Shown here piece after piece: positions 1 to 61,016 of a DNA stretch of 61,016 bases (within the stretch, counting starts at the first letter, position 1; each line of letters begins with the position of its first letter). The DNA comes from an uncultured Prevotellaceae bacterium (lineage in GTDB: Bacteria; Bacteroidota; Bacteroidia; Bacteroidales; Bacteroidaceae): positions 1 through 61,016 of the forward strand of contig CACWMK010000040.1 of the NCBI GenBank assembly GCA_902761905.1, in the 5' to 3' direction. Position numbers and translations under genes: made by a program. The notes beneath the pieces were generated by a model. It was not told the origin of the DNA, made no database searches, and worked only from the letters and a program-made list of their open reading frames with translations.

Positions 1-1
1 G

Positions 2-649
2 GTGATGTGTGGTACACCCAACAAGTGTCGAGCATTCTTTGCCGATGCCGAGAGTGGTCTGGTGAGCCGAGTAACACCTGTGCTTTTGCCTGATATGGTA
101 GGTGCAAAGATGCCAAAGTTTAAGGTGTGGACAAAGGAAGAGGAAGAAAAAGTGAAGCGCCAGTGCCTCTGCTTGATGGACGAGGAGGGCGAGGTGAATC
201 TGCCTCTTATCAATCAGGCCATCGAAGAGTGGGATGAAGGTAAGCGTCAGGAGTATCTGCAGACACTTCGATATTCTGTCGATGTGCTTCGTCGTCGAGC
301 TGCGCTCAATGGTTTTCGTGCCGGCATCATCGCCTATCTTCTCGAAGGTCGGCAGGAAACAGAGCGAGCCATCAAGTTTGCCGTGTGGTATGCCGAGCGT
401 TGTTTTCATTATCAGTTGCTGATTTATGGCAACAAGATTGATGCTCTGCGTGATGGAGCAATCAGTGCTCAGGCCTCAAAGGGAAACATCCGCTATCTGG
501 ATGCTCTGCCCAAAGAATTCTCCAAGGAAGATCTGGTAAATCTGCGTCTGGCAAACGGCGAATCGGCAGTAGTAAAGACCATCATCTGCCGTTGGGTGAA
601 GGAAGAGAAAATCGTAAAGATTGACACCAACCTCTGGCAGAAATGCTAG
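2..649 (+). CDS. C-terminal part of a DUF3987-like (primase/helicase-type) protein, 5' partial
   Basis: The reading frame is open to the left edge, so the true start lies outside the window; the first codon seen (GTG) is only the edge. The visible 215 residues begin with a GTPNK segment followed by FFADAESGLVSRV. That resembles the stretch of DUF3987 proteins where an ATPase core passes into a helical tail. The rest is charged and helical (KEEEEKVKRQ, RAIKFAVWYAERC) with no signal peptide or membrane segment. DUF3987 proteins are often found in Bacteroidota accessory or mobile islands, next to VirE-N domains or primases. No integrase or repeat is visible here to confirm that context. The gene ends at a strong hairpin shared with the convergent esterase gene. 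Family assignment is by general resemblance only. Confidence 0.55.
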   Translation: MMCGTPNKCRAFFADAESGLVSRVTPVLLPDMVGAKMPKFKVWTKEEEEKVKRQCLCLMDEEGEVNLPLINQAIEEWDEGKRQEYLQTLRYSVDVLRRRAALNGFRAGIIAYLLEGRQETERAIKFAVWYAERCFHYQLLIYGNKIDALRDGAISAQASKGNIRYLDALPKEFSKEDLVNLRLANGESAVVKTIICRWVKEEKIVKIDTNLWQKC

Positions 650-671
650 AGGTATGGTGATTCTGAATAGA

Positions 672-707
672 AAAATGCCCCGCATCGACATCGATGCGAG
701 GCATTTT
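672..707. terminator. Bidirectional hairpin terminator between convergent genes
   Basis: The arms AAAATGCC-C-CGCATCGA and TCGATGCG-A-GGCATTTT pair over 16 bp with one A/C bulge around a 2-nt loop. The A-rich left and T-rich right flanks suit termination in both directions, for the DUF3987-like gene ending at 649 and the esterase gene ending at 724. Confidence 0.85.
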
Positions 708-723
708 CTTATGTAATTTTTCT

Positions 724-2169
724 TTATTCCTTTATCGCCTTTGCTATTATTTCGGCCATCTTCTTGGCACCTTTGCCGTCGGGGTGGATACCATCCTCTA
801 CCACCTTATCGCCATCGTTCTGCATCAGTGTGTGCAGGTCGATTATCTGCAGACCATACTGACGGGCAACTTCCTGCTGGATGGGGATAATCTCATCGGT
901 GATTACCTTATCATTGATGTTCCAAGTGGGCTTGAAAGCTGGAATTGGAGTACAAAGCAGAATCTTTGGACCTGCGGGCTGAGCTGCGGCCTTTGTCTTC
1001 TTGCCCTTCTTCTTGGCGGGTTGTGCCAGGTCGGGACGCAGGGTGAGAATCATCTGCTGAAGGTCCTGCTTGAACTCAGCGCCATACTGCCAGTTCTCAG
1101 GCTTCGAGTCGTTGGTACCAAGTTTGATTACTACCACATCGGGCTTAAATGCCAGCGCGTCGCGCCAGGCCATCTCGTTCATATATGGGAAGTCGCCCTT
1201 ATTAAGCAATGTGCGCGAGGAGACACCGAAATTCTTAACCCAATAGCCATCGCCCAGCATCCCCTGAAGCTGTGCAGGATAGCCAAACTTGGTGCGCATA
1301 TCTATTCCAAAGCCATCGGTAATACTATTTCCGATACAAGCCACACGGATAGCGTCCTGCTTAGGAGCAGGGATAGACTTGAGCCAGCTGCCAAGGTCTT
1401 GCAACATCTGGTCGCGATACTTGAACCAAGTGCCAAATCCAAAACCATGATCACCCGAGGGGTAGATAAACAGGCTGCACTCGTTGCCAGCATTACGCAT
1501 AGCCGAGTAATACTGCACCCCATTGGTAACTACCGGCACCAGTCTATCATCATTGGCACTGATTATGCAAGCAGGAGGCGTGAGGTGACTGCGAACTGCA
1601 TTCTGTGTAGAGTACTGTCCCACAAGTTTTGAATCCTTATACCCCTCTTTGCCCAGGAAATTGATGCACGACCACTTGTGCGATACGCGCTCGTCCATAG
1701 ATATCACCGGATAGAAAAGTATTGAGAAGTTAGGACGCACCTCGTATGGTGACATAGTAGAGATGACCGATGACAGGTGTCCACCGGCCGAGAATCCCAT
1801 GATACCTACATCGTTAGGATTGATATTCCATACCTTAGCCGAATCGCGCACAGTGCGGAATCCCTGCTCTACATCGCCGATGGGAATAGTACGATCACCA
1901 AAAGGCAATCGGTAATTTACCACGAAATAGGCAATACCTTGTTTATTAAGCCACTCGGAAGCCAAATAACCTTCGTGCGTATTCGAAAGCATCGAATAGC
2001 CACCTCCTGGCACACCTACAATTGCTCTGCCTGAGGGTTTCTCTGGCAGGAAACAAACCATCTGAGCCTTTCCGTCATCGGTTAGGTTCAGCGTAAACTT
2101 TCTTGCGGTCTGTGCATGCATGGTTATTGCAAGCATCATCAACCCTGAAATGAATAGTTTTCTGTTCAT
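724..2169 (-). CDS. Two-domain carbohydrate (acetyl) esterase: alpha/beta-hydrolase plus SGNH hydrolase
   Basis: 481-residue exported esterase. The start is placed at the ATG at 2169, which opens a clear signal peptide ending MHAQ-T; longer in-frame starts would put 50 unrelated residues in front. Residues about 25-265 form an alpha/beta-hydrolase with an oxyanion GGG motif (55-57), nucleophile elbow GFSAG (Ser127) and likely Asp208 and His241. Residues about 272-481 form an SGNH/GDSL domain with IGNSITDG (Ser282), GTND (351-354) and DGIHPDGKG (Asp459, His462). A Lys/Ala/Pro-rich insert (about 383-399) looks like a surface loop. Such double esterases in polysaccharide loci remove acetyl groups from hemicelluloses, which fits acetylated mannan here; the exact substrate is inferred. 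It is on its own minus-strand transcript, divergent from the aldolase and GH9 genes, with a -7 box at 2229-2236. Confidence 0.8.
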   Translation of the reverse strand: MNRKLFISGLMMLAITMHAQTARKFTLNLTDDGKAQMVCFLPEKPSGRAIVGVPGGGYSMLSNTHEGYLASEWLNKQGIAYFVVNYRLPFGDRTIPIGDVEQGFRTVRDSAKVWNINPNDVGIMGFSAGGHLSSVISTMSPYEVRPNFSILFYPVISMDERVSHKWSCINFLGKEGYKDSKLVGQYSTQNAVRSHLTPPACIISANDDRLVPVVTNGVQYYSAMRNAGNECSLFIYPSGDHGFGFGTWFKYRDQMLQDLGSWLKSIPAPKQDAIRVACIGNSITDGFGIDMRTKFGYPAQLQGMLGDGYWVKNFGVSSRTLLNKGDFPYMNEMAWRDALAFKPDVVVIKLGTNDSKPENWQYGAEFKQDLQQMILTLRPDLAQPAKKKGKKTKAAAQPAGPKILLCTPIPAFKPTWNINDKVITDEIIPIQQEVARQYGLQIIDLHTLMQNDGDKVVEDGIHPDGKGAKKMAEIIAKAIKE

Positions 2170-2228
2170 AGTTCTATTTTCATTATTGTTATTAGGACAT
2201 ATACATACTTTAATGATTAATTTGCGTG

Positions 2229-2236
2229 CAAAAATA
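2229..2236 (-). promoter_or_regulatory. -7 box for the esterase gene
   Basis: Read on the minus strand this is TATTTTTG, an exact TAnnTTTG match, 60 nt upstream of the esterase ATG. A TTGG lies roughly 20 bp further upstream as a weak -33 candidate. Confidence 0.5.
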
Positions 2237-2279
2237 CAAAATTCATTCCAAGATAGCAAATAAATAGCGAAACTTTGTG

Positions 2280-2287
2280 TAATTTTG
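2280..2287 (+). promoter_or_regulatory. -7 box for the threonine aldolase gene
   Basis: TAATTTTG matches TAnnTTTG and lies 32 nt before the ATG at 2320. No convincing -33 TTTG is seen at the right distance. Confidence 0.45.
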
Positions 2288-2319
2288 CCGTCGAAATAGC
2301 AAAAATAACTAATAAGCAT

Positions 2320-3348
2320 ATGATATCATTTGAATGTGATTACAACAATGGGGCACATCCCAAGGTATTAGACAACCTCATCAAATACAACGATGCGAAA
2401 CCTACACCATACGGTTTTGATGAGTTTAGCGAGCGCGCAAAAGAGCGCATCCGCGTAGCCTGCGGACTGCCTGATGCCCAGATTTTCTTTCTGACTGGCG
2501 GTACCCAGACCAATGCCACCACCATCGACTCGATGCTATATCAGTACGAGGGTGTGATTTGTGTTGGCAGCGGTCATATCAACGTACACGAGGCCGGTGC
2601 CGTGGAGTTTACCGAGCACAAAATCATCACCATCGCCGACAACAACGGCAAGATGGAGGCCAAAACACTCGACAAGTATCTCGACGACTATATGCACGAT
2701 GGCAACAAGGACCACGCAGTACACCCTGGACTGGTTTACATCACATTCCCCACCGAGTTCGGAACCCTTTATACAGCCAAGGAGCTCGACGACATCTACC
2801 AGGTATGTCAGCACTATGAAATACCACTTTATATAGATGGTGCCCGTTTAGGTTATGGCCTGATGGCCGAAGAGAACGATATCACCCTGCCCTATCTGGC
2901 CCGCCACTGCGATGTGTTCTACATCGGCGGAACCAAGATTGGCGCACTGTGCGGCGAGGCAGTAGTGTTTACTCACCAAAATGCTCACAAGCATTTCTTC
3001 TCTATCCAGAAACAGCATGGTGCAGTAATCGCCAAAGGAGCTCTTATCGGACTGCAGTTCGATGCTCTGTTCACCGACGACCTCTACTTCAAGCTCTCTG
3101 AACATGCCATCAAGATGGCTATGCGCATGAAGCAGATATTCATCAAGAAAGGCTTCGAGTTCTATGTCGACTCACCCACCAACCAGCAGTTTGTAATTAT
3201 GGACAACACACTGGTTGAGGCACTGAGTCAGAAGATGAAGTTCACTCATTTCGGTCAGACCGATAAGTATCATACTATCTGCCGCTTTGTAACTAGCTGG
3301 GCCACAACCAGCGAGGAGCTCGATGAACTTGAACAGATTCTTGGCTGA
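2320..3348 (+). CDS. ltaE: Low-specificity L-threonine aldolase (PLP-dependent)
   Basis: 342-residue cytoplasmic fold-type I PLP enzyme of the threonine aldolase/beta-eliminating lyase family, cleaving L-threonine or L-allo-threonine to glycine and acetaldehyde. Visible marks are the N-terminal FECDYNNGAHPKVL segment, a GGTQTN phosphate-binding loop, the IDGARLGYG strand with the PLP-ring Asp, and the IGGTKIGALCGEA segment with the Schiff-base lysine. The length is normal for the family. The start is the ATG at 2320: the longer frame begins inside the promoter. It is preceded by a good -7 box and followed 37 nt later by the GH9 gene, so the two may be co-transcribed. There is no obvious metabolic link to polysaccharide use; it is probably a housekeeping gene caught between PUL genes. 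Confidence 0.9.
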   Translation: MISFECDYNNGAHPKVLDNLIKYNDAKPTPYGFDEFSERAKERIRVACGLPDAQIFFLTGGTQTNATTIDSMLYQYEGVICVGSGHINVHEAGAVEFTEHKIITIADNNGKMEAKTLDKYLDDYMHDGNKDHAVHPGLVYITFPTEFGTLYTAKELDDIYQVCQHYEIPLYIDGARLGYGLMAEENDITLPYLARHCDVFYIGGTKIGALCGEAVVFTHQNAHKHFFSIQKQHGAVIAKGALIGLQFDALFTDDLYFKLSEHAIKMAMRMKQIFIKKGFEFYVDSPTNQQFVIMDNTLVEALSQKMKFTHFGQTDKYHTICRFVTSWATTSEELDELEQILG

Positions 3349-3385
3349 CAAGACTATGATATTACCAACCAATAAAACAATAACA

Positions 3386-5743
3386 ATGAAAAGAAATCTC
3401 TTCGCAGCGCTTACAGCAGTCATGCTCGCACTGCCTGCCAACTGTTTGGCAACAAAACTCTTAGGAGTAAAAGTTATCGACAAGGACTATCTAATGGTCC
3501 ATTTCCGCGATGGCGAAGTACACTATCGCGACAACGGCACTGGTCCCAGTGCTTATCTAGGGCATTCATTCTCTGAAGGCGACGACACGCTGGTGGTATT
3601 CGGCGAGAAACTCAAGGCCGAAGTAGCCCAGAAGGTCGGACTGTGGACTATCACATCGGCCGACGACAAAGCATTCGGCAAGGCTCAGCCCCTGGCCGTT
3701 TGGCGCAAGTCAAAGCCAATGAACTTCGACAACACACTTACTGCCGAACTAGACCATTGGCTGTTTCTGCAACTACCCAAATCGATGAAACAGGGTTGCA
3801 CATATCGGGTAGCTATCCCTGCTGGTATAGGCACCGATACTAAAGAGACATCGATCCGTTTCGACATCTGGAACTGTATGTCGGAGGCTGTTCATGTAAA
3901 TATCATCGGTTACTCACCACTCGAGGCCAAGCACGCTGCCGACCTGTATCAGTGGTTGGGCGATGGCGGACAGCGCGACTATAAATCACTCGAAGGCAAA
4001 GGCGTGTGGCTCTACAACGTCAACACCAAGAAGAAACAGAAGGTGGGCACCGTAAAGTTCTGGCAGCCAGCTTCAGCATCGGCCAACGAAGCAGGTGGCA
4101 AAAGCCTCATCGGTACCGATGTATGGAACATCGACTTCAAGTCTACCAAGCCAGGTTGCTATCGTCTGGTAGTAGAGGATGTAGGCTGCAGCATGGACTT
4201 CGAGATCAGAAACGACATCTACTACGAGCCATTTCGCTATTCTGTTCGCGGCTACTACTACATGCGCCTTGGCGAGCCCATCGACCCAGCCCATGTTACC
4301 CCCATACCACGTCAGCCTCAGTTCATTCCCGAGACCGATCCTAAGGGCTTCACTGTATATAAAACCGACTTCCATCCTTGGAGCCCAGGTTGGCGCGAAC
4401 TGCACACCGACGTATGGGACGAGCCCCACTTCAAGCAGCTCAAGCAGTCTATCTTCTGGCAGCACCGTCTGCCTGGCAACCCTGTAAACCTGGATGTAAA
4501 GGGCGGACACTCTGATGCATTCGACTGGGACCGCCATCTGGCTCACGTCAGCAACATCTACGACATGCTGTTGCCATACATCCTTTCGGGCGGCAAGCTC
4601 AACGAAGACCAGTTGGGTATCCGCGAGAGCGGAAACGGCATACCCGACCTCCTAGACGAGGCCCGCAACGAGGTTGACTTCTTCCTATCCATCCGCGATG
4701 GCGAGGCTTACTCGCAGGGTGTTACCAATCCTTGCAACGACTGGAGTGTCATGTTCCAGGCAGGCTGCACCACCATGGCAGCATGGGCCAACGCAGCCAA
4801 CTGTGCCATTATGGCCGAGGCATTCCGCCTGAACCATAACGACTCTCTGCGCCAGTACTATACCGACGAGGCTATCAAGGCCTTCCGCTTTGCTTCGCGT
4901 CAGGACAATCAGCAGCTCGACGATCTGCAGGACGTAGGTTCTATGCAAATGCGTGGCCGCGACTTCCGTCAGATGGCGGCCGCATTCCTCTACAACCTCA
5001 CAGGCGACGAGCAGTGGGAGCGACTGATGGTCGACGAGAGTATGATTAAGGACGCCAAGTCGCAACTGTTCAGCAAGGGCCGTCACGGGTTCTTCGGCGT
5101 AGGTGTGATGCACGAGGAAGGCAAGAATCTGGTTCCATTCTGCCAGTATTGGGCTGCAGCCGCTTACCTCACTTGTCCGCAGCCTCGCCACTACGGCGAG
5201 TTCTATCAGAACCTGAAGGCTTGTGTAAACGCTCAGGCTAAGGATTACAACTATGGTCATGTAGCCAATCGTCCCAGCCGTCGTGCTGCTAACGATAGCC
5301 GTTGGCAGACATCACAGAATGTACAACTGGTAATGCTGGCCCACTATATCGCCGACAAGGCCACCCGCAAACAGCTTGAGAACATCATGTATACCGAGGC
5401 AGGTTGGGCACTGGGCCGCAACCCAGGCAACATCGTTGAGATGACAGGACTGGGCGAGCGCCACATCACCGACGTATACTCTACCGGCCGCAACGATGGC
5501 GATCCAGGCACACATCCTGGTCAGACACCATTCAACGGCACCGAGACATGGTCGCCCGGCCACAATGGTGGCGATGCCCGCGAGATACTAAAGTACTGCT
5601 ATCCCGACTGGAACAATGGAGGCTGGCCCCGTCAGGAGTCGTACTTCAACCAGCGCTACTTCTGGGTAAACGGCGAGTTCACCCCACGCGAAACCATGCG
5701 TGGCAAGATGGCTCTTCTGGCTTACCTTTATGCCATCAGATAA
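3386..5743 (+). CDS. Glycoside hydrolase family 9 enzyme with N-terminal Ig-like domain
   Basis: 785-residue exported protein. The ATG at 3386 opens a signal peptide (MKRNLFAALTAVM... ending near NCLA); the longer frame has no signal. Residues about 25-290 look like the beta-sandwich that precedes GH9 modules (CelD-type N-terminal domain). From about 295 the (alpha/alpha)6 GH9 module begins at SVRGYYYMRLG. The catalytic DAxD motif is at about 375-378 (SDAFDWDRH), followed by GIPDLLDEARNEVDFFL. Further on are GRNPGNIVEMTG and a C-terminal Glu in GEFTPRETM as candidate acid. GH9 enzymes are mostly endo-beta-1,4-glucanases. In this locus a role on the glucose-containing backbone of glucomannan or on xyloglucan is inferred. 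With no lipobox, a periplasmic location is likely. It ends before a hairpin terminator. Confidence 0.8.
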   Translation: MKRNLFAALTAVMLALPANCLATKLLGVKVIDKDYLMVHFRDGEVHYRDNGTGPSAYLGHSFSEGDDTLVVFGEKLKAEVAQKVGLWTITSADDKAFGKAQPLAVWRKSKPMNFDNTLTAELDHWLFLQLPKSMKQGCTYRVAIPAGIGTDTKETSIRFDIWNCMSEAVHVNIIGYSPLEAKHAADLYQWLGDGGQRDYKSLEGKGVWLYNVNTKKKQKVGTVKFWQPASASANEAGGKSLIGTDVWNIDFKSTKPGCYRLVVEDVGCSMDFEIRNDIYYEPFRYSVRGYYYMRLGEPIDPAHVTPIPRQPQFIPETDPKGFTVYKTDFHPWSPGWRELHTDVWDEPHFKQLKQSIFWQHRLPGNPVNLDVKGGHSDAFDWDRHLAHVSNIYDMLLPYILSGGKLNEDQLGIRESGNGIPDLLDEARNEVDFFLSIRDGEAYSQGVTNPCNDWSVMFQAGCTTMAAWANAANCAIMAEAFRLNHNDSLRQYYTDEAIKAFRFASRQDNQQLDDLQDVGSMQMRGRDFRQMAAAFLYNLTGDEQWERLMVDESMIKDAKSQLFSKGRHGFFGVGVMHEEGKNLVPFCQYWAAAAYLTCPQPRHYGEFYQNLKACVNAQAKDYNYGHVANRPSRRAANDSRWQTSQNVQLVMLAHYIADKATRKQLENIMYTEAGWALGRNPGNIVEMTGLGERHITDVYSTGRNDGDPGTHPGQTPFNGTETWSPGHNGGDAREILKYCYPDWNNGGWPRQESYFNQRYFWVNGEFTPRETMRGKMALLAYLYAIR

Positions 5744-5768
5744 TCCTACCATTCTGACGCTTAAATAA

Positions 5769-5795
5769 ATAATCCCCGCTTTTGGCGGGGATTAT
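5769..5795. terminator. Hairpin terminator between convergent GH9 and sensor genes
   Basis: A perfect 11-bp stem, ATAATCCCCGC / GCGGGGATTAT, with a 5-nt loop lies 26 nt after the GH9 stop and downstream of the minus-strand sensor gene. The T-run is weak on both sides, but the position suits a shared terminator. Confidence 0.75.
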
Positions 5796-5800
5796 CAGTA

Positions 5801-5875
5801 TTAATACATGATAGCAGTCCAACCTCCGCCACTACTCAGACGAATGGCAAAGCGGTCGGAGCTTATTTTCTGATA
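5801..5875 (-). pseudogene. Possible vestigial C-terminus of a carbohydrate-active enzyme
   Basis: On the minus strand, in another frame than the end of the sensor gene and running past its stop, a short open stretch reads SDRFAIRLSSGGGWTAIMY and then a TAA at 5801-5803. The RLxxGGGWxA pattern followed directly by a stop resembles the extreme C-terminus of some exported Bacteroidota glycosidases. It has no start of its own and may be chance; see the finding. Confidence 0.25.
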
Positions 5876-8800
5876 TATTCCGAAGGTAGACATCCATACT
5901 CATCCTTAAAGTATTTAGAGAACTGCTTAGGTGAGAACCCGACAGTATAGGCCACCTCAGATATGTTGGTACGTCCTTGATCCAGCAAGGCTTTGCCTCG
6001 TTTGATACGGATAGTACGAATGAACTCGATAGGCGATTTGCCTGTAATGGCCATCAGCTTCTTGTAAAGATGACCACGAGACAAACCAACAGCTGCACCA
6101 AACTCCTCAACCGAGAACTCCGAATTGTTCATCTGCTCTTCAACAGCCTTGATTGCTTTCTCAATCAGCTCCTCATCAAGCGAGCTGACAGTTATCTCAC
6201 TGGGGGCTATCTCCGGCTTTTCGCTGAAAGCACGATGACTGTTGGCAGTCCACTCCAGAATTTTTTGAATACGCAGTTTCAATATACTGAGATTGAAAGG
6301 TTTGGTGATATAATCATCAGCACCATCCTTCAAACCTGTGATAATATTATCCTCGGTGGACTTAGCCGTGAGCAGGATAACCGGAATATGCGAGAAACTG
6401 ATGTCGGTCTTGATTCTATTACAGAGTTCAAGACCATTCATCTCAGGCATCATAATATCGCTGATAACGATGTTGACATGACTGACAGCCAGTACTTCAA
6501 GTGCATCTTTGCCATTGGCTGCCGTCAGAACATGATACTGATCGTTAAGACATCGCTCCAAGAACATGCAGAAATCATGGTTATCCTCAACAATTAGAAT
6601 GGTGGTCTTGTCTTCTGGTTTTACAATCTCGCCTTTGACATCTGATGCACCAGTTGGCACAATAGAGTTGCTTTCTGCATGAGTATTTCCTACTGGTATC
6701 GTTATGGTAAATACCGTTCCTTGCGGATGATTATCCGCTACAGCAATCTCGCCTTGATGCATGGCAACATACTCTTTTACGATATGCAGTCCGATACCAC
6801 TACCGATATACTCTGTGTCGTTTGACTCTTGATAAAAACGATCGAAAATACGATGTTTATTCTCATCTTTAATACCGATGCCCGTATCAGCTATCTGCAG
6901 TACCATGTTCTGCCCCTCCCGACCTACAGTCACAGAAATACTGCCTCTTACAGAGTTGTATTTGAAAGCATTCGAAAGCATATTCATCACCACCCTGCGC
7001 ATCTTACTTTGGTCGAAATCCATCTCGATGCTGGGTGAATTGATTTTCAGATTCATCACCACCCCCCGACTCTCTGCGTAATACTTGAAACTTTCGACAA
7101 TCTTACGCAGGAACTCGATGAAGTCACCATGCGACAGATGCAGTTTCTCATTACCTGCATCAAGCTTTCGCATATCAAGCAGTTGTGTTACCTCGTCCAT
7201 CAACATGCGCGCATTGCGCCACACCAAATCCAACTCTACCCTTATAGATTTCTCCAGCTGGCCTGCCAGTAGTTTCTCCAGGGGGGTGATGATAAGCGAC
7301 AACGGCGTCTTCAAGTCATGACTGATATTGGTAAAGAACCTCATCTTGTTGGCCTCCATCAGGTATTGCTGCTCCAGCTCCATTTCCAACTTCTGCTGTG
7401 CGAGCATCCTCTGATGCTTCTTTTGTAGCTGACGAAGATATAGATACACACCGATGATTATCAGCAGTAGGTAGCAGATATAAGCAGACATAGAGCGCCA
7501 GAAAGGCGGTTTTACATGAATGCATAGCACCGATGGCTCGCTGGTCCACCCGCCCAGATCGGTAGCCTTCACTTCGAGCGTATAGGTTCCTGGAGCCAAC
7601 GCATTAAAGTTGATACGATTGCCTGGCAGAGCTATCCAACGGTCGTTCACCTCTCGCAGACGGTACAGATAGTGTATCTTGTGCTTCTTGTTATAGTTCA
7701 TGGCCGACACATCAATAGAGATATTATTCTGATCGTAGCTAAGCGTTATGCTATTTGACAATTGTAGGTTACGATTCAAAATGCCACTCTTATCACCAAC
7801 CTCTATCGGCTGATTTCCAACAATAAGCGCTGTAAACATGATATGCGTAAGAGGATAGTCGGTAGGCAACAAATTATTCTTGATTCTTATAAGACCATTA
7901 TTGCTTCCAATCAGGCACACACCTGTTGATGTCAGGCACACAGCATCGTTGTTGAACGCCGCTTTTTCCAACCCATCTTCCTCGAAAAAGGGTATACACA
8001 CAAAGGAATAGCCCCCATCATCAGATTTAGTGGTTTTGACAAATGTTAAGCCATTATCAGTACTAACCCACATATTCAGCTCCCTATCACCTAGAACAGC
8101 CCTGACAAAGTTATTCGACAGGCCATCCTCCTCAGTAAGTGAGAACAGTGTATCGCGAGCTTCATCATATATTTTCAGACCAGTACGGGTGCCGATCCAT
8201 ACCAATCCCCTTTCATCCTTGTCGAGCGAAGTAATAAAATCATCTGTCAGCTTCTGCGTGCTGCTGTTCTGCTCACGAAAAGCCTTTGCTTTGATATCGA
8301 AGACATAAAAGCCTGTACTTGTGCCTACATACAGGTTGTTATGATTGTCACAGTGCAGACTGGTAATACTGCTTGTACGCAGCACAGAGTTATCCATGGT
8401 GTAATGTGCCGTAGTACCATCTGAACACAAACAAACGATGCCGTTATTGATAGTACCCAACCATAGATTCCCATATTCATCCTCGGCCATACAGCGCATG
8501 AATGTTGCTGCAGCACCTGCAGTCTGATATTTCACGAATTGCCGTCCATCGAAATACAAGATACCATCTCCATAGGTACCGATCCACAGGCGACCTGCAT
8601 GATCGGTCAACGAACATGTCACCAAATTAGAAGCAAGATTACCCTTCGCTTTATTATAGTAGGTGAGGCTGCCCGTCATTGTCATCATGGCTATTCCTTC
8701 GCCATCGAATCCTATCCAAAGGTTTCCTTTCGGATCTTCAGCAATACAGCTAATGTCTTCGTTACCTTGAAGTCTTGTAAGTTCGAAGGAATGTGGAGTC

Positions 8801-9786
8801 AAATCGGCATAGGCAGCCCCCCACTTACTTGTTCCAATCCAAATCACATCTTGCAGGTCTTTGAAAAAGCAAGAGATATGATTACTAGGTAACGAGAACT
8901 GCGAGTTGTTGCTCCTTGCCAATTTGGTAAGCTGCATACTGTTAGTGTCAAGTAAATATATGCCTTCGTTCTCTGTTCCTATCCACATATTACCAATACC
9001 ATCGTCGAGCATCGAAACCAGGATGGTATGCTGAAATGTTCCTAATATAGGATGATTATCCCATTGCCGGGTTGATGTGTCGTAACGGTTCAACCCATCG
9101 TTAGGCGAATGGGCAGAGAAGAACCACAACCAGCCTTGCGAATCGAGGTATAGCTGATGCCAGCTAGTAGACAAAAAGTTGAAATGCCCTTCATATTTCA
9201 TAATGCCATTGGCAATATCTACCCGATAGAAGTCGCCATTCTGAGTAAGCACATAAGCTCTATCCCTCCTGACCGTCAAGTCAACAATATCGCCAGCAGA
9301 AACATGGGCAATGGTTGAGAGTTTCTTCTGTTCAAAGTTGTAGCGAAACAACATCTTATCGGTATTAACCCATAGATTCTTGTCCTCGTCAGTGAAAATT
9401 CGTTTATAGCTACCTGTGATTCCAAAATTATTGAGCAGCTGTTGGGCTTCGTCGGTAATTCTGTCAAGTGCTCGATTATAAATATAAGTATGCTCTATCG
9501 TCTGAATCCAAAGTGTCCCATCGCCGTCCTCCATAATACGCATGATGTCGTCATTATAATTACCCAACTGAGTAATCGTATATTTTTTAAACTGATAGCC
9601 ATCGTAACGATTGAGTCCATTGCTGGTAGCCAACCACATAAATCCATACTGGTCGCGCAGGATGTCTTTCACATAATTATCCGACAAGCCAGTCCTTACA
9701 TCCAGAGTCCTAAAGATAGGATACTCTGTAGCCATAGCCATTTGCAAGGTCATACAAAAAAGTATAGAACATAACAGTTTCTTCAT
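5863..9786 (-). CDS. Hybrid two-component system sensor histidine kinase/response regulator (HTCS)
   Basis: 1307-residue one-protein sensor and transcription factor typical of Bacteroidota PULs. The start is the ATG at 9786, which opens the signal sequence MKKLLCSILFC. Order of parts: periplasmic double beta-propeller of Reg_prop repeats (about 25-640, many LWIGT-type units), a Y_Y_Y domain (about 680-760), a membrane helix (about 767-785), a HisKA helix with the phospho-accepting His823 in ISHDLKTP, and HATPase_c with N, DTGIGI and GSGIGL boxes. Then come a receiver domain with VISDIMMPEMNG (phospho-Asp1110) and LLTAKS, and a C-terminal AraC HTH domain (about 1205-1307). It presumably binds an oligosaccharide in the periplasm and activates the flanking PUL. 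It is the only regulator visible for all three SusC/SusD pairs. Confidence 0.95.
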   Translation of the reverse strand: MKKLLCSILFCMTLQMAMATEYPIFRTLDVRTGLSDNYVKDILRDQYGFMWLATSNGLNRYDGYQFKKYTITQLGNYNDDIMRIMEDGDGTLWIQTIEHTYIYNRALDRITDEAQQLLNNFGITGSYKRIFTDEDKNLWVNTDKMLFRYNFEQKKLSTIAHVSAGDIVDLTVRRDRAYVLTQNGDFYRVDIANGIMKYEGHFNFLSTSWHQLYLDSQGWLWFFSAHSPNDGLNRYDTSTRQWDNHPILGTFQHTILVSMLDDGIGNMWIGTENEGIYLLDTNSMQLTKLARSNNSQFSLPSNHISCFFKDLQDVIWIGTSKWGAAYADLTPHSFELTRLQGNEDISCIAEDPKGNLWIGFDGEGIAMMTMTGSLTYYNKAKGNLASNLVTCSLTDHAGRLWIGTYGDGILYFDGRQFVKYQTAGAAATFMRCMAEDEYGNLWLGTINNGIVCLCSDGTTAHYTMDNSVLRTSSITSLHCDNHNNLYVGTSTGFYVFDIKAKAFREQNSSTQKLTDDFITSLDKDERGLVWIGTRTGLKIYDEARDTLFSLTEEDGLSNNFVRAVLGDRELNMWVSTDNGLTFVKTTKSDDGGYSFVCIPFFEEDGLEKAAFNNDAVCLTSTGVCLIGSNNGLIRIKNNLLPTDYPLTHIMFTALIVGNQPIEVGDKSGILNRNLQLSNSITLSYDQNNISIDVSAMNYNKKHKIHYLYRLREVNDRWIALPGNRINFNALAPGTYTLEVKATDLGGWTSEPSVLCIHVKPPFWRSMSAYICYLLLIIIGVYLYLRQLQKKHQRMLAQQKLEMELEQQYLMEANKMRFFTNISHDLKTPLSLIITPLEKLLAGQLEKSIRVELDLVWRNARMLMDEVTQLLDMRKLDAGNEKLHLSHGDFIEFLRKIVESFKYYAESRGVVMNLKINSPSIEMDFDQSKMRRVVMNMLSNAFKYNSVRGSISVTVGREGQNMVLQIADTGIGIKDENKHRIFDRFYQESNDTEYIGSGIGLHIVKEYVAMHQGEIAVADNHPQGTVFTITIPVGNTHAESNSIVPTGASDVKGEIVKPEDKTTILIVEDNHDFCMFLERCLNDQYHVLTAANGKDALEVLAVSHVNIVISDIMMPEMNGLELCNRIKTDISFSHIPVILLTAKSTEDNIITGLKDGADDYITKPFNLSILKLRIQKILEWTANSHRAFSEKPEIAPSEITVSSLDEELIEKAIKAVEEQMNNSEFSVEEFGAAVGLSRGHLYKKLMAITGKSPIEFIRTIRIKRGKALLDQGRTNISEVAYTVGFSPKQFSKYFKDEYGCLPSEYIRK

Positions 9787-9812
9787 TATCGCATAGATTA
9801 TTGATTTCGGCA

Positions 9813-9828
9813 CAAATTTACAAAAATA
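9813..9828 (-). promoter_or_regulatory. Candidate -7 boxes for the HTCS gene
   Basis: Two adjacent minus-strand matches to TAnnTTTG occur: TAAATTTG (9813-9820) and TATTTTTG (9821-9828), 27-42 nt upstream of the ATG. The sequence does not decide which is used. Confidence 0.45.
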
Positions 9829-9988
9829 AGTTTGGTTATCATATGAATCTTTGTATTTTTTTCATTCTATCTGCTCTTTTTCCACTTCTTCCTTCCGTTT
9901 TGTATCTTTCTGATGCCCAAATGTTTCAATGGTACATCTAGGCACATCTATAATTCATCCAAATAGCATCTTTTTATGAATAAAATAC

Positions 9989-9996
9989 TACCTTTG
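9989..9996 (+). promoter_or_regulatory. -7 box for the GH27 gene
   Basis: TACCTTTG is an exact TAnnTTTG match, 75 nt before the chosen GH27 ATG. A T-run (TTTTT) about 17 bp upstream is a weak -33 substitute. Confidence 0.6.
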
Positions 9997-10071
9997 CAAC
10001 CAAAAATTATAGTTAAATAGTAAGGACGTTAGTATATGAGTTAATTGGAAAATGTTAAATCTAGAAACGTT

Positions 10072-11343
10072 ATGAAGAGAAATCAAAAGAAAATGAGTAA
10101 AAAACGCCCTACGCTCTGTAGAGGCATCTTTATGGCAATGGCACTGTGCTGTAGCTCGTTATCGGTATCTGCGCAAAAATGGGAGCATTTAGCCGACACC
10201 CCACAAATGGGCTGGAGCACATGGAACAAGTTTCAGGGCGACATCTCTGAGGAAATCATCAAAGGCATAGCCGATGCCATGGTGGAAACAGGACTGCGTG
10301 ATGCCGGTTATACCTATATTAATATAGATGATTGCTGGCATGGGGAGCGTGACGCAGAAGGCTTTATACATGAAGACCCTAAGAAATTTCCCAACGGGAT
10401 GAAATCGGTAGCCGATTATCTGCATAGCAAAGGGTTAAAACTTGGTATCTACAGTGATGCCGGTTCTGCCACATGTGCAGGCATGCCAGGTTCTTTGGGG
10501 CATGAGTATCAGGATGCTATCCAATATGCCCGCTGGGGAGTTGACTATTTGAAGTACGATTGGTGTAATACCACCAATGTAAACCCACAAGGTGCTTATC
10601 AGCTCATGAGTGATGCCTTGCGTTCGGCAGGACGCCCTATCTTCTTTAGCATGTGCGAATGGGGCAGCAGCAAACCTTGGAAATGGGCACGCGAGGTTGG
10701 GCACTCTTGGCGCACCACCCCCGACATTTGGTGCAACTTCGACTCGCTGCGCGTATTTCCTGCCGGTTACAGTCAGTTTGGTGTGATGCAGTGCATACAG
10801 TATAACGACACACTACGCCGCTATGCAGGACGCGGATATTGGAACGACCCCGATATGTTAGAAGTAGGGAATGGCATGACAGAGAATGAAGACCGTGCCC
10901 ACTTCACTATGTGGTGCATGATGGCAAGCCCACTCATTCTTGGTAACGACCTCAGAAACATGAGCGAAGCCACACGCAACATCATCATGAATAAGGAAAT
11001 GATTGCCGTCAATCAAGATTCACTTGGCATTCAAGGGCTCCATTATACCGATAAAGACGGATTGCAATTCTGGTTCAAGCCTCTTGCCAGAGGTAACTGG
11101 GCATTTACCATTCTCAATCCAACACGACAAGATAAATCTTTCGCCATCAACTGGCAAGACTTCAACCTGACCGATAGCGAGGTGAGTGGTCGAGCCACCC
11201 TGTTCAATACACAAGTTTATAAGGTATACAATCTTTGGACTCACAAACTGGAGGGGAAGACCTCAACAAAGAATAAGGTTGAACGCAAGCTGACTATTAA
11301 GAGTCGCGATGTAGTATCCTATCTACTTAGTATCACCAAGTAA
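10072..11343 (+). CDS. Alpha-galactosidase, GH27
   Basis: 423-residue exported enzyme removing terminal alpha-1,6-galactose, as on galactomannan or galactoglucomannan side chains. The ATG at 10072 was chosen; a second ATG at 10093 would give a shorter signal peptide, and the TTG at 10045 is less likely. The signal peptide ends near SVSAQ. The (beta/alpha)8 domain starts at TPQMGWSTWNKF. Family marks are INIDDCW, the catalytic nucleophile Asp163 in YLKYDWCN, and the acid/base Asp in WNDPDML (258-263). SPLILGNDLR and NKEMIAVNQD follow. A short C-terminal beta domain completes the fold, and the length is typical. It lies divergent from the HTCS gene and upstream of the first susC, with its own promoter and a terminator after it, so it is probably a monocistronic member of the regulon. 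Confidence 0.93.
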   Translation: MKRNQKKMSKKRPTLCRGIFMAMALCCSSLSVSAQKWEHLADTPQMGWSTWNKFQGDISEEIIKGIADAMVETGLRDAGYTYINIDDCWHGERDAEGFIHEDPKKFPNGMKSVADYLHSKGLKLGIYSDAGSATCAGMPGSLGHEYQDAIQYARWGVDYLKYDWCNTTNVNPQGAYQLMSDALRSAGRPIFFSMCEWGSSKPWKWAREVGHSWRTTPDIWCNFDSLRVFPAGYSQFGVMQCIQYNDTLRRYAGRGYWNDPDMLEVGNGMTENEDRAHFTMWCMMASPLILGNDLRNMSEATRNIIMNKEMIAVNQDSLGIQGLHYTDKDGLQFWFKPLARGNWAFTILNPTRQDKSFAINWQDFNLTDSEVSGRATLFNTQVYKVYNLWTHKLEGKTSTKNKVERKLTIKSRDVVSYLLSITK

Positions 11344-11368
11344 TAAATAATGATTTTGTATTCTTTAG

Positions 11369-11405
11369 CTTCCCGAATGTATCACGACACATTCGGGAAG
11401 TTTTA
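11369..11405 (+). terminator. Intrinsic terminator after GH27
   Basis: A perfect 12-bp stem, CTTCCCGAATGT / ACATTCGGGAAG, with an 8-nt loop is followed by TTTTAT. It separates the GH27 transcript from the susC/D operon. Confidence 0.9.
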
Positions 11406-11442
11406 TGATTTATAAGGGCACCAAAGAGTTAACTAAAGCATA

Positions 11443-11450
11443 TAATTTTG
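11443..11450 (+). promoter_or_regulatory. -7 box for the first susC/D operon
   Basis: TAATTTTG (TAnnTTTG) lies 53 nt upstream of the first susC ATG. It is the likely start of the transcript carrying genes to 22629. The -33 element is not evident, as expected for an activator-dependent PUL promoter. Confidence 0.55.
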
Positions 11451-11503
11451 CAACCAGAATTTCTACTGATATTATTATACTCTAATTTTAATATTAATTT
11501 AAC

Positions 11504-14500
11504 ATGAACTCTAAATCAAAATTCTGCCAATGGTGTATCATTAGCCTGATGCTGCTATTACCATCTTTCGTCAACGCTCAGACGAAGGTGGTAAGAGGTA
11601 GTGTTGCAGATGCATCAACGGGAGAGGCACTGATAGGTGCCTCGGTGTTAGTGAAAGGAGCATCCACGGGAACAGTGACCGACATTAACGGTAACTTTTC
11701 TCTGGAGCTGTCGGGACACAAGATGCTGACAGTGTCGTATGTGGGTTACCAAACCAAAGAGGTAACGGTGACATCAACGACCAATCTCAGAATCGAATTG
11801 GACCCCGATTCAAAGACAGTCGACGAGGTGGTGGTTATCGCCTATGGTCAACAAAAGAAAGTAACTGTTACAGGTTCTATCTCAAACGTCAGCGGTAAGG
11901 AGCTGCTCAAATCGCCTGTAGCATCGTTGGGAAATGCACTGGCAGGAAAGCTACCAGGTGTTAGTACGGTACAATACTCTGGTGCACCAGGTGCAGATGA
12001 CCCCAACATCTTCATTCGTGGTCAGGCATCGCTGAACGGGTCAAATCCGCTTGTGTTGGTTGATGGCGTAGAGCGTAGCTTCACTCAGATTGATCCAAAC
12101 GAAGTTGCTGATATTACGGTGCTGAAAGATGCGTCAGCCACTGCTGTTTATGGTGTACGTGGAGCCAATGGCGTCATCCTTGTCACTACAAAGCGCGGTG
12201 AGGAGGGTAAAACTCACATCTCAGCCTCAACTTCATGGGGCTTACAAGCTGTGACCAAGTTTATCGAGTTTGCCGACTCATATACCTATGCCAAGACCTT
12301 TAATCAGGCACGTATCACCGATGGTAACAACCCACGTTTCCCGGATGAGACACTTGAGCATTTTAAGAACCACGACCAACCTCTGATTTATCCTGATGTA
12401 AACTGGATAGACTATATGATGAAAGATGTGGCCCTACAGAGTCAGCACAATATCAGCGTGTCGGGGGGTAATAAAGTTGCCCGCTACTTCGTATCGCTGG
12501 GTATGCTCGACCAGGACGGTCTGTTCAAGACCCTTGGCTCTGATCCAAAGTCAAACTTCTCATACCAGCGCTACAACTTCCGTGCCAACCTCGACCTAAA
12601 CTTAGGCAAATGGCATCAACTGTCGGTCAATATTGGCGGACGTGTAGAGAACAAGCGCTCTATCGGTGGGGGGGAGATGAATCTATTTAGTAATCTGATG
12701 GATTCACAACCCTTCTCAGGCCCAGGCATCGTAGACGGCAAATGGATAAAGACCAACCCACAGTATATTGCTACAGAAGATGCTGTAAGTACACGTGATG
12801 GTCTTGACACCTTTTACGGACAGGGCTACCAGCAACAAACAACTAATGTGCTGACAGCCGACCTGATTTACAAGCTCGACCTTGGCTTCATCACCAAAGG
12901 TCTCGACTTGCGACTGAAAGGTTCCTACAACTCAACCTACTATCATTCTAAGGACCGCACGGCAGGACAGCCAGCACAATACACTCCGATTATACAGGAA
13001 GACGGCACGATAGCCTTACAGCGTAAGGGCGACTACTGGAATCTGGGCTACAACGAATCAAGCTGGCCCGACCGCAACTGGTATGCAGAGGCCAGTCTGA
13101 ACTATGCTCGCAGTTTCGGTGGACATAACGTTTCTGCCCTACTGCTTTACAATCAGTCAAAAACATACTATCCCTGGGACAGTCAGAACAGCGCATATAT
13201 CTCCATTCCTAAGGGATATGTTGGACTCGTGGCCCGAGCCACCTATGATTATAACCATCGTTATATGCTCGACCTGAACATGGGTTACAACGGATCGGAG
13301 AACTTTGCCAAAGGAAAACGTTACGGTTTATTCCCTTCTGCTTCTATCGGTTGGTCTCCATCCGAAGAGAAATTCTGGAAGCCCCTGTTGCCTGCCATTT
13401 CTTACCTTAAACTGCGTTTCTCTATAGGAACAGTGGGAAACGACAACTGTCAAGGTTACCGCTTCTTATACTTACCAGCAGCCTGGCAGATAACAGAGGG
13501 ATTCTACAATCATCCCGACAGCTTCGGAGGCTATAACTTCGGAACTACCAACACCACATTCTTGAATGTAGCCCGCGAGTATTCATCAGCATCACCCGAT
13601 GTAACCTGGGAAACTGCCGTAAAACAGAATTATGGTATCGACATGCGACTTTGGAAGGATCGTATCAGCGTTAGTTTCGACTATTTCCACGAAAACCGTA
13701 AGGATATTCTTATCAACAACGAGTCGATGATTAAGGCTCCAACAGCCCTGCGCCCATCGTATATTAACTATGGCCGCGTAAAGAATCACGGCTATGAGCT
13801 AACCTTTAAGTATGCCGACAAGATTGGTGATATCTTCCGTTTTGAGATAGCGCCATCAATTGCTTATTCAAAGAACAAAATTGTGGAGCAGGCAGAAATC
13901 AAACGTGCCGACAAGTTGGTGAAAGCCAACAGCTATATGGGCAAGCAACTTGGATTGACAGAAGATGCTGTCGTATCGCCAGACTGGACATACTATACAG
14001 GGCACTCAATCGGTGAGCGCAAGGGTTATAAGTTCTTTGAGTTTTACGAGCAGGGTAAAACAGAGGAGCGCTATATGGCCACCTATGGACAGCAGCTCCC
14101 CACTCAGTTGGTAAGCGATTTGAAAAACGGTGATGCTGTATATATCGACCTCGATGGCGACGGTCGTGTGACGGAAGAATACGACCAGATGTTCCTGGGC
14201 AAGACCGATCGTCCTGACTATACCTTCTCGCTAAACCTTTATCTGGAGTATAAGAATTTCGATTTGACCATGCTTTGGGCAGGTGCCACTAATGTGGCTC
14301 GAAGCCTCGATGGTGTGTATCGCCATGCATTCGGACAGCAGTATCATTCTTCTTTGCTACAGTGGGTAGTAGATAATATCTGGACTGAGGATAATCCAAA
14401 TGCGCAGTTGCCTCGTCTTACGTTCACAAACGAAAAACAATATCAGGCACACTCTGACATATGGGACTATGATGCCAAATACCTGAGACTGAAGAATATG

Positions 14501-14698
14501 GAAATTGGCTATAACATACGTCGTCCCAAGTGGTTCCGTCAGCTTGAGAGCATGCGTATCTATCTGAATGGTTCAAATCTGCTTACTTTTACACCATTGG
14601 AGGCAAACGATCCTGAGAACATGGGTGGCGGATACATGCAGTACATCAAGTATCCAGTAACGAGAATCTTTAACTTAGGCGTTAAACTAAATTTCTAA
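11504..14698 (+). CDS. susC: SusC-like TonB-dependent oligosaccharide transporter (first pair)
   Basis: 1064-residue outer-membrane receptor. It has a signal peptide to about 26 (SFVNAQ), then a carboxypeptidase-D regulatory-like domain (about 30-105; GSVADASTGEALIGASVLV, GTVTDINGNFSL). The SusC-specific DEVVVIAYGQQKK box follows, then a TonB plug (about 115-235; RGQASLNGSNPLVLVDG, YGVRGANGVILVTTKRG). The 22-strand barrel ends in NLGVKLNF with the terminal aromatic Phe expected of outer-membrane proteins. It pairs with the SusD 4 nt downstream and imports oligosaccharides released at the cell surface using TonB energy. The substrate, beta-mannan oligosaccharides, is inferred from the enzymes around it. 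Confidence 0.95.
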   Translation: MNSKSKFCQWCIISLMLLLPSFVNAQTKVVRGSVADASTGEALIGASVLVKGASTGTVTDINGNFSLELSGHKMLTVSYVGYQTKEVTVTSTTNLRIELDPDSKTVDEVVVIAYGQQKKVTVTGSISNVSGKELLKSPVASLGNALAGKLPGVSTVQYSGAPGADDPNIFIRGQASLNGSNPLVLVDGVERSFTQIDPNEVADITVLKDASATAVYGVRGANGVILVTTKRGEEGKTHISASTSWGLQAVTKFIEFADSYTYAKTFNQARITDGNNPRFPDETLEHFKNHDQPLIYPDVNWIDYMMKDVALQSQHNISVSGGNKVARYFVSLGMLDQDGLFKTLGSDPKSNFSYQRYNFRANLDLNLGKWHQLSVNIGGRVENKRSIGGGEMNLFSNLMDSQPFSGPGIVDGKWIKTNPQYIATEDAVSTRDGLDTFYGQGYQQQTTNVLTADLIYKLDLGFITKGLDLRLKGSYNSTYYHSKDRTAGQPAQYTPIIQEDGTIALQRKGDYWNLGYNESSWPDRNWYAEASLNYARSFGGHNVSALLLYNQSKTYYPWDSQNSAYISIPKGYVGLVARATYDYNHRYMLDLNMGYNGSENFAKGKRYGLFPSASIGWSPSEEKFWKPLLPAISYLKLRFSIGTVGNDNCQGYRFLYLPAAWQITEGFYNHPDSFGGYNFGTTNTTFLNVAREYSSASPDVTWETAVKQNYGIDMRLWKDRISVSFDYFHENRKDILINNESMIKAPTALRPSYINYGRVKNHGYELTFKYADKIGDIFRFEIAPSIAYSKNKIVEQAEIKRADKLVKANSYMGKQLGLTEDAVVSPDWTYYTGHSIGERKGYKFFEFYEQGKTEERYMATYGQQLPTQLVSDLKNGDAVYIDLDGDGRVTEEYDQMFLGKTDRPDYTFSLNLYLEYKNFDLTMLWAGATNVARSLDGVYRHAFGQQYHSSLLQWVVDNIWTEDNPNAQLPRLTFTNEKQYQAHSDIWDYDAKYLRLKNMEIGYNIRRPKWFRQLESMRIYLNGSNLLTFTPLEANDPENMGGGYMQYIKYPVTRIFNLGVKLNF

Positions 14699-14702
14699 AA
14701 TA

Positions 14703-16685
14703 ATGAAGAAAATATATTCAATCTTACTATGTGCCATACTTGCCAGCTGTCAGCTGTTAACACTATCGTGTGTTGACGACGTAAAGTTCGGTGACAACTT
14801 CCTAGACAAGGCAAAAGGTGAGGATGTTAATGAGGATCTGATATTCTCGAAAAAAGTATATACCGAATACTTGCTTTGGCAGTGCTATGAAGGTCTCTAC
14901 TGTCCGTTCAAGAGCTGCTACAGTCTGAATGCAGGCGTCATGGAGGCACTATCGGATATCATGCACTCAGAACTTGGTTGGGATGATATTGGCCGTATGT
15001 TCTATACTGGCAACCTGACAGCAGCCAATGCAAACCCTGGTTGGTGCCAAAGCCGCTTCGCTTTCATATCACAAGGCGGCATTCAGAATATGAGCAACAC
15101 CTCGAAACGCAGTATCTGGAACTGTGTACGCGACTGCGAGTTGTTGATAGACAATGTGGACCGCGTGCCCGACATGACCGATGCCGAGAAAGCGCGTTTC
15201 AAGGCTGAGGCACGCATCATCCTGGCATCGAAATATCTGGATGGTATACGCCACTTTGGTGGACTACCCATCGTTGACCATGCCTTCAAGGGGGATGACG
15301 AATTAGAGGAAGGACGAGCCACTATAGAACAGACCGTGGCCTTTGCCGTAGGTCAGCTCGACGAAGCCATTGCAGAACCTAATTTGCCTTGGAATCTGCC
15401 CGACAATGAGATTGCTACGTGGGAAGGCCGCGTCACTAAGGCATCGGCTATTGCCCTAAAAGCGAAGTTGCTCGACTACGCTGCAAGTCCTATTTTCAAC
15501 AGCGACAAACCTTACTGTAGTGAAGATCCTCAAGATGCTGTTGAAGCACGTCAGGTGTGGTATGGTAACTACGACGTAAAACGTTGGCAAGCAGTCGTAG
15601 ATGCCTGCGAGCAGTTCTTCACCATGAACAGCCAAAACGGTAATTACTATCAACTCATACAACCCACATCGGCCAACGAAGAAGGCTACCGTTTGGCATT
15701 CCGAAAGGCTTACCGCAGCCGCAACAACCGTGAGACACTTCTGGCTGTACACGATCGTGTTTATATGTTGGAGTGGGATCAGTGTCCGGCTAACGTATGG
15801 CATTCTGGTGCTGTTGCTGCTACTCTCGACTGGATGGAGATGTTTCCATGGGCTGACGGTAAGAACTTCGACGGTCAGAAATACTACAACCAAAAGCCGG
15901 CACAGAAGGATATCTTCGCAAATCGCGACCCACGTCTTTATGAGTCGATGCTGGTACAGAAGCAGGATTACAAGTGGCAGATTTACGGCCAGGGCAATCC
16001 TGTACAGCTATGGGAAGGTGGTGAATTTGCCATCAGTGGTGGAACATGGGCCGCAGGAACTTGTCGTCCACACGGATTCCCTACATACAAATATGTACTC
16101 GACTTAGGTTCTGACGACCAGGGTGGACAAGGTATAATTGATGACGAGCCCGTACAATACGCTTATATTCGTTTAGCCGAGCTCTATCTCATCTACGCAG
16201 AGGCATTAGCTGAGACAGGCCAGCAAGCCAAGGCCCTCGAACAAGTTAATATCGTGAGAGCACGTGTTGGTCTGCCCAAAATAGAAACCGCCAATCCAGG
16301 CTTGTCACTTACAGCAAATAAGGACAACCTGATAAAGGAGATTATGCGCGAGCGAGCCTGTGAATTAGGATTCGAATTTGAGAACCGTTTCCACGACATG
16401 AACCGTCGTTTAATGTTCGATGACTTTAAGAAACCGCTTCGTGGCATGCGCATCTACTGGATTGATGCCAATGGAGAACGTGTAGAGCGCAAATGGAACC
16501 CTGACACCGAGGCCTTTCCTACCCGATTTGAATATGAGGCTTACGAGATCAGCGAGAAGACCGGTAACCCACGTTTCGTATGGAAGCACCCAGAAAACTG
16601 GTCTAACAAGTGGATTCTGGCACCGCTGCCACCAGATGAGATTAATAAGAATTACGGATTGACACAGAATCCAGGATGGAACTAA
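14703..16685 (+). CDS. susD: SusD-like surface glycan-binding lipoprotein (first pair)
   Basis: 660-residue SusD/RagB family protein, longer than average. The signal peptide carries a plausible lipobox LTLS-C (Cys23). The helical TPR-type scaffold shows AEARIILASKYLDGIRHFGGLPIV and the C-terminal motifs IRLAELYLIYAEALAETGQ, EIMRERACELGFEFENRFHDMNR and PLPPDEINKNYGLTQNPGW. SusD proteins cap the SusC barrel and hand over oligosaccharides. The start 4 nt after susC and the 31-nt gap to the second susC show one operon. Confidence 0.95.
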   Translation: MKKIYSILLCAILASCQLLTLSCVDDVKFGDNFLDKAKGEDVNEDLIFSKKVYTEYLLWQCYEGLYCPFKSCYSLNAGVMEALSDIMHSELGWDDIGRMFYTGNLTAANANPGWCQSRFAFISQGGIQNMSNTSKRSIWNCVRDCELLIDNVDRVPDMTDAEKARFKAEARIILASKYLDGIRHFGGLPIVDHAFKGDDELEEGRATIEQTVAFAVGQLDEAIAEPNLPWNLPDNEIATWEGRVTKASAIALKAKLLDYAASPIFNSDKPYCSEDPQDAVEARQVWYGNYDVKRWQAVVDACEQFFTMNSQNGNYYQLIQPTSANEEGYRLAFRKAYRSRNNRETLLAVHDRVYMLEWDQCPANVWHSGAVAATLDWMEMFPWADGKNFDGQKYYNQKPAQKDIFANRDPRLYESMLVQKQDYKWQIYGQGNPVQLWEGGEFAISGGTWAAGTCRPHGFPTYKYVLDLGSDDQGGQGIIDDEPVQYAYIRLAELYLIYAEALAETGQQAKALEQVNIVRARVGLPKIETANPGLSLTANKDNLIKEIMRERACELGFEFENRFHDMNRRLMFDDFKKPLRGMRIYWIDANGERVERKWNPDTEAFPTRFEYEAYEISEKTGNPRFVWKHPENWSNKWILAPLPPDEINKNYGLTQNPGWN

Positions 16686-16716
16686 AAAACAGAACAAACA
16701 ACTTATAAGAATCAAT

Positions 16717-19530
16717 ATGAATAACAAGATATTGCTCAAGACAATGATAGTGACGGCAGGACTGCTGACCGTCACGACGGGAACCAGAGCCCAAAGCACA
16801 CTGGTAAACTATGAGAGCGGTACAGTAGATTTAGGCATGGGCATTACCCAAAGCCAAAAACTGTCAACAGCTGCCACCCAAACCATTTCGGGCGAAGAGC
16901 TGCAGAAGACTGCTGCCATCACACTGAAAGATGCGCTCTATGGCCGTCTGTTAGGTCTTACAGCCCTCAAGAATGGTAAATTTGAAGGCGATAACGACTT
17001 TGGTGCACGTATGAATGTGCGTGGAGCGCAAACCACCAGTGAGAACAAGCTACTCATACTGGTAGACGGTATAGAGCGTTCCATAGACTACCTGACCCTT
17101 GACGAAATAGAGTCGGTAACCGTACTCCGCGATGGTGCCGCCACTGCGCTCTATGGTTACGAAGGTGTCAATGGGGCTATACTTGTAAAGACCAAGCGCG
17201 GTTTGGCTCAACAACTGTCTGTCAACGTTGGCTATGACCATAAGTTCACTTTCAGCCCTCAAGTAGCAAAGTTTGTAGATGCCACCACCTATGCAAAAGC
17301 CATGAATCAGGCGCGACAGAATGATGGTCTGACACCCATGTACAATCAGAGCGAACTTGAAGCATTTGCTGATGGCAGTACGCCCTACTACTACCCTAAC
17401 GTAGACTGGCAAAAAGAGGCTTTGAAGAATATGGGCTCTGAAAATCAGATTAATCTTTCTCTTAAAGGTGGTAATGAACGCCTGCAGTTCTTTACGCTAC
17501 TCGATTACACTGACAGTCGCGGACTGCTGAAAGGCACCAATCAGGGTGACTATAATTCACAATTAAAGTTCTCGAAAGCCAATGTCAGAACCAACATCGA
17601 TGCGATGCTTACCAAGACCACCAAAATGCAGGTTAATCTGCTTGGTTCCTTCATTGAGACCAATCGTCCGGCAGGTATAACAGCCGACGGTGTTTTCGAC
17701 ATGTTTTATCGTGTACCATCATCGGCCTTTCCCGTAACCAACGACCCCGAAGGAGAGCTGGCTGGTATTTGGGGTGGTAACACCACCTATGGAAGCAACA
17801 ATGTGATAGCACAGATTCAGGCTTCTGGATTCCAAAAGAGCCACGCCCGTTTGTTCCAAGGCGACCTGACACTGGAGCAGGATCTCTCGAACTTGCTGAG
17901 AGGTTTTTCACTGAAAGCGCGTTTCGGTTACAACAACTATTCCGAGATTTATGAAGGAAATACGATGGGATTTATGTATGGCTATGAACGCTACACATTC
18001 GATGCCAGTGGCAACCGTATTGGACTGACCTCTTATTCTGCAGGAGATAAGACCGATAATCTGTCATTCAACTACTGGCAGAACCACCATTCACGTTCTT
18101 CCTATCTCTCTGTGGCAGCCCACTATCAGACACAGTTCACCAACCAGGACCACTTCAATGCATCGCTGATATGGAACCAGAAGAACATCACATCGGATGG
18201 TAAATATCAGACATTCAACCGTATGAACTGGTTACTGAACCTGCATTACGACTTAAAAGAAAGATATGTGGCCGACTTGGTACTGGGCTTCAACGGTTCC
18301 AATCGTTCATACCCTGAAAAGTGGGCTTTCTCACCCGCACTCTCATTGGGTTATATCTATGCCAATCATGACGAGGGACTGCTTAACTTTGGAAAGTTGC
18401 GCCTTTCGGGTGCCATACAGCATCTCGACTATGTGCCCATCAATGGCATCTGGCTGGAGAACTATGACGGTGGTGGTGGCGACTATTACTTCGGGGCTGG
18501 TCGTGGTTCACAAACCTGGGGAACCTTCATATCGTATCAACCAACGCGCCACTTCAACCTTGAGACAGCTTATAAGCTGAACCTTGGCACCGATCTGCGC
18601 CTTGCCAAGAGCATTGATGTAACACTGGATGCCTACTACCAGCTGCGTGACAAGATTCTGATGTCGGCCAATGGATTGAACTCTACTGTGATGGGTATTC
18701 CTTCGGGCTATGTCAACTGGGGCCGTGTGGCCAGCTATGGCGTAGAGTTAGGCATAAACTGGGTAAAACAGTTAAAACATGATATAGCCTTCAACATTGG
18801 CGGACACTTTACTTGGGGCCGTAACAGCATCAGTCGCACCATCGAGAACGTGGCTTATGACTATCTTTCGGCTGTCGACGGACGCGTTAATCAGGCTTGG
18901 GGACTGGAGGCCATCGGTTTCTTCAGCGACGAAGCCGACATTGCGAACTCACCCGTTCAGGAGTTCGACACCTGCCAGCCCGGCGACCTCAAATACAAAG
19001 ACCAGAATAACGATGGAGTCATCAACGAGAACGATGTCGTGAAGATGGGATATGACACCACATCGCCAGAACTGAATTACGCGTTGAATATTGGTTTCAA
19101 ATACAAGCATTTTGGTTTCAACGCCTTACTACAGGGAGCAGCTATGTTCACTCAGTACTTGGGTACTACAGGCGTTTGGACACCCATGATTGACGGTGCC
19201 AACCTGTCGCAGGAATACTACGACAACTGCTGGGATGTGAGCAGTACACCCATCTATCCACGACTCACGTCGCAGACAAACAATAACAACTACCGCGCCA
19301 ACAGTGTATGGTGGAAAAACGTGAACTTCCTGAAGCTCCGCAACATTGAGTTATATTACCAACTTCCAGAAAGGCTCATATCACATATTAATATGCGTGA
19401 GTGCAAGGTGTTTGTGAAGGGCGACAACCTTCTAACCTTTACAAATGTGAAGGGACTTGATCCAGAAAACATCGGAACAGGCTATCCCACGCTGAAGGGC
19501 ATTAATGTTGGTGTATCATTAACATTCTAA
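16717..19530 (+). CDS. susC: SusC-like TonB-dependent transporter lacking the CPD domain (second pair)
   Basis: 937-residue SusC family receptor. The signal peptide ends near TRAQ. Unlike the other two SusC proteins here, no carboxypeptidase-D-like domain or DEVVVxGYG box follows. After about 20 linker residues the plug begins directly (TISGEELQKTAAITLKDALYGRLLGL, NVRGAQTTSENKLLILVDG, YGYEGVNGAILVKTKRG). The barrel ends GINVGVSLTF with terminal Phe. The missing domain explains the shorter length; no frameshift is seen. It belongs to the operon that began at 11504, with SusD 14 nt downstream. Two consecutive non-identical pairs suggest import of two ligand types or sizes. Confidence 0.93.
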   Translation: MNNKILLKTMIVTAGLLTVTTGTRAQSTLVNYESGTVDLGMGITQSQKLSTAATQTISGEELQKTAAITLKDALYGRLLGLTALKNGKFEGDNDFGARMNVRGAQTTSENKLLILVDGIERSIDYLTLDEIESVTVLRDGAATALYGYEGVNGAILVKTKRGLAQQLSVNVGYDHKFTFSPQVAKFVDATTYAKAMNQARQNDGLTPMYNQSELEAFADGSTPYYYPNVDWQKEALKNMGSENQINLSLKGGNERLQFFTLLDYTDSRGLLKGTNQGDYNSQLKFSKANVRTNIDAMLTKTTKMQVNLLGSFIETNRPAGITADGVFDMFYRVPSSAFPVTNDPEGELAGIWGGNTTYGSNNVIAQIQASGFQKSHARLFQGDLTLEQDLSNLLRGFSLKARFGYNNYSEIYEGNTMGFMYGYERYTFDASGNRIGLTSYSAGDKTDNLSFNYWQNHHSRSSYLSVAAHYQTQFTNQDHFNASLIWNQKNITSDGKYQTFNRMNWLLNLHYDLKERYVADLVLGFNGSNRSYPEKWAFSPALSLGYIYANHDEGLLNFGKLRLSGAIQHLDYVPINGIWLENYDGGGGDYYFGAGRGSQTWGTFISYQPTRHFNLETAYKLNLGTDLRLAKSIDVTLDAYYQLRDKILMSANGLNSTVMGIPSGYVNWGRVASYGVELGINWVKQLKHDIAFNIGGHFTWGRNSISRTIENVAYDYLSAVDGRVNQAWGLEAIGFFSDEADIANSPVQEFDTCQPGDLKYKDQNNDGVINENDVVKMGYDTTSPELNYALNIGFKYKHFGFNALLQGAAMFTQYLGTTGVWTPMIDGANLSQEYYDNCWDVSSTPIYPRLTSQTNNNNYRANSVWWKNVNFLKLRNIELYYQLPERLISHINMRECKVFVKGDNLLTFTNVKGLDPENIGTGYPTLKGINVGVSLTF

Positions 19531-19544
19531 ACATCAGAACAGAT

Positions 19545-21245
19545 ATGAAAATTAAGAATATCATTATATCAGCACTGGCAACAGCATCGCTAACCAGTTG
19601 CGTCGACCTCGATTACAGCGAGGTAACCACGAACAACGAGGAATGGGTATACCAGAGTCCTAATTATGGCATACAACGATTGGTAACAAGTCTTTATGCA
19701 CGTATTCCCAATGGCATTGACAAGAATTTCGAAGGTGGTAGCGGTGCAACATTCGCAGCTGCCTGCGACGAGGCCGACTGTGCCTTATCCAATTCAAATG
19801 TTCGCAAGTTCTACAATGGCGGCTGGAGCCCCATCAATCCGTTCTCATATACATGGGAGAATAGCTACAAGGCCATTGCCGAAGCAAATAACTTCCTGGA
19901 AAAGCTTGATAAGATTGACCTTTCGGCTTACGAATACAATAACGATTTCCAGGCCATGAAGAACAAGTTTGAGCTGTTTGAATACGAAGCCCGGTTTCTG
20001 CGTGCCTGGTTCTATTTCGAACTGGTTCGTACCTACGGCGACGTACCATTCACTTTGAAATCGCTCACCAATGATGAGGCCAATCAGCTAAAGCGTACAC
20101 CAGCCATCGAGATTATGGACTGGATTGTAGCCGAAATGGATCGTATTGCAGAATTTCTGCCGATTACTTACGTCACAGAGCTGAACACCGATATAGGGCG
20201 TGCTACCAAACCTATGTGTCTGGCTCTTAAAGCCCGCACCCTGCTATACAAAGCATCGCCACTATTCAATACAAACAACAACAAGCAGTGGTGGCTCGAT
20301 GCAGCCCGCGCCAATCACGATCTACTGGTTAGAGCTGATGGCTGGGGTATCAAGTTAGGACGATATGCTGATATATGGGGCCCCGACAATGGCGACGGCA
20401 CTGAGGTGATCTTTGCAGAGAAGCAAGGTGCTCTCAGCAGTTGGGAGAAATACAACTATCCCGTAGGTGTAGAGAACGGGCAGTCGGGCATGTGCCCCAC
20501 ACAGACATTGGTTGATGCCTATGAATATCAGGATAGTCGTGAAACCTTTGGCAGCCGCCATGCAGGCCAGACTATCAATTTAAACACCGTCAACCCTTAT
20601 GAGGGTCTGGATCCACGTTTTGCTATGACCATTGTGAAAAATGGCGATATCTGGCCCAACTACAATGTCAATCCTATCGAGATCTTTGAGGGTGGTCTGA
20701 ATGCTTCACCTCTAACCAACGCCACACAGACGGGTTATTATCTGAAAAAATACTGCGACCCCAACGTGAACATATCTACCAACGACGCTACCGAGACACA
20801 GCATGCCTGGATTCTGATGCGACTTGGCGAGTTCTATCTGAACTATGCAGAGGCCATGTTCAACTATTATGGCGATGCCAATGTCAAGGGCGAATTCACT
20901 ATGAGTGCCAACGATGCAGTGAACAAGATTCTTGACCGCGAAGATGTGCAGATGCCACATTGGACCGATAATACTGACTGGAAAACCCGCTATGAGCGCG
21001 AACGAATGGTCGAACTTGCCTTCGAAGACCATCGCTTTTGGGACATCCGCCGCTGGAAACAAGGCGACAGTCAGAAACAGATCAGTGTGATACGTCTGAA
21101 CAAAGACATCAATGGTGATGTGATCATGACCCGTTCGACATTGAACCGAGGATGGAACGATAAGTTCTACTTCTTCCCCATCCCTTTCACAGAACTGAAT
21201 AAGAATGAGAATCTGGCCCAAAACCCAGGATGGAGTAATCAATAA
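19545..21245 (+). CDS. susD: SusD-like surface glycan-binding lipoprotein (second pair)
   Basis: 566-residue SusD/RagB lipoprotein partner of the CPD-less SusC. The signal peptide has lipobox LTS-C (Cys19). Visible SusD marks are YEARFLRAWFYFELVRTYGDVPF, the helix WILMRLGEFYLNYAEAMFN, ERERMVELAFEDHRFWDIRRWK, and the end FPIPFTELNKNENLAQNPGW. It is clearly divergent from the first SusD in length and sequence, so the two pairs are not a recent duplication. It is followed 19 nt later by a glycan-binding lipoprotein gene in the same operon. Confidence 0.95.
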   Translation: MKIKNIIISALATASLTSCVDLDYSEVTTNNEEWVYQSPNYGIQRLVTSLYARIPNGIDKNFEGGSGATFAAACDEADCALSNSNVRKFYNGGWSPINPFSYTWENSYKAIAEANNFLEKLDKIDLSAYEYNNDFQAMKNKFELFEYEARFLRAWFYFELVRTYGDVPFTLKSLTNDEANQLKRTPAIEIMDWIVAEMDRIAEFLPITYVTELNTDIGRATKPMCLALKARTLLYKASPLFNTNNNKQWWLDAARANHDLLVRADGWGIKLGRYADIWGPDNGDGTEVIFAEKQGALSSWEKYNYPVGVENGQSGMCPTQTLVDAYEYQDSRETFGSRHAGQTINLNTVNPYEGLDPRFAMTIVKNGDIWPNYNVNPIEIFEGGLNASPLTNATQTGYYLKKYCDPNVNISTNDATETQHAWILMRLGEFYLNYAEAMFNYYGDANVKGEFTMSANDAVNKILDREDVQMPHWTDNTDWKTRYERERMVELAFEDHRFWDIRRWKQGDSQKQISVIRLNKDINGDVIMTRSTLNRGWNDKFYFFPIPFTELNKNENLAQNPGWSNQ

Positions 21246-21264
21246 ATATTAAACACGGAATAAC

Positions 21265-22629
21265 ATGAATAAAATAATAAATGCAGTCTGGGCAATCATG
21301 CTGACAATGGCAATAGTACTGACATCGTGCTCAGACGAAGACAACGAGAGTGCAGCAGACCTGTCGGTAGCAGCATTTTATCCCACCATCGTTATGAGTG
21401 GAACCGAAGTGGAGATAACAGGTAATGGGCTATCACATACTACCGGCGTACTGTTCCCTGGAGGCTTTTCGGCTCAAACGGTAAAAGTCATAGACGATAA
21501 CAGGATTATAGCAACGGCACCTGCCAACATTGCTGAGGCAGAAGACGTTCTGACCATTGTAACAGATGGGGATATGGTGAAGAGTCGGCAAACCATCCGT
21601 AAGGCTCACCCCGCCTTAAGATATTTCAACCCTACCGACGTTGTCAAGACCTACGAAGACTTACAGATTGAGGGAAATGACTTTCTGCTGGTTAAGTCTG
21701 TTGAGATTGGCGAAGGCGAGAATGCAGTAAAAATAGCCGCATTGGACTTTAAGCGCAAGTCGAATACCAACATCACACTTACACTTCCAGGCGAGACACC
21801 CGTTGGCGACAATATAGCTATAAAGAGCTACTTTGAGAATGGTGATGTGCAGACACTTGGTAGCCTGAGTATAGAGAAAGGTGTACAGCCAGGCGGAAAA
21901 TGGGTAGAAAAGGAAATCGACCTTTATAACGGCGGCGACGTAGAAATGGGCGGATGGAGCGGTTATATCAATACCATCTATGCCGACGCCTTTGCCGAAG
22001 CAAAGATAGGCGATATCATCAGAGTGTATATCAAGGATCAGACCGAAGGTTGGCAGCAAGGTTCATTCAAGCACGGCTCTACCTGGGGTGGCCTTACCGA
22101 TGAACTTGGTGTCATTAACCTGACAAGCGAAGATTTTGAACGTGGCTATTACGAGATGACCATCGACGAGGTGACACTGCCACTACTGCAGGAGGCAGGA
22201 CTGATAATAAGTGGTTGCAACTACACTGCCACCAAGGTGGTACTGATTACAGCAGTGTGGGTAACCGAAGGCAACACACCACAGGAAATCGACCTTTATA
22301 ATGGCGATGAGGTTGTGATGGGTGGATGGAGTGGTTATATCAACACCATCTATGCCGACGCCTTTGCCGAAGCGAAGATAGGCGATGTCATCAGAGTGTA
22401 TATCAAGGATCAGACCGAAGGTTGGCAGCAAGGCTCATTCAAGCATGGCTCTACCTGGGGCGGCCTTACCGATGAACTTGGTGTCATTAACCTAACAAGC
22501 GAAGATTTTGAACGTGGCTATTACGAGATGACCATCGACGAGGTGACACTACCTCTACTGCAAGAGGCTGGCCTGATAATCAGTGGTTGCAACTATACAG
22601 CCACTAAGGTGGTACTCATATCATTTTGA
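21265..22629 (+). CDS. IPT/TIG surface glycan-binding lipoprotein with duplicated C-terminal module
   Basis: 454-residue SusE/F-position lipoprotein. The signal peptide has lipobox LTS-C (Cys22). Residues about 33-205 form two IPT/TIG-like Ig folds (AAFYPTIVMSGTEVEITGNGL, then IEGNDFLLVKSVEIGEG). The C-terminal half is two almost identical modules (about 217-328 and 341-452; 4 differences in 112 residues). Each has aromatic-rich GGWSGYINTIYADAF, GDxIRVYIKDQTEGWQQG and STWGG segments that could bind sugar. The same module type, more divergent, occurs twice in the lipoprotein at 34718-37225. A surface glycan-binding role is inferred from position, lipobox and IPT domains; the repeat module itself I cannot name. 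It is the last gene before a terminator. Confidence 0.8.
   Translation: MNKIINAVWAIMLTMAIVLTSCSDEDNESAADLSVAAFYPTIVMSGTEVEITGNGLSHTTGVLFPGGFSAQTVKVIDDNRIIATAPANIAEAEDVLTIVTDGDMVKSRQTIRKAHPALRYFNPTDVVKTYEDLQIEGNDFLLVKSVEIGEGENAVKIAALDFKRKSNTNITLTLPGETPVGDNIAIKSYFENGDVQTLGSLSIEKGVQPGGKWVEKEIDLYNGGDVEMGGWSGYINTIYADAFAEAKIGDIIRVYIKDQTEGWQQGSFKHGSTWGGLTDELGVINLTSEDFERGYYEMTIDEVTLPLLQEAGLIISGCNYTATKVVLITAVWVTEGNTPQEIDLYNGDEVVMGGWSGYINTIYADAFAEAKIGDVIRVYIKDQTEGWQQGSFKHGSTWGGLTDELGVINLTSEDFERGYYEMTIDEVTLPLLQEAGLIISGCNYTATKVVLISF
21913..22620 (+). repeat. Tandem 336-bp direct repeat inside the glycan-binding lipoprotein gene
   Basis: Unit 1 is 21913-22248 and unit 2 is 22285-22620, offset exactly 372 bp (124 codons). 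The DNA is nearly identical with a handful of mostly synonymous differences, which points to a recent duplication or ongoing gene conversion. The 36-bp linker between units is unique. Confidence 0.95.
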
Positions 22630-22686
22630 TAATATTGTTTTTAGGTTCATACATGTGTAATTGGTTTATTAGTTAGTATTTCGTGG

Positions 22687-22721
22687 AAGAGGGTGCGCCC
22701 TGTGTTGGTAGCACCCTCTTT
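22687..22721 (+). terminator. Hairpin terminator after the first susC/D operon
   Basis: AAGAGGGTGC / GCACCCTCTT forms a 10-bp stem with a 14-nt loop, 57 nt after the lipoprotein stop. The T-tract is short. Confidence 0.75.
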
Positions 22722-22765
22722 AAAAAAAATACGTACGAATATGCCACTTATTCATTTTTTTATAT

Positions 22766-22773
22766 TAACTTTG
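22766..22773 (+). promoter_or_regulatory. -7 box for the GH26-GH26-GH2 operon
   Basis: TAACTTTG is an exact TAnnTTTG match, 21 nt before the first GH26 ATG and after the terminator. The mannanases therefore have their own transcript. Confidence 0.6.
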
Positions 22774-22794
22774 TAGCAAAATAAATTCAACAAT

Positions 22795-23829
22795 ATGAAA
22801 AGAGCATTCGTAGCTACCTTATTCCTATCGCTGTTTACCTGTGGTTTTGCACAGATTGCACCTAAACCAATAGATAAAAAGGCGACAAAAGAAGCCTTAC
22901 AGCTTTACGACTACTTGCGTAAAGACGTATGGGGTAAGAAAGTCATTTCTGGATGCCAAGCCCGATGGGATTACAATACAACCGACGCTCAGGAAATTTA
23001 CAATACTGCAGGAAAATATCCTGCACTTAACATCTTTGACTTCCAGCACTTCCGTATGGACCATATCGACTATATGGCCGATACAGCCTTGCAATGGCAT
23101 AAGTCGGGCGGTCTAGTAGGGTTTATCTGGCATTGGAGTGTGCCTGTAGACCCTGGTTTTGACTTACAGCAAGGTTACTCTTTCTATCTGCCATCGGCCG
23201 CAGGACCACAAAAGAAAGGCACTACATTCTCACCCCGAAGAGCACTACAAAAAGGCACTCCCGAGAATAAGCAGATACACCGTGACTTAGAAGCCATTAC
23301 CAAGCTATTACTGCATTACCAAAGTCAGGGTATTCCCATCATCTGGCGCCCTCTACACGAGGCTGCAGGCAACAGTAACCGTGGCGGTACCGCCTGGTTC
23401 TGGTGGGGCAATGATGGTGCCGAAGCTTTCAAACAGCTCTACCTGTATATGCAGAAGTACCTCATGGATCATGGTGTACACAATCTCATTTATGTATGGA
23501 CATCGGAACTCGACGATGACAATTGGTACCCTGGTGATGCGTATGTAGATATTGTGGCGCGTGACCAATATCGTGCAAACTCGAATCACGGTGCATACAA
23601 GGAGCAATTTGATATACTGAAGAAAAAATATCCCAACAAAATGCTTGCACTGGCCGAGTGCGACTGCATGCCAGGAGCCAAGGAGATGGTGGCAGAAGAG
23701 GCAATGTGGCTCTATGTTGCTCCGTGGACTGTACCTTTTGTATTTGGAAGTAATAACACCCCTGAGTTTTGGAAGTCTTTCCTTTATTCAGATACTATTC
23801 TTACAAAGGATGAGATACAAATCAATTAA
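22795..23829 (+). CDS. Endo-beta-1,4-mannanase, GH26 (periplasmic type)
   Basis: 344-residue GH26 enzyme with an SPI signal peptide (about 1-19, CGFAQ), so probably periplasmic. The (beta/alpha)8 domain has the acid/base Glu189 in IIWRPLHEA and the nucleophile Glu288 in MLALAEC. Other GH26 marks are FIWHWSVP, WFWWGNDGAEAF and WYPGDAYVDIVARD. Clan GH-A GH26 enzymes cleave the beta-1,4-mannosyl backbone, and some release mannobiose. Having one periplasmic and one lipid-anchored GH26 side by side mirrors known Bacteroides mannan loci. It is the first gene of an operon with the next GH26 (9-nt gap) and the broken GH2. Confidence 0.92.
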   Translation: MKRAFVATLFLSLFTCGFAQIAPKPIDKKATKEALQLYDYLRKDVWGKKVISGCQARWDYNTTDAQEIYNTAGKYPALNIFDFQHFRMDHIDYMADTALQWHKSGGLVGFIWHWSVPVDPGFDLQQGYSFYLPSAAGPQKKGTTFSPRRALQKGTPENKQIHRDLEAITKLLLHYQSQGIPIIWRPLHEAAGNSNRGGTAWFWWGNDGAEAFKQLYLYMQKYLMDHGVHNLIYVWTSELDDDNWYPGDAYVDIVARDQYRANSNHGAYKEQFDILKKKYPNKMLALAECDCMPGAKEMVAEEAMWLYVAPWTVPFVFGSNNTPEFWKSFLYSDTILTKDEIQIN

Positions 23830-23837
23830 TAAAAACG

Positions 23838-24980
23838 ATGAATATGAAAATTAAATTCCTATTTGCTTTCGTGCTTGTTATGGCAGGCATATCGTGTTCA
23901 AAGACTGATGATAAGGTGGAAAAAGAACCTGAAAATCCAGTAGTTCCAGTAACACCCGTAGAACCAGAAACTCCCCAAAAGCCAGAAGAGGATCCTTCAG
24001 AAGCCACCAATGAGCGTTCGCCAGAAGCTGTGAAACTGCTTGACTACCTCAAGAGTATTTATGGCAAAAAGACACTCTCGGGTGCTTGCACCAACGTGAA
24101 CTGGAATACCAATGAGGCACAATGGGTTTACAAGCATACAGGAAAATGGCCTGCCATCAACTGTTTCGACTTTATACATCTGCCATTCTCTCAGCCTGGC
24201 GGATGGATTGATTATTCTAATATGAAAGTTGTTGAAGACTGGCACAATGCCGGTGGAATAGTAGCCATAATGTGGCATTGGAATGTGCCTGCCAATAACG
24301 GCAGCGACTGGTCGTTCTACTATGGTCATGAAGCCGACAAGACAACATTCGACGTTCGGAAAATATTCGACGAGAACTCTTCGGAATATGGACGTATGAT
24401 TAAGGATATAGACCTGGTAGGATCATATCTCAAAACGCTGAAGGACAAAGGTATTCCAGTCATTTGGCGCCCATTGCACGAAGCAGGCGGCCGCTGGTTC
24501 TGGTGGGGTATGGATGCTGCTGCATGCCAACAGCTCTGGAAGGTGATGTATAAGCGCTTTGCCGAAGCTGGTATTAACAATCTAATCTGGGCATTCACAC
24601 CTGCAGCAGCCTGGCAGGAGCCCTATAGCAAAGGGTTCGACTGGTATCCCGGCGATGAGTACGTGGATATTGTAGGTATGGACGTGTACAACCAGTCAAG
24701 TGCAAGCGATTGCTATACGCTCGACTTCAAGTTCCTGCAGACTCAGAAACCCGAGAAGCTGGCTGCCCTTACCGAATGTGGCAATGTGGCAACCATATCG
24801 AGCCAATGGAACGCCGGTGCTAAGTGGCTTTTCTTCATGCCTTGGTACGACTATGGTCGTACGTCCGACCCGCAGTCAGCAGCCTTCAACGAACAGTCGC
24901 ATAGCAATGCATCCATCAGTTGGTGGAAAGATGCATTCAATAGCGATTACGTGTTATCAAGAGATGATGTAAAATACTAA
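23838..24980 (+). CDS. Endo-beta-1,4-mannanase lipoprotein, GH26 (surface type)
   Basis: 380-residue lipoprotein GH26. The signal peptide has lipobox AGIS-C (Cys20), followed by a Pro/Glu-rich linker (about 24-58), typical of enzymes displayed on the cell surface. The catalytic domain has acid/base Glu215 in VIWRPLHEAGG and nucleophile Glu313 in AALTECGN, plus IMWHWNVP and WYPGDEYVDIVGMD. An alternative ATG lies two codons downstream and changes little. It is presumed to make the first cuts in mannan outside the cell, feeding the SusC/D pairs. Nine nt follow the previous GH26 and 18 nt separate it from the GH2 reading frame. Confidence 0.92.
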   Translation: MNMKIKFLFAFVLVMAGISCSKTDDKVEKEPENPVVPVTPVEPETPQKPEEDPSEATNERSPEAVKLLDYLKSIYGKKTLSGACTNVNWNTNEAQWVYKHTGKWPAINCFDFIHLPFSQPGGWIDYSNMKVVEDWHNAGGIVAIMWHWNVPANNGSDWSFYYGHEADKTTFDVRKIFDENSSEYGRMIKDIDLVGSYLKTLKDKGIPVIWRPLHEAGGRWFWWGMDAAACQQLWKVMYKRFAEAGINNLIWAFTPAAAWQEPYSKGFDWYPGDEYVDIVGMDVYNQSSASDCYTLDFKFLQTQKPEKLAALTECGNVATISSQWNAGAKWLFFMPWYDYGRTSDPQSAAFNEQSHSNASISWWKDAFNSDYVLSRDDVKY

Positions 24981-24998
24981 AATAAAGCTAAGAAAAAA

Positions 24999-27405
24999 AT
25001 GAAGAATCTTAAGAGATTAGCCCTTGCATGCAGCATGCTGGTGATGCTGACGCTGGGCATCACGGCTCAGACAAGTGTACGTGAGACCATCCGACTGGAT
25101 CAGGGATGGAAATTTGCCTTCGGAAATGCCGCCGACCCGAAAAAGGATTTCGGATGTGGTACCGAACGAGGGGCCTTACGCCATGAAGTTCAATGATGCA
25201 GACTGGCAAGAGGTAAGCATTCCCCACGACTGGGCTACTACTCTACCCTATGCCCCTGAAGCCAGTCACTCGCATGGCTATAAGACCGTGGGGTATAAAT
25301 ATCCCGAGACCAGTGTTGGCTGGTATCGTAAGGTTATCAACATCCCTGCCAATGATGAGGGCAAGCATATCTCCCTGAGGTTCGATGGCATCTTCCGCAA
25401 TGCACGTGTGTGGTTCAACGGCTTTTATATGGGCACAGAGCCCAGCGGCTATGCCACCCAGATATACGATGTAACTGAGTATGTAAACTACGGCGGGCAG
25501 AACCTGATTTGTGTGCGTGCCGATGCTACCCTCGAAGAGGGTTGGTTCTACGAGGGTGCAGGTATCTATCGCGATGCCTGGCTTACCAAGACTTCCGCCG
25601 TCAGCGTGGCACCCTTCGGCACATTTGTATATGCCGACATAAAACAGCCCTACACATCGGCCACCATTCACATCAATACCGAGATAAGCAATCACTCGCT
25701 GAAAGCAACAACCTGCGAGGTAGAGCAGCGACTCTTGGATGCTGAGGGACATGAGGTAGGCAAGACCACCATAGCCACCATCACTTTAAGACCAAAAGAA
25801 ACCAGCGACTGCAAACAGACTCTATCGCTGCAGGCGCCACATCTGTGGAGTACCACCGATCCGTATCTATACAAGGTAGAAACAACCGTTAAGGTGGATG
25901 GCCATGTGGCTGATGTGTATGAGACAACCACCGGTATCCGAGATATTGCTTTCGATGCCGACAGAGGTTTCCTGCTAAACGGCCAACCCCTGAAACTGAA
26001 GGGTGTAAACATGCATCAGGATCATGCCGGCGTAGGAGCAGCCATTCCCGATGCCCTACAGGCATGGCGCATTAAGCAACTCAAGCAGTTTGGCTGCAAT
26101 GCCTACCGTGCATCGCATAACCCCATGACGCCTGCTCTACTCGACATCTGCGATCGCGAGGGCATACTCGTCATCGAAGAGAACCGCCTGACCGGTATCA
26201 ACACCGAGCATCAGCGCCTCTTGGCAAACATGATTAAGCGCGACCGTAATCACCCCAGCATCATTCTTTGGAGTGATGGCAACGAAGAATGGGGGATAGA
26301 GAACACCATCCAAGGCACACGTATAGCAGCTGCCATGCGTGAATACACCCGTCTTCTCGACCCCACGCGCCCATCTACCATCGCCAATGCCGGCGGTACA
26401 GAGATGATAAAGGGACTCGACGTGGTAGGATTCAACTACATTGTGCAGAATGATGTAGACAACCGCAAGAAAGCTAACCCTTCGTGGAAGATTGTGGGAA
26501 CAGAAGAGACCACCGGCTGCGGCACACGCGGCGTTTATTTCAACTCGCCTCAGCAGACTGGACGCATGGTAAGCATGAACCGCGACACTACCCACCACCA
26601 CATAGAGAATGTGATTGAACGTGGCTGGAAGTTCTATGCCGAACGACCTTGGGCAGCAGGACTGTTCTACTGGACCGGTTTCGACTATCGCGGTGAACCC
26701 AACCCGCTCAGTTATCCCGCTACCGACTCTGAGTTTGGCATACTCGACTACTGCGGATTCTGGAAAGACGAGGCGTGGTATCTTAAATCGTGGTGGACCG
26801 ATGAGCCCACGCTCCACATCTTCCCCCACTGGAACCTGAAGGGTCATGAAGGCGAAGAGATAGAGCTGTGGGCCTATAGTAACTGCGACGAGGTGGAACT
26901 GACTGTGAACGGCAAGAAGCTGGGCCGCCAGCCCATGCCTAAGAATGGTCACCTGAAGTGGAAGGCCGTTTATCAGCCAGGCAAGGTGGTAGCAACAGGC
27001 TATAAAAACGGTAAGCGCATCCTTACCGAGACCATTGAGACCACTAAGCCATCCTACAAGATTGTAATGAAATCCGACCGCACCGCCATTACTGCAGATG
27101 GTCGCGACGTGGCCATTGTAACTGTAGAACTTCAGGATCAAAAGGGGCGCATCGTTCCTGATGCCTGCCAGATGCTCACTATGCACCTAGACGGTGACGC
27201 CCATATACTTGGTGCAGGCAATGGCGACCCTTCGTATAACGGCGAAGATCACCCCAAGAGTAAGTACTGCCGAGAGTTCAGCCTACCTGCCTTTAACGGT
27301 CTGGCGCAGTTCATCATCCAGAGTGGTCACGCTCCATCGACCATCACACTCAGCTGCACCTCAGAAAAACTAAAAACGGGGAACCTCCGTATTGATACCT
27401 TTTAA
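24999..27405 (+). pseudogene. GH2 glycosidase (beta-galactosidase/beta-mannosidase type), frameshifted near the N-terminus
   Basis: Frame 1 (24999-25196) encodes the start, signal peptide (LTLGITAQ) and the first GH2 strands (IRLDQGWKFAFGN...KKDFGCGTE), then runs to a TGA. The rest is open in the +1 frame to 27405, picking up at NEGPYAMKFNDADWQEVSIPHDW. The switch falls between about 25155 and 25185. That second frame carries a full GH2 body: jelly-roll, Ig-like domain, the TIM barrel with acid/base in GNEEWG and candidate nucleophile in GTEET, and C-terminal DUF4982/Ig-like parts. GH2 relatives I know usually have about a dozen more residues between DFxxGT and the GP...FDD..W segment, so a small out-of-frame deletion is as likely as a 1-bp error. 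If real, the product lacks its signal peptide or is not made. An ATG at 25183 could restart translation without export. Confidence 0.8.
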
Positions 27406-27410
27406 GAAAA

Positions 27411-27499
27411 ATCCACCAATCTACCACCAATCTTCCGAAATACCTGTGTTTATACGGGCTGGCGAGGTGGTGGTAGATAGGTGGTAGATGGTGGATCTG
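27411..27499. repeat. Left arm of a roughly 90-bp imperfect inverted repeat
   Basis: This arm matches the reverse complement of 27719-27809. The inner core, from ACCTGTGTTTATACGGGCT through the GGTGGTAGAT repeats, has about one mismatch in 50. The arm itself folds: ATCTACCACC (27419-27428) pairs perfectly with GGTGGTAGAT (27469-27478). It starts 5 nt after the GH2 stop. Confidence 0.9.
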
Positions 27500-27559
27500 C
27501 ATGGAGCCAAGATATACCATCTAACATTAATAGGTTAATAAGATATACTCGAAAGTGCG

Positions 27560-27669
27560 TTTTCTTTGGGAGAAAACGGCGTTTTCTCAAGGAGAAAATA
27601 GTATTTTCAGGCTGAGAAAACAATATTTTCTGCCGCAGAAAACGCTAGTTTCTGCCGTAGAAAACGATT
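27560..27669. repeat. Five 22-bp tandem palindromic units
   Basis: Units start at 27560, 27582, 27604, 27626 and 27648, exactly 22 bp apart. The consensus is TTTTCT, 5 variable nt, AGAAAAC, 4 variable nt. Each unit is a small hairpin with a variable loop (TTGGG, CAAGG, CCG and so on). Units 4 and 5 share the CTGCCG loop region. The array lies centrally between the two inverted-repeat arms. No protein is encoded here. Confidence 0.92.
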
Positions 27670-27718
27670 AACAGTAAAAACATTAAGCAACCAGCCTCAG
27701 CCTTCGGACGCATGCTTT

Positions 27719-27809
27719 CAGATATCTACCATCTACCACCTATCTACCACCACCTCGCAAGCCCGTATAAACACAGGTGCTTTGAAGAGTTGGTGGTAGA
27801 TTGGTAGAT
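27719..27809. repeat. Right arm of the roughly 90-bp inverted repeat
   Basis: Reverse complement of 27411-27499 with a few mismatches, mostly in the outer part. It contains ATCTACCACC-type motifs and GGTGGTAGAT in the opposite order, so it can also fold on itself. With the left arm it delimits an element of about 400 bp. Confidence 0.9.
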
Positions 27810-28078
27810 AAAAAGCAAAAACAAAAACACCACGGTGAGATCTAGTGAGATACTCATCGGTGGCGGATATCTAGAATTTGACATTTAGTAATAGTACTTA
27901 CACAATGTGTGTTTTATTTACATTTATTAGCAAAAACAGCAAATTATCAAGGTGTTTTTGATACACCTTTACCCTATTTTTGGCATTTTTTACGTATTTT
28001 AAATGTTAAAAATGAGGTTAGAGCAAAAAAGTATCAGCATTTATCAAACAAAAGTATTATATTTTATTAAGAAATGCT
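27810..28078. other. AT-rich intergenic region with candidate operator sequences
   Basis: No open frame of note. Visible structure: a direct repeat GTGAGAT at 27835-27841 and 27845-27851 (10-bp period), a short palindrome ACACAATGTGT at 27900-27910, and AAGGTGT / ACACCTT arms (27949-27955, 27963-27969). Any could be a binding site for the AraC-type output domain of the HTCS protein. None is proven. Confidence 0.4.
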
Positions 28079-28086
28079 TACCTTTG
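28079..28086 (+). promoter_or_regulatory. -7 box for the third susC/D operon
   Basis: TACCTTTG is an exact TAnnTTTG match. Transcription from here would leave a leader of about 190 nt before the susC ATG at 28284. Confidence 0.65.
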
Positions 28087-28283
28087 CAGCGGATTCAGTA
28101 AGTCTGGATTCGCTGCTGTAACTAATTAATAAACTTAAAATTACAAAATATGACCACAAACAGTTCAGCTTAAAATAATATCACACGCGTACCTTATATA
28201 TATAGGGAGCGCGATTTTGAGGGTTATGCTCTCATAACCAAACCAATGAATATATAAACCAATTAACAATATTAACACTAAGT
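28086..28283 (+). promoter_or_regulatory. Long structured 5' leader of the third susC
   Basis: Three hairpins can be drawn. First, 28086-28116, a 13-bp stem (two G-T pairs) with a 5-nt loop at the very start of the mRNA. Second, 28186-28213, CGCG / CGCG around CCTTAT / ATAGGG. Third, 28222-28239, GGTTATG-CTCT-CATAACC. A 7-codon upstream frame (28150-28173, MTTNSSA) lies between the first two. No known riboswitch is recognised. Confidence 0.6.
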
Positions 28284-31200
28284 ATGAATCGAAATTTTAG
28301 AAAGACAGCGCTTCTGGTGAGTGCCATGGCCTTGATAGGACTTGGATACTCAACGAACGCCAACGCCGCCGAAGCTCCGCAGGAGGTTCAGCAGGCTGCG
28401 AAGAAGATTACAGGTACTGTAGTCGACGCTTCAGGCCCCGTCATCGGAGCCAGTGTAGTGGTGAAGGGCACGTCAAACGGTGTAGCAACCGATTTCGACG
28501 GAAACTTTACTCTGAACGCCAACCCAGGTCAGACCCTGGTGATTTCTTACATCGGTTACCTTAACAAGGAGGTAAAGATTACTGCTAACCAGTCTAACTA
28601 CAAGATTACTCTCGAAGAAGACAAACAGCTGCTCGACGAAGTAGTTGTAGTTGGTTATGGTACAATGAAGAAGAGCGACCTGTCGGGTGCTTCGGCTACA
28701 CTGGGCGAAGAACAGCTGAAGGATGCACATATTACAAACCTTGACCAGGCTTTCCAGGGCCGTGTAACTGGTGTGTCTGCAGTACAGACCTCAGGAGCCC
28801 CTGGTTCAAGTTCATCTATCCGCGTGCGTGGTCAGGCTACTATCAATGCTGGCGCTGAGCCTCTGTACGTAATTGATGGTGTGATTGTGCAGGCAACAGG
28901 ACAGTCGGGTGCCGACTTCGGTCTGGGCGACAAACTGGGAAATGGTCAGGTTTCAACGATTTCCCCTATTGCAACTATCAACCCTGCCGATATCGTATCT
29001 ATGGAAATCCTTAAGGATGCCTCTGCTACAGCTATCTATGGTGCCCAGGGTGCTAATGGTGTAGTACTTATTACTACTAAGCGTGGTAAGGCAGGCGAGG
29101 CAAAGTTTACTTATGATGGTATGGTTAACTGGTCACGCCAGAGCAAACGTATCGACATGCTTAACCTGCGCCAGTTTGCCGAGTTCTACAACGACCTTGT
29201 AAATCAGGGCGAGCTGTCAAATCCTGATCCTGCATATTCTGATCCCAGCGTACTGGGTAAGGGTACTAACTGGCAGGATGCTGTCTTCCGTACTGCTTTC
29301 CAGCATCAGCACCAGATTGGTATGCAGGGTGGTAGCGATAAGGTAAGATACTATGTCAGCGGCGGTCTCATGAATCAGCAGGGTACGCTTATCGGTAGTG
29401 ACTTCAAGCGCTATTCTATGCGTGCCAATATCGATGCCGATCTTAAGTCTTGGTTGAAGATGGGCCTCAATGTTTCTTTCAGCGAGACAAAGGAAGATCT
29501 GCTGAAGGCCGACCAGGATGAAGGTATCATCAACTACTCACTGACCACTCCTCCTGATATCCAGATCTACAATATCGACGGTGGCTATTCATCTGTAAGC
29601 AAGGAAGGATTTACAAATCCTAACCCTATTGCTATGGCTCTGATGAACGACATCAACCTGAGACGTCAGAAGCTCAATGGTAACCTGTACTTCGATATCA
29701 CTCCAATTAAGAATCTTACCTGGCATACAGAGCTTGGTTGGGACCTCGGATGGAATCATGCTGAGACATTTAATCCAACAGTTGACCTCGGTACCTACCA
29801 TCTGAGCAAGAATGAAGGTCGTGAGCAGAAGAATGAGAACAAATACTGGACATTCAAGAACTATGTTACATATAATGGAAATATCGGCAAGCACAGCTTC
29901 ACAGCCATGGCAGGACAGGAGGCTTGGGAGTCAAGCTGGAACTATATTTCTATCTTCAACACAGGTATGCCTCTTGATATCGTGAAGAACCCAGCACTTG
30001 GTACTGGCGAGCCTACCATTGGCTACGGTTTCGGAAGCGCTGCAATGGCGTCGTTCTTCACTCGTGAAACATATAATTACGACAACCGTTATATGTTCAC
30101 CTATACCTATCGTTATGATGGTAGCTCAAATTTCGGTCCAAACAAGCGTTGGGCTGGTTTCCACTCTCTGGCAGCATCTTGGCGATTCTCTGAGGAGAAG
30201 TTCTTCGAGAATATTAAGAACAATGGCATCATCACCAATGGTAAGCTCCGTATCGGTTGGGGTCAGACAGGTAACTCAAACATCGGTGGTTATAAGTGGG
30301 GTTCTGCAATGAGTGTTATGGAGTCGGCTCTTGGTGTGAGCTATCGTCCAGCTAATATTAAGAACCTCGATGTTAAGTGGGAGACACAGGAGCAGATTAA
30401 TATCGGTCTTGACCTGAATTTCTTCCATGATCGTGTTAACCTTGTATTTGATTGGTATAAGAAGACTTCAAAGGATATGCTTATGCAGCTCATCCTGCCT
30501 TCGTATATGGGAACAAGCGGCAACACCTCTTCTGCCCTCGCAGCTCCATACGGAAACTATGGTGATATCGAGAATACAGGTATCGAAATTGCTTTGAATA
30601 CCAGACCTATTGAAACCAAAAACTTCTCTTGGAGTTCCGACGTTCAGTTCTCTATCAACCGCAACAAGTTGAACAGCCTGTCTAACTCTACAGCTCTGCT
30701 GGGTGTAGGTCAGTGGACCGACGTGGTGTCTCGTTCAATAGTAGGTGAGTCACTCTATAATTTCTATGGTTATGAGGTAGAGGGTATCTATCAGAATTTC
30801 GAGGATATCATCAATTCTCCAGTAAACACTCTTCAGCAGAACAACCCGATTGTTACCAATGCCGACGGTAGTCTGAGCTGGAGTACAGACCCCACTCGCT
30901 ACAGTCGCTCAAATACCACATTCGTGGGTGATATCAAATACAAGGATGTAAATGGTGATGGTAAGATTGATGAGAACGATAAGACCAACATAGGCTCTCC
31001 ACTGCCAAAGTTCACCTTCGGTTGGAACAACACCTTCCGTTACAAGAACTTTGATCTGAACATCTTCATTAATGGTTCTGTAGGAAACAAGGTTGGTAAC
31101 TACATGAAGATGAAGCTTACCCACATGAATTCGGCTTGGACAAACCAGACCACTGATGTTCTGAACCGTACTAAGCTTATGGCCATTGATGCTACCGACG

Positions 31201-31565
31201 AGAGATGGTATGATAACGTTGCTAATGTTGTCGTTGCTAATCCTGGTGCTTCAATTCCACGTGCTTCAATCAATGATCCTAATGATAACGATGCATGGAG
31301 CAGCCGTTATATCGAAGATGGCAGCTATGTACGTCTTAAGAACGTTACTTTAGGATACACTTTCGATACCAAACTTATACGAAAGATTGGACTGACCAAC
31401 CTGCGTCTCTCTGTCAGCGCCACAAACCTCTTAACTATCACAGGTTATGATGGTTACGATCCTGAAATCGGTGCTTCTACAGCAAGTGCTAACGTATTCG
31501 GTCTTGACAACGGACGTTATCCCTCGCCAACAAGTGTTTCATGTGCAGTGAGTGTGTCATTCTAA
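28284..31565 (+). CDS. susC: SusC-like TonB-dependent oligosaccharide transporter (third pair)
   Basis: 1093-residue receptor. The signal peptide ends around NANAAE. It has a carboxypeptidase-D-like domain (about 42-118; ITGTVVDASGPVIGASVVVKG, TDFDGNFTLN) and the LDEVVVVGYGTMKKSDLSG box. The plug (about 130-275) has RVRGQATINAGAEPLYVIDGV and YGAQGANGVVLITTKRG; a Gly-rich insert follows VIVQATGQS. The barrel ends CAVSVSF with terminal Phe. The codon choice (many GGT, GCT, AAC) looks richer in T-ending codons than in the first susC/D operon, by eye. It heads the operon running at least to 37225. Confidence 0.95.
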   Translation: MNRNFRKTALLVSAMALIGLGYSTNANAAEAPQEVQQAAKKITGTVVDASGPVIGASVVVKGTSNGVATDFDGNFTLNANPGQTLVISYIGYLNKEVKITANQSNYKITLEEDKQLLDEVVVVGYGTMKKSDLSGASATLGEEQLKDAHITNLDQAFQGRVTGVSAVQTSGAPGSSSSIRVRGQATINAGAEPLYVIDGVIVQATGQSGADFGLGDKLGNGQVSTISPIATINPADIVSMEILKDASATAIYGAQGANGVVLITTKRGKAGEAKFTYDGMVNWSRQSKRIDMLNLRQFAEFYNDLVNQGELSNPDPAYSDPSVLGKGTNWQDAVFRTAFQHQHQIGMQGGSDKVRYYVSGGLMNQQGTLIGSDFKRYSMRANIDADLKSWLKMGLNVSFSETKEDLLKADQDEGIINYSLTTPPDIQIYNIDGGYSSVSKEGFTNPNPIAMALMNDINLRRQKLNGNLYFDITPIKNLTWHTELGWDLGWNHAETFNPTVDLGTYHLSKNEGREQKNENKYWTFKNYVTYNGNIGKHSFTAMAGQEAWESSWNYISIFNTGMPLDIVKNPALGTGEPTIGYGFGSAAMASFFTRETYNYDNRYMFTYTYRYDGSSNFGPNKRWAGFHSLAASWRFSEEKFFENIKNNGIITNGKLRIGWGQTGNSNIGGYKWGSAMSVMESALGVSYRPANIKNLDVKWETQEQINIGLDLNFFHDRVNLVFDWYKKTSKDMLMQLILPSYMGTSGNTSSALAAPYGNYGDIENTGIEIALNTRPIETKNFSWSSDVQFSINRNKLNSLSNSTALLGVGQWTDVVSRSIVGESLYNFYGYEVEGIYQNFEDIINSPVNTLQQNNPIVTNADGSLSWSTDPTRYSRSNTTFVGDIKYKDVNGDGKIDENDKTNIGSPLPKFTFGWNNTFRYKNFDLNIFINGSVGNKVGNYMKMKLTHMNSAWTNQTTDVLNRTKLMAIDATDERWYDNVANVVVANPGASIPRASINDPNDNDAWSSRYIEDGSYVRLKNVTLGYTFDTKLIRKIGLTNLRLSVSATNLLTITGYDGYDPEIGASTASANVFGLDNGRYPSPTSVSCAVSVSF

Positions 31566-31583
31566 TTATTTATTACTACGATT

Positions 31584-33365
31584 ATGAAAACAAAAATGAA
31601 CATAAAAGCTATGGGTGTCGGAATGCTCTTCTCGGCAGCCCTGGTATGCTTTACCTCTTGCGACGACTTCTTGGATCGTCCGACAGAGGATAGTTACAAT
31701 ACGGAAAACTATTATTCTTCCGACGAAGCCTGCATTTCGGGTGTCAACTATCTCTATAATTCGCCATGGTATGACTTCCAGCGTGGCTTTATCAAGGTTG
31801 GTGAGGTTATGGCGGGTAATATGTATATGGGTAATAGCCCTTACCTTAACTTCTCGGTTAATGGTACCGATGTAGACCTTGTTAATATGTCATATTCGCT
31901 GTGGGCAGTTATCAGCCACTGTTCTACGGTATATCAGTCAATCTCTGGTGCTAACGCATCACAGGCAGTAAAGAACCAGACAATGGGTGAGTGCCTGGCA
32001 TGGAAGGCTATGGCTTATTTCTATCTGGTACGTTCGTTTGGCGATGTACCCATCGTTCACGATAACTCGGCAACTCTTGCCGCTGGCAATTATAATGAGA
32101 TGTCAAAGGTAGAGAAGGCCGATGTTTACGAGTATATCATCCTTACTCTAGAGAAGGCTTTGGAGCTTCTTCCACGCGAGAAGAGCACTACTGGTCGTGT
32201 AGACTATTATTGTGCAGAGGGTCTGCTGGCTAAGGTATATCTTACCAAGGCGGGTGTTACAGGCAGTCTTAATAGCGAAGATTTGGCCAAGGCTGCTCAG
32301 TATGCCAAGGATGTAATCGACAATTCCGGACGATCATTGATGCCAGAATACGAGGACATCTTCCGCGGTTCTAACAATAATAGCGACGAGAGCCTGTTTG
32401 CTTGGCGCTGGACTGTTGGCGCTCACTGGACCTGTCAGAACTCACTGCAGAGCGACCTTGGTATCGAAGGCTTCTGCGAGGTAGGTAATGTATGGGGCGG
32501 TTGGGGTGGCCCATCTGCCGACTTGATGGAAGCATTTGGTGTTTACACTATTGAAGGTACAGGTGCCGATGCTCGTTTGAAGGAATTCCCAAGTCCGGAT
32601 AGCCGACCTGACATTGACAAGCGTCGTAAGGCTACAATGATGCTTCCTGGCGATGTGTATCCATACTTCTGGCGCGACAAGGGTGGTCTTGACTATCTGA
32701 AGTACATCTATGATAGTAACTACAACGAATCGGCAACTGGCCAGCTGGAAGGACCTTGCGGTTCTAACAACGTGAAGCACCTTTACGGAAATACCGCCGA
32801 CCACGTAGCTGAGATGGGTATTGCCGATGGCCGTATGGCTTCTGCACTTGCTACTCACATCCTGCGTCTTGCCGATGTGTATTTGGTATATGCCGAGGCT
32901 ATGACACTTCAAGGTAAGGGTTCCGATGCTTCTGCCTGTGATGCATATAATAAGGTACACCAGCGCGCTATTCCTACAGCAGCCGCAGTTAATAGTCTTA
33001 CATTCGACATGATATGGAAGGAGCGCCGTCTTGAGCTTGCCGGCGAGGGCGACCGTTGGTACGACTATGTTCGTCGTGCTTACTACGATGTCGATGCTTG
33101 TATCACCGAACTTAAGAACCAGCACCGCAACCAGCTTTGGAACTGCAACGCTCTCTACAAGGCCTACTTTGAGTCTGATCGCAGTACATGGAACATTGTA
33201 ACAGCTGATGGTAATGTGGAGTATAATTACGAGACTGCTGTACCTAATGTTACAGCCAACTCTTTCGTTCTTCCATTCCCAACAGAGGACGTGGCTTTGA
33301 ATCCTAATGTAGGTTCTAATGTTCCTCCTGTACATGTAGACATTCGTAATACTTATTCTTATTAA
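31584..33365 (+). CDS. susD: SusD-like surface glycan-binding lipoprotein (third pair)
   Basis: 593-residue SusD/RagB lipoprotein with lipobox FTS-C (Cys26) followed by DDFLDRPTEDSY, the classic mature SusD start. Scaffold helices include MGECLAWKAMAYFYLVRSFGDVPIVHD and ILRLADVYLVYAEAMTLQGK. MIWKERRLELAGEGDRWYDYVRRAYYD and a FVLPFPTEDVALNPN end follow. It starts 18 nt after susC, and its stop overlaps the start of the next lipoprotein (TAATG), indicating translational coupling. Confidence 0.95.
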   Translation: MKTKMNIKAMGVGMLFSAALVCFTSCDDFLDRPTEDSYNTENYYSSDEACISGVNYLYNSPWYDFQRGFIKVGEVMAGNMYMGNSPYLNFSVNGTDVDLVNMSYSLWAVISHCSTVYQSISGANASQAVKNQTMGECLAWKAMAYFYLVRSFGDVPIVHDNSATLAAGNYNEMSKVEKADVYEYIILTLEKALELLPREKSTTGRVDYYCAEGLLAKVYLTKAGVTGSLNSEDLAKAAQYAKDVIDNSGRSLMPEYEDIFRGSNNNSDESLFAWRWTVGAHWTCQNSLQSDLGIEGFCEVGNVWGGWGGPSADLMEAFGVYTIEGTGADARLKEFPSPDSRPDIDKRRKATMMLPGDVYPYFWRDKGGLDYLKYIYDSNYNESATGQLEGPCGSNNVKHLYGNTADHVAEMGIADGRMASALATHILRLADVYLVYAEAMTLQGKGSDASACDAYNKVHQRAIPTAAAVNSLTFDMIWKERRLELAGEGDRWYDYVRRAYYDVDACITELKNQHRNQLWNCNALYKAYFESDRSTWNIVTADGNVEYNYETAVPNVTANSFVLPFPTEDVALNPNVGSNVPPVHVDIRNTYSY

Positions 33366-34699
33366 TGATTAAAATGCAATATAAAATGAAAAAGCATATT
33401 AATTGGGCTTTACTTGCCGTCGGTTTTGTGTCGCTCTTCAGTTCTTGTGCTGACGATCCCGACAAATTTGAGTTGACGGGTGGAAAACCTTCAATAAACT
33501 ATATACGTTTGCAGGATGCTGCTTCTAAGGATTCGCTCCTTGTCGAAGCTTTCACTGCCACTCCTATCTGTATTGTCGGTGAGAATCTTACAAGTATTAA
33601 GGAGATGTACTTCAATGATGTAAAGGCAACTCTGAATACAAGTTACATCACCAAGAACACCATGCTGCTCACTATCCCTAAGGATATTCCTGGTAGCAAC
33701 ACTGGTAAAATATACATGGTGACAAGCGATGCAGATACAGTTACCTACGACTTCAAGGTGCTTGTTCCTGCTCCTGTGGTTACTGCTATGAAGAATGAGT
33801 GGGCCAAGATAGGCGAAGATGCTGTTATAACAGGTCAGTATTTCGTTGATGACCCCAACCAGCCTCTGTCTGTTACCTTTACTGGCATCAGCAACTCTAC
33901 CAGCATTAAGGTTCCCACAGAGAATATCAAGTCTATCTCTGCCTCTCAGATTGTATTCAAAGTTCCTGAGGGCGTTCAGGAGGGACAGGTTGAAGTAACT
34001 TCTATCTATGGTACAGGAAAATCTAAGTTCTACTTCCACGATAGCCGTGGTCTTATCACCAACTTCGACGGAGCTACCGATGTTGTTCCTCAGGGATGGA
34101 ACCTCAATGGTATAACCTACAGCGATGTTAACGGTGTTGACGGAATGTATGTACAGGTTGGTCCTGCAGAAACCGAAGGTGGATGGGTAGAGGATCTTAA
34201 ACTCCCATTCTGGTGCGGTAACTGGAACGGCGATCCTATGAGCATCACTTCCGGCCCTGGTATTCCTCTGCGCAACTTCTTGGATTTCTCTGATTGGCAG
34301 AACATGTCATTCAAGATGGAGCTCTATATTCCAAAGTCAAATCCATGGTCGGCAGGTGCTATGCAGATTATCTTCGTGAACAATCAGCAGTGTGCTAACG
34401 ACTCTTGGCAGAATAACACTTACATCCACACCAGTGCCGACGGCGGTCTTGACCTGCCTCGTGCTCTCTACAATCCTTGGAAGGATTCAGGTTCATTCGA
34501 TACTGGCGACGAGTGGATTACAGTAACTATTCCTCTGACAGAATTCGTATATAACGATGATGGTAGCAAGGTAAACAATCCTATGAGCGAAAGTTCGTTC
34601 GACAGCTTCATTATCTGGCCTATCAATGGCGGCGTCTCTGGTACAGTTTGTACACCAATATTCCGCTATGACAACATCCGCGTTGTTCCAAATCTCTAA
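33365..34699 (+). CDS. Surface glycan-binding lipoprotein, IPT domains plus SGBP-B-type C-terminal domain
   Basis: 444 residues from the ATG overlapping the susD stop. An ATG at 33386 (MKKHINWALL) would give a more standard signal peptide and may be the true start. The lipobox is FSS-C (Cys28 from 33365). IPT/TIG-like folds occupy about 45-220 (CIVGENLTSIKEMYFND, AVITGQYF). The C-terminal half (about 223-444) starts LITNFDGATDVVPQGWN and holds DWQNMSFKMELYIPKSNPW, WITVTIPLTEF and FRYDNIRVVP. This is the pattern of the glycan-binding domain found in SGBP-B proteins of xyloglucan and mannan PULs. It would hold polysaccharide at the cell surface for the lipoprotein endo-enzymes. Substrate is not readable from sequence. 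Confidence 0.82.
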   Translation: MIKMQYKMKKHINWALLAVGFVSLFSSCADDPDKFELTGGKPSINYIRLQDAASKDSLLVEAFTATPICIVGENLTSIKEMYFNDVKATLNTSYITKNTMLLTIPKDIPGSNTGKIYMVTSDADTVTYDFKVLVPAPVVTAMKNEWAKIGEDAVITGQYFVDDPNQPLSVTFTGISNSTSIKVPTENIKSISASQIVFKVPEGVQEGQVEVTSIYGTGKSKFYFHDSRGLITNFDGATDVVPQGWNLNGITYSDVNGVDGMYVQVGPAETEGGWVEDLKLPFWCGNWNGDPMSITSGPGIPLRNFLDFSDWQNMSFKMELYIPKSNPWSAGAMQIIFVNNQQCANDSWQNNTYIHTSADGGLDLPRALYNPWKDSGSFDTGDEWITVTIPLTEFVYNDDGSKVNNPMSESSFDSFIIWPINGGVSGTVCTPIFRYDNIRVVPNL

Positions 34700-34717
34700 T
34701 TAATTAAGCAAAAGACA

Positions 34718-37225
34718 ATGAAAAAGAAGAATATCTTTTCAGCCATCTTAACGATGTGCTTAGTGCTGACAGGAGCAACCTCCTTTACGGCATGTAGCAA
34801 TGATGACCTCGACACAAACCAGTTTGTTTCTGGTGTAGGTCTCAATGTGTACGGTCCTACTCCAGTTATGCGTGGTGGTACACTCCGCTTCATTGGTAGT
34901 AACCTGGATCAGATTTCTCAGGTAGAGATACCTGGTGTAGCCCCTATTACCAATATCGAAGTGGTAAAGGCTGGTATACCAAGCGAGATACGTGTTGTCG
35001 TTCCTCACGATGGTCCTGTGCCTGGCATTGTTAAACTGACCACAAAGACTGGTAACGTTATTTCAACTATTACCGAGCTGAATTATACTGAGGGACTTGA
35101 TCCTGCTAATATCACAATGCCTACATCAGCTATGCCTGGTGAGAAAATTCAGATCACTATTCCTGAAGGAAGTGATGACTATTTGGATATCATCCAGATG
35201 GTAGAATTTGCAGATGGTGTACGTGTTGGTGTAGATAACTTTACTGCACACAACCGTTATGTTATCGAAGTAGTTGTTCCCGAGGAGGCAAAGACTGGTA
35301 AGCTGAATCTTTATACAGTCGATTTGACTAACATTGAGGTTGATCCTAACAATGTTGAGTATCAGATTATTTCTACCCAGAATGCTATAGAGATTGGCGT
35401 TCCATCTACAAGCAAGATAGCTTCTCCTCGTGGTGAGGCCGACGTGCTTGGAACTATCACCGCTAAGGTTGGTGAGACAATCACTCTGACAGGTAACTAC
35501 TACAATCTGGTAGAGAAGGTCGTATTTGGAAATGTTGAGGTTACAGATTTCGAGGCAACAAAGACTTCTATTACATTTGCATTGCCAGCCGAGGCTCCCG
35601 ATGGCGCTTTCAACTTCATTACCCGTTCTGGTGTTGAGGTTCCAGTAGGTAACATCAATACAGTTAAGCCTTCAGAGGCTGTTGCTACTCCTAACCCTGT
35701 AAAGGCCGGTACTGTTCTTATAATTAATGGTAAGGATCTTGATGTTGTTACAAGTGTTGAGTTCCCCGATGCTGATGCTCAGAGTGGTGATGCTATCACT
35801 GTAGCTGCCGACAAGATTATAGTTAAGGCTGTGCCTGAAACAGCTACTGATGGTAATATCACTCTACGCATGGCTAATGGTGCTGGCGTTGAAGTTGCTT
35901 ACACATTGGTTAAGCCTGTTGTTACTGGTTACGGCAATTCTGTAGTAAATGCAGGTGGCGCATTGGTTATCAAGGGTACCAATCTTGATCTGGTTAAGAG
36001 TGTACAGTTTGGCGATGGAACTACCGAGGTGAAGGTAGAGCCTGCAGCCGATGGTAACAGCATCTCACTTACTGTACCTATGGACGCAGTAAGCTGTAAG
36101 CCAACTCTTAAGCTTGCTAACGGAACAACTGTTTCTGGACCTGATCTGACAGTAAATGAAGCAGTATTCTGCTATGCCACAGCTCTGCCTGGTGATGAGG
36201 ATGAGATAAAGGCTGGTAACAGCATGGTACTGAATGTAGTTAATGGCGACAAACTTACTGGTGTAGAGATCAATGGTGCTGCATGTCAGTGGATTATTAC
36301 AGGCCTGAACAAGGATCAGCTTATTATTGGTGTTCCAGAAAACGCTAAGAAGGGTTCTGCAGTTCGTCTGATTTCTTCCAACGGAGAGATTACCTATACC
36401 ATAGACTTTATTCCTAACACTGAGGTAACCACAGTGCTGTGGACTGGTACTGTAGATCTTGGCTCATGGTCGACAAACTGGGAAATTGGTAAGGGCACAG
36501 CTGGTGACAATAATCCAAACATGTTCAAGGATATGGACCTCCAGGAGGGTGATGTAATCCGTGTATATGTTACTCCATACAATGATTGGTGGAATGTAAA
36601 GTTCTACGATGGACATTGGGTTGCACAGGAAGAGGCTGGCGTTGCAGCAGGTGTAGGCAGCGGTGCTGAGATTAATCCTGGTAACTATAATCTTGCTGAG
36701 CACGATGGTGCCATAGAGTTTGTAGCTACCGCCCAAATGGTTGAACAATTGACTACCCTGACCGATTGGGGTATGTGCTGGATTGTTAATGGTGAAGGCG
36801 CTGTTCTTACTAAGATTGCTGTAACTCATTACAACAGCCTTGAGACGACTCTTTGGGAAGGTGAAGCTATTGCCGACGATTGGGGCAACCAGCCTTATGT
36901 CCTCTCTGATGGAGGTGCAGAACTGTCAGCTTTTGGTGCAAAGGCAGGTCAGACCATTTACTTCTATCTCACTCCACTGGATGCAGCATGGAAGATTGAG
37001 TTTGTTGAAGGTCACTGGGGCAGCACCTACGCAAGTGTTTGTAGCTTGGGTAACGACACTGAAGGTGGTAAGTTCACTCAGTATGACCTTGATGGTAATG
37101 GAGGAAAGTATGCACTTAAACTCACTCAGGAGATGCTTGATGCAGCATATACCTCGCAGGGATGGGGTGGTGTATTCGTTCTCAATGGAGACAACGTGAA
37201 GTGTACAAAGATTACAATTGAGTAA
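34718..37225 (+). CDS. Large multi-IPT surface glycan-binding lipoprotein with two C-terminal modules
   Basis: 835-residue lipoprotein with lipobox FTA-C (Cys26). Residues about 35-565 are a string of about six IPT/TIG-type Ig folds, each with a P-x-x-x-G-x-x-L-x-I-x-G-x-x-L opening (for example MRGGTLRFIGSNLDQI, VNAGGALVIKGTNLDLV), forming a stalk. The end carries two related modules (about 568-705 and 708-835), rich in Trp: GSWSTNWEIG, GDVIRVYVTPYNDWWNVKF, YDGHW; and DDWGNQPYV, AAWKIEFVEGHWG, GWGGVFVLNGDNVKCTKI. They match the module duplicated in the lipoprotein at 21265-22629. A role as surface glycan-binding protein is inferred from lipobox, IPT stalk and operon position. A strong terminator follows 15 nt after the stop. 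Confidence 0.8.
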   Translation: MKKKNIFSAILTMCLVLTGATSFTACSNDDLDTNQFVSGVGLNVYGPTPVMRGGTLRFIGSNLDQISQVEIPGVAPITNIEVVKAGIPSEIRVVVPHDGPVPGIVKLTTKTGNVISTITELNYTEGLDPANITMPTSAMPGEKIQITIPEGSDDYLDIIQMVEFADGVRVGVDNFTAHNRYVIEVVVPEEAKTGKLNLYTVDLTNIEVDPNNVEYQIISTQNAIEIGVPSTSKIASPRGEADVLGTITAKVGETITLTGNYYNLVEKVVFGNVEVTDFEATKTSITFALPAEAPDGAFNFITRSGVEVPVGNINTVKPSEAVATPNPVKAGTVLIINGKDLDVVTSVEFPDADAQSGDAITVAADKIIVKAVPETATDGNITLRMANGAGVEVAYTLVKPVVTGYGNSVVNAGGALVIKGTNLDLVKSVQFGDGTTEVKVEPAADGNSISLTVPMDAVSCKPTLKLANGTTVSGPDLTVNEAVFCYATALPGDEDEIKAGNSMVLNVVNGDKLTGVEINGAACQWIITGLNKDQLIIGVPENAKKGSAVRLISSNGEITYTIDFIPNTEVTTVLWTGTVDLGSWSTNWEIGKGTAGDNNPNMFKDMDLQEGDVIRVYVTPYNDWWNVKFYDGHWVAQEEAGVAAGVGSGAEINPGNYNLAEHDGAIEFVATAQMVEQLTTLTDWGMCWIVNGEGAVLTKIAVTHYNSLETTLWEGEAIADDWGNQPYVLSDGGAELSAFGAKAGQTIYFYLTPLDAAWKIEFVEGHWGSTYASVCSLGNDTEGGKFTQYDLDGNGGKYALKLTQEMLDAAYTSQGWGGVFVLNGDNVKCTKITIE

Positions 37226-37240
37226 TTAACCTATAATTCA

Positions 37241-37272
37241 GGAGGCGCAATTGTGTGATTGCGCCTCCTTTT
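37241..37272 (+). terminator. Intrinsic terminator between the glycan-binding gene and the third GH26
   Basis: A perfect 11-bp stem, GGAGGCGCAAT / ATTGCGCCTCC, with a 6-nt loop is followed by TTTT. It ends only about 10 nt before the GH26 ATG, and no -7 box lies between, so it probably works as an attenuator rather than a full stop. Confidence 0.88.
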
Positions 37273-37282
37273 AAATTTTGAT

Positions 37283-38476
37283 ATGTCTAAAGTTACAAAG
37301 AGCGTATTATTGATAATCTCAGTTATCACGATGATAACTGCGTGTGGAAGAAATGGCAAAGCCGACGACCCTATTGGTGAGTCGGGTAAGACTGTTCGTA
37401 CAGAGAATATGCTAGCCAACCTGAAAGCTCAGGCTGATAGCGGTGTTTATATGTTTGGACATCATGACGATGTGGTTTATGGTATAGGTTGGGAGTCAGA
37501 TTATGACAACGACTCTACAATCGGAACAAAATCGGATGTAAAAAGCGTATGCAATGATTTTCCTGCTGTTCTTAGTTTCGACCTCGGTCATATAGAACTG
37601 GGTGAAGACAAGAATCTGGATGGCGTACCTTTTAAGCGTATCCGTCAGGAAATCATAAACCACTTCGATCATGGCGGTATGATTACACTTTCGTGGCATC
37701 TAGATAATCCGCTGTCGGGGGGCACCTCTTGGGTGGCCGATTCTCTGAAAGACATCGAAAAGAATACCGTTGCCTCAGTACTTGAGGGCGGAAAGCAACA
37801 TGAGCTATTCCTTACATGGCTAGACAAAGTGGCAGATTTTCTTAACTCATTAGAAACACCATACGGAGTCAGGGTTCCTGTGTTGTTCCGTCCATGGCAC
37901 GAGCATACTGGTTCGTGGTTCTGGTGGGGGCAGGACTTCTGTACGCCAGAGCAATATAAGAGTCTTTGGACTATGACTGTTGATAGACTGAAGGATAAGG
38001 GCGTGGTAAATGCACTTTACGCTTACTCTCCTGGCACAGAACCCGATGGAGATGCCACAAAGTATCTGGAACGTTATCCGGGCGACGATATAATCGATGT
38101 TGTTGGTCTCGACTGTTACTGCTTTGCTCCTGATGCTGATACAGTAAAGATAGCAAAGTTTGCTGATGACTTGGATAAGAATCTGGCTATGGTAAGCAAA
38201 GTGGCAAAAGCGCATAATAAGGTGATGGCACTAACCGAGACTGGTTATGAGGGCATCAAGACCAGCGACTGGTGGACCAACACATTGGCTCCCGTACTGG
38301 AAAAGTATCCTATAGGATATGTGCTGGTATGGCGAAATGCCAGAGAGAGACCTCAGCATCATTTTGCTCCATATCCTGGTCATGCATCAACAACCAACTT
38401 TGTGGAATTCTATAATCTGAAGGAAACACTGTTCTTGCATGATGTAAGTGGACTATATCTTTCTAATAACAACTAA
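37283..38476 (+). CDS. Endo-beta-1,4-mannanase lipoprotein, GH26 (third copy)
   Basis: 397-residue lipoprotein. The ATG at 37283 opens a signal peptide with lipobox ITA-C (Cys21); the longer frame starts inside the terminator. The GH26 (beta/alpha)8 domain has GHHDDVVYGIGW, LSWHLDNP, acid/base Glu207 in FRPWHEHTG, WFWWGQD and nucleophile Glu319 in MALTETGYEG. It differs from the two upstream GH26 enzymes (RPWHEH instead of RPLHEA, no Pro-rich linker) and resembles the GH26 type that accompanies SusC/D pairs in galactomannan loci of Bacteroides. It lies directly after a terminator and 11 nt before the GH5 gene, so it is probably expressed by read-through. Confidence 0.92.
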   Translation: MSKVTKSVLLIISVITMITACGRNGKADDPIGESGKTVRTENMLANLKAQADSGVYMFGHHDDVVYGIGWESDYDNDSTIGTKSDVKSVCNDFPAVLSFDLGHIELGEDKNLDGVPFKRIRQEIINHFDHGGMITLSWHLDNPLSGGTSWVADSLKDIEKNTVASVLEGGKQHELFLTWLDKVADFLNSLETPYGVRVPVLFRPWHEHTGSWFWWGQDFCTPEQYKSLWTMTVDRLKDKGVVNALYAYSPGTEPDGDATKYLERYPGDDIIDVVGLDCYCFAPDADTVKIAKFADDLDKNLAMVSKVAKAHNKVMALTETGYEGIKTSDWWTNTLAPVLEKYPIGYVLVWRNARERPQHHFAPYPGHASTTNFVEFYNLKETLFLHDVSGLYLSNNN

Positions 38477-38487
38477 TATTAACGAGT

Positions 38488-40062
38488 ATGAAATTTAAGA
38501 ACATCTTTTCTATTACAGCCATTATGGCCATGCTCACAATTAACGTAGCATGTGGAGGAGGTAGCGATGATCCAGAACCTACTCCTACTCCAACACCAAC
38601 GGTTACACCACCTACGGTACTGTCAACAACTCCAGCTAATGGTGCTACAGATATTGCAACTGGTTCTATCAGTGTGCAAGTAAGCTACGACAAGGACATA
38701 AATATGTCGAACGATGCCAGTTTGAAGCCAATCATTTCAGGAGGAACGTTATCAGGTTCTGCCTCTGTAAGCGGTAAGAATCTGAGTTTTACAGTTAACT
38801 GTCCTGATTACGAGACCGTGGTTACTGTAAAAATCCCCAAAGGGCTTATTGGCGTTACAGGTGCACTTGCAGATGAGTACTCATTCAGTTTCACAACAAA
38901 GAAGAAACCCGAGGCTGTCAACAATGAGGCCACGGCTCTTGCAAAGAAGTTGGGCTGGGGATGGAATCTGGGTAATCACTTCGATACCAGTTCTGGTCAG
39001 GATGGCGTTCATCCGCAGTGGGGCTACTGGGATAAGGCCACACCTACACAGACACTCTATACCAATCTTAAGGCTGCTGGTGCCAGCACCGTGCGTATCG
39101 GCGTGACATGGGGTAACTATCAGACATCAGATTCTTGGACTATCGAGGCTGGCTACATAGCTGAGGTGAAACAGAATGTGGATTGGGCTGAGGCTGCCGG
39201 ACTGAATGTGATCTTGAATATGCACCACGATGAGTATTGGCAGGACATCAAGCAGGCAGCTAACAATAACGTCATCAATGACGGTATCAAAGAACGTATA
39301 GCCAAGACCTGGACACAGATAGCCGAGGCATTCAAGGACAAGGGGGACTTCCTTATCTTTGAATCGTTTAATGAGGTTCAGGACGGCAACTGGGGCTGGG
39401 GCGACAATCTTAAGGATGGCGGCAAACAGTATAAGACACTTAACGAGTGGAACCAGTTGGTAGTAAATACTATCCGTGCCACAGGTGGCAACAATGCCAC
39501 ACGCTGGATAGGTGTGCCAGCTTATGCCTCAAGTCCTAGTTTTGCGGTAGAGGATGGTTTTGTAGTGCCTACAGATGCTGCCAACCATGTGATGGTGAGT
39601 GTTCACTTCTACGATCCTAATACATTTACGCTTACACCCGAGGACAATGGTGGAAAGTCTGAATGGGGCCACACAGCTGCCGCAGGCAAATCTCAGTCTG
39701 GCAGCAATGAGGAGCATGTGGTCGAGACATTCCAGAAGCTGTATGACAAGTATATCGTCAACAATATCCCTGTATATATCGGCGAATACGGTTGCGTGAT
39801 GCATAATTCGGAACGTTCTAATGTGTTCCGCAACTATTATCTAGAGTACGTATGCCGTGCTGCTTATACCTACAATATGCCGCTCTGTATCTGGGATAAC
39901 AACTCTATCGGTGGTGGCAACGAGCATCATGGCTACTTTAACCACAACGACGGCTCATATCTTAACGGAATGGAGTCGCTGGTAAAGACGATGATTAAAG
40001 CGGCGACAGTAGATGACGCCAACTACACATTGGAAACGATATATAACAACGCTCCAAAATAA
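38488..40062 (+). CDS. Endo-beta-glycanase lipoprotein, GH5 (subfamily 4-like), with Ig-like domain
   Basis: 524-residue lipoprotein with lipobox NVA-C (Cys22) and a Gly/Asp/Pro-Thr linker (23-42). A Big_5-type Ig domain occupies about 43-138 (STTPANGATDIATGSISVQVSYDKDI). The GH5 barrel (about 150-515) has GWGWNLGNHFD, VRIGVTWGNY, ILNMHHDEYW, acid/base Glu296 in FESFNE and nucleophile Glu433 in YIGEYG. The N-terminal pattern is closest to GH5_4, whose members act on glucomannan, xyloglucan or mixed-linkage glucan. GH5_2 or another subfamily cannot be excluded. Surface display and the neighbouring GH26 suggest attack on a glucose- and mannose-containing backbone. It is followed by a terminator. 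Confidence 0.88.
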   Translation: MKFKNIFSITAIMAMLTINVACGGGSDDPEPTPTPTPTVTPPTVLSTTPANGATDIATGSISVQVSYDKDINMSNDASLKPIISGGTLSGSASVSGKNLSFTVNCPDYETVVTVKIPKGLIGVTGALADEYSFSFTTKKKPEAVNNEATALAKKLGWGWNLGNHFDTSSGQDGVHPQWGYWDKATPTQTLYTNLKAAGASTVRIGVTWGNYQTSDSWTIEAGYIAEVKQNVDWAEAAGLNVILNMHHDEYWQDIKQAANNNVINDGIKERIAKTWTQIAEAFKDKGDFLIFESFNEVQDGNWGWGDNLKDGGKQYKTLNEWNQLVVNTIRATGGNNATRWIGVPAYASSPSFAVEDGFVVPTDAANHVMVSVHFYDPNTFTLTPEDNGGKSEWGHTAAAGKSQSGSNEEHVVETFQKLYDKYIVNNIPVYIGEYGCVMHNSERSNVFRNYYLEYVCRAAYTYNMPLCIWDNNSIGGGNEHHGYFNHNDGSYLNGMESLVKTMIKAATVDDANYTLETIYNNAPK

Positions 40063-40083
40063 ATAATGATTCAAATCCTTACC

Positions 40084-40134
40084 AAAAGGGCACTGAGAAA
40101 ACACCTAACGGTACTTTTTCAGTACCCTTTTGTT
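40084..40134 (+). terminator. Terminator after the GH5 gene
   Basis: AAAAGGGCACTGA (40084-40096) pairs with TCAGTACCCTTTT (40119-40131), with one mismatch and a 22-nt loop, ending in a T-rich tract. It separates the operon from GH31. Confidence 0.75.
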
Positions 40135-40154
40135 ATAATTAAGAAAAAATGTTG

Positions 40155-40162
40155 TATATTTG
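40155..40162 (+). promoter_or_regulatory. -7 box for the GH31 gene
   Basis: TATATTTG is an exact TAnnTTTG match, 25 nt before the ATG. TTTG at 40129-40132, 22 bp upstream, is a reasonable -33 element that overlaps the preceding terminator. Confidence 0.65.
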
Positions 40163-40187
40163 CAGCATTAAAATCAACTGGTGAACT

Positions 40188-42446
40188 ATGAAACGATTAT
40201 TACTTATCATCTGTGCAGCTTGGGGGATGCACGCCTCAGCGCAGATTCAGACTAACGCAGGTGTACAGTATCTGCAGTGTATGCAAAAGGACATGTCGAC
40301 AGACTTCTATGACCTGTCGAACACCTATTTCTTTGCCGACTCGCTGGTGTGTTTTGACACAGCTAAGGGCGAGGGACTGGTACAATGGAAACGATACAGG
40401 ATGAGTCCACGACAGGCGTTCAACCTGAACGGTTACTGGCCTGTACGTATGCAACAGTTGGATTTCCCCGATGCGGCATACGACAACGATCCGAACCTGA
40501 AGATAAAGATTGAGTTCATAACACCAAGAACAGCACGCATACGCATGCTGACAACTCCGGTGGAGCCAAAGAACAATGATCAGGAAGATGTGATGTTCTG
40601 TGACGGATTCAAGGCCAAAGGCAAAGGACAGATATGGAACACCTATCAATCAGCAGATGCCATAACATATAGTTCTGCTTACGGAACCATTGAGATAAAG
40701 AAGTATCCATGGCGACTGGTGATTAAGGATGCCAAGGGCAAGGTGCTGACACAGACACGACACATCATCGACAACGACTCATCGCAGGTCAAGCTGCAGC
40801 CATTCTCGTTTATCAAGCGCGGTAGCGACAACTCGCGTAGCATCAACCCCGTGCTGACTCTGGCACCAGGCGAGCGTATATATGGTTGCGGAGAATCATT
40901 CACATCTCTTAATAAGGTGGGACAGAAGGTGCATCTGAGTGTGACCGACCCACAGGGACCTGAGACCGACGGACAATATAAGCCCGTGCCATTCTTCTTC
41001 TCAAACCGCGGCTACGGCATCTTTATGCATACCTCGGCACCTGTTACCTGCGACTTCGGTGCATCATACATCGGAGCAGACCGACTGTTTATGGCCGACG
41101 AGCAGATGGACTTCTTTGTATTCTTCGGCGAGCCAAAGGACATACTGTATGAATACACAGAGATTACAGGCAAGTCGCCACTGCCCCCACTGTGGAGCTT
41201 TGGTACATGGATGAGTCGCATAACCTACTTCTCGCAGAAGGAGGGACTGGAAATAGCCCGCCAACTGAGAGAGCACCGCATACCTGCCGATGTAATCCAC
41301 TTTGACACGGGATGGTTTGGCACCGACTGGCAGTGCGACTATCAGTTTGCCAAGGACAGATTTGAAAATCCAGTGAAGATGCTGAAGCAACTGGCTAAAG
41401 ACGGATTCCACACTTGCCTGTGGCAGTTGCCATACTTCACACCGAAGAACCGTTTCTTCAGCGAGATTATTGAGAAAGGTATGCACGTAAAGAACGCTAC
41501 TGGCGGCATGCCTGTAGAGGATGCAATACTTGACTTCTCTAATCCCGAGACCGTAGCTTGGTATCAGCAAAAGATAGATGGGCTGATGAAGCAAGGTGTG
41601 TCGACCATCAAGTGCGACTTCGGCGAGGCTGCGCCTTACAACGGATTCTACCATAGCGGCAAAGGCGGATTGTACGAGCACAACCTCTATCCGCTGCGAT
41701 ACAACAAAGCCTTGTGGGAGGTTGTTGAGCGCAATCATCCAGGCGAGGGTATCATCTGGGCCCGTAGCGCATGGGCTGGCAGTCAGCGCTACGCACTGCA
41801 CTGGGGTGGAGATGCCGCTACCACAAACACTGGTATGCTGGGCGACCTGCGAGGTGGACTGAGTTTCGGTCTCAGCGGATTCTCATTCTGGAGTCATGAT
41901 ATGGGCGGATTTGTCACTGCATCGCCCGAGGATATCTACCGACGCTGGTTGCCATTCGGATTCCTGAGCAGTCACACGCGTGCCCACGGAGCCCCTCCAA
42001 CAGAGCCATGGCTCATCTCAGAGTCGTTTACCGATGCATTCCGCGAATGCGCCGAGATGAAATACAAGTTGATGCCATACGTATGGGAGCAGGCCAAGGA
42101 GTGCTCAAAGCTGGGACTGCCAATGGTGCGTGCGCTGCTGGTAGAGTTCCCACACGACCAGGGCGCGTGGTATGTGGAGGATGAGTATATGTTCGGTTCG
42201 AAGATGCTGGTAGCACCCCTGCTTGAGAGTGGCAACAGCCGCAACGTATATCTGCCCAAAGGCAAGTGGATTGACTACCAGACAGGTAAGGTATACGAGG
42301 GTGGATATCAGACCATCGAAGCCGGCAAGATTCCATGTATAATACTGGTTAAGGATGGCAGTGTGATACCACACGCACCACTGGCGCAGCGCACCGATCA
42401 GATAGACTGGAACGCAGTAGTGAACAAGGAATATAAAGCGAATTAA
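40188..42446 (+). CDS. GH31 glycosidase, alpha-xylosidase-like
   Basis: 752-residue exported enzyme with signal peptide MKRLLLIICAAWGMHASAQ (SPI, so periplasmic). It has an N-terminal beta-sandwich, then the GH31 (beta/alpha)8 barrel from about 335 (PLPPLWSFGTWMSR). The substrate-site strand is HFDTGWFGTDWQCD, the nucleophile is Asp477 in IKCDFGE, and the acid/base is Asp542 in LHWGGD. The KxDFGE and HWGGD forms resemble YicI-type alpha-xylosidases rather than GH31 alpha-glucosidases. Xylosidase activity is likely but not certain, and alpha-glucosidase remains possible. It has its own promoter and is the last PUL gene. Its stop overlaps the stop of the convergent NigD-like gene by 4 nt with no hairpin between. 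Confidence 0.85.
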   Translation: MKRLLLIICAAWGMHASAQIQTNAGVQYLQCMQKDMSTDFYDLSNTYFFADSLVCFDTAKGEGLVQWKRYRMSPRQAFNLNGYWPVRMQQLDFPDAAYDNDPNLKIKIEFITPRTARIRMLTTPVEPKNNDQEDVMFCDGFKAKGKGQIWNTYQSADAITYSSAYGTIEIKKYPWRLVIKDAKGKVLTQTRHIIDNDSSQVKLQPFSFIKRGSDNSRSINPVLTLAPGERIYGCGESFTSLNKVGQKVHLSVTDPQGPETDGQYKPVPFFFSNRGYGIFMHTSAPVTCDFGASYIGADRLFMADEQMDFFVFFGEPKDILYEYTEITGKSPLPPLWSFGTWMSRITYFSQKEGLEIARQLREHRIPADVIHFDTGWFGTDWQCDYQFAKDRFENPVKMLKQLAKDGFHTCLWQLPYFTPKNRFFSEIIEKGMHVKNATGGMPVEDAILDFSNPETVAWYQQKIDGLMKQGVSTIKCDFGEAAPYNGFYHSGKGGLYEHNLYPLRYNKALWEVVERNHPGEGIIWARSAWAGSQRYALHWGGDAATTNTGMLGDLRGGLSFGLSGFSFWSHDMGGFVTASPEDIYRRWLPFGFLSSHTRAHGAPPTEPWLISESFTDAFRECAEMKYKLMPYVWEQAKECSKLGLPMVRALLVEFPHDQGAWYVEDEYMFGSKMLVAPLLESGNSRNVYLPKGKWIDYQTGKVYEGGYQTIEAGKIPCIILVKDGSVIPHAPLAQRTDQIDWNAVVNKEYKAN

Positions 42447-43120
42447 CGACAACGGCGCTTAGCCACCACTTCGCCGTCGTATGAGTTGATGCTGATTCTA
42501 ACCGAATCGGCATCAATTCTGTCTGTAGGTATACTGAAGTAGACCTGAGTAGAATAATACTGGGGCACGTTGCCCTGGTCGTGATGCAGGATGAGACTAC
42601 GAATCTGCTTGCCATCAGGGTGTGTTATCAGAGTATCGCTGACGACAGCCAGGCTCTGAACGGCTGCAGTATCATCTGCAGTTCCGGTCTTAACCTGAAG
42701 GCTCAGATTAAGATAGCGCCCGGTCTTACTCATCCAGGTACTCTCAAACTTAACAGGGTCTGTCTTAAACTCTTTGTCGAATTGAGACAATGGATATACT
42801 GTAGCACATGGTACCTGTCCCATTGAGACTATCTCGGCCTTACCCTCTACCTTATTATAATATAGCATACAGCGATAAGTGGTATCGGCCTTGACTATCC
42901 ACTTAGCTGTATAAGGGGATGTTAAAAACAACTCATCACCATCGTCGGTAACAATCTTAGTTACCTGCTTGGAACTGTTAACAACAGCCTCAGCAAAGTC
43001 GCCACGCACCAAGGAGTATTCGCCCTCTCCCTTCTCGTAGGCATCCTGAGTACATGAGATGAGAGTTGACAGTTGACAATTGACAGTTATGATAACCAAT
43101 AGTCTGAACAGTTTCTTCAT
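42443..43120 (-). CDS. NigD-like lipoprotein
   Basis: 225-residue lipoprotein with lipobox LIS-C (Cys23). The body is a beta-rich domain (FLTSPYTAKWIVKADTTYRCMLYYNKVEG) and a C-terminal TGRYLNLSLQVKTG segment, the pattern of the NigD-like family widespread in Bacteroidota, whose function is not known. Its start overlaps the stop of the upstream acyltransferase gene (ATGA), so it is the last gene of the operon. Oddity: residues around 13-22 of the signal peptide (VNCQLSTLIS) are encoded by the dispersed TTGACAGTTGACAATTGACAG repeat. Confidence 0.6.
   Translation of the reverse strand: MKKLFRLLVIITVNCQLSTLISCTQDAYEKGEGEYSLVRGDFAEAVVNSSKQVTKIVTDDGDELFLTSPYTAKWIVKADTTYRCMLYYNKVEGKAEIVSMGQVPCATVYPLSQFDKEFKTDPVKFESTWMSKTGRYLNLSLQVKTGTADDTAAVQSLAVVSDTLITHPDGKQIRSLILHHDQGNVPQYYSTQVYFSIPTDRIDADSVRISINSYDGEVVAKRRCR
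43064..43089. repeat. Dispersed GTTGACAATTGACAGT-type repeat in a signal-peptide sequence
   Basis: Tandem 8-11 nt units of the type GTTGACA/ATTGACA lie within the 5' end of the NigD-like gene. The same motif recurs at 57953-57976 and 58444-58478. Confidence 0.8.
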
Positions 43121-44259
43121 TGGGCGGACATTAGGTTTCGTACTGGGTTGGCATACATCGTTAGCATACGCTCACGCAGGAATGACTCGTCCTTATTTGG
43201 CAGCTGTATCTTGGCCATCTGGCCAGCCAGGTACTGCTCAAAGCGCTGCTTGTCGGCATCGGTATAATGAGCAGCATTGGCATTATCACCATTAAGTTCG
43301 TCGAGGGCTATGTAGTTGCATGGATAGAGTTCGTAGCCACGATGTATCTCGCGGTCCATACGCTCGGCCAGTGCCTTAAACCACTCTGTCTTGGGCAACT
43401 CAGAGAGTTCGTCAATCCAAGTATTGATAGGTGCCGCAGGGCGATATACCACACGACCTTTATAGCCGAAGATGCCAGTCTTCATATTGTCGAGATCGTC
43501 CTGGCGCGACTTTTTGAACGCAGGATTGTCACGCTTCTGTTGGAACTCCTGTGCCTTAAGATAATCACAAGGGTCGAACTCGTAACTGATGGTGAGGGGA
43601 ACGATATTAAGTTCCTTGAGGTCGCCACCCATAGCCAGCATCTTGAGCACGGCATCCTGGGTGTGGTCGCTTGAGTCCTTGGCACGTCCCTCACGCTGGG
43701 CTATCCAGATATTTTCTTTTTTCTGGGTAACAGCATAGTGGATATAGCGACTCATCAACTGGGAAGCGGCCAACGTCTCGCGAAGTGAAAGACCACGACG
43801 AACAGTAAAGGCCTTGTTCATACGGACCAGTCGCTTAATCCAAGGATATATAAGCAGATTATCACCAATACCTATCTCGACGGTAGTGGGATAACCTGCC
43901 TCAACCAGCAACACATCGAGAAATGCCGAATCGAGCACGATATCGCGGTGATTCGACACGAATGTGTATCGCTGACTCTTATCATATGAAGCAATCGAAG
44001 AATCCAGGAACGAGCAACCGTCGGTATGCTTGCGCATGATGAACTTAACCAACGGCTTCATGAAACGCTTCTGAAAATCGAGCGGCGTTTTGATGCCAGT
44101 GAAAGCCAGGCGCAGCAAACCATTACGCACCGATTTGGGCAACCAAGGGGCAAAGCCCTTCAGTATCATCTGAAACTGTCTGTCGTTCAGCAAGTCGTCG
44201 AACGCCTGCTTCATCTCACCCGCCTCGTAAGGTCGGATCTCGTCGAACTCTTCTCTCAT
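43117..44259 (-). CDS. Putative glycerolipid acyltransferase (PlsC/PlsB-like)
   Basis: 380-residue cytoplasmic or membrane-associated protein of the glycerol-3-phosphate/lysophosphatidate acyltransferase superfamily. The catalytic block is SNHRDIVLDS (His then Asp, with five residues between by count, where HX4D is canonical), followed by a substrate block near FTVRRGLSLRET. The IWIAQREGRAKD segment is equivalent to FPEGTRS. A PLTISYEFDPCDYLKA strand comes after. The C-terminal about 150 residues are outside the core domain and of unknown role. Such proteins transfer an acyl chain in phospholipid or related lipid synthesis; the substrate is not readable here. It lies 3 nt after ddl and overlaps the NigD-like gene, so it is in the rluD-ddl operon. 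Confidence 0.75.
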   Translation of the reverse strand: MREEFDEIRPYEAGEMKQAFDDLLNDRQFQMILKGFAPWLPKSVRNGLLRLAFTGIKTPLDFQKRFMKPLVKFIMRKHTDGCSFLDSSIASYDKSQRYTFVSNHRDIVLDSAFLDVLLVEAGYPTTVEIGIGDNLLIYPWIKRLVRMNKAFTVRRGLSLRETLAASQLMSRYIHYAVTQKKENIWIAQREGRAKDSSDHTQDAVLKMLAMGGDLKELNIVPLTISYEFDPCDYLKAQEFQQKRDNPAFKKSRQDDLDNMKTGIFGYKGRVVYRPAAPINTWIDELSELPKTEWFKALAERMDREIHRGYELYPCNYIALDELNGDNANAAHYTDADKQRFEQYLAGQMAKIQLPNKDESFLRERMLTMYANPVRNLMSAQ

Positions 44260-44262
44260 ATA

Positions 44263-45255
44263 TTAATCAAACTGATTCTCAACAATCTCTGTAAGCACAT
44301 CTGTCATAGACAAACCAGCAGCACGCACCTGCTGAGGGATAAAGCTGGTGGCTGTCATTCCAGGAGTGGTATTGACCTCGAGCATAGAGATGTTACCCTC
44401 CTTAGAGATGATATAGTCGATGCGAATGATACCATTGCAGTGCAGGATATCGTAGATGTGTGATGTAATCTGACGAACACGCTCTGTCACATCCTCGGGC
44501 AGACGGGCTGGAGTAATCTCCTGTACCTGACCGTTGTACTTGGCGTCGTAGTCGAAGAACTCGTTGGTGGTAACAACCTCGGTGGCTGGCAGAACCACGG
44601 TCTTCTCCCTGGTCTTATAAACGCCAATAGATATCTCGGTACCCTCGAGGAAGCTCTCTACCATAATCTCAGGGCTCTCGAGCATGGCCTTACGAATGGC
44701 TGGAGCAAGCATATCCTTGTTCTTTACCTTCGACACACCGAATGATGAGCCATCGGCAGCAGGTTTAACAAAACAAGGCATACCAATGCGCTCTTCGATC
44801 TCATCATCGCTCACCAGCTCTTCATATCCCTTGCGGATAAGCAACGAGTCGGCCACCTTCACGCCATAACCACGCAAATACTGATTGAGCACAAACTTAT
44901 CGAATGTCATAGCCTCGACCAATACACCACTGGTGCTGTAAGGCAGACCGATAAGGTCGAAGTAGCCCTGCAACAGTCCGTTTTCGCCAGGAGTGCCATG
45001 TATGGTGATATAAGCGTAATCAAAGACCTTGGCTTCGCCGTTTTCCATGAACGAGAAATCGTTACGATCAATCTTAGCTGTTGTTCCGTCAGGCAATTCC
45101 ACGTGCCAGTTCTGTCCCTTGATGTCAACAATATAAACATTGTAGCGCTCCTTATCGAAGAAGGAGTAAAGTCCCTGTGCCGAGCGCAGAGAAACGTCGT
45201 GTTCTGATGAGTCGCCACCACATACGATGGCAATCGTTCTCTTCAAGTTTTTCAT
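44263..45255 (-). CDS. ddl: D-alanine--D-alanine ligase
   Basis: 330-residue ATP-grasp ligase making D-Ala-D-Ala for peptidoglycan. The start is set at the ATG at 45255 (MKNLKRTIAIVCGGDSSEHDVSL); the longer frame reads through repeat DNA upstream. Marks are the GGDSSEHDVSLRSA N-loop, HGTPGENGLLQGYFDLIGLPY, CFVKPAADGSSFGVSKV, EGTEISIGVY and the metal-binding end LEVNTTPGMTATSFIPQQ. The length is normal. It lies between rluD (81-nt spacer with repeats) and the acyltransferase (3 nt), in line with cell-envelope genes in the same operon (PASTA protein). Confidence 0.95.
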   Translation of the reverse strand: MKNLKRTIAIVCGGDSSEHDVSLRSAQGLYSFFDKERYNVYIVDIKGQNWHVELPDGTTAKIDRNDFSFMENGEAKVFDYAYITIHGTPGENGLLQGYFDLIGLPYSTSGVLVEAMTFDKFVLNQYLRGYGVKVADSLLIRKGYEELVSDDEIEERIGMPCFVKPAADGSSFGVSKVKNKDMLAPAIRKAMLESPEIMVESFLEGTEISIGVYKTREKTVVLPATEVVTTNEFFDYDAKYNGQVQEITPARLPEDVTERVRQITSHIYDILHCNGIIRIDYIISKEGNISMLEVNTTPGMTATSFIPQQVRAAGLSMTDVLTEIVENQFD

Positions 45256-45284
45256 ATCTATATTTTTTATATTAATTCTTCGCT

Positions 45285-45351
45285 CGGCTTTGCCGCTTGG
45301 CTTCGCCAAGAACTCTTAATTCTTAACTCTTAATTCTTAATTCTTAACTTT
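45285..45351. repeat. Double hairpin plus TTAAGAATTAAG-type repeats
   Basis: CGGC-TTT-GCCG (45285-45295) is followed directly by CTTGGC-TTC-GCCAAG (45296-45310), then several AACTCTTAATTCTTAA units to about 45351. The repeat covers the 3' end of rluD, and the last residues (VKN) and stop of RluD are encoded by it. Confidence 0.8.
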
Positions 45352-46386
45352 CAAATACTTTCTCCATTTGTCAATCAGAGCCGCCATGTCGTCAGGCCAC
45401 TCTGATGTAAAGTCCATCTGCTTGCCGGTGGTGGGATGAACAAATCCCAGTGTCTTGGCATGCAGCACCTGTCGTGGACATAGTTTGAAACAGTTCTGTA
45501 TGTAAGCCTTGTAGCTGGCTGTGCGCTCACCTCTGAGCAGTTCGGTACCGCCATAGCGCTCATCGGCAAACAGGGGGTGTCCGATATGCTTCATGTGAGC
45601 ACGAATCTGATGCGTACGACCTGTCTCAAGTATACACTCCACCAGAGTTACATAGCCATAACGCTCCAATACCTTATAATGGGTTACTGCAGGCTTGCCT
45701 ATCTCAGATTCGGGTGGGAACACCTCCATACGCAGACGGTCCTTAGGGTCGCGACCTATGTTGCCCTCTATCCTACCCTCGTCTTCGACAAAGTTTCCCC
45801 ACACCAGAGCATTATAACTGCGATGTGTGGTCTTATTGAAAAACTGTTTTCCCAGCGAGGTCTTAGCATCGGGAGTCTTTGCAACAACCAGCAGTCCACT
45901 GGTGTCCTTGTCGATACGATGTACCAATCCTACTTCCGGATCGTTGGGATCGTAGCTGGCCAAGTCCTTAAGATGCCATGCTATGGCATTGACCAATGTT
46001 CCGGTAAAGTTGCCACAGCCAGGATGCACCACCATACCTGCGGGCTTATTGATAACCATCAGATCATCGTCTTCGTACACCACATTCAGCGGTATATCCT
46101 CTGCCTCAATCGAAGTATCGTAATGCGGACGATCGAGCATCAGTGTGATAACATCGCCAGGACGTACCTTATAGTTACTCTTTACGGGTTTGTCGTTTAC
46201 ATGGATAAAGCCAGCATCGGCTGCCTTCTGAATACGGTTGCGACTGGAATGCTGCTGATGTTCGACAAGATACTTGTCGATACGTACAGGCACCTGCCCC
46301 TTATCCACCTCCATACGGAAGTGTTCGTATAGCAAGTCTTCCTGCTCTTGCTCCTGTTCTTCGAAATCGTTTGTTTCGTCAATCAT
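45337..46386 (-). CDS. rluD: Ribosomal large-subunit pseudouridine synthase, RluD family
   Basis: 349-residue RNA-modifying enzyme. It has an acidic N-terminal extension (MIDETNDFEEQEQEQEDLL), then an S4 RNA-binding domain (about 32-95; VRIDKYLVEHQQHSSRNRIQKA), then the PSI synthase domain with the catalytic Asp in HRIDKDTSGLLVVAKT. The RTHQIRAHMKHIGHPLFAD motif follows. It probably converts uridines of 23S rRNA helix 69. Its start overlaps the PASTA gene stop (ATGA), so the two are translationally coupled. The C-terminal residues lie in a dispersed repeat. Confidence 0.93.
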   Translation of the reverse strand: MIDETNDFEEQEQEQEDLLYEHFRMEVDKGQVPVRIDKYLVEHQQHSSRNRIQKAADAGFIHVNDKPVKSNYKVRPGDVITLMLDRPHYDTSIEAEDIPLNVVYEDDDLMVINKPAGMVVHPGCGNFTGTLVNAIAWHLKDLASYDPNDPEVGLVHRIDKDTSGLLVVAKTPDAKTSLGKQFFNKTTHRSYNALVWGNFVEDEGRIEGNIGRDPKDRLRMEVFPPESEIGKPAVTHYKVLERYGYVTLVECILETGRTHQIRAHMKHIGHPLFADERYGGTELLRGERTASYKAYIQNCFKLCPRQVLHAKTLGFVHPTTGKQMDFTSEWPDDMAALIDKWRKYLKVKN

Positions 46387-47036
46387 TCTTGCTCTTTTAC
46401 CTCTACAAATTCATCCACATCGTCGCCACCACCTTCTGGCATCTCCATTTCGGGTTCAACAACGCTAACATCATCCATACCATACTGTCCACTACCGATG
46501 AGCAGTGTAAGAGGTTGTTCAATAGATACGCGTTCGCCAGAAGAAACCCTACGACCATTGACCGCTACTCCATAAACCCAATCCTTCTCGCCAGTAACAT
46601 ACTGTGGCGGCAGGACCTTGAATCCGAGAGAAACCAACTTGGCCTCGGCCTCACGATAGCTGCAGTTATCAACAACATCGGGAATAGCCACTGATGGTGA
46701 TGAAGATGAATTGATAGTTACATAAATAACATGACCGGCCTTAACCGTAAGACCGGCATCGGGACTCTGAGTAAGAACACAGTCGGCTGGTAAGCGCTTG
46801 TTGTAGCCACTATCAGTTACTACAATCACCAGTCCAGCTTCCTCTATCATCTCGCGAGCCTTTGTTATTTTAACACCCTCGAGGTTAGGAACTTTGATGC
46901 TCTCGCCATGATGAGTGTACCAGTCGAGTCCATAGTTTACACCTACCAACAGCAAGAATAAAACCAACAGCATAGCTATCAAGTTCAGGATGAGGAACTT
47001 GCTGCAGAACTTACCGAAGAATTCCTTTGCTTTCAT
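46383..47036 (-). CDS. PASTA-domain membrane protein
   Basis: 217-residue bitopic protein with a short cytoplasmic N-terminus, one membrane helix (about 15-34, LILNLIAMLLVLFLLLVGVN) and then two PASTA domains (about 45-115 and 115-185). Typical signatures are KVPNLEGVKITKAREMIEEAGL and AIPDVVDNCSYREAEAKLVSLGF. An acidic tail (EMPEGGGDDVDEFVEVKEQE) ends it. PASTA domains bind muropeptides or beta-lactam-like structures, but here there is no kinase or PBP domain, so it is a stand-alone PASTA protein, common in Bacteroidota upstream of rluD. It is the first gene of the operon, with a -7 box 23 nt upstream. Confidence 0.9.
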   Translation of the reverse strand: MKAKEFFGKFCSKFLILNLIAMLLVLFLLLVGVNYGLDWYTHHGESIKVPNLEGVKITKAREMIEEAGLVIVVTDSGYNKRLPADCVLTQSPDAGLTVKAGHVIYVTINSSSSPSVAIPDVVDNCSYREAEAKLVSLGFKVLPPQYVTGEKDWVYGVAVNGRRVSSGERVSIEQPLTLLIGSGQYGMDDVSVVEPEMEMPEGGGDDVDEFVEVKEQE

Positions 47037-47058
47037 CTTTACTTCACTAATTAGGTTG

Positions 47059-47066
47059 CAAAGTTA
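47059..47066 (-). promoter_or_regulatory. -7 box for the PASTA-rluD-ddl operon
   Basis: TAACTTTG on the minus strand is an exact TAnnTTTG match, 22 nt before the PASTA gene ATG. Confidence 0.6.
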
Positions 47067-47142
47067 TATAAAAAAACAGAAAGAAGCAAAGATTTCGCTC
47101 TACTTCTTTCTATTTTAACTCATTTTCTAAGTTCCTTGCGAA

Positions 47143-47298
47143 TTACTTTCCGTGATTCTCGTCAGAAACTGTCAACTTCTTGCGGCCCTTGGCACGACGA
47201 GCAGCCAGAACTCGACGACCGTTCTTTGTGGCCATTCTCTCACGGAAGCCGTGCTTGTTTACGCGACGGCGATTGTGTGGCTGAAATGTTCTCTTCAT
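47143..47298 (-). CDS. rpmH: 50S ribosomal protein L34
   Basis: 51-codon basic protein, starting [18 protein letters not shown] and continuing [21 protein letters not shown], the unmistakable L34 sequence. It ends with a short TVSDENHGK tail typical of Bacteroidota. The ATG is at 47298 and the TAA at 47143. Divergent to efp, with a good promoter including both -33 and -7 elements. Confidence 0.98.
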
Positions 47299-47345
47299 TG
47301 TAATATACTTATTTAATTTTGTTATTTATCTACCGATTTGGGGTG

Positions 47346-47377
47346 CAAAAGTACTCATTTCTTTTGAATTACGCAAA
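47346..47377 (-). promoter_or_regulatory. rpmH promoter, -33 and -7 boxes
   Basis: On the minus strand, TTTG (47374-47377) is followed by 20 bp and TACTTTTG (47346-47353), a textbook Bacteroidota promoter, 48 nt upstream of rpmH. Confidence 0.8.
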
Positions 47378-47427
47378 TTTTATACGATTTTTAGCTAAAC
47401 TTTTTATGTTTTTTTCCAAAAAAGCAG

Positions 47428-47435
47428 TACCTTTG
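47428..47435 (+). promoter_or_regulatory. -7 box for efp
   Basis: TACCTTTG is an exact TAnnTTTG match, 38 nt before the efp ATG. A T-rich stretch lies about 20 bp upstream. Confidence 0.65.
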
Positions 47436-47473
47436 CACCCGAAAACGATATAAAAGTAATATTTTAAAGGTTT

Positions 47474-48040
47474 ATGATTAATTCACAAGACATTAAGAAA
47501 GGCACCGCCATTCGTATGGACGGTGGTATCTGGGTGTGCATCGATTTCCAGCACCGCAAGCCAGGTAAGGGCAACACCATCATGATCATCAAGGTTAAGA
47601 ACGTTTCAGACGGTCGCGTACTTGAGCGTCGATTCAACATCGGTGAAAAGCTCGAGGACGTTATCATCGAGCGTCGTCCTTACCAGTATCTCTATGAGGA
47701 CCAGTCTGGTCGTATCTTCATGAATCAGGAGACATTCGAGCAGATCCCCATCGACAACGAGCTCGTAATCGGTCACGAGTACATGAAGGAGAGCGATATC
47801 GTGGAGGTTGTTTCTGACACTACCGATGGTACTATCCTTTATGCCGAGATGCCTGTTAAGACCGTTCTCCGCGTTACCCACTCTGAGCCAGGTGTAAAGG
47901 GCGATACAGCTACAAACACTCTGAAGCCTGCTACTCTGGAGACTGGTGTTGAGGTTCGTGTTCCTCTGTTCATCAACGAGGGCGACCTGATCCAGGTTGA
48001 CACACGCGACGGTTCTTACCTGCAGAGAGTAAAGGAGTAA
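47474..48040 (+). CDS. efp: Elongation factor P
   Basis: 188-residue translation factor relieving ribosome stalling at polyproline. It has three beta-barrel domains: a KOW-like N-domain with the loop HRKPGKGN carrying the candidate modification-site lysine, and OB domains with the family signature in the C-terminal part (LKPATLETGVEVRVPLFINEGDLIQVDTRDG, given here only as its key span, residues about 155-184). Normal length. The polyproline linkers of PUL lipoproteins would depend on it. It is divergent from rpmH, and 24 nt separate it from the GT2 gene. Confidence 0.97.
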   Translation: MINSQDIKKGTAIRMDGGIWVCIDFQHRKPGKGNTIMIIKVKNVSDGRVLERRFNIGEKLEDVIIERRPYQYLYEDQSGRIFMNQETFEQIPIDNELVIGHEYMKESDIVEVVSDTTDGTILYAEMPVKTVLRVTHSEPGVKGDTATNTLKPATLETGVEVRVPLFINEGDLIQVDTRDGSYLQRVKE

Positions 48041-48064
48041 TTGAAGAACTGAAAGATTGAAGAA

Positions 48065-49054
48065 TTGAAGTTTTCAATCATCATACCCGTCTTCAATCGA
48101 CCCGACGAGGTCGACGAGTTACTTGAGAGTCTTTGCCAGCAGACGGTAAAGGACTTTGAAGTCCTAATCATAGAGGACGGTTCTGTTAAGCCATGCAAGG
48201 ATGTTTGCGATAAATACGCAAACGTCCTTGATTTGCATTATTACGCCAAAGAGAACAGCGGACCAGGACAGAGTCGTAACTATGGTGCAGAGCGCTCCAA
48301 CGGCGAATATGTTATCATACTGGATTCGGATGTAGTACTACCTGTAGGATATCTACAAGCAGTGGAAGACGAGCTAAAGCAGAAACCATGCGAGGCTTTC
48401 GGCGGTCCTGATTCGGCCCATCCATCGTTCACCCCTGTACAGAAGGCCATCAGCTATTCGATGACATCATTCTTTACCACAGGTGGCATCCGTGGAGGAA
48501 AAGCAAAGCTCGACAAGTTCTATCCACGCTCGTTCAATATGGGTATCCGTCGCGATGTATATCTGCAACTTGGAGGTTTCTCTAAGATGCGATTCGGTGA
48601 GGACATCGACTTCTCGTATCGTATAGTTGAGGCTGGCTATATGCCGAGACTATTCCCCGAGGCATGGGTGTGGCACAAGCGTCGTACCGACTTCCGTAAG
48701 TTCTTCCGTCAGGTATACAACAGTGGTATCGCCCGAATAAACCTGGAGAAGCGTCACCCTGGCACAATGAAGTTGGTTCATCTGCTACCAACAGTATTCA
48801 CTTTGGGGGTTATCGGACTACTGATAATATCACTTTTCTGGCCCCTCGCGTGCGTACCTATTATATTATATAGCGCAATCATCCTTATTGATTCGAGCTT
48901 TAAGAACAAAAATGCATGGGTAGGCATACTGAGTATTCCTGCCGCATTCGTACAACTTATGGGCTACGGATTCGGTTTCATAGAGTCGTGGTGGAAACGC
49001 TGCGTACTGAAGAAAGACGAGTTTACCGCCTTCGAGAAAAACTTCTATAAATGA
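48065..49054 (+). CDS. Family 2 glycosyltransferase, membrane-associated
   Basis: 329-residue GT2 enzyme with a GT-A nucleotide-sugar fold (FSIIIPVFNRPDEVDELLESL, IIEDGS, NSGPGQSRNYG), the metal-binding ILDSDVVLP, and FGEDIDFSYRIVEAGY further on. Two hydrophobic segments near the C-terminus (about 240-275) anchor it in the inner membrane. It probably adds a sugar in surface polysaccharide or glycolipid synthesis; donor and acceptor are unknown. The start is a TTG at 48065, lying in a run of TTGAAGAA-type repeats between efp and this gene. No in-frame ATG is near, and a TGA lies 13 nt upstream. Its stop overlaps radC (ATGA). Confidence 0.85.
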   Translation: MKFSIIIPVFNRPDEVDELLESLCQQTVKDFEVLIIEDGSVKPCKDVCDKYANVLDLHYYAKENSGPGQSRNYGAERSNGEYVIILDSDVVLPVGYLQAVEDELKQKPCEAFGGPDSAHPSFTPVQKAISYSMTSFFTTGGIRGGKAKLDKFYPRSFNMGIRRDVYLQLGGFSKMRFGEDIDFSYRIVEAGYMPRLFPEAWVWHKRRTDFRKFFRQVYNSGIARINLEKRHPGTMKLVHLLPTVFTLGVIGLLIISLFWPLACVPIILYSAIILIDSSFKNKNAWVGILSIPAAFVQLMGYGFGFIESWWKRCVLKKDEFTAFEKNFYK

Positions 49055-49740
49055 CCGATAAACTTAACATCAATCAGTGGGCCGAAGAGGATCGTCCTCG
49101 TGAAAAGATGGCTGCGCTGGGTGCTGAGGCACTTAGCAGTGCTGAACTGTTGGCCATACTGATTGGTTCTGGTTCGACCAAAGAGAGCGCCGTCGACCTG
49201 ATGAAACGCATTCTGGCAGACTGCAACAACAGTCTTAACACACTTGGCAAAATGTCGATTAACGACCTATGCCAATATAACGGTGTAGGATCGGCCAAGG
49301 CCATCACCATATTAGCTGCCTGCGAACTGGGCAAACGTCGACAGATGGAAACGCCCGAAGAGCGTCCCGACCTAGGTACTGCCACACGCATATATAACCA
49401 CATGCACCCTGTGATGCAAGACCTGGATGTAGAGGAGTTCTGGGTACTGTATCTGAACCAGCAATACCGACTTATTAAGAAACTGCGTATTGCCCGGGGC
49501 GGCATTACTGCAACAACAGTTGACATACGCCTCATTATCCGCGAGGCAGTGCTCTGCAACGCCACACAGCTGGTGGCGTGCCATAACCACCCATCGGGAG
49601 GTATAATGCCTAGCGACAAAGACGACAAACTAACCATCAGCATCATAAAAGCATGCCAGTTGATGGACATTCGCTTTGCCGACCACGTCATAATTACCGA
49701 TGGACACTATTACAGCTATCATGAAAAAGGAAAATGCTAA
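49051..49740 (+). CDS. radC: RadC family JAB/MPN domain protein
   Basis: 229 residues. The N-terminal helix-hairpin-helix part includes LGAEALSSAELLAILIGSG and YNGVGSAKAITILAACELGKR. The C-terminal MPN+/JAMM domain has VACHNHPSGGIMPSDKDD, the zinc-binding motif. The true function of RadC is unsettled despite the DNA-repair name. The ATGA overlap with GT2 and the 15-nt gap to the sufT-like gene suggest a co-transcribed run. Confidence 0.95.
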   Translation: MTDKLNINQWAEEDRPREKMAALGAEALSSAELLAILIGSGSTKESAVDLMKRILADCNNSLNTLGKMSINDLCQYNGVGSAKAITILAACELGKRRQMETPEERPDLGTATRIYNHMHPVMQDLDVEEFWVLYLNQQYRLIKKLRIARGGITATTVDIRLIIREAVLCNATQLVACHNHPSGGIMPSDKDDKLTISIIKACQLMDIRFADHVIITDGHYYSYHEKGKC

Positions 49741-49755
49741 CAAACATATATAGTT

Positions 49756-50076
49756 ATGACACAAGAAGAGAAGACACAGATTGAAGAGAGGATTGTAGAC
49801 GTGCTCAAAACCGTGTACGACCCTGAGATTCCCGTAAATATCTACGACCTGGGAATGATCTACAAGATAGATGTTCAAGACGACTCTAGTGTAGAGTTGG
49901 ATATGACCTTTACAGCGCCCAACTGTCCTGCTGCCGACTTCATTTTGGAGGACGTTCGCACCAAAGTGGAGAGTGTTGAAGGTGTAAAGGGCGCCAACGT
50001 GAATCTGGTGTTTGAACCCGCTTGGGATCAGAGCATGATGAGCGAAGAAGCAAGAGTTGAACTTGGATTCGATTAA
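49756..50076 (+). CDS. MIP18/DUF59 family protein, SufT-like (iron-sulfur assembly)
   Basis: 106-residue single-domain protein with DVLKTVYDPEIPVNIYDLGMIYKID, the family signature, and MTFTAPNCPAADFILEDV. A conserved cysteine sits in PNCPAA. MIP18 proteins such as SufT and PaaD help insert Fe-S clusters into target proteins. It is a lone domain, so paaD-like or sufT-like use cannot be told apart; no paa or suf genes are adjacent. The gene ends 1 nt before the lpxH-like ATG. Confidence 0.9.
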   Translation: MTQEEKTQIEERIVDVLKTVYDPEIPVNIYDLGMIYKIDVQDDSSVELDMTFTAPNCPAADFILEDVRTKVESVEGVKGANVNLVFEPAWDQSMMSEEARVELGFD

Positions 50077-50077
50077 T

Positions 50078-50842
50078 ATGAAGAACGTATATTTTCTTTC
50101 CGATGCCCACCTTGGGTCGTTAGCCATTCCTCATGGACGAATGCAGGAACGCCGACTGGTACGTTTCCTAGATTCAATCAAGGAAAAGGCTGCCACTATA
50201 TATCTGCTTGGCGACATGTTCGACTTCTGGTATGAGTACAAATTTGTAGTGCCCAAAGGGTTTACGCGATTCCTGGGCAAGCTGTCGGAACTGACCGATA
50301 TGGGTGTAGAGATACATTACTTTATCGGCAACCACGACATCTGGGCCTACGAATACTTGGAGAAAGAGTGTGGTGTGATTCTGCACAAGAAGCCCGAGAC
50401 CACCGAGATATACGGAAAGATGTTCTACCTGGCCCATGGCGACGGACTAGGCGATCCCAATAAGAGTTTCAAACTAATCAAGAGTATATTCCACAACAAG
50501 GCTTGCCAATGGGCGTTCTCTGCTCTGCATCCACGCTGGGGTATGTGGTTCGGTCTGAACTGGGCCAAGCATAGCCGACTGAAGCGCCCTAACGGCGAGG
50601 AGCCTGCATATATGGGAGAGAACCGTGAGCATCTGGTGCTCTACACAAAGAAGTACATACAGTACCACTCTAATGTAGACTACTTCATCTATGGTCATCG
50701 CCACATAGAAGTCGACCTGCAGCTAACCAAGAAAGCACGTATGATTATCTTAGGCGACTGGATTACCCAGTTCTCCTACGTGGTTTACGACGGCGAACAC
50801 CTTCTGCTATCACAGTATATCGAAGGCGAAAGCCAACCGTAA
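50078..50842 (+). CDS. lpxH: UDP-2,3-diacylglucosamine diphosphatase-like metallophosphoesterase
   Basis: 254 residues from the ATG at 50078 (MKNVYFLSDAHLGS); the longer frame overlaps the previous gene. Calcineurin-type metal motifs in order: SDAHLG, GDMFDFWYEY, GNHDIW, LAHGDGLGD and YGHRH. The GDMFDFW form marks the LpxH branch, which hydrolyses UDP-2,3-diacylglucosamine to lipid X in lipid A synthesis. It is translationally close to the sufT-like gene and convergent with the sugar kinase, with 6 nt between stops. Confidence 0.88.
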   Translation: MKNVYFLSDAHLGSLAIPHGRMQERRLVRFLDSIKEKAATIYLLGDMFDFWYEYKFVVPKGFTRFLGKLSELTDMGVEIHYFIGNHDIWAYEYLEKECGVILHKKPETTEIYGKMFYLAHGDGLGDPNKSFKLIKSIFHNKACQWAFSALHPRWGMWFGLNWAKHSRLKRPNGEEPAYMGENREHLVLYTKKYIQYHSNVDYFIYGHRHIEVDLQLTKKARMIILGDWITQFSYVVYDGEHLLLSQYIEGESQP

Positions 50843-50848
50843 TAGAGA

Positions 50849-51910
50849 TTATCCAAATGTCTTATACAGGGTCGACATATTGTGTCGGCCTTTCATTGTC
50901 TCCAAGATTTCATCCTCGGTCGACAGGTTGAAGTCGCCAGGAATAGTATTCTTTAGTGCAGCTGCTGCAAGAGAATAGTTCAGCTGCTTCTGCTTGTCAT
51001 CAGGGAACAGACTGATGGCATGCAGCCATCCACCCATAAAAGCATCACCAACTCCAACAGGATCTATCACATCAGGAATATCTATAATAGGTGCCTGAAG
51101 CAGATTGCCCTCGGTCCATAGCAACGCAGTAAGTGTATGATGATTTGAGCTGACGATATTACGCATACCCATCATCCAATGCTTTACTCGTGGATAGTTA
51201 GTATGCAGTTCATCGAACCATTCGCCATACTCTTTCATCTGCATTTCGAAGTTAGAGTCGATAGCAGTGAAAGGTGGTTGAGGATGCTGTGATAGCCAGT
51301 CGAACTCGATAGCATCGCCAAACATCATATCGCATCGTGACAGCATACGACTCAGCGTTTCGCGAGGCTGGGCTCCTTCATACTTCCATAGATTCTTACG
51401 GTAGTTTATATCAAAACAGATAGTAACGCCCAACTCATCAGCAATATCGAGAGCCTCGAAAGTGGCCTCAGCTGCTTGAGGAGAAATAGCCGCCGTAATA
51501 CCCGATACATGGAAATAGTCACAGTCCTTTAGTATCTCGCGCCAAGGGATCATACCTGGCTTCAAGTCGTAATAAGCCGATCCTGATCGGTCGTAGATAA
51601 CCTTAGCAGCACGCATACCAGCAGCGGGTTCAAAGTAGTATGTGCCTATGCGTTGTCCTCCATAGAGAACATGGCTGGTATTTACACCTAATTGGGCAAG
51701 GTTCATAGCGCCAGCATGTCCTACCGGAGTATCGGGCAATCGTGTGATATAGGTTACATTCTCACCCTGAGTGGCCAGCGACACAGCCACATTAGCCTCA
51801 CTTCCACCATACTTACTTGTAAACAGGTCGCCCTGCGTCAGTCGCAGTTGACCAGGCTTAGAGAACCTGAGCAGCAACTCACCAAATGTTACTATCTTTT
51901 TTCCATTCAT
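50849..51910 (-). CDS. kdgK: PfkB family sugar kinase, 2-dehydro-3-deoxygluconokinase-like
   Basis: 353 residues. The start is the ATG at 51910 (MNGKKIVTFGELLLRF). Ribokinase-fold marks are GGSEANVAVSLATQGENVTYITRLPDTPVG near the N-terminus, YDRSGSAYYDL, CFDINYRKNLW and the C-terminal DPVGVGDAFMGGWL with the catalytic Asp in GVGD. The combination with FGELLLRFSKP fits KDG kinases, which phosphorylate 2-keto-3-deoxygluconate from uronic-acid degradation. No KDG aldolase lies beside it, so the substrate is tentative. Its own promoter lies upstream. Confidence 0.8.
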   Translation of the reverse strand: MNGKKIVTFGELLLRFSKPGQLRLTQGDLFTSKYGGSEANVAVSLATQGENVTYITRLPDTPVGHAGAMNLAQLGVNTSHVLYGGQRIGTYYFEPAAGMRAAKVIYDRSGSAYYDLKPGMIPWREILKDCDYFHVSGITAAISPQAAEATFEALDIADELGVTICFDINYRKNLWKYEGAQPRETLSRMLSRCDMMFGDAIEFDWLSQHPQPPFTAIDSNFEMQMKEYGEWFDELHTNYPRVKHWMMGMRNIVSSNHHTLTALLWTEGNLLQAPIIDIPDVIDPVGVGDAFMGGWLHAISLFPDDKQKQLNYSLAAAALKNTIPGDFNLSTEDEILETMKGRHNMSTLYKTFG

Positions 51911-51937
51911 GTTGGTATACTCTCTTAAAAATTTCTG

Positions 51938-51945
51938 CAAAGATA
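51938..51945 (-). promoter_or_regulatory. -7 box for the sugar kinase gene
   Basis: TATCTTTG on the minus strand is an exact TAnnTTTG match, 27 nt before the ATG. Confidence 0.6.
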
Positions 51946-52047
51946 CATATTTTAATTCAAAAAGACTTAATGTTACATTAATTTTTATATCTGTAAGATA
52001 ATATAAGATTCCATTTTGGAAAGATATGCAATTGAGAAAACTAAGTG

Positions 52048-52605
52048 ATGTATCGACTAATGTTCATAGGTTTGTTTTTGCTATGGAGTGTTGGGATAAT
52101 GGCCCAACGCAAACTGACAGTGGCCAGCTTGGAAACAAAAACCCCACAGCGAGATATAAAGGTCCGCATAGACAACGGGCCAGAGATAACCACACCCTGG
52201 AATGGAGAGTTTGAGGTGCCAGACAGTTTTAAGCGAATCGACTTCTGTCATCCTAAGTTTCAGCGACGATATGTGTTGCATAATGAAGTGAGGGGCGACA
52301 CCATCTATCTGATACCTATACGAAATGCTATCAACGAAGTTGTGATATACGGAAAGGACCGTCGCAAAGACATGATGGCCAATATTATGCAGCCAGCAAT
52401 ACCTAAAGAACCTGAGTTGCCACAAGTAGTACCTCCAGGACCTGATGTTATAGCGCTATTGATGTGGACATGGGACCACACATTCGGTCCTAAAGTTGAA
52501 GCACGTCACAAACGTAAGCAGGCTCTGAAGAAGGTGCGTGCACAAGAACAGGAATATGAAGCAAAATGGGAGGCGCTAAAAGCACCTCCCAAGAAAAAAG
52601 AATGA
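52048..52605 (+). CDS. Exported orphan carboxypeptidase-D-like domain protein
   Basis: 185 residues from the ATG at 52048 (a GTG one codon earlier is possible). The signal peptide ends near GIMAQ. Residues about 20-100 follow the pattern of the CPD-like domain that precedes TonB plugs: DIKVRIDNGPEITTPWNGEFEVPDS, then IDFCHPKF, then LIPIRNAINEVVIYGKD, which mimics the LDEVVVxG box. No plug or barrel follows. Instead there is a Pro-rich stretch (about 113-130) and a charged Lys/Glu/Ala helix to the end (PPKKKE). The function is unknown. I infer the domain only from the pattern. It stands alone between the kinase and ackA and is convergent with ackA. Confidence 0.6.
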   Translation: MYRLMFIGLFLLWSVGIMAQRKLTVASLETKTPQRDIKVRIDNGPEITTPWNGEFEVPDSFKRIDFCHPKFQRRYVLHNEVRGDTIYLIPIRNAINEVVIYGKDRRKDMMANIMQPAIPKEPELPQVVPPGPDVIALLMWTWDHTFGPKVEARHKRKQALKKVRAQEQEYEAKWEALKAPPKKKE

Positions 52606-52617
52606 TATTGCGAATGC

Positions 52618-53811
52618 TTATTTCAGCAGATTCATTGTGTCTGTAGCAATCATCAACTCCTCATCGGTTGGGATAACAACCACCTTAACCTTAGAGTCGT
52701 CGGCTGAAATGATAGCCTCTTCGCCGCGAACCTTGTTGCGCTCCTCATCGAATTTTACGCCCAGGAACTCCAAGCCTTCGCATACTGCAGAGCGCATAGA
52801 AACCTGATTCTCGCCTACACCGGCTGTGAAGACAATCACATCAACACCACCCATAGCAGCAGCGTAAGCACCGATATACTTCTTGATACGATAGAAGTAC
52901 ATCTGCTGAGCCAGTACAGCCTTAGGCTCACCAGCTTTAGCAGCGTTCTCTACGTCGCGCATATCGCTAGAACCACCAGTAATACCAGCAACACCGCTCT
53001 TCTTGTTGAGCAGGTTGCTCATACCATCAGCATCGAGACCAAGCTTCTTCTCAAGGAAGGTTACTGCACCACCGTCGATATCGCCGGCACGAGTACCCAT
53101 AACAAGTCCCTCCAGAGGAGTAAGACCCATTGAGGTATCGATACACCTGCCATCCAGGACTGCTGCGATAGAGCCACCGTTACCGATGTGACAAGTAATC
53201 ATCTTGGTTCCCTCAGCCTTCATGCCAAGGAACTCAAGTGCGCGTGCAGAAACATAGCGATGTGATGTTCCGTGGAATCCATAACGACGCACACCATACT
53301 TCTCGTAGAGATCGTAAGGAATAGCGTACATATAAGCTTTGGCTGGCATGGTCTGATGGAAGGCTGTGTCGAACACACCTACCTGAGGCAGGCCAGGCAT
53401 AAGCTCCTTAACAGCGTTTACACCCTTCAAGTTGGCAGGGTTATGCAGTGGAGCCAGGTCAGAGCACTCCTCGAAGGCCTTCAGAACCTCGTCGTTAAGG
53501 ATAACGCTCTTATTGAACTTCTCGCCACCATGCACCATACGATGACCTACAGCGTCGATCTCGTCGAGACTCTTGATAACACCAATCTCTGGATCGGTGA
53601 GCAAAGAGAAGATGAACTTAACACCCTCGGTATGCTCGGGGATGTCGTGCATAATCTGCTTCTTCTCGCCATTGGCCAACTTCACCTTAACAAAGGCATT
53701 GTCCAAGCCTACACGCTCAGCACCACCGCTGGTCATCACACTCTTGTCGTCCATATTGTACAGAGCGTACTTGATTGACGACGAACCACAATTCAATACA
53801 AGGATTTTCAT
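52618..53811 (-). CDS. ackA: Acetate kinase
   Basis: 397-residue ASKHA-fold kinase making acetate and ATP from acetyl phosphate. Visible: MKILVLNCGSSSIKY, GHRMVHGGEKF, FDTAFHQTMP, the YGFHGTSHRYVS signature, MTCHIGNGGS-type loop (ITCHIGNGGSIAA), VMGTRAGDIDGG and VFTAGVGENQ. Full length. It follows pta by 31 nt of repeat-rich spacer on the same strand, giving the Pta-AckA acetate route expected of a fermenting anaerobe. Confidence 0.98.
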   Translation of the reverse strand: MKILVLNCGSSSIKYALYNMDDKSVMTSGGAERVGLDNAFVKVKLANGEKKQIMHDIPEHTEGVKFIFSLLTDPEIGVIKSLDEIDAVGHRMVHGGEKFNKSVILNDEVLKAFEECSDLAPLHNPANLKGVNAVKELMPGLPQVGVFDTAFHQTMPAKAYMYAIPYDLYEKYGVRRYGFHGTSHRYVSARALEFLGMKAEGTKMITCHIGNGGSIAAVLDGRCIDTSMGLTPLEGLVMGTRAGDIDGGAVTFLEKKLGLDADGMSNLLNKKSGVAGITGGSSDMRDVENAAKAGEPKAVLAQQMYFYRIKKYIGAYAAAMGGVDVIVFTAGVGENQVSMRSAVCEGLEFLGVKFDEERNKVRGEEAIISADDSKVKVVVIPTDEELMIATDTMNLLK

Positions 53812-53816
53812 TTTTT

Positions 53817-53842
53817 CTTAACTTTTAATTCTTAACTCTTAA
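53817..53842. repeat. TTAAGAATTAAAAG-type repeat between pta and ackA
   Basis: Tandem CTTAACT/CTTAATT units fill the 31-nt spacer, the same family as at 45311-45351 and 56507-56586. Confidence 0.7.
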
Positions 53843-54853
53843 CTACTTCTTCGCGTCCATAGCCTGACAAGCAGTGATGGCAATCATGTAGTAGATATCA
53901 TCGATAGAGCAACCACGTGACAGGTCGTTTACAGGACGTGCGATACCCTGCAGAACCGGACCGATAGCGATAGCATCGCCCAGACGCTGAACCATCTTAT
54001 AGCCGATGTTTCCAACCTCGAGGTTAGGGAATACCAGTACATTGGCCTTACCAGCGATATCAGAACCAGGAGCCTTCTTGGCACCAACTGATGGAACCAG
54101 AGCTGCATCTGCCTGCAACTCACCATCAATCTTCAGTGTTGGGTCGAGTTCCTTAGCCAGACGAGTTGCCTCAACAACCTTGTCTACAACCTCGTGCTTA
54201 GCGCTACCCTTAGTAGAGAAACTGAGCATAGCCACGCGTGGATCCTTGAAACCTGCTACTGCCTTTGCCATCTGAGCTGTGCAGACAGCAATCTGTGAAA
54301 GCTGATTTGCATCAGGCATTGGTGTTACAGCAACGTCGGCAACTACCAGAACGCCATCCTCACCATACTGCTTCTGCTTAGAGATGAGCAGCAGACCACC
54401 ACTAACACAAGTGATACCAGGCTGGCACTTGATAATCTGAAGAGCTGGACGCAGTGTATCGCCAGTAGTAGACAGGGCACCAGAGATCTGACCATCTGCA
54501 CCCTCGGTCTTGATAATCATACAACCCAGATACAGAGGATTCTTGATGAGCTTACGAGCCTCCTCGATTGTCATACCCTTGCTCTTGCGAATCTCGGCCA
54601 ACTTCTCAGCCAGTTCCTCGCTCTTGTCGTAGTTCTCTGGGTCGATAAGAGTAGCCTTACCAATGTTTGTGAGCCCCTTCTCCTTAGCCAGAGCCTCAAC
54701 CTTAGCAGGATTACCAATCAGAATAATGTCTGCGAGCTCGTCGGCCAAAGCCTTGTCGGCTGCACAGAGTGTACGCTCCTCTTCTGCCTCAGGGAGTACG
54801 ATGCGCTGCTTGTTACTCTTAGCACGCGCTACAATTGAACTTAATAGATCCAT
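53843..54853 (-). CDS. pta: Phosphate acetyltransferase
   Basis: 336-residue short-form Pta (catalytic domain only, no DRTGG N-domain), converting acetyl-CoA and phosphate to acetyl phosphate. Marks are RIVLPEAEEERTL, KNPLYLGCMIIKTEGADGQISGALSTTGDTLRPAL (residues about 104-138 in pieces), VADVAVTPMPDANQLSQIA and GKANVLVFPNLEVGNIGYK. It lies upstream of ackA, and 43 nt follow cdaA. Confidence 0.97.
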   Translation of the reverse strand: MDLLSSIVARAKSNKQRIVLPEAEEERTLCAADKALADELADIILIGNPAKVEALAKEKGLTNIGKATLIDPENYDKSEELAEKLAEIRKSKGMTIEEARKLIKNPLYLGCMIIKTEGADGQISGALSTTGDTLRPALQIIKCQPGITCVSGGLLLISKQKQYGEDGVLVVADVAVTPMPDANQLSQIAVCTAQMAKAVAGFKDPRVAMLSFSTKGSAKHEVVDKVVEATRLAKELDPTLKIDGELQADAALVPSVGAKKAPGSDIAGKANVLVFPNLEVGNIGYKMVQRLGDAIAIGPVLQGIARPVNDLSRGCSIDDIYYMIAITACQAMDAKK

Positions 54854-54896
54854 AATTTGATTTGTTTTAAAAATGTTATATATATATTATTCCTTT

Positions 54897-55676
54897 TTAT
54901 TCTAATTCCTTTGTCAATATGCTCTCCAACTCCTCAGCCGATAGACGCAGTTTGAACTGTCCGCTTACGGCTACCGATATCGAGCCAGTCTCCTCGGATA
55001 CGACAACCGCTACCGCATCACTCTCCTGCGACACGCCCATAGCAGCACGATGTCGTAATCCCAACTCTTTAGGAATGTCCATATCATGACTAACAGGCAG
55101 GATACAACCGGCTGCTCTGATACGTTTCTTAGAGATTATCATAGCTCCGTCGTGTAGAGGAGAATTCTTGAAGAAGATATTCTCGATGAGACGCTGATTG
55201 ATGTTAGAGTCAATCTGGTCGCCTGTTACAGCAATCTCGTCAAGAGGCATCGCACGCTCTATCACGATAAGAGCGCCAACCTTGCCACGGCTCATATTCA
55301 TCGATGCCATAACTACCGGCATAATGATTTCCTTTAGCGCTTTCTTTTCGTCTTCATCAGCACTCTTTGTCGAGAACAGCTTGGCAAACGCTCTCATACG
55401 ACGGTGTGCTCCTACGTTATACAGGAACTTACGAATCTCATCCTGGAAAAGCACGATGAGAGCGATAACACCCACGGCAACCAGTTTATCGAGTATCGAA
55501 CCAAGAAGTTTCATCTCGACCACCTGCGACACAAACAGCCACGTAACCACGAACACCAAAATGCCGATAAACACATTCAGCGAACGCGACTCACGCATAA
55601 GCCTGTAGATATAGTAGAGTATCATCGCTACAAGCAGTATGTCGATAAAATCTTTTATTCCGAACTCGAAGAACAT
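54897..55676 (-). CDS. cdaA: Diadenylate cyclase CdaA
   Basis: 259-residue membrane enzyme making c-di-AMP from two ATP. Three membrane helices (about 10-26, 33-52, 62-78) precede the DAC domain (about 95-250), which has the catalytic LHDGAMI (DGA 176-178) and GLRHRAAMG (RHR 208-210) motifs, then VSEETGSISVA. Full length. It lies 2 nt after folP on the minus strand, so they are co-transcribed. The usual Firmicute partners cdaR and glmM are absent here. Confidence 0.95.
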   Translation of the reverse strand: MFFEFGIKDFIDILLVAMILYYIYRLMRESRSLNVFIGILVFVVTWLFVSQVVEMKLLGSILDKLVAVGVIALIVLFQDEIRKFLYNVGAHRRMRAFAKLFSTKSADEDEKKALKEIIMPVVMASMNMSRGKVGALIVIERAMPLDEIAVTGDQIDSNINQRLIENIFFKNSPLHDGAMIISKKRIRAAGCILPVSHDMDIPKELGLRHRAAMGVSQESDAVAVVVSEETGSISVAVSGQFKLRLSAEELESILTKELE

Positions 55677-55678
55677 TC

Positions 55679-56479
55679 TTATTTGACGATATTACTATTT
55701 AACGATTGTACTATTCTAACGCATTCAACTGCTTGCTTCACATCGTGTACTCGCAGTATGTGAGCACCCTTCATCAGTGAAATAGTGTTGAGCACCGTTG
55801 TACCGTTTAGAGACTCCGTGGGAGTTATGCCCAATAGTTTAAAGATCATCGACTTGCGAGAAATACCCACCAATAGCGGGAGTTCCATCACATGCAGTCG
55901 CTCCATCTCGTTCATAATCTCATAGTTCTGTTCCAGAGTCTTGCCGAAGCCGAAACCAGGATCGAGGATGATATCACATGCACCAAAGTCGCGCAGCTGC
56001 TGCACCTGCTGTGCAAAGTTCAACAGCATCTGCTTGAGTGTGGGCTGTTGCGACATTAATATATAAGGTACGTGCAAGCGACTAACCAAGCGATACATTG
56101 CCTCACAACCCTCGCTCACATCGTTTATGATGTCGGCGCCAAACTCCTCAACCGTCATTCGCGCCACATCGGTACGGAAAGTATCTACCGAAATTACTGC
56201 ATCGGGCAACTCACGACGGATAATGCCCAAGCCGAAACGCAAACGCTCCATCTCCTCAGCCTCCGACACTTCAGTTCCACCTGGACGGGTAGAATAACCG
56301 CCCACATCGATCATACTAGCTCCTTCGTCTATTATCTGGTGACAACGTTGCACAATTTCAGCTTCAGTCTGCACTCGACTTCCTGCATAAAAAGAGTCGG
56401 GTGTGACGTTCAGGATTCCCATCACCTGAGGGGTGCTGAAATCCATCAATTTGCCTCGAATTTTAATCGTATAGCTCAT
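55679..56479 (-). CDS. folP: Dihydropteroate synthase
   Basis: 266-residue TIM-barrel enzyme joining p-aminobenzoate to the pterin pyrophosphate in folate synthesis. Marks are QVMGILNVTPDSFYAG, IDVGGYSTRPGG, SVDTFRTDVA, INDVSEGC, ILDPGFGFGKTLEQN and LVGISRKSMI. The start is set at the ATG at 56479. A GTG at 56488 is in frame but overlaps the -7 box, so it cannot be in the mRNA. Relatives begin with the same short IKIRGKLMDFS lead. cdaA follows after 2 nt. Confidence 0.95.
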   Translation of the reverse strand: MSYTIKIRGKLMDFSTPQVMGILNVTPDSFYAGSRVQTEAEIVQRCHQIIDEGASMIDVGGYSTRPGGTEVSEAEEMERLRFGLGIIRRELPDAVISVDTFRTDVARMTVEEFGADIINDVSEGCEAMYRLVSRLHVPYILMSQQPTLKQMLLNFAQQVQQLRDFGACDIILDPGFGFGKTLEQNYEIMNEMERLHVMELPLLVGISRKSMIFKLLGITPTESLNGTTVLNTISLMKGAHILRVHDVKQAVECVRIVQSLNSNIVK

Positions 56480-56487
56480 ATCGCCCA

Positions 56488-56495
56488 CAAAGATA
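56488..56495 (-). promoter_or_regulatory. -7 box for folP-cdaA
   Basis: TATCTTTG on the minus strand is an exact TAnnTTTG match, only about 8 nt before the folP ATG. The mRNA would be nearly leaderless. Confidence 0.55.
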
Positions 56496-56506
56496 CAAAT
56501 TAATTA

Positions 56507-56586
56507 TGAATTAAGAGTTAAGAGTAAAGAAAAACAGCCTCTATCATACATTTTTTCTTAATTCTTAACTCTTAACTCTTAACTTT
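56507..56586. repeat. Inverted TTAAGAGTTAAGAATTAAG repeats between folP and murF
   Basis: GAATTAAGAGTTAAGAG (from 56507) and CTTAATTCTTAACTCTTAAC (to about 56584) are inverse copies around a roughly 40-nt middle and could form a long AT-rich hairpin. Same family as the spacers at 45311 and 53817. Confidence 0.7.
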
Positions 56587-56590
56587 TCCT

Positions 56591-56598
56591 TATCTTTG
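56591..56598 (+). promoter_or_regulatory. -7 box for murF
   Basis: TATCTTTG is an exact TAnnTTTG match, 20 nt before the murF ATG, directly after the repeat. Confidence 0.6.
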
Positions 56599-56618
56599 CA
56601 CCAAAATTCACGAAGTTT

Positions 56619-57950
56619 ATGGATATTAAGGAACTATACAAGCTTTATCAGCAACATCCGTGCATCACAACCGATAGTCGTGACTGCCCTGAGGGAAGTA
56701 TCTTTCTTGCATTGAAAGGTGAGTCGTTTAACGGTAACAAATTTGCCTTGCAGGCACTCGAAAAAGGATGCAGCTATGCCATCGTAGATGAAGACATGGA
56801 CAACGATCCAAGAATCATCAAGGTAGACAACTGTCTGCAGACCTTTAAGGACCTAGCCCGTGAACATCGTCGCCAGTTCGACATCCCTGTAATCGGCATA
56901 ACAGGTACAAATGGCAAGACTACCACCAAGGAACTTATTGCCGCTGTACTCTCACAGAAATATAATGTGCTCTATACCCAGGGCAACTTTAACAATGATG
57001 TAGGCGTGCCCAAGACCCTGTTCCGCCTGAACAAGGACCACGAGATAGCAGTCATCGAGATGGGCGCCAGTCATCCTGGCGACATCAAGACTCTGGCCGA
57101 GACTGCCGAACCTACCTGCGGACTGATCACAAATGTAGGTCGGGCACATCTTCAGGGATTCGGTTCGTTCGAGGGGGTTATCAAGACCAAGTGCGAACTG
57201 TATGATTTCCTGCGCAGTCGCGAGGACAGTCTTATCTTTATCAATGCCGACAACGAATATCTGATTGATCAGATTGGCGATGACGAAGATATATGGATGT
57301 CGCCCTACTCTACCGATCCCGACAACCAGTATTCGTGCATCTCAGGCGAGATTATCGAATGCAACCCGTTCCTTAAGTTCCGTTGGCGCGAGCCTCTGAT
57401 GGTTCTTGAGGAGGAGGGGCGCAGCACCAAGTGGCATAAGGTACAGACCAAGCTCATTGGATCGTACAATATCGACAACCTGCTTGCAGCCATCGCAGTA
57501 GGTATCAACTTTGGAGTTGACCGCAAGAAGATTGTTGCAGCACTCGAAAAATACGAGCCATCAAACAATCGCAGTCAGATGACCGTAACAGAAAAGAATC
57601 ACCTGATAGTTGATGCATACAATGCCAACCCATCATCAATGCAGGCCGCACTCGAGAATTTCAAGCTTATGCAGGCCGAACACAAGATGGCAATTCTTGG
57701 CGCCATGCGCGAACTCGGCGAGGTTTCAGCCGAAGAGCATCAGCACGTAGTAGACTATCTCAAGACTACCGATGTAGAGACTGTATGGCTGGTGGGCGAA
57801 GAGTTTGAGGACGCAAAATGTGACTATCGCAAATTCAAGGACGTAGAAGAAGTGAAAGCTGCTATAGCTGCCGAAAAGCCAGAAGGACATTATATCCTCA
57901 TAAAGGGTTCTAACAGCACCAAACTATATCAACTGCCGGAACTGCTGTAA
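56619..57950 (+). CDS. murF: UDP-N-acetylmuramoyl-tripeptide--D-alanyl-D-alanine ligase
   Basis: 443-residue Mur ligase adding the D-Ala-D-Ala made by Ddl to the peptidoglycan precursor. The N-domain has ITTDSRDCPEGSIFLALKGE. The P-loop is GITGTNGKTTTKE (about 93-105), followed by NFNNDVGVP, EMGASHPGDI and TNVGRAHLQGFGS. The C-domain has VDAYNANPSSMQAAL and ILGAMRELG. Full length. It is probably followed on the same transcript by two exported proteins of unknown role. Confidence 0.96.
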   Translation: MDIKELYKLYQQHPCITTDSRDCPEGSIFLALKGESFNGNKFALQALEKGCSYAIVDEDMDNDPRIIKVDNCLQTFKDLAREHRRQFDIPVIGITGTNGKTTTKELIAAVLSQKYNVLYTQGNFNNDVGVPKTLFRLNKDHEIAVIEMGASHPGDIKTLAETAEPTCGLITNVGRAHLQGFGSFEGVIKTKCELYDFLRSREDSLIFINADNEYLIDQIGDDEDIWMSPYSTDPDNQYSCISGEIIECNPFLKFRWREPLMVLEEEGRSTKWHKVQTKLIGSYNIDNLLAAIAVGINFGVDRKKIVAALEKYEPSNNRSQMTVTEKNHLIVDAYNANPSSMQAALENFKLMQAEHKMAILGAMRELGEVSAEEHQHVVDYLKTTDVETVWLVGEEFEDAKCDYRKFKDVEEVKAAIAAEKPEGHYILIKGSNSTKLYQLPELL

Positions 57951-57952
57951 TA

Positions 57953-57976
57953 ATTGATAGTTGACAATTGACAATT
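57953..57976. repeat. Dispersed GTTGACAATTGACAATT repeat supplying a start codon
   Basis: Units ATTGATA, GTTGACA and ATTGACA in tandem fill the murF-lipoprotein gap. The likely TTG start of the next gene is inside. Confidence 0.75.
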
Positions 57977-58855
57977 AAAAGGTACATTGTTTGGACATGC
58001 CTGCTGGGGCTGCTAATGATTAGTTGCGGAAAGCAGAGACCTCAAGACGAAAGCCTTGAGCAATGTAATAGTGTGTACTATTGGCGCACCGACCTCAGGC
58101 TCGATTCAACCGAACGAGCATTCCTAAAGCAGTATAATATAAAAAAGGTATACTGTAGGTATTTTGATGTAGTGATGGGCGACAGCAGCATAGGCCCCAG
58201 GCCCAATGCAACAATCTCGTTTTCGGACTCTCTGCCCGACGGTATAGAGATAATCCCCACGATCTACATCACCGAGGACTGTATGCACAAACCACATAAG
58301 GACCTCGCCGAAAAGATAGTGCAGCGCATCCGTCAGATGAACGAGACTAATAATATAAATAATGTACACGAGATACAGATAGACTGCGACTACACCTCGA
58401 AGAGTCGCGCCACCTATTATCAGTTCCTCGAAACCATCAAATCACAACTGTCAACTATCCACTATCAATTGTCAACTACCATCCGCCTCCACCAGCTATC
58501 TATGCCTGTTCCACCTGTCGACTATGGCACATTGATGGTATACAACACAGGCGATCCCCGCAAGTGGCAGGAGCGTAATCCTATACTCGACTATCGCGAT
58601 GTGTATCCATATCTAAAGCATCTAGACCAGTACGCCCTGCCTCTGGCTGTAGCATATCCCGTTTATCTGTGGATACGCAACATACAGAACGTGAGAATTG
58701 AGCATAGCGTAGATGCGGCCGAAATACTTAAAGTAAAACATGCGATAGAGAAGGAACGTCCCAACTTGAGTAGTTCCATCATTACCTATCACTTGGAAAC
58801 AGATAATATTAACAGATATAAAACCGAAACCTATGAAGAAATTTATCGTCATTAG
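57968..58855 (+). CDS. Lipoprotein of unknown function, possible TIM-barrel fold
   Basis: 295 residues from a TTG start at 57968 inside a dispersed repeat. The lipobox MIS-C (Cys20) sits behind a normal hydrophobic stretch. The body has alternating strands and helices (NIKKVYCRYFDVV, IEIIPTIYI, HEIQIDCDYTSKSRATYYQFLETIK, GTLMVYNTGDPRKW, LPLAVAYPVYLWI), reminiscent of a barrel in the glycoside hydrolase or polysaccharide deacetylase style. I cannot assign a family. The conserved-looking acidic residues in QIDCDY could be functional. Residues about 160-174 (SQLSTIHYQLST) come from an inserted repeat. The stop overlaps the next gene by 23 nt. Confidence 0.6.
   Translation: MTIKRYIVWTCLLGLLMISCGKQRPQDESLEQCNSVYYWRTDLRLDSTERAFLKQYNIKKVYCRYFDVVMGDSSIGPRPNATISFSDSLPDGIEIIPTIYITEDCMHKPHKDLAEKIVQRIRQMNETNNINNVHEIQIDCDYTSKSRATYYQFLETIKSQLSTIHYQLSTTIRLHQLSMPVPPVDYGTLMVYNTGDPRKWQERNPILDYRDVYPYLKHLDQYALPLAVAYPVYLWIRNIQNVRIEHSVDAAEILKVKHAIEKERPNLSSSIITYHLETDNINRYKTETYEEIYRH
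58444..58478. repeat. Dispersed repeat inserted in frame within the lipoprotein gene
   Basis: ACAACTGTCAACTATC, then CACTATCAATTGTCAACT, is the inverse-orientation copy of the GTTGACAATTGACA family. It is translated as SQLSTIHYQLST without breaking the frame. Confidence 0.8.
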
Positions 58856-60881
58856 CCTTTTTAGTGTATTCTCATTGCCTATGATGGCATGTTTGTGGTG
58901 GGACACCTCAAACCCTTACCTGTTCAGTATGTACAAACAGGACGACTTCAAAAATCGTGTTGAGAGAGTATGCAACGACAACTGGAAAGCTTACCTCGGA
59001 TCTACAGAAGAATACTTCTGGTTCAATGCCGACGATGCTATTAAGGCCGCCCGCCAGAAGGGCGATGCCCTAATGGTGAGCTATCTGCAGAACCTGAAGA
59101 AGTATCTTAACTGCGTAGACATAGAACAACGTAAGCAATACGAGTGGAACTACCCGACGGCCAACGATATCGCTGCACAGAAGCGCGACCTTCAAGCCGT
59201 TCGTACTTATGCCTTCAGCAAGGTTAAGACCAAGCTGCGCTCTCAACATGCCCTGTTATATATGCGTTGTAACATGATGATGGGCCGCCATCAGGACAAT
59301 ATCAACTTCTGGCAGCAGTCAGCCTGCAACTTCATCGAAACAGTTTACAAGGATATGATGAAGAACATCTACGCAGGTGCTCTATACAAAACCGGGCGCG
59401 AGGCCGAAGCCGGCGAGATGTTTGCCGAGATGGACGACTACGAGAGCCTGATGACCATCTATTATAAGAAACGTTCTTATCTGGCTATCAGTCAGCAATA
59501 CAAGCAGAACCCTAATGCTAAGGTACTGCCGTTCCTGCTTCAGGACTTTGTGAACAATGCACAAGAGGCCGAAGATGCCAAGACTGGATCTTTGGGCGGC
59601 AAACTATTCATCCGCGACATCAACCAGCAGGAGTCGTGGCAGATGCAACAGTTCTGCGAACTGGTGGTTCGCGAAGGCAAGACTGAAACACCCGCTATGT
59701 GGAAGGCTGCCAAAGCTTGGCTTGAATACCTGAGCGGCAAGAAACAGGAAGCGCTGAAGGATATCGAAGCAGCAACTGCACTGGAGGGCACCGAGCGTAT
59801 GAAAGATAATGTACGCGTATTGAAGCTCTACATCACAGCTGCACAGGCCAAGCCTAGCGATAAGTTCGACCAGTACTTCGCAAACGAGCTGACATGGCTT
59901 CAGGAGAAGACCAAACAGGACTATTTCTTCGAGAGTGCCTTGAAACGCACAATGCGCCAGACCATATTCCCTCACTATAAGAACAATGCTAATCAGCAGC
60001 TTGCACTGATGTGCATCACCCACGACTACCAATACGATAGCACCATCGATACCATTCGAGTAGATAAGCTAGAGAGTTTCTACGATTACACCAAGACTCC
60101 AGGCAAGAAGGACTTCGACAAGTATCTGAAGAGACAAATGCAGACCAACGACTCTGCCCTTGTCGAGCTCATCGGCACCAAGTACATGCGTATGGCCAAC
60201 TGGGGTAAAGCCATCGAGTGGCTTAAGAACATCCCCGTCAGCTACTACAACAACAACCGCAGCCGCGGCTACCTATATTATTCACTGCTACGAAAGTACG
60301 ACGTAGAACCTTGGATTACGCGCCAATGGCTCAGAGAAGACGAGGCCTGGGAAAAGAACCTGAAATGGTGGAAGAACGTTAAGCTTGACTTCTGTAAGGA
60401 GATGCAGATGCTGGAGAGCTCGCTCAACCTGCTTCAGGGCAAAGCCCTCGAACAGCGTTATTACAATCTGGCAGTGCGCTATGCCCAAGCTAATATCAAA
60501 GGCGATTGCTGGTGGCTGATGCGCGAAGCTAAGAACTGCTACGACACCGTACGTGTCAATGAGGTTGACCTCGGCGCCCGCGCCGTCGAATATCTGCAGA
60601 AGGCAGCCTTGAGCAATGACAACGACTTGAAGATCAAGGCTCTGTTTGCTATGGGTTACCGAGAGCTGTATAATAACAAGAACGGCAAGAGCCTTTGGAC
60701 CGATATGGTATGGGACGAGACAAAGACAGACTACGTACGCAAGTACTACCGCCAGTCACCACAGTTCCGTGCGTTCCAGGCCCTGTATGATATCGTAGAC
60801 GGTGCCAAGGAACCAACTTACGTTAGCAAATGCGATGAGTTCGACCAATTCCGCAGTTACTATCGACAGCATAAAAAATAA
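58833..60881 (+). CDS. Exported helical-repeat protein of unknown function
   Basis: 682-residue protein with a signal peptide (MKKFIVISLFSVFSLPMMAC; the Cys at 20 could be a lipobox). The mature part is almost wholly alpha-helical, with paired helices of a TPR/Sel1 type (KAAKAWLEYLSGKKQEALKDIEAA, TKYMRMANWGKAIEWLKNIP, AVEYLQKAALSNDNDLKIKALFAMGYREL). Many Trp, Tyr and Asn residues occur in the N-terminal third. I do not recognise a named family. Its ATG lies inside the previous gene (23-nt overlap), so the two are translationally linked and may act together at the envelope. Confidence 0.65.
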   Translation: MKKFIVISLFSVFSLPMMACLWWDTSNPYLFSMYKQDDFKNRVERVCNDNWKAYLGSTEEYFWFNADDAIKAARQKGDALMVSYLQNLKKYLNCVDIEQRKQYEWNYPTANDIAAQKRDLQAVRTYAFSKVKTKLRSQHALLYMRCNMMMGRHQDNINFWQQSACNFIETVYKDMMKNIYAGALYKTGREAEAGEMFAEMDDYESLMTIYYKKRSYLAISQQYKQNPNAKVLPFLLQDFVNNAQEAEDAKTGSLGGKLFIRDINQQESWQMQQFCELVVREGKTETPAMWKAAKAWLEYLSGKKQEALKDIEAATALEGTERMKDNVRVLKLYITAAQAKPSDKFDQYFANELTWLQEKTKQDYFFESALKRTMRQTIFPHYKNNANQQLALMCITHDYQYDSTIDTIRVDKLESFYDYTKTPGKKDFDKYLKRQMQTNDSALVELIGTKYMRMANWGKAIEWLKNIPVSYYNNNRSRGYLYYSLLRKYDVEPWITRQWLREDEAWEKNLKWWKNVKLDFCKEMQMLESSLNLLQGKALEQRYYNLAVRYAQANIKGDCWWLMREAKNCYDTVRVNEVDLGARAVEYLQKAALSNDNDLKIKALFAMGYRELYNNKNGKSLWTDMVWDETKTDYVRKYYRQSPQFRAFQALYDIVDGAKEPTYVSKCDEFDQFRSYYRQHKK

Positions 60882-60921
60882 AAAAATTCCCTTTTCGTGC
60901 ACGTAATTCAAAAAAAGTGCG

Positions 60922-60929
60922 TACCTTTG
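60922..60929 (+). promoter_or_regulatory. -7 box for tRNA-Pro
   Basis: TACCTTTG is an exact TAnnTTTG match, 12 nt before the mature tRNA 5' end. Confidence 0.7.
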
Positions 60930-60941
60930 CACCCGCAAAAT

Positions 60942-61014
60942 CGGGATGTAGCGCAGTTGGTAGCGCACTACGTTCGGGACGTAGGGGTCGGGCGTTCGAG
61001 TCGCCTCATCCCGA
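60942..61014 (+). tRNA. tRNA-Pro, anticodon CGG
   Basis: The 73-nt cloverleaf folds fully: acceptor CGGGATG / CATCCCG, D-arm GCGC / GCGC, anticodon stem CTACG / CGTAG with loop TTCGGGA (anticodon CGG), and T-arm GGGCG-TTCGAGT-CGCCT. The discriminator is A. CCA is not encoded (ACA at the window end). Confidence 0.96.
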
Positions 61015-61016
61015 CA

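Follow-up and report, generated by a model that had tools for sequence, protein, structure and literature searches.

An inverted-repeat element between carbohydrate gene clusters of an uncultured Prevotellaceae bacterium: a probable internally deleted copy of a mobile element with a primase-helicase gene

On balance, we favor the explanation that the inverted repeat at positions 27411-27809 of the analyzed DNA (61,016 nucleotides from an uncultured Prevotellaceae bacterium, hereafter the window) is a non-autonomous, internally deleted copy of a mobile element of the Prevotella group, which would be replicated by its own initiator from its arms. Related loci and genomes are referred to below by L and G numbers, respectively.

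The inverted repeat was confirmed and is far stronger than chance would produce. Read as one palindrome, it surpasses every other inverted repeat of the window, and the two arms that had been predicted were recovered as ungapped stretches of 86 nt, 88% complementary to each other and separated by 227 nt (Table 1). Only one further inverted repeat in the window was listed at E <= 1e-3, at 56488-56598. This is a 111-bp self-palindrome, 70% matched, located between diverging ORFs. The arms of the element are nested: the outer units are of the ATCTACCACC type and the inner ones are the reverse complement of these. This symmetry was significant in both arms (p = 0.005, against 200 shuffles), in agreement with the original prediction that each arm folds on itself. 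The inner part of the arms is nearly identical, as had been noted, but the "about one mismatch" given for 50 bp was slightly generous, the alignment containing 2 differing positions over about 55 bp. The palindromic array with a spacing of about 22 nt was confirmed by repeats at 27552 and 27574 and by palindromes within 27557-27666, and the element does begin 5 nt after the stop codon of the GH2 gene (ORF 25075-27405). The claim that the element lacks coding capacity holds in that no intact gene is present in its approximately 400 bp; scraps of two genes, DUF6078 and VapE, had however been overlooked.

Table 1. Features of the window element and of the hairpin repeat next to it.
Feature	Position	Strand	Remarks
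Left arm	27411..27496	+	86% identity to L110 4203-4288, 85% to L011 5005-5090; outer iterons ~27411-27429, core TACCTGTGTTTATACGGGC region ~27441-27466, inner inverted iterons ~27467-27496
DUF6078 scrap	27497..27538	+	LHGAKIY joined to HLTLIG + stop; 27495-27517 matches L110 4703-4725, 27513-27566 matches L110 4849-4903
Palindromic array, period ~22 nt (TTTTCT....AGAAAA)	27557..27666	+	97% identity to L110 4894-5001
Former leader just 5' of the VapE start codon	27667..27685	+	27579-27685 matches L110 4894-5001
VapE 3'-end scrap	27686..27721	+	Limits approximate apart from 27698-27721 (24 nt), which is identical to L110 6730-6753 and L011 7556-7579
Right arm, reverse complement of left	27724..27809	-	27722-27827 matches L110 6833-6938 (92.5%)
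Dispersed hairpin repeat adjoining right arm	27830..27864	.	Pattern at 27834-27860; copies in L011, L029, L110

As RNA, the element folds with an energy of -210.8 kcal/mol; 100 shuffled versions averaged -96 kcal/mol (sd 4.96), which gives z = -23. This very stable fold and the position directly behind the GH2 stop codon are what would be expected if the stem acted locally as a terminator, 3' stabilizer, or attenuator between GH2 and the SusC operon, and the same gene in G375 has, by eye, its own 3' hairpin, which is missing in the window. We consider such a local regulatory or RNA element very improbable as the explanation, because the DNA has a clear origin as mobile-element scrap and was unmatched in Rfam at the gathering threshold, where the sole match in the window was a tRNA (60942-61014). 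The suggestion that the element is the source of a large structured RNA is likewise unsupported, given the Rfam result and the loss from the window of the promoter region located behind the left arm in the full element. The mobile-element scrap may have a secondary regulatory use.

The origin of the element became apparent from a DNA search of the genome to which the window belongs, which returned two relatives: L011 on contig 2, which is longer, and L012 on contig 43, which consists of an arm and an array. The arms of L011 (5003-5095 and 7656-7748) enclose a gene coding for a 159-aa DUF6078 protein and a gene coding for a 607-aa BT4734_N-VapE-DUF3874 protein, with the array separating the two; the remaining ORFs of at least 60 aa inside these arms overlap the two genes or an arm. 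Locus L110 of uncultured Prevotella RUG295 (G438) has the same layout, and its VapE protein is 94% identical. In both loci, the proteins (PF19555 and PF08800+PF05272+PF12990) are encoded inside arms of 93-116 nt, and the full element measures about 2.75 kb. The window aligned with L110 in collinear pieces, namely an arm (27411-27496), the middle of DUF6078 (27495-27517), the end of DUF6078 with array and leader (27513-27685), the VapE 3' scrap (27698-27721), and the other arm (27722-27827). The order of arm, DUF6078 scraps, array, VapE scrap, and arm is the same in the window, L110, and L011. Therefore, the window element is, on sequence grounds, an internal-deletion derivative of the 2.75-kb element. 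Arm-to-arm conversion in the window copy was considered and is unsupported, as the identities do not separate that reading. The hairpin repeat (GGTGAGATCT...CTCATCGG) is also found at L011 7770-7796, at L029, and at L110 6977-7003 and 9764-9790; it adjoins the right arm in the window, L011, and L110, occurs elsewhere without a nearby arm as well, and is probably separate from the element.

An orthologous copy of the window element (L280) adjoins the same SusC flank in G438 and has different internal deletions, the window retaining 17 nt more of DUF6078 and 49 nt more of the array, and G438 retaining 79 nt more of the VapE end. The MITE-like character proposed originally is borne out: the window element is noncoding and arose by internal deletion from a longer element bounded by these same arms, and comparable gene-less copies are present at other loci in other genomes. 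The term "non-mobile remnant" suits the window copy, in view of its ortholog beside the same SusC flank, but not the family as a whole. The window copy probably no longer moves by itself.

Eighty named loci were retrieved with the L011 VapE protein. A DUF6078 match was present at 60 of the 80, and some inverted repeat surrounded VapE at 57 of the 80 under a lax criterion. Under a strict criterion (arms of 50-200 nt, E < 1e-3), applied to the 68 loci of the 80 with sufficient flank, an inverted arm pair was found at 44 of the 68 VapE loci, from Prevotella and its kin, and in none of the 64 control intervals taken from the same loci. These elements form a family with a conserved architecture, and a full member would read arm, DUF6078, palindromic array, primase/helicase gene, inverted arm; in the smallest full members, the primase/helicase gene stands alone between the arms. 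VapE matches at E <= 1e-60 occurred in 176 of the 398 genomes of the genus sample, a figure that says nothing on arms, and DUF6078 was detected in 35 of 100 relatives, 1 of 41 sampled genera, and 1 of 14 control genomes (Bacteroides ihuae). An arm pair surrounds VapE at locus L291 of B. finegoldii and is absent around VapE at plasmid locus L289. At L167, the entire element is nested in a second inverted repeat (3500-3859 / 7966-8327; 360 bp, 81% identical). A viral origin was considered and rejected, as a pattern scan of viral_contigs gave 148 stretches with no relative among them, and the plasmid (61) and phage (405) records gave matches below 60% identity only. In the open-licence literature, no description was found of a VapE element with such ends or of DUF6078, and the family appears to be a little-described one of gut bacteria.

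The primase-helicase of the element resembles the SaPI initiator PriRep1. For the relatives L011 and L110 and their alignment, a profile search matched PDB 7pds (E 2.3e-11), and its best structural match was PriRep1 with dsDNA (E 1.2e-16). According to PMC6092414, a PICI origin lies directly 3' of its initiator gene and is built from an AT-rich region with an iteron set on either side. Several points of this PriRep-ori arrangement (PDB 7pds; PMC6092414) recur here: L011 and L110 code for a VapE-type primase-helicase initiator, of which the window copy has only a scrap, iteron sets flank a spacer, one copy directly adjoins the 3' end of the initiator gene, and the iterons are particular to each element. 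In contrast to the PICI/SaPI origins as that description presents them, the ends of the element are two inverted copies, the second one at the 5' end, and the spacer is not AT-rich. The test for an AT-rich origin centre in the arms was likewise negative. Furthermore, no integrase, Stl-type repressor, or packaging gene was found among the ORFs between the L011 arms, and the total length is about 2.7 kb.

The two arms of an element are matched to each other. Over 51 elements, the median likeness was 0.56 between arms of the same element and 0.17 between arms of different elements (1275 pairs), and the best 6-mer of the left arm was found in the right arm of its own element in 45 of 51 cases, against 557 of 2550 for the right arms of other elements. 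Counted in both orientations, the iteron 6-mer reached 3.9 copies per arm compared with 1.87 after shuffling, and nested symmetry was present in 87 of 102 arms. The VapE proteins of L110 and L111 are 89% identical, yet their iterons (CTACCACC against a TGCCACC type) and array units differ by eye. A role of the C-terminal domain as the iteron reader was considered and is unsupported. Taken together with the likeness to PriRep, the arms may be origins: the BT4734-type primase and VapE helicase protein would recognize the iterons of each arm, open the DNA, and prime replication from two facing origin-like ends.

Copies of the family are dispersed at unrelated loci, as the original prediction had envisaged for a mobile element. 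Gene-less copies lie on four separate contigs of G450 (L307-L310) and in Segatella copri strain Indica (L240 in G042). L307 was identified by matches to both arms of L152, and L308-L310 additionally by self-comparison; L309 and L310 have one flank in common. Intermediate states were also found, with DUF6078 kept and VapE reduced to residues 577-605 (L247) or with large gaps in VapE (L284), and L280 of G438 is a further gene-less or gene-deleted copy. In the pairs L167/L173, L175/L177, and L112/L113, homology stops at the arms, and in L167/L173 the flanks differ on both sides right at the element ends; in L152/L157, homology continues up to about 100 bp beyond the arms. Other pairs with long common flanks are probably orthologous. 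The genome of the window contains one other gene-less copy only, which is partial (L012 4047-4275, arm and array without genes) and is shared by G000, G295, and G438. Its presence at the same place in G295 and G438 indicates that it is old in the group. Such inheritance is what would be seen if the family were a largely immobile relic, old and mostly inherited, whose inverted repeats attract rearrangements and whose flanks are altered by shuffling of host DNA. The common flanks of many pairs and the window copy itself, whose ortholog in G438 adjoins the same sequence on the right but another one on the left, fit this as well. We nevertheless find it quite unlikely, in view of the four gene-less copies on separate contigs of G450 and of pairs such as L167/L173.

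The window element has most of the features of a MITE, being noncoding and about 400 bp long, with paired 86-nt terminal inverted repeats and an internal deletion from a longer, putatively autonomous parent. That gene-less copies at several loci have paired arms, and that homology in several pairs is confined to the unit, would also suit an ordinary MITE, in which the arms serve as the terminal repeats used by a transposase from another locus, VapE and DUF6078 being passengers or regulators of the full element. However, the suggested search for target duplications was negative over 57 elements, with a longest common flank word of 3.0 for matched and 2.94 for mismatched flanks; the power of this test is reduced by uncertainty about the precise ends of the elements. 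The differing arms of L110 and L111 would be odd for one transposase, and the ORFs within the L011 arms offer only DUF6078, VapE, and overlapping frames. An ordinary MITE is therefore, in our opinion, unlikely. BrickBuilt, a MITE of Porphyromonas gingivalis, is described in PMC4596501 as having 12-nt IS5-family-like terminal repeats and no parent gene left. It shares with the window element, as do other P. gingivalis MITEs in that description, a noncoding sequence, inverted ends, and an internal minisatellite of 22-23-nt units, but the arms here are about 86 nt and nested, and a full gene-bearing parent is known. The 12-nt IS5-like ends and 23-nt repeats of BrickBuilt, in the form in which PMC4596501 prints them, were absent from the window element.

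No clean empty site was found with the flanks of L151, for which the relatives are not close, of L012 and L011 (32 genomes), of L113 (12 genomes), or of L152 (6 genomes). The nearest is the L011 site in G295, where the left flank matches up to L011 4997, about 42 nt match again near 7737, and the sequence is then divergent. G295 lacks the L011 element but retains a stretch resembling an arm end, so that the two genomes differ in the presence of the element although the site in G295 is not cleanly empty. For elements replicated by their own initiator, the extra copies might insert elsewhere with no recombinase dedicated to the task, host enzymes perhaps contributing through the repair of hairpins or replication forks. 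A full element would serve in trans to replicate gene-less copies that keep both arms and the array, such as that of the window. In line with this, neither the arms nor the array have been lost from the window copy, L240, or L307-L310.

The position of the element relative to the carbohydrate gene clusters was compared among relatives. In G375, homology to the GH2 side of the window ends at 27412, after which its own hairpin follows; homology to the SusC side begins at 27906 in G295 and at 27905 in G174. G438 has this element and SusC side too, but what precedes them there is, instead of GH2, a homolog of the window GH9 gene (90% over 2296 nt) together with a scrap of 52 nt that resembles the 3' end of an ATPase gene. 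G174 has, by eye, an arm-like stretch with the same CCCGTATAAACACAGG core at the corresponding place. From these flank comparisons, the left end of the element coincides with a rearrangement breakpoint between carbohydrate gene clusters, and the proposal that it sits where two separate PULs may have been joined is upheld. A VapE scrap seemed by eye to stand beside the arm-like stretch of G174 and was not supported by tblastn. Several other observations were made around these clusters. An ATPase_2-type gene or scrap adjoins elements in three genomes (L011 7808-9265, L255 5417-6841, and L280 ~2786-2838), and carbohydrate clusters are shuffled among relatives (L253 and L254 compared with window 3300-5743 and 27906-49210). 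The SusC block of G295 is divergent to the homolog of the GH31 gene at 40188, and a GH5 scrap and a GH9 scrap follow GH2 in G375.

The array between DUF6078 and VapE in the full element appears to go with the DUF6078 gene. At least 3 hairpins were present within 150 nt downstream of 49 of 58 DUF6078 genes, compared with 31 of 398 other ORFs. Among 11 armed elements without DUF6078 that were inspected by eye, seven (L124, L127, L128, L133, L134, L138, and L140) have only a short leader with a TATCTTTG-like motif, a promoter motif of Bacteroidota, and no array. At L066, L067, L072, and L074, where no VapE gene was detected, DUF6078 is followed by tandem palindromes with a period of about 22 nt. 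DUF6078 without a detected VapE gene and without a clear array was found at L061, L063, L068, and L073, and DUF6078 lies outside the arm pair at L060 and L062. In REP/RAYT systems, a gene is accompanied by arrays of palindromes. The present arrangement is similar in this respect, but the gene here is DUF6078, whose protein matched DUF6078 and no other family in Pfam and gave no clear match in a fold search. DUF6078 might be a DNA-binding regulator of the array.

More tentatively, and with considerable doubt, these elements might represent a recombinase-free class of mobile element, in which one PriRep-type initiator lies between inverted iteron-bearing origins that are also the ends, spread occurs by replication only, the origin sequence drifts fast without the two ends losing their match, gene-less copies undergo replication in trans, and DUF6078 with its private array is an accessory regulator that also occurs apart. 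If our explanation is true, palindromes and rearrangement breakpoints across Prevotella and Segatella genomes would gain an identifiable parent with a replication gene and two origin-like ends, and recombinase-free mobility driven by a replication initiator would become directly testable. The natural series from full to initiator-only, gene-less, and single-arm forms would be a means of studying the emergence of MITE-like DNA, and the DUF6078 genes with palindromic arrays of their own would become a defined problem. It would also provide a reason for the joining of carbohydrate-utilization loci at such sites.
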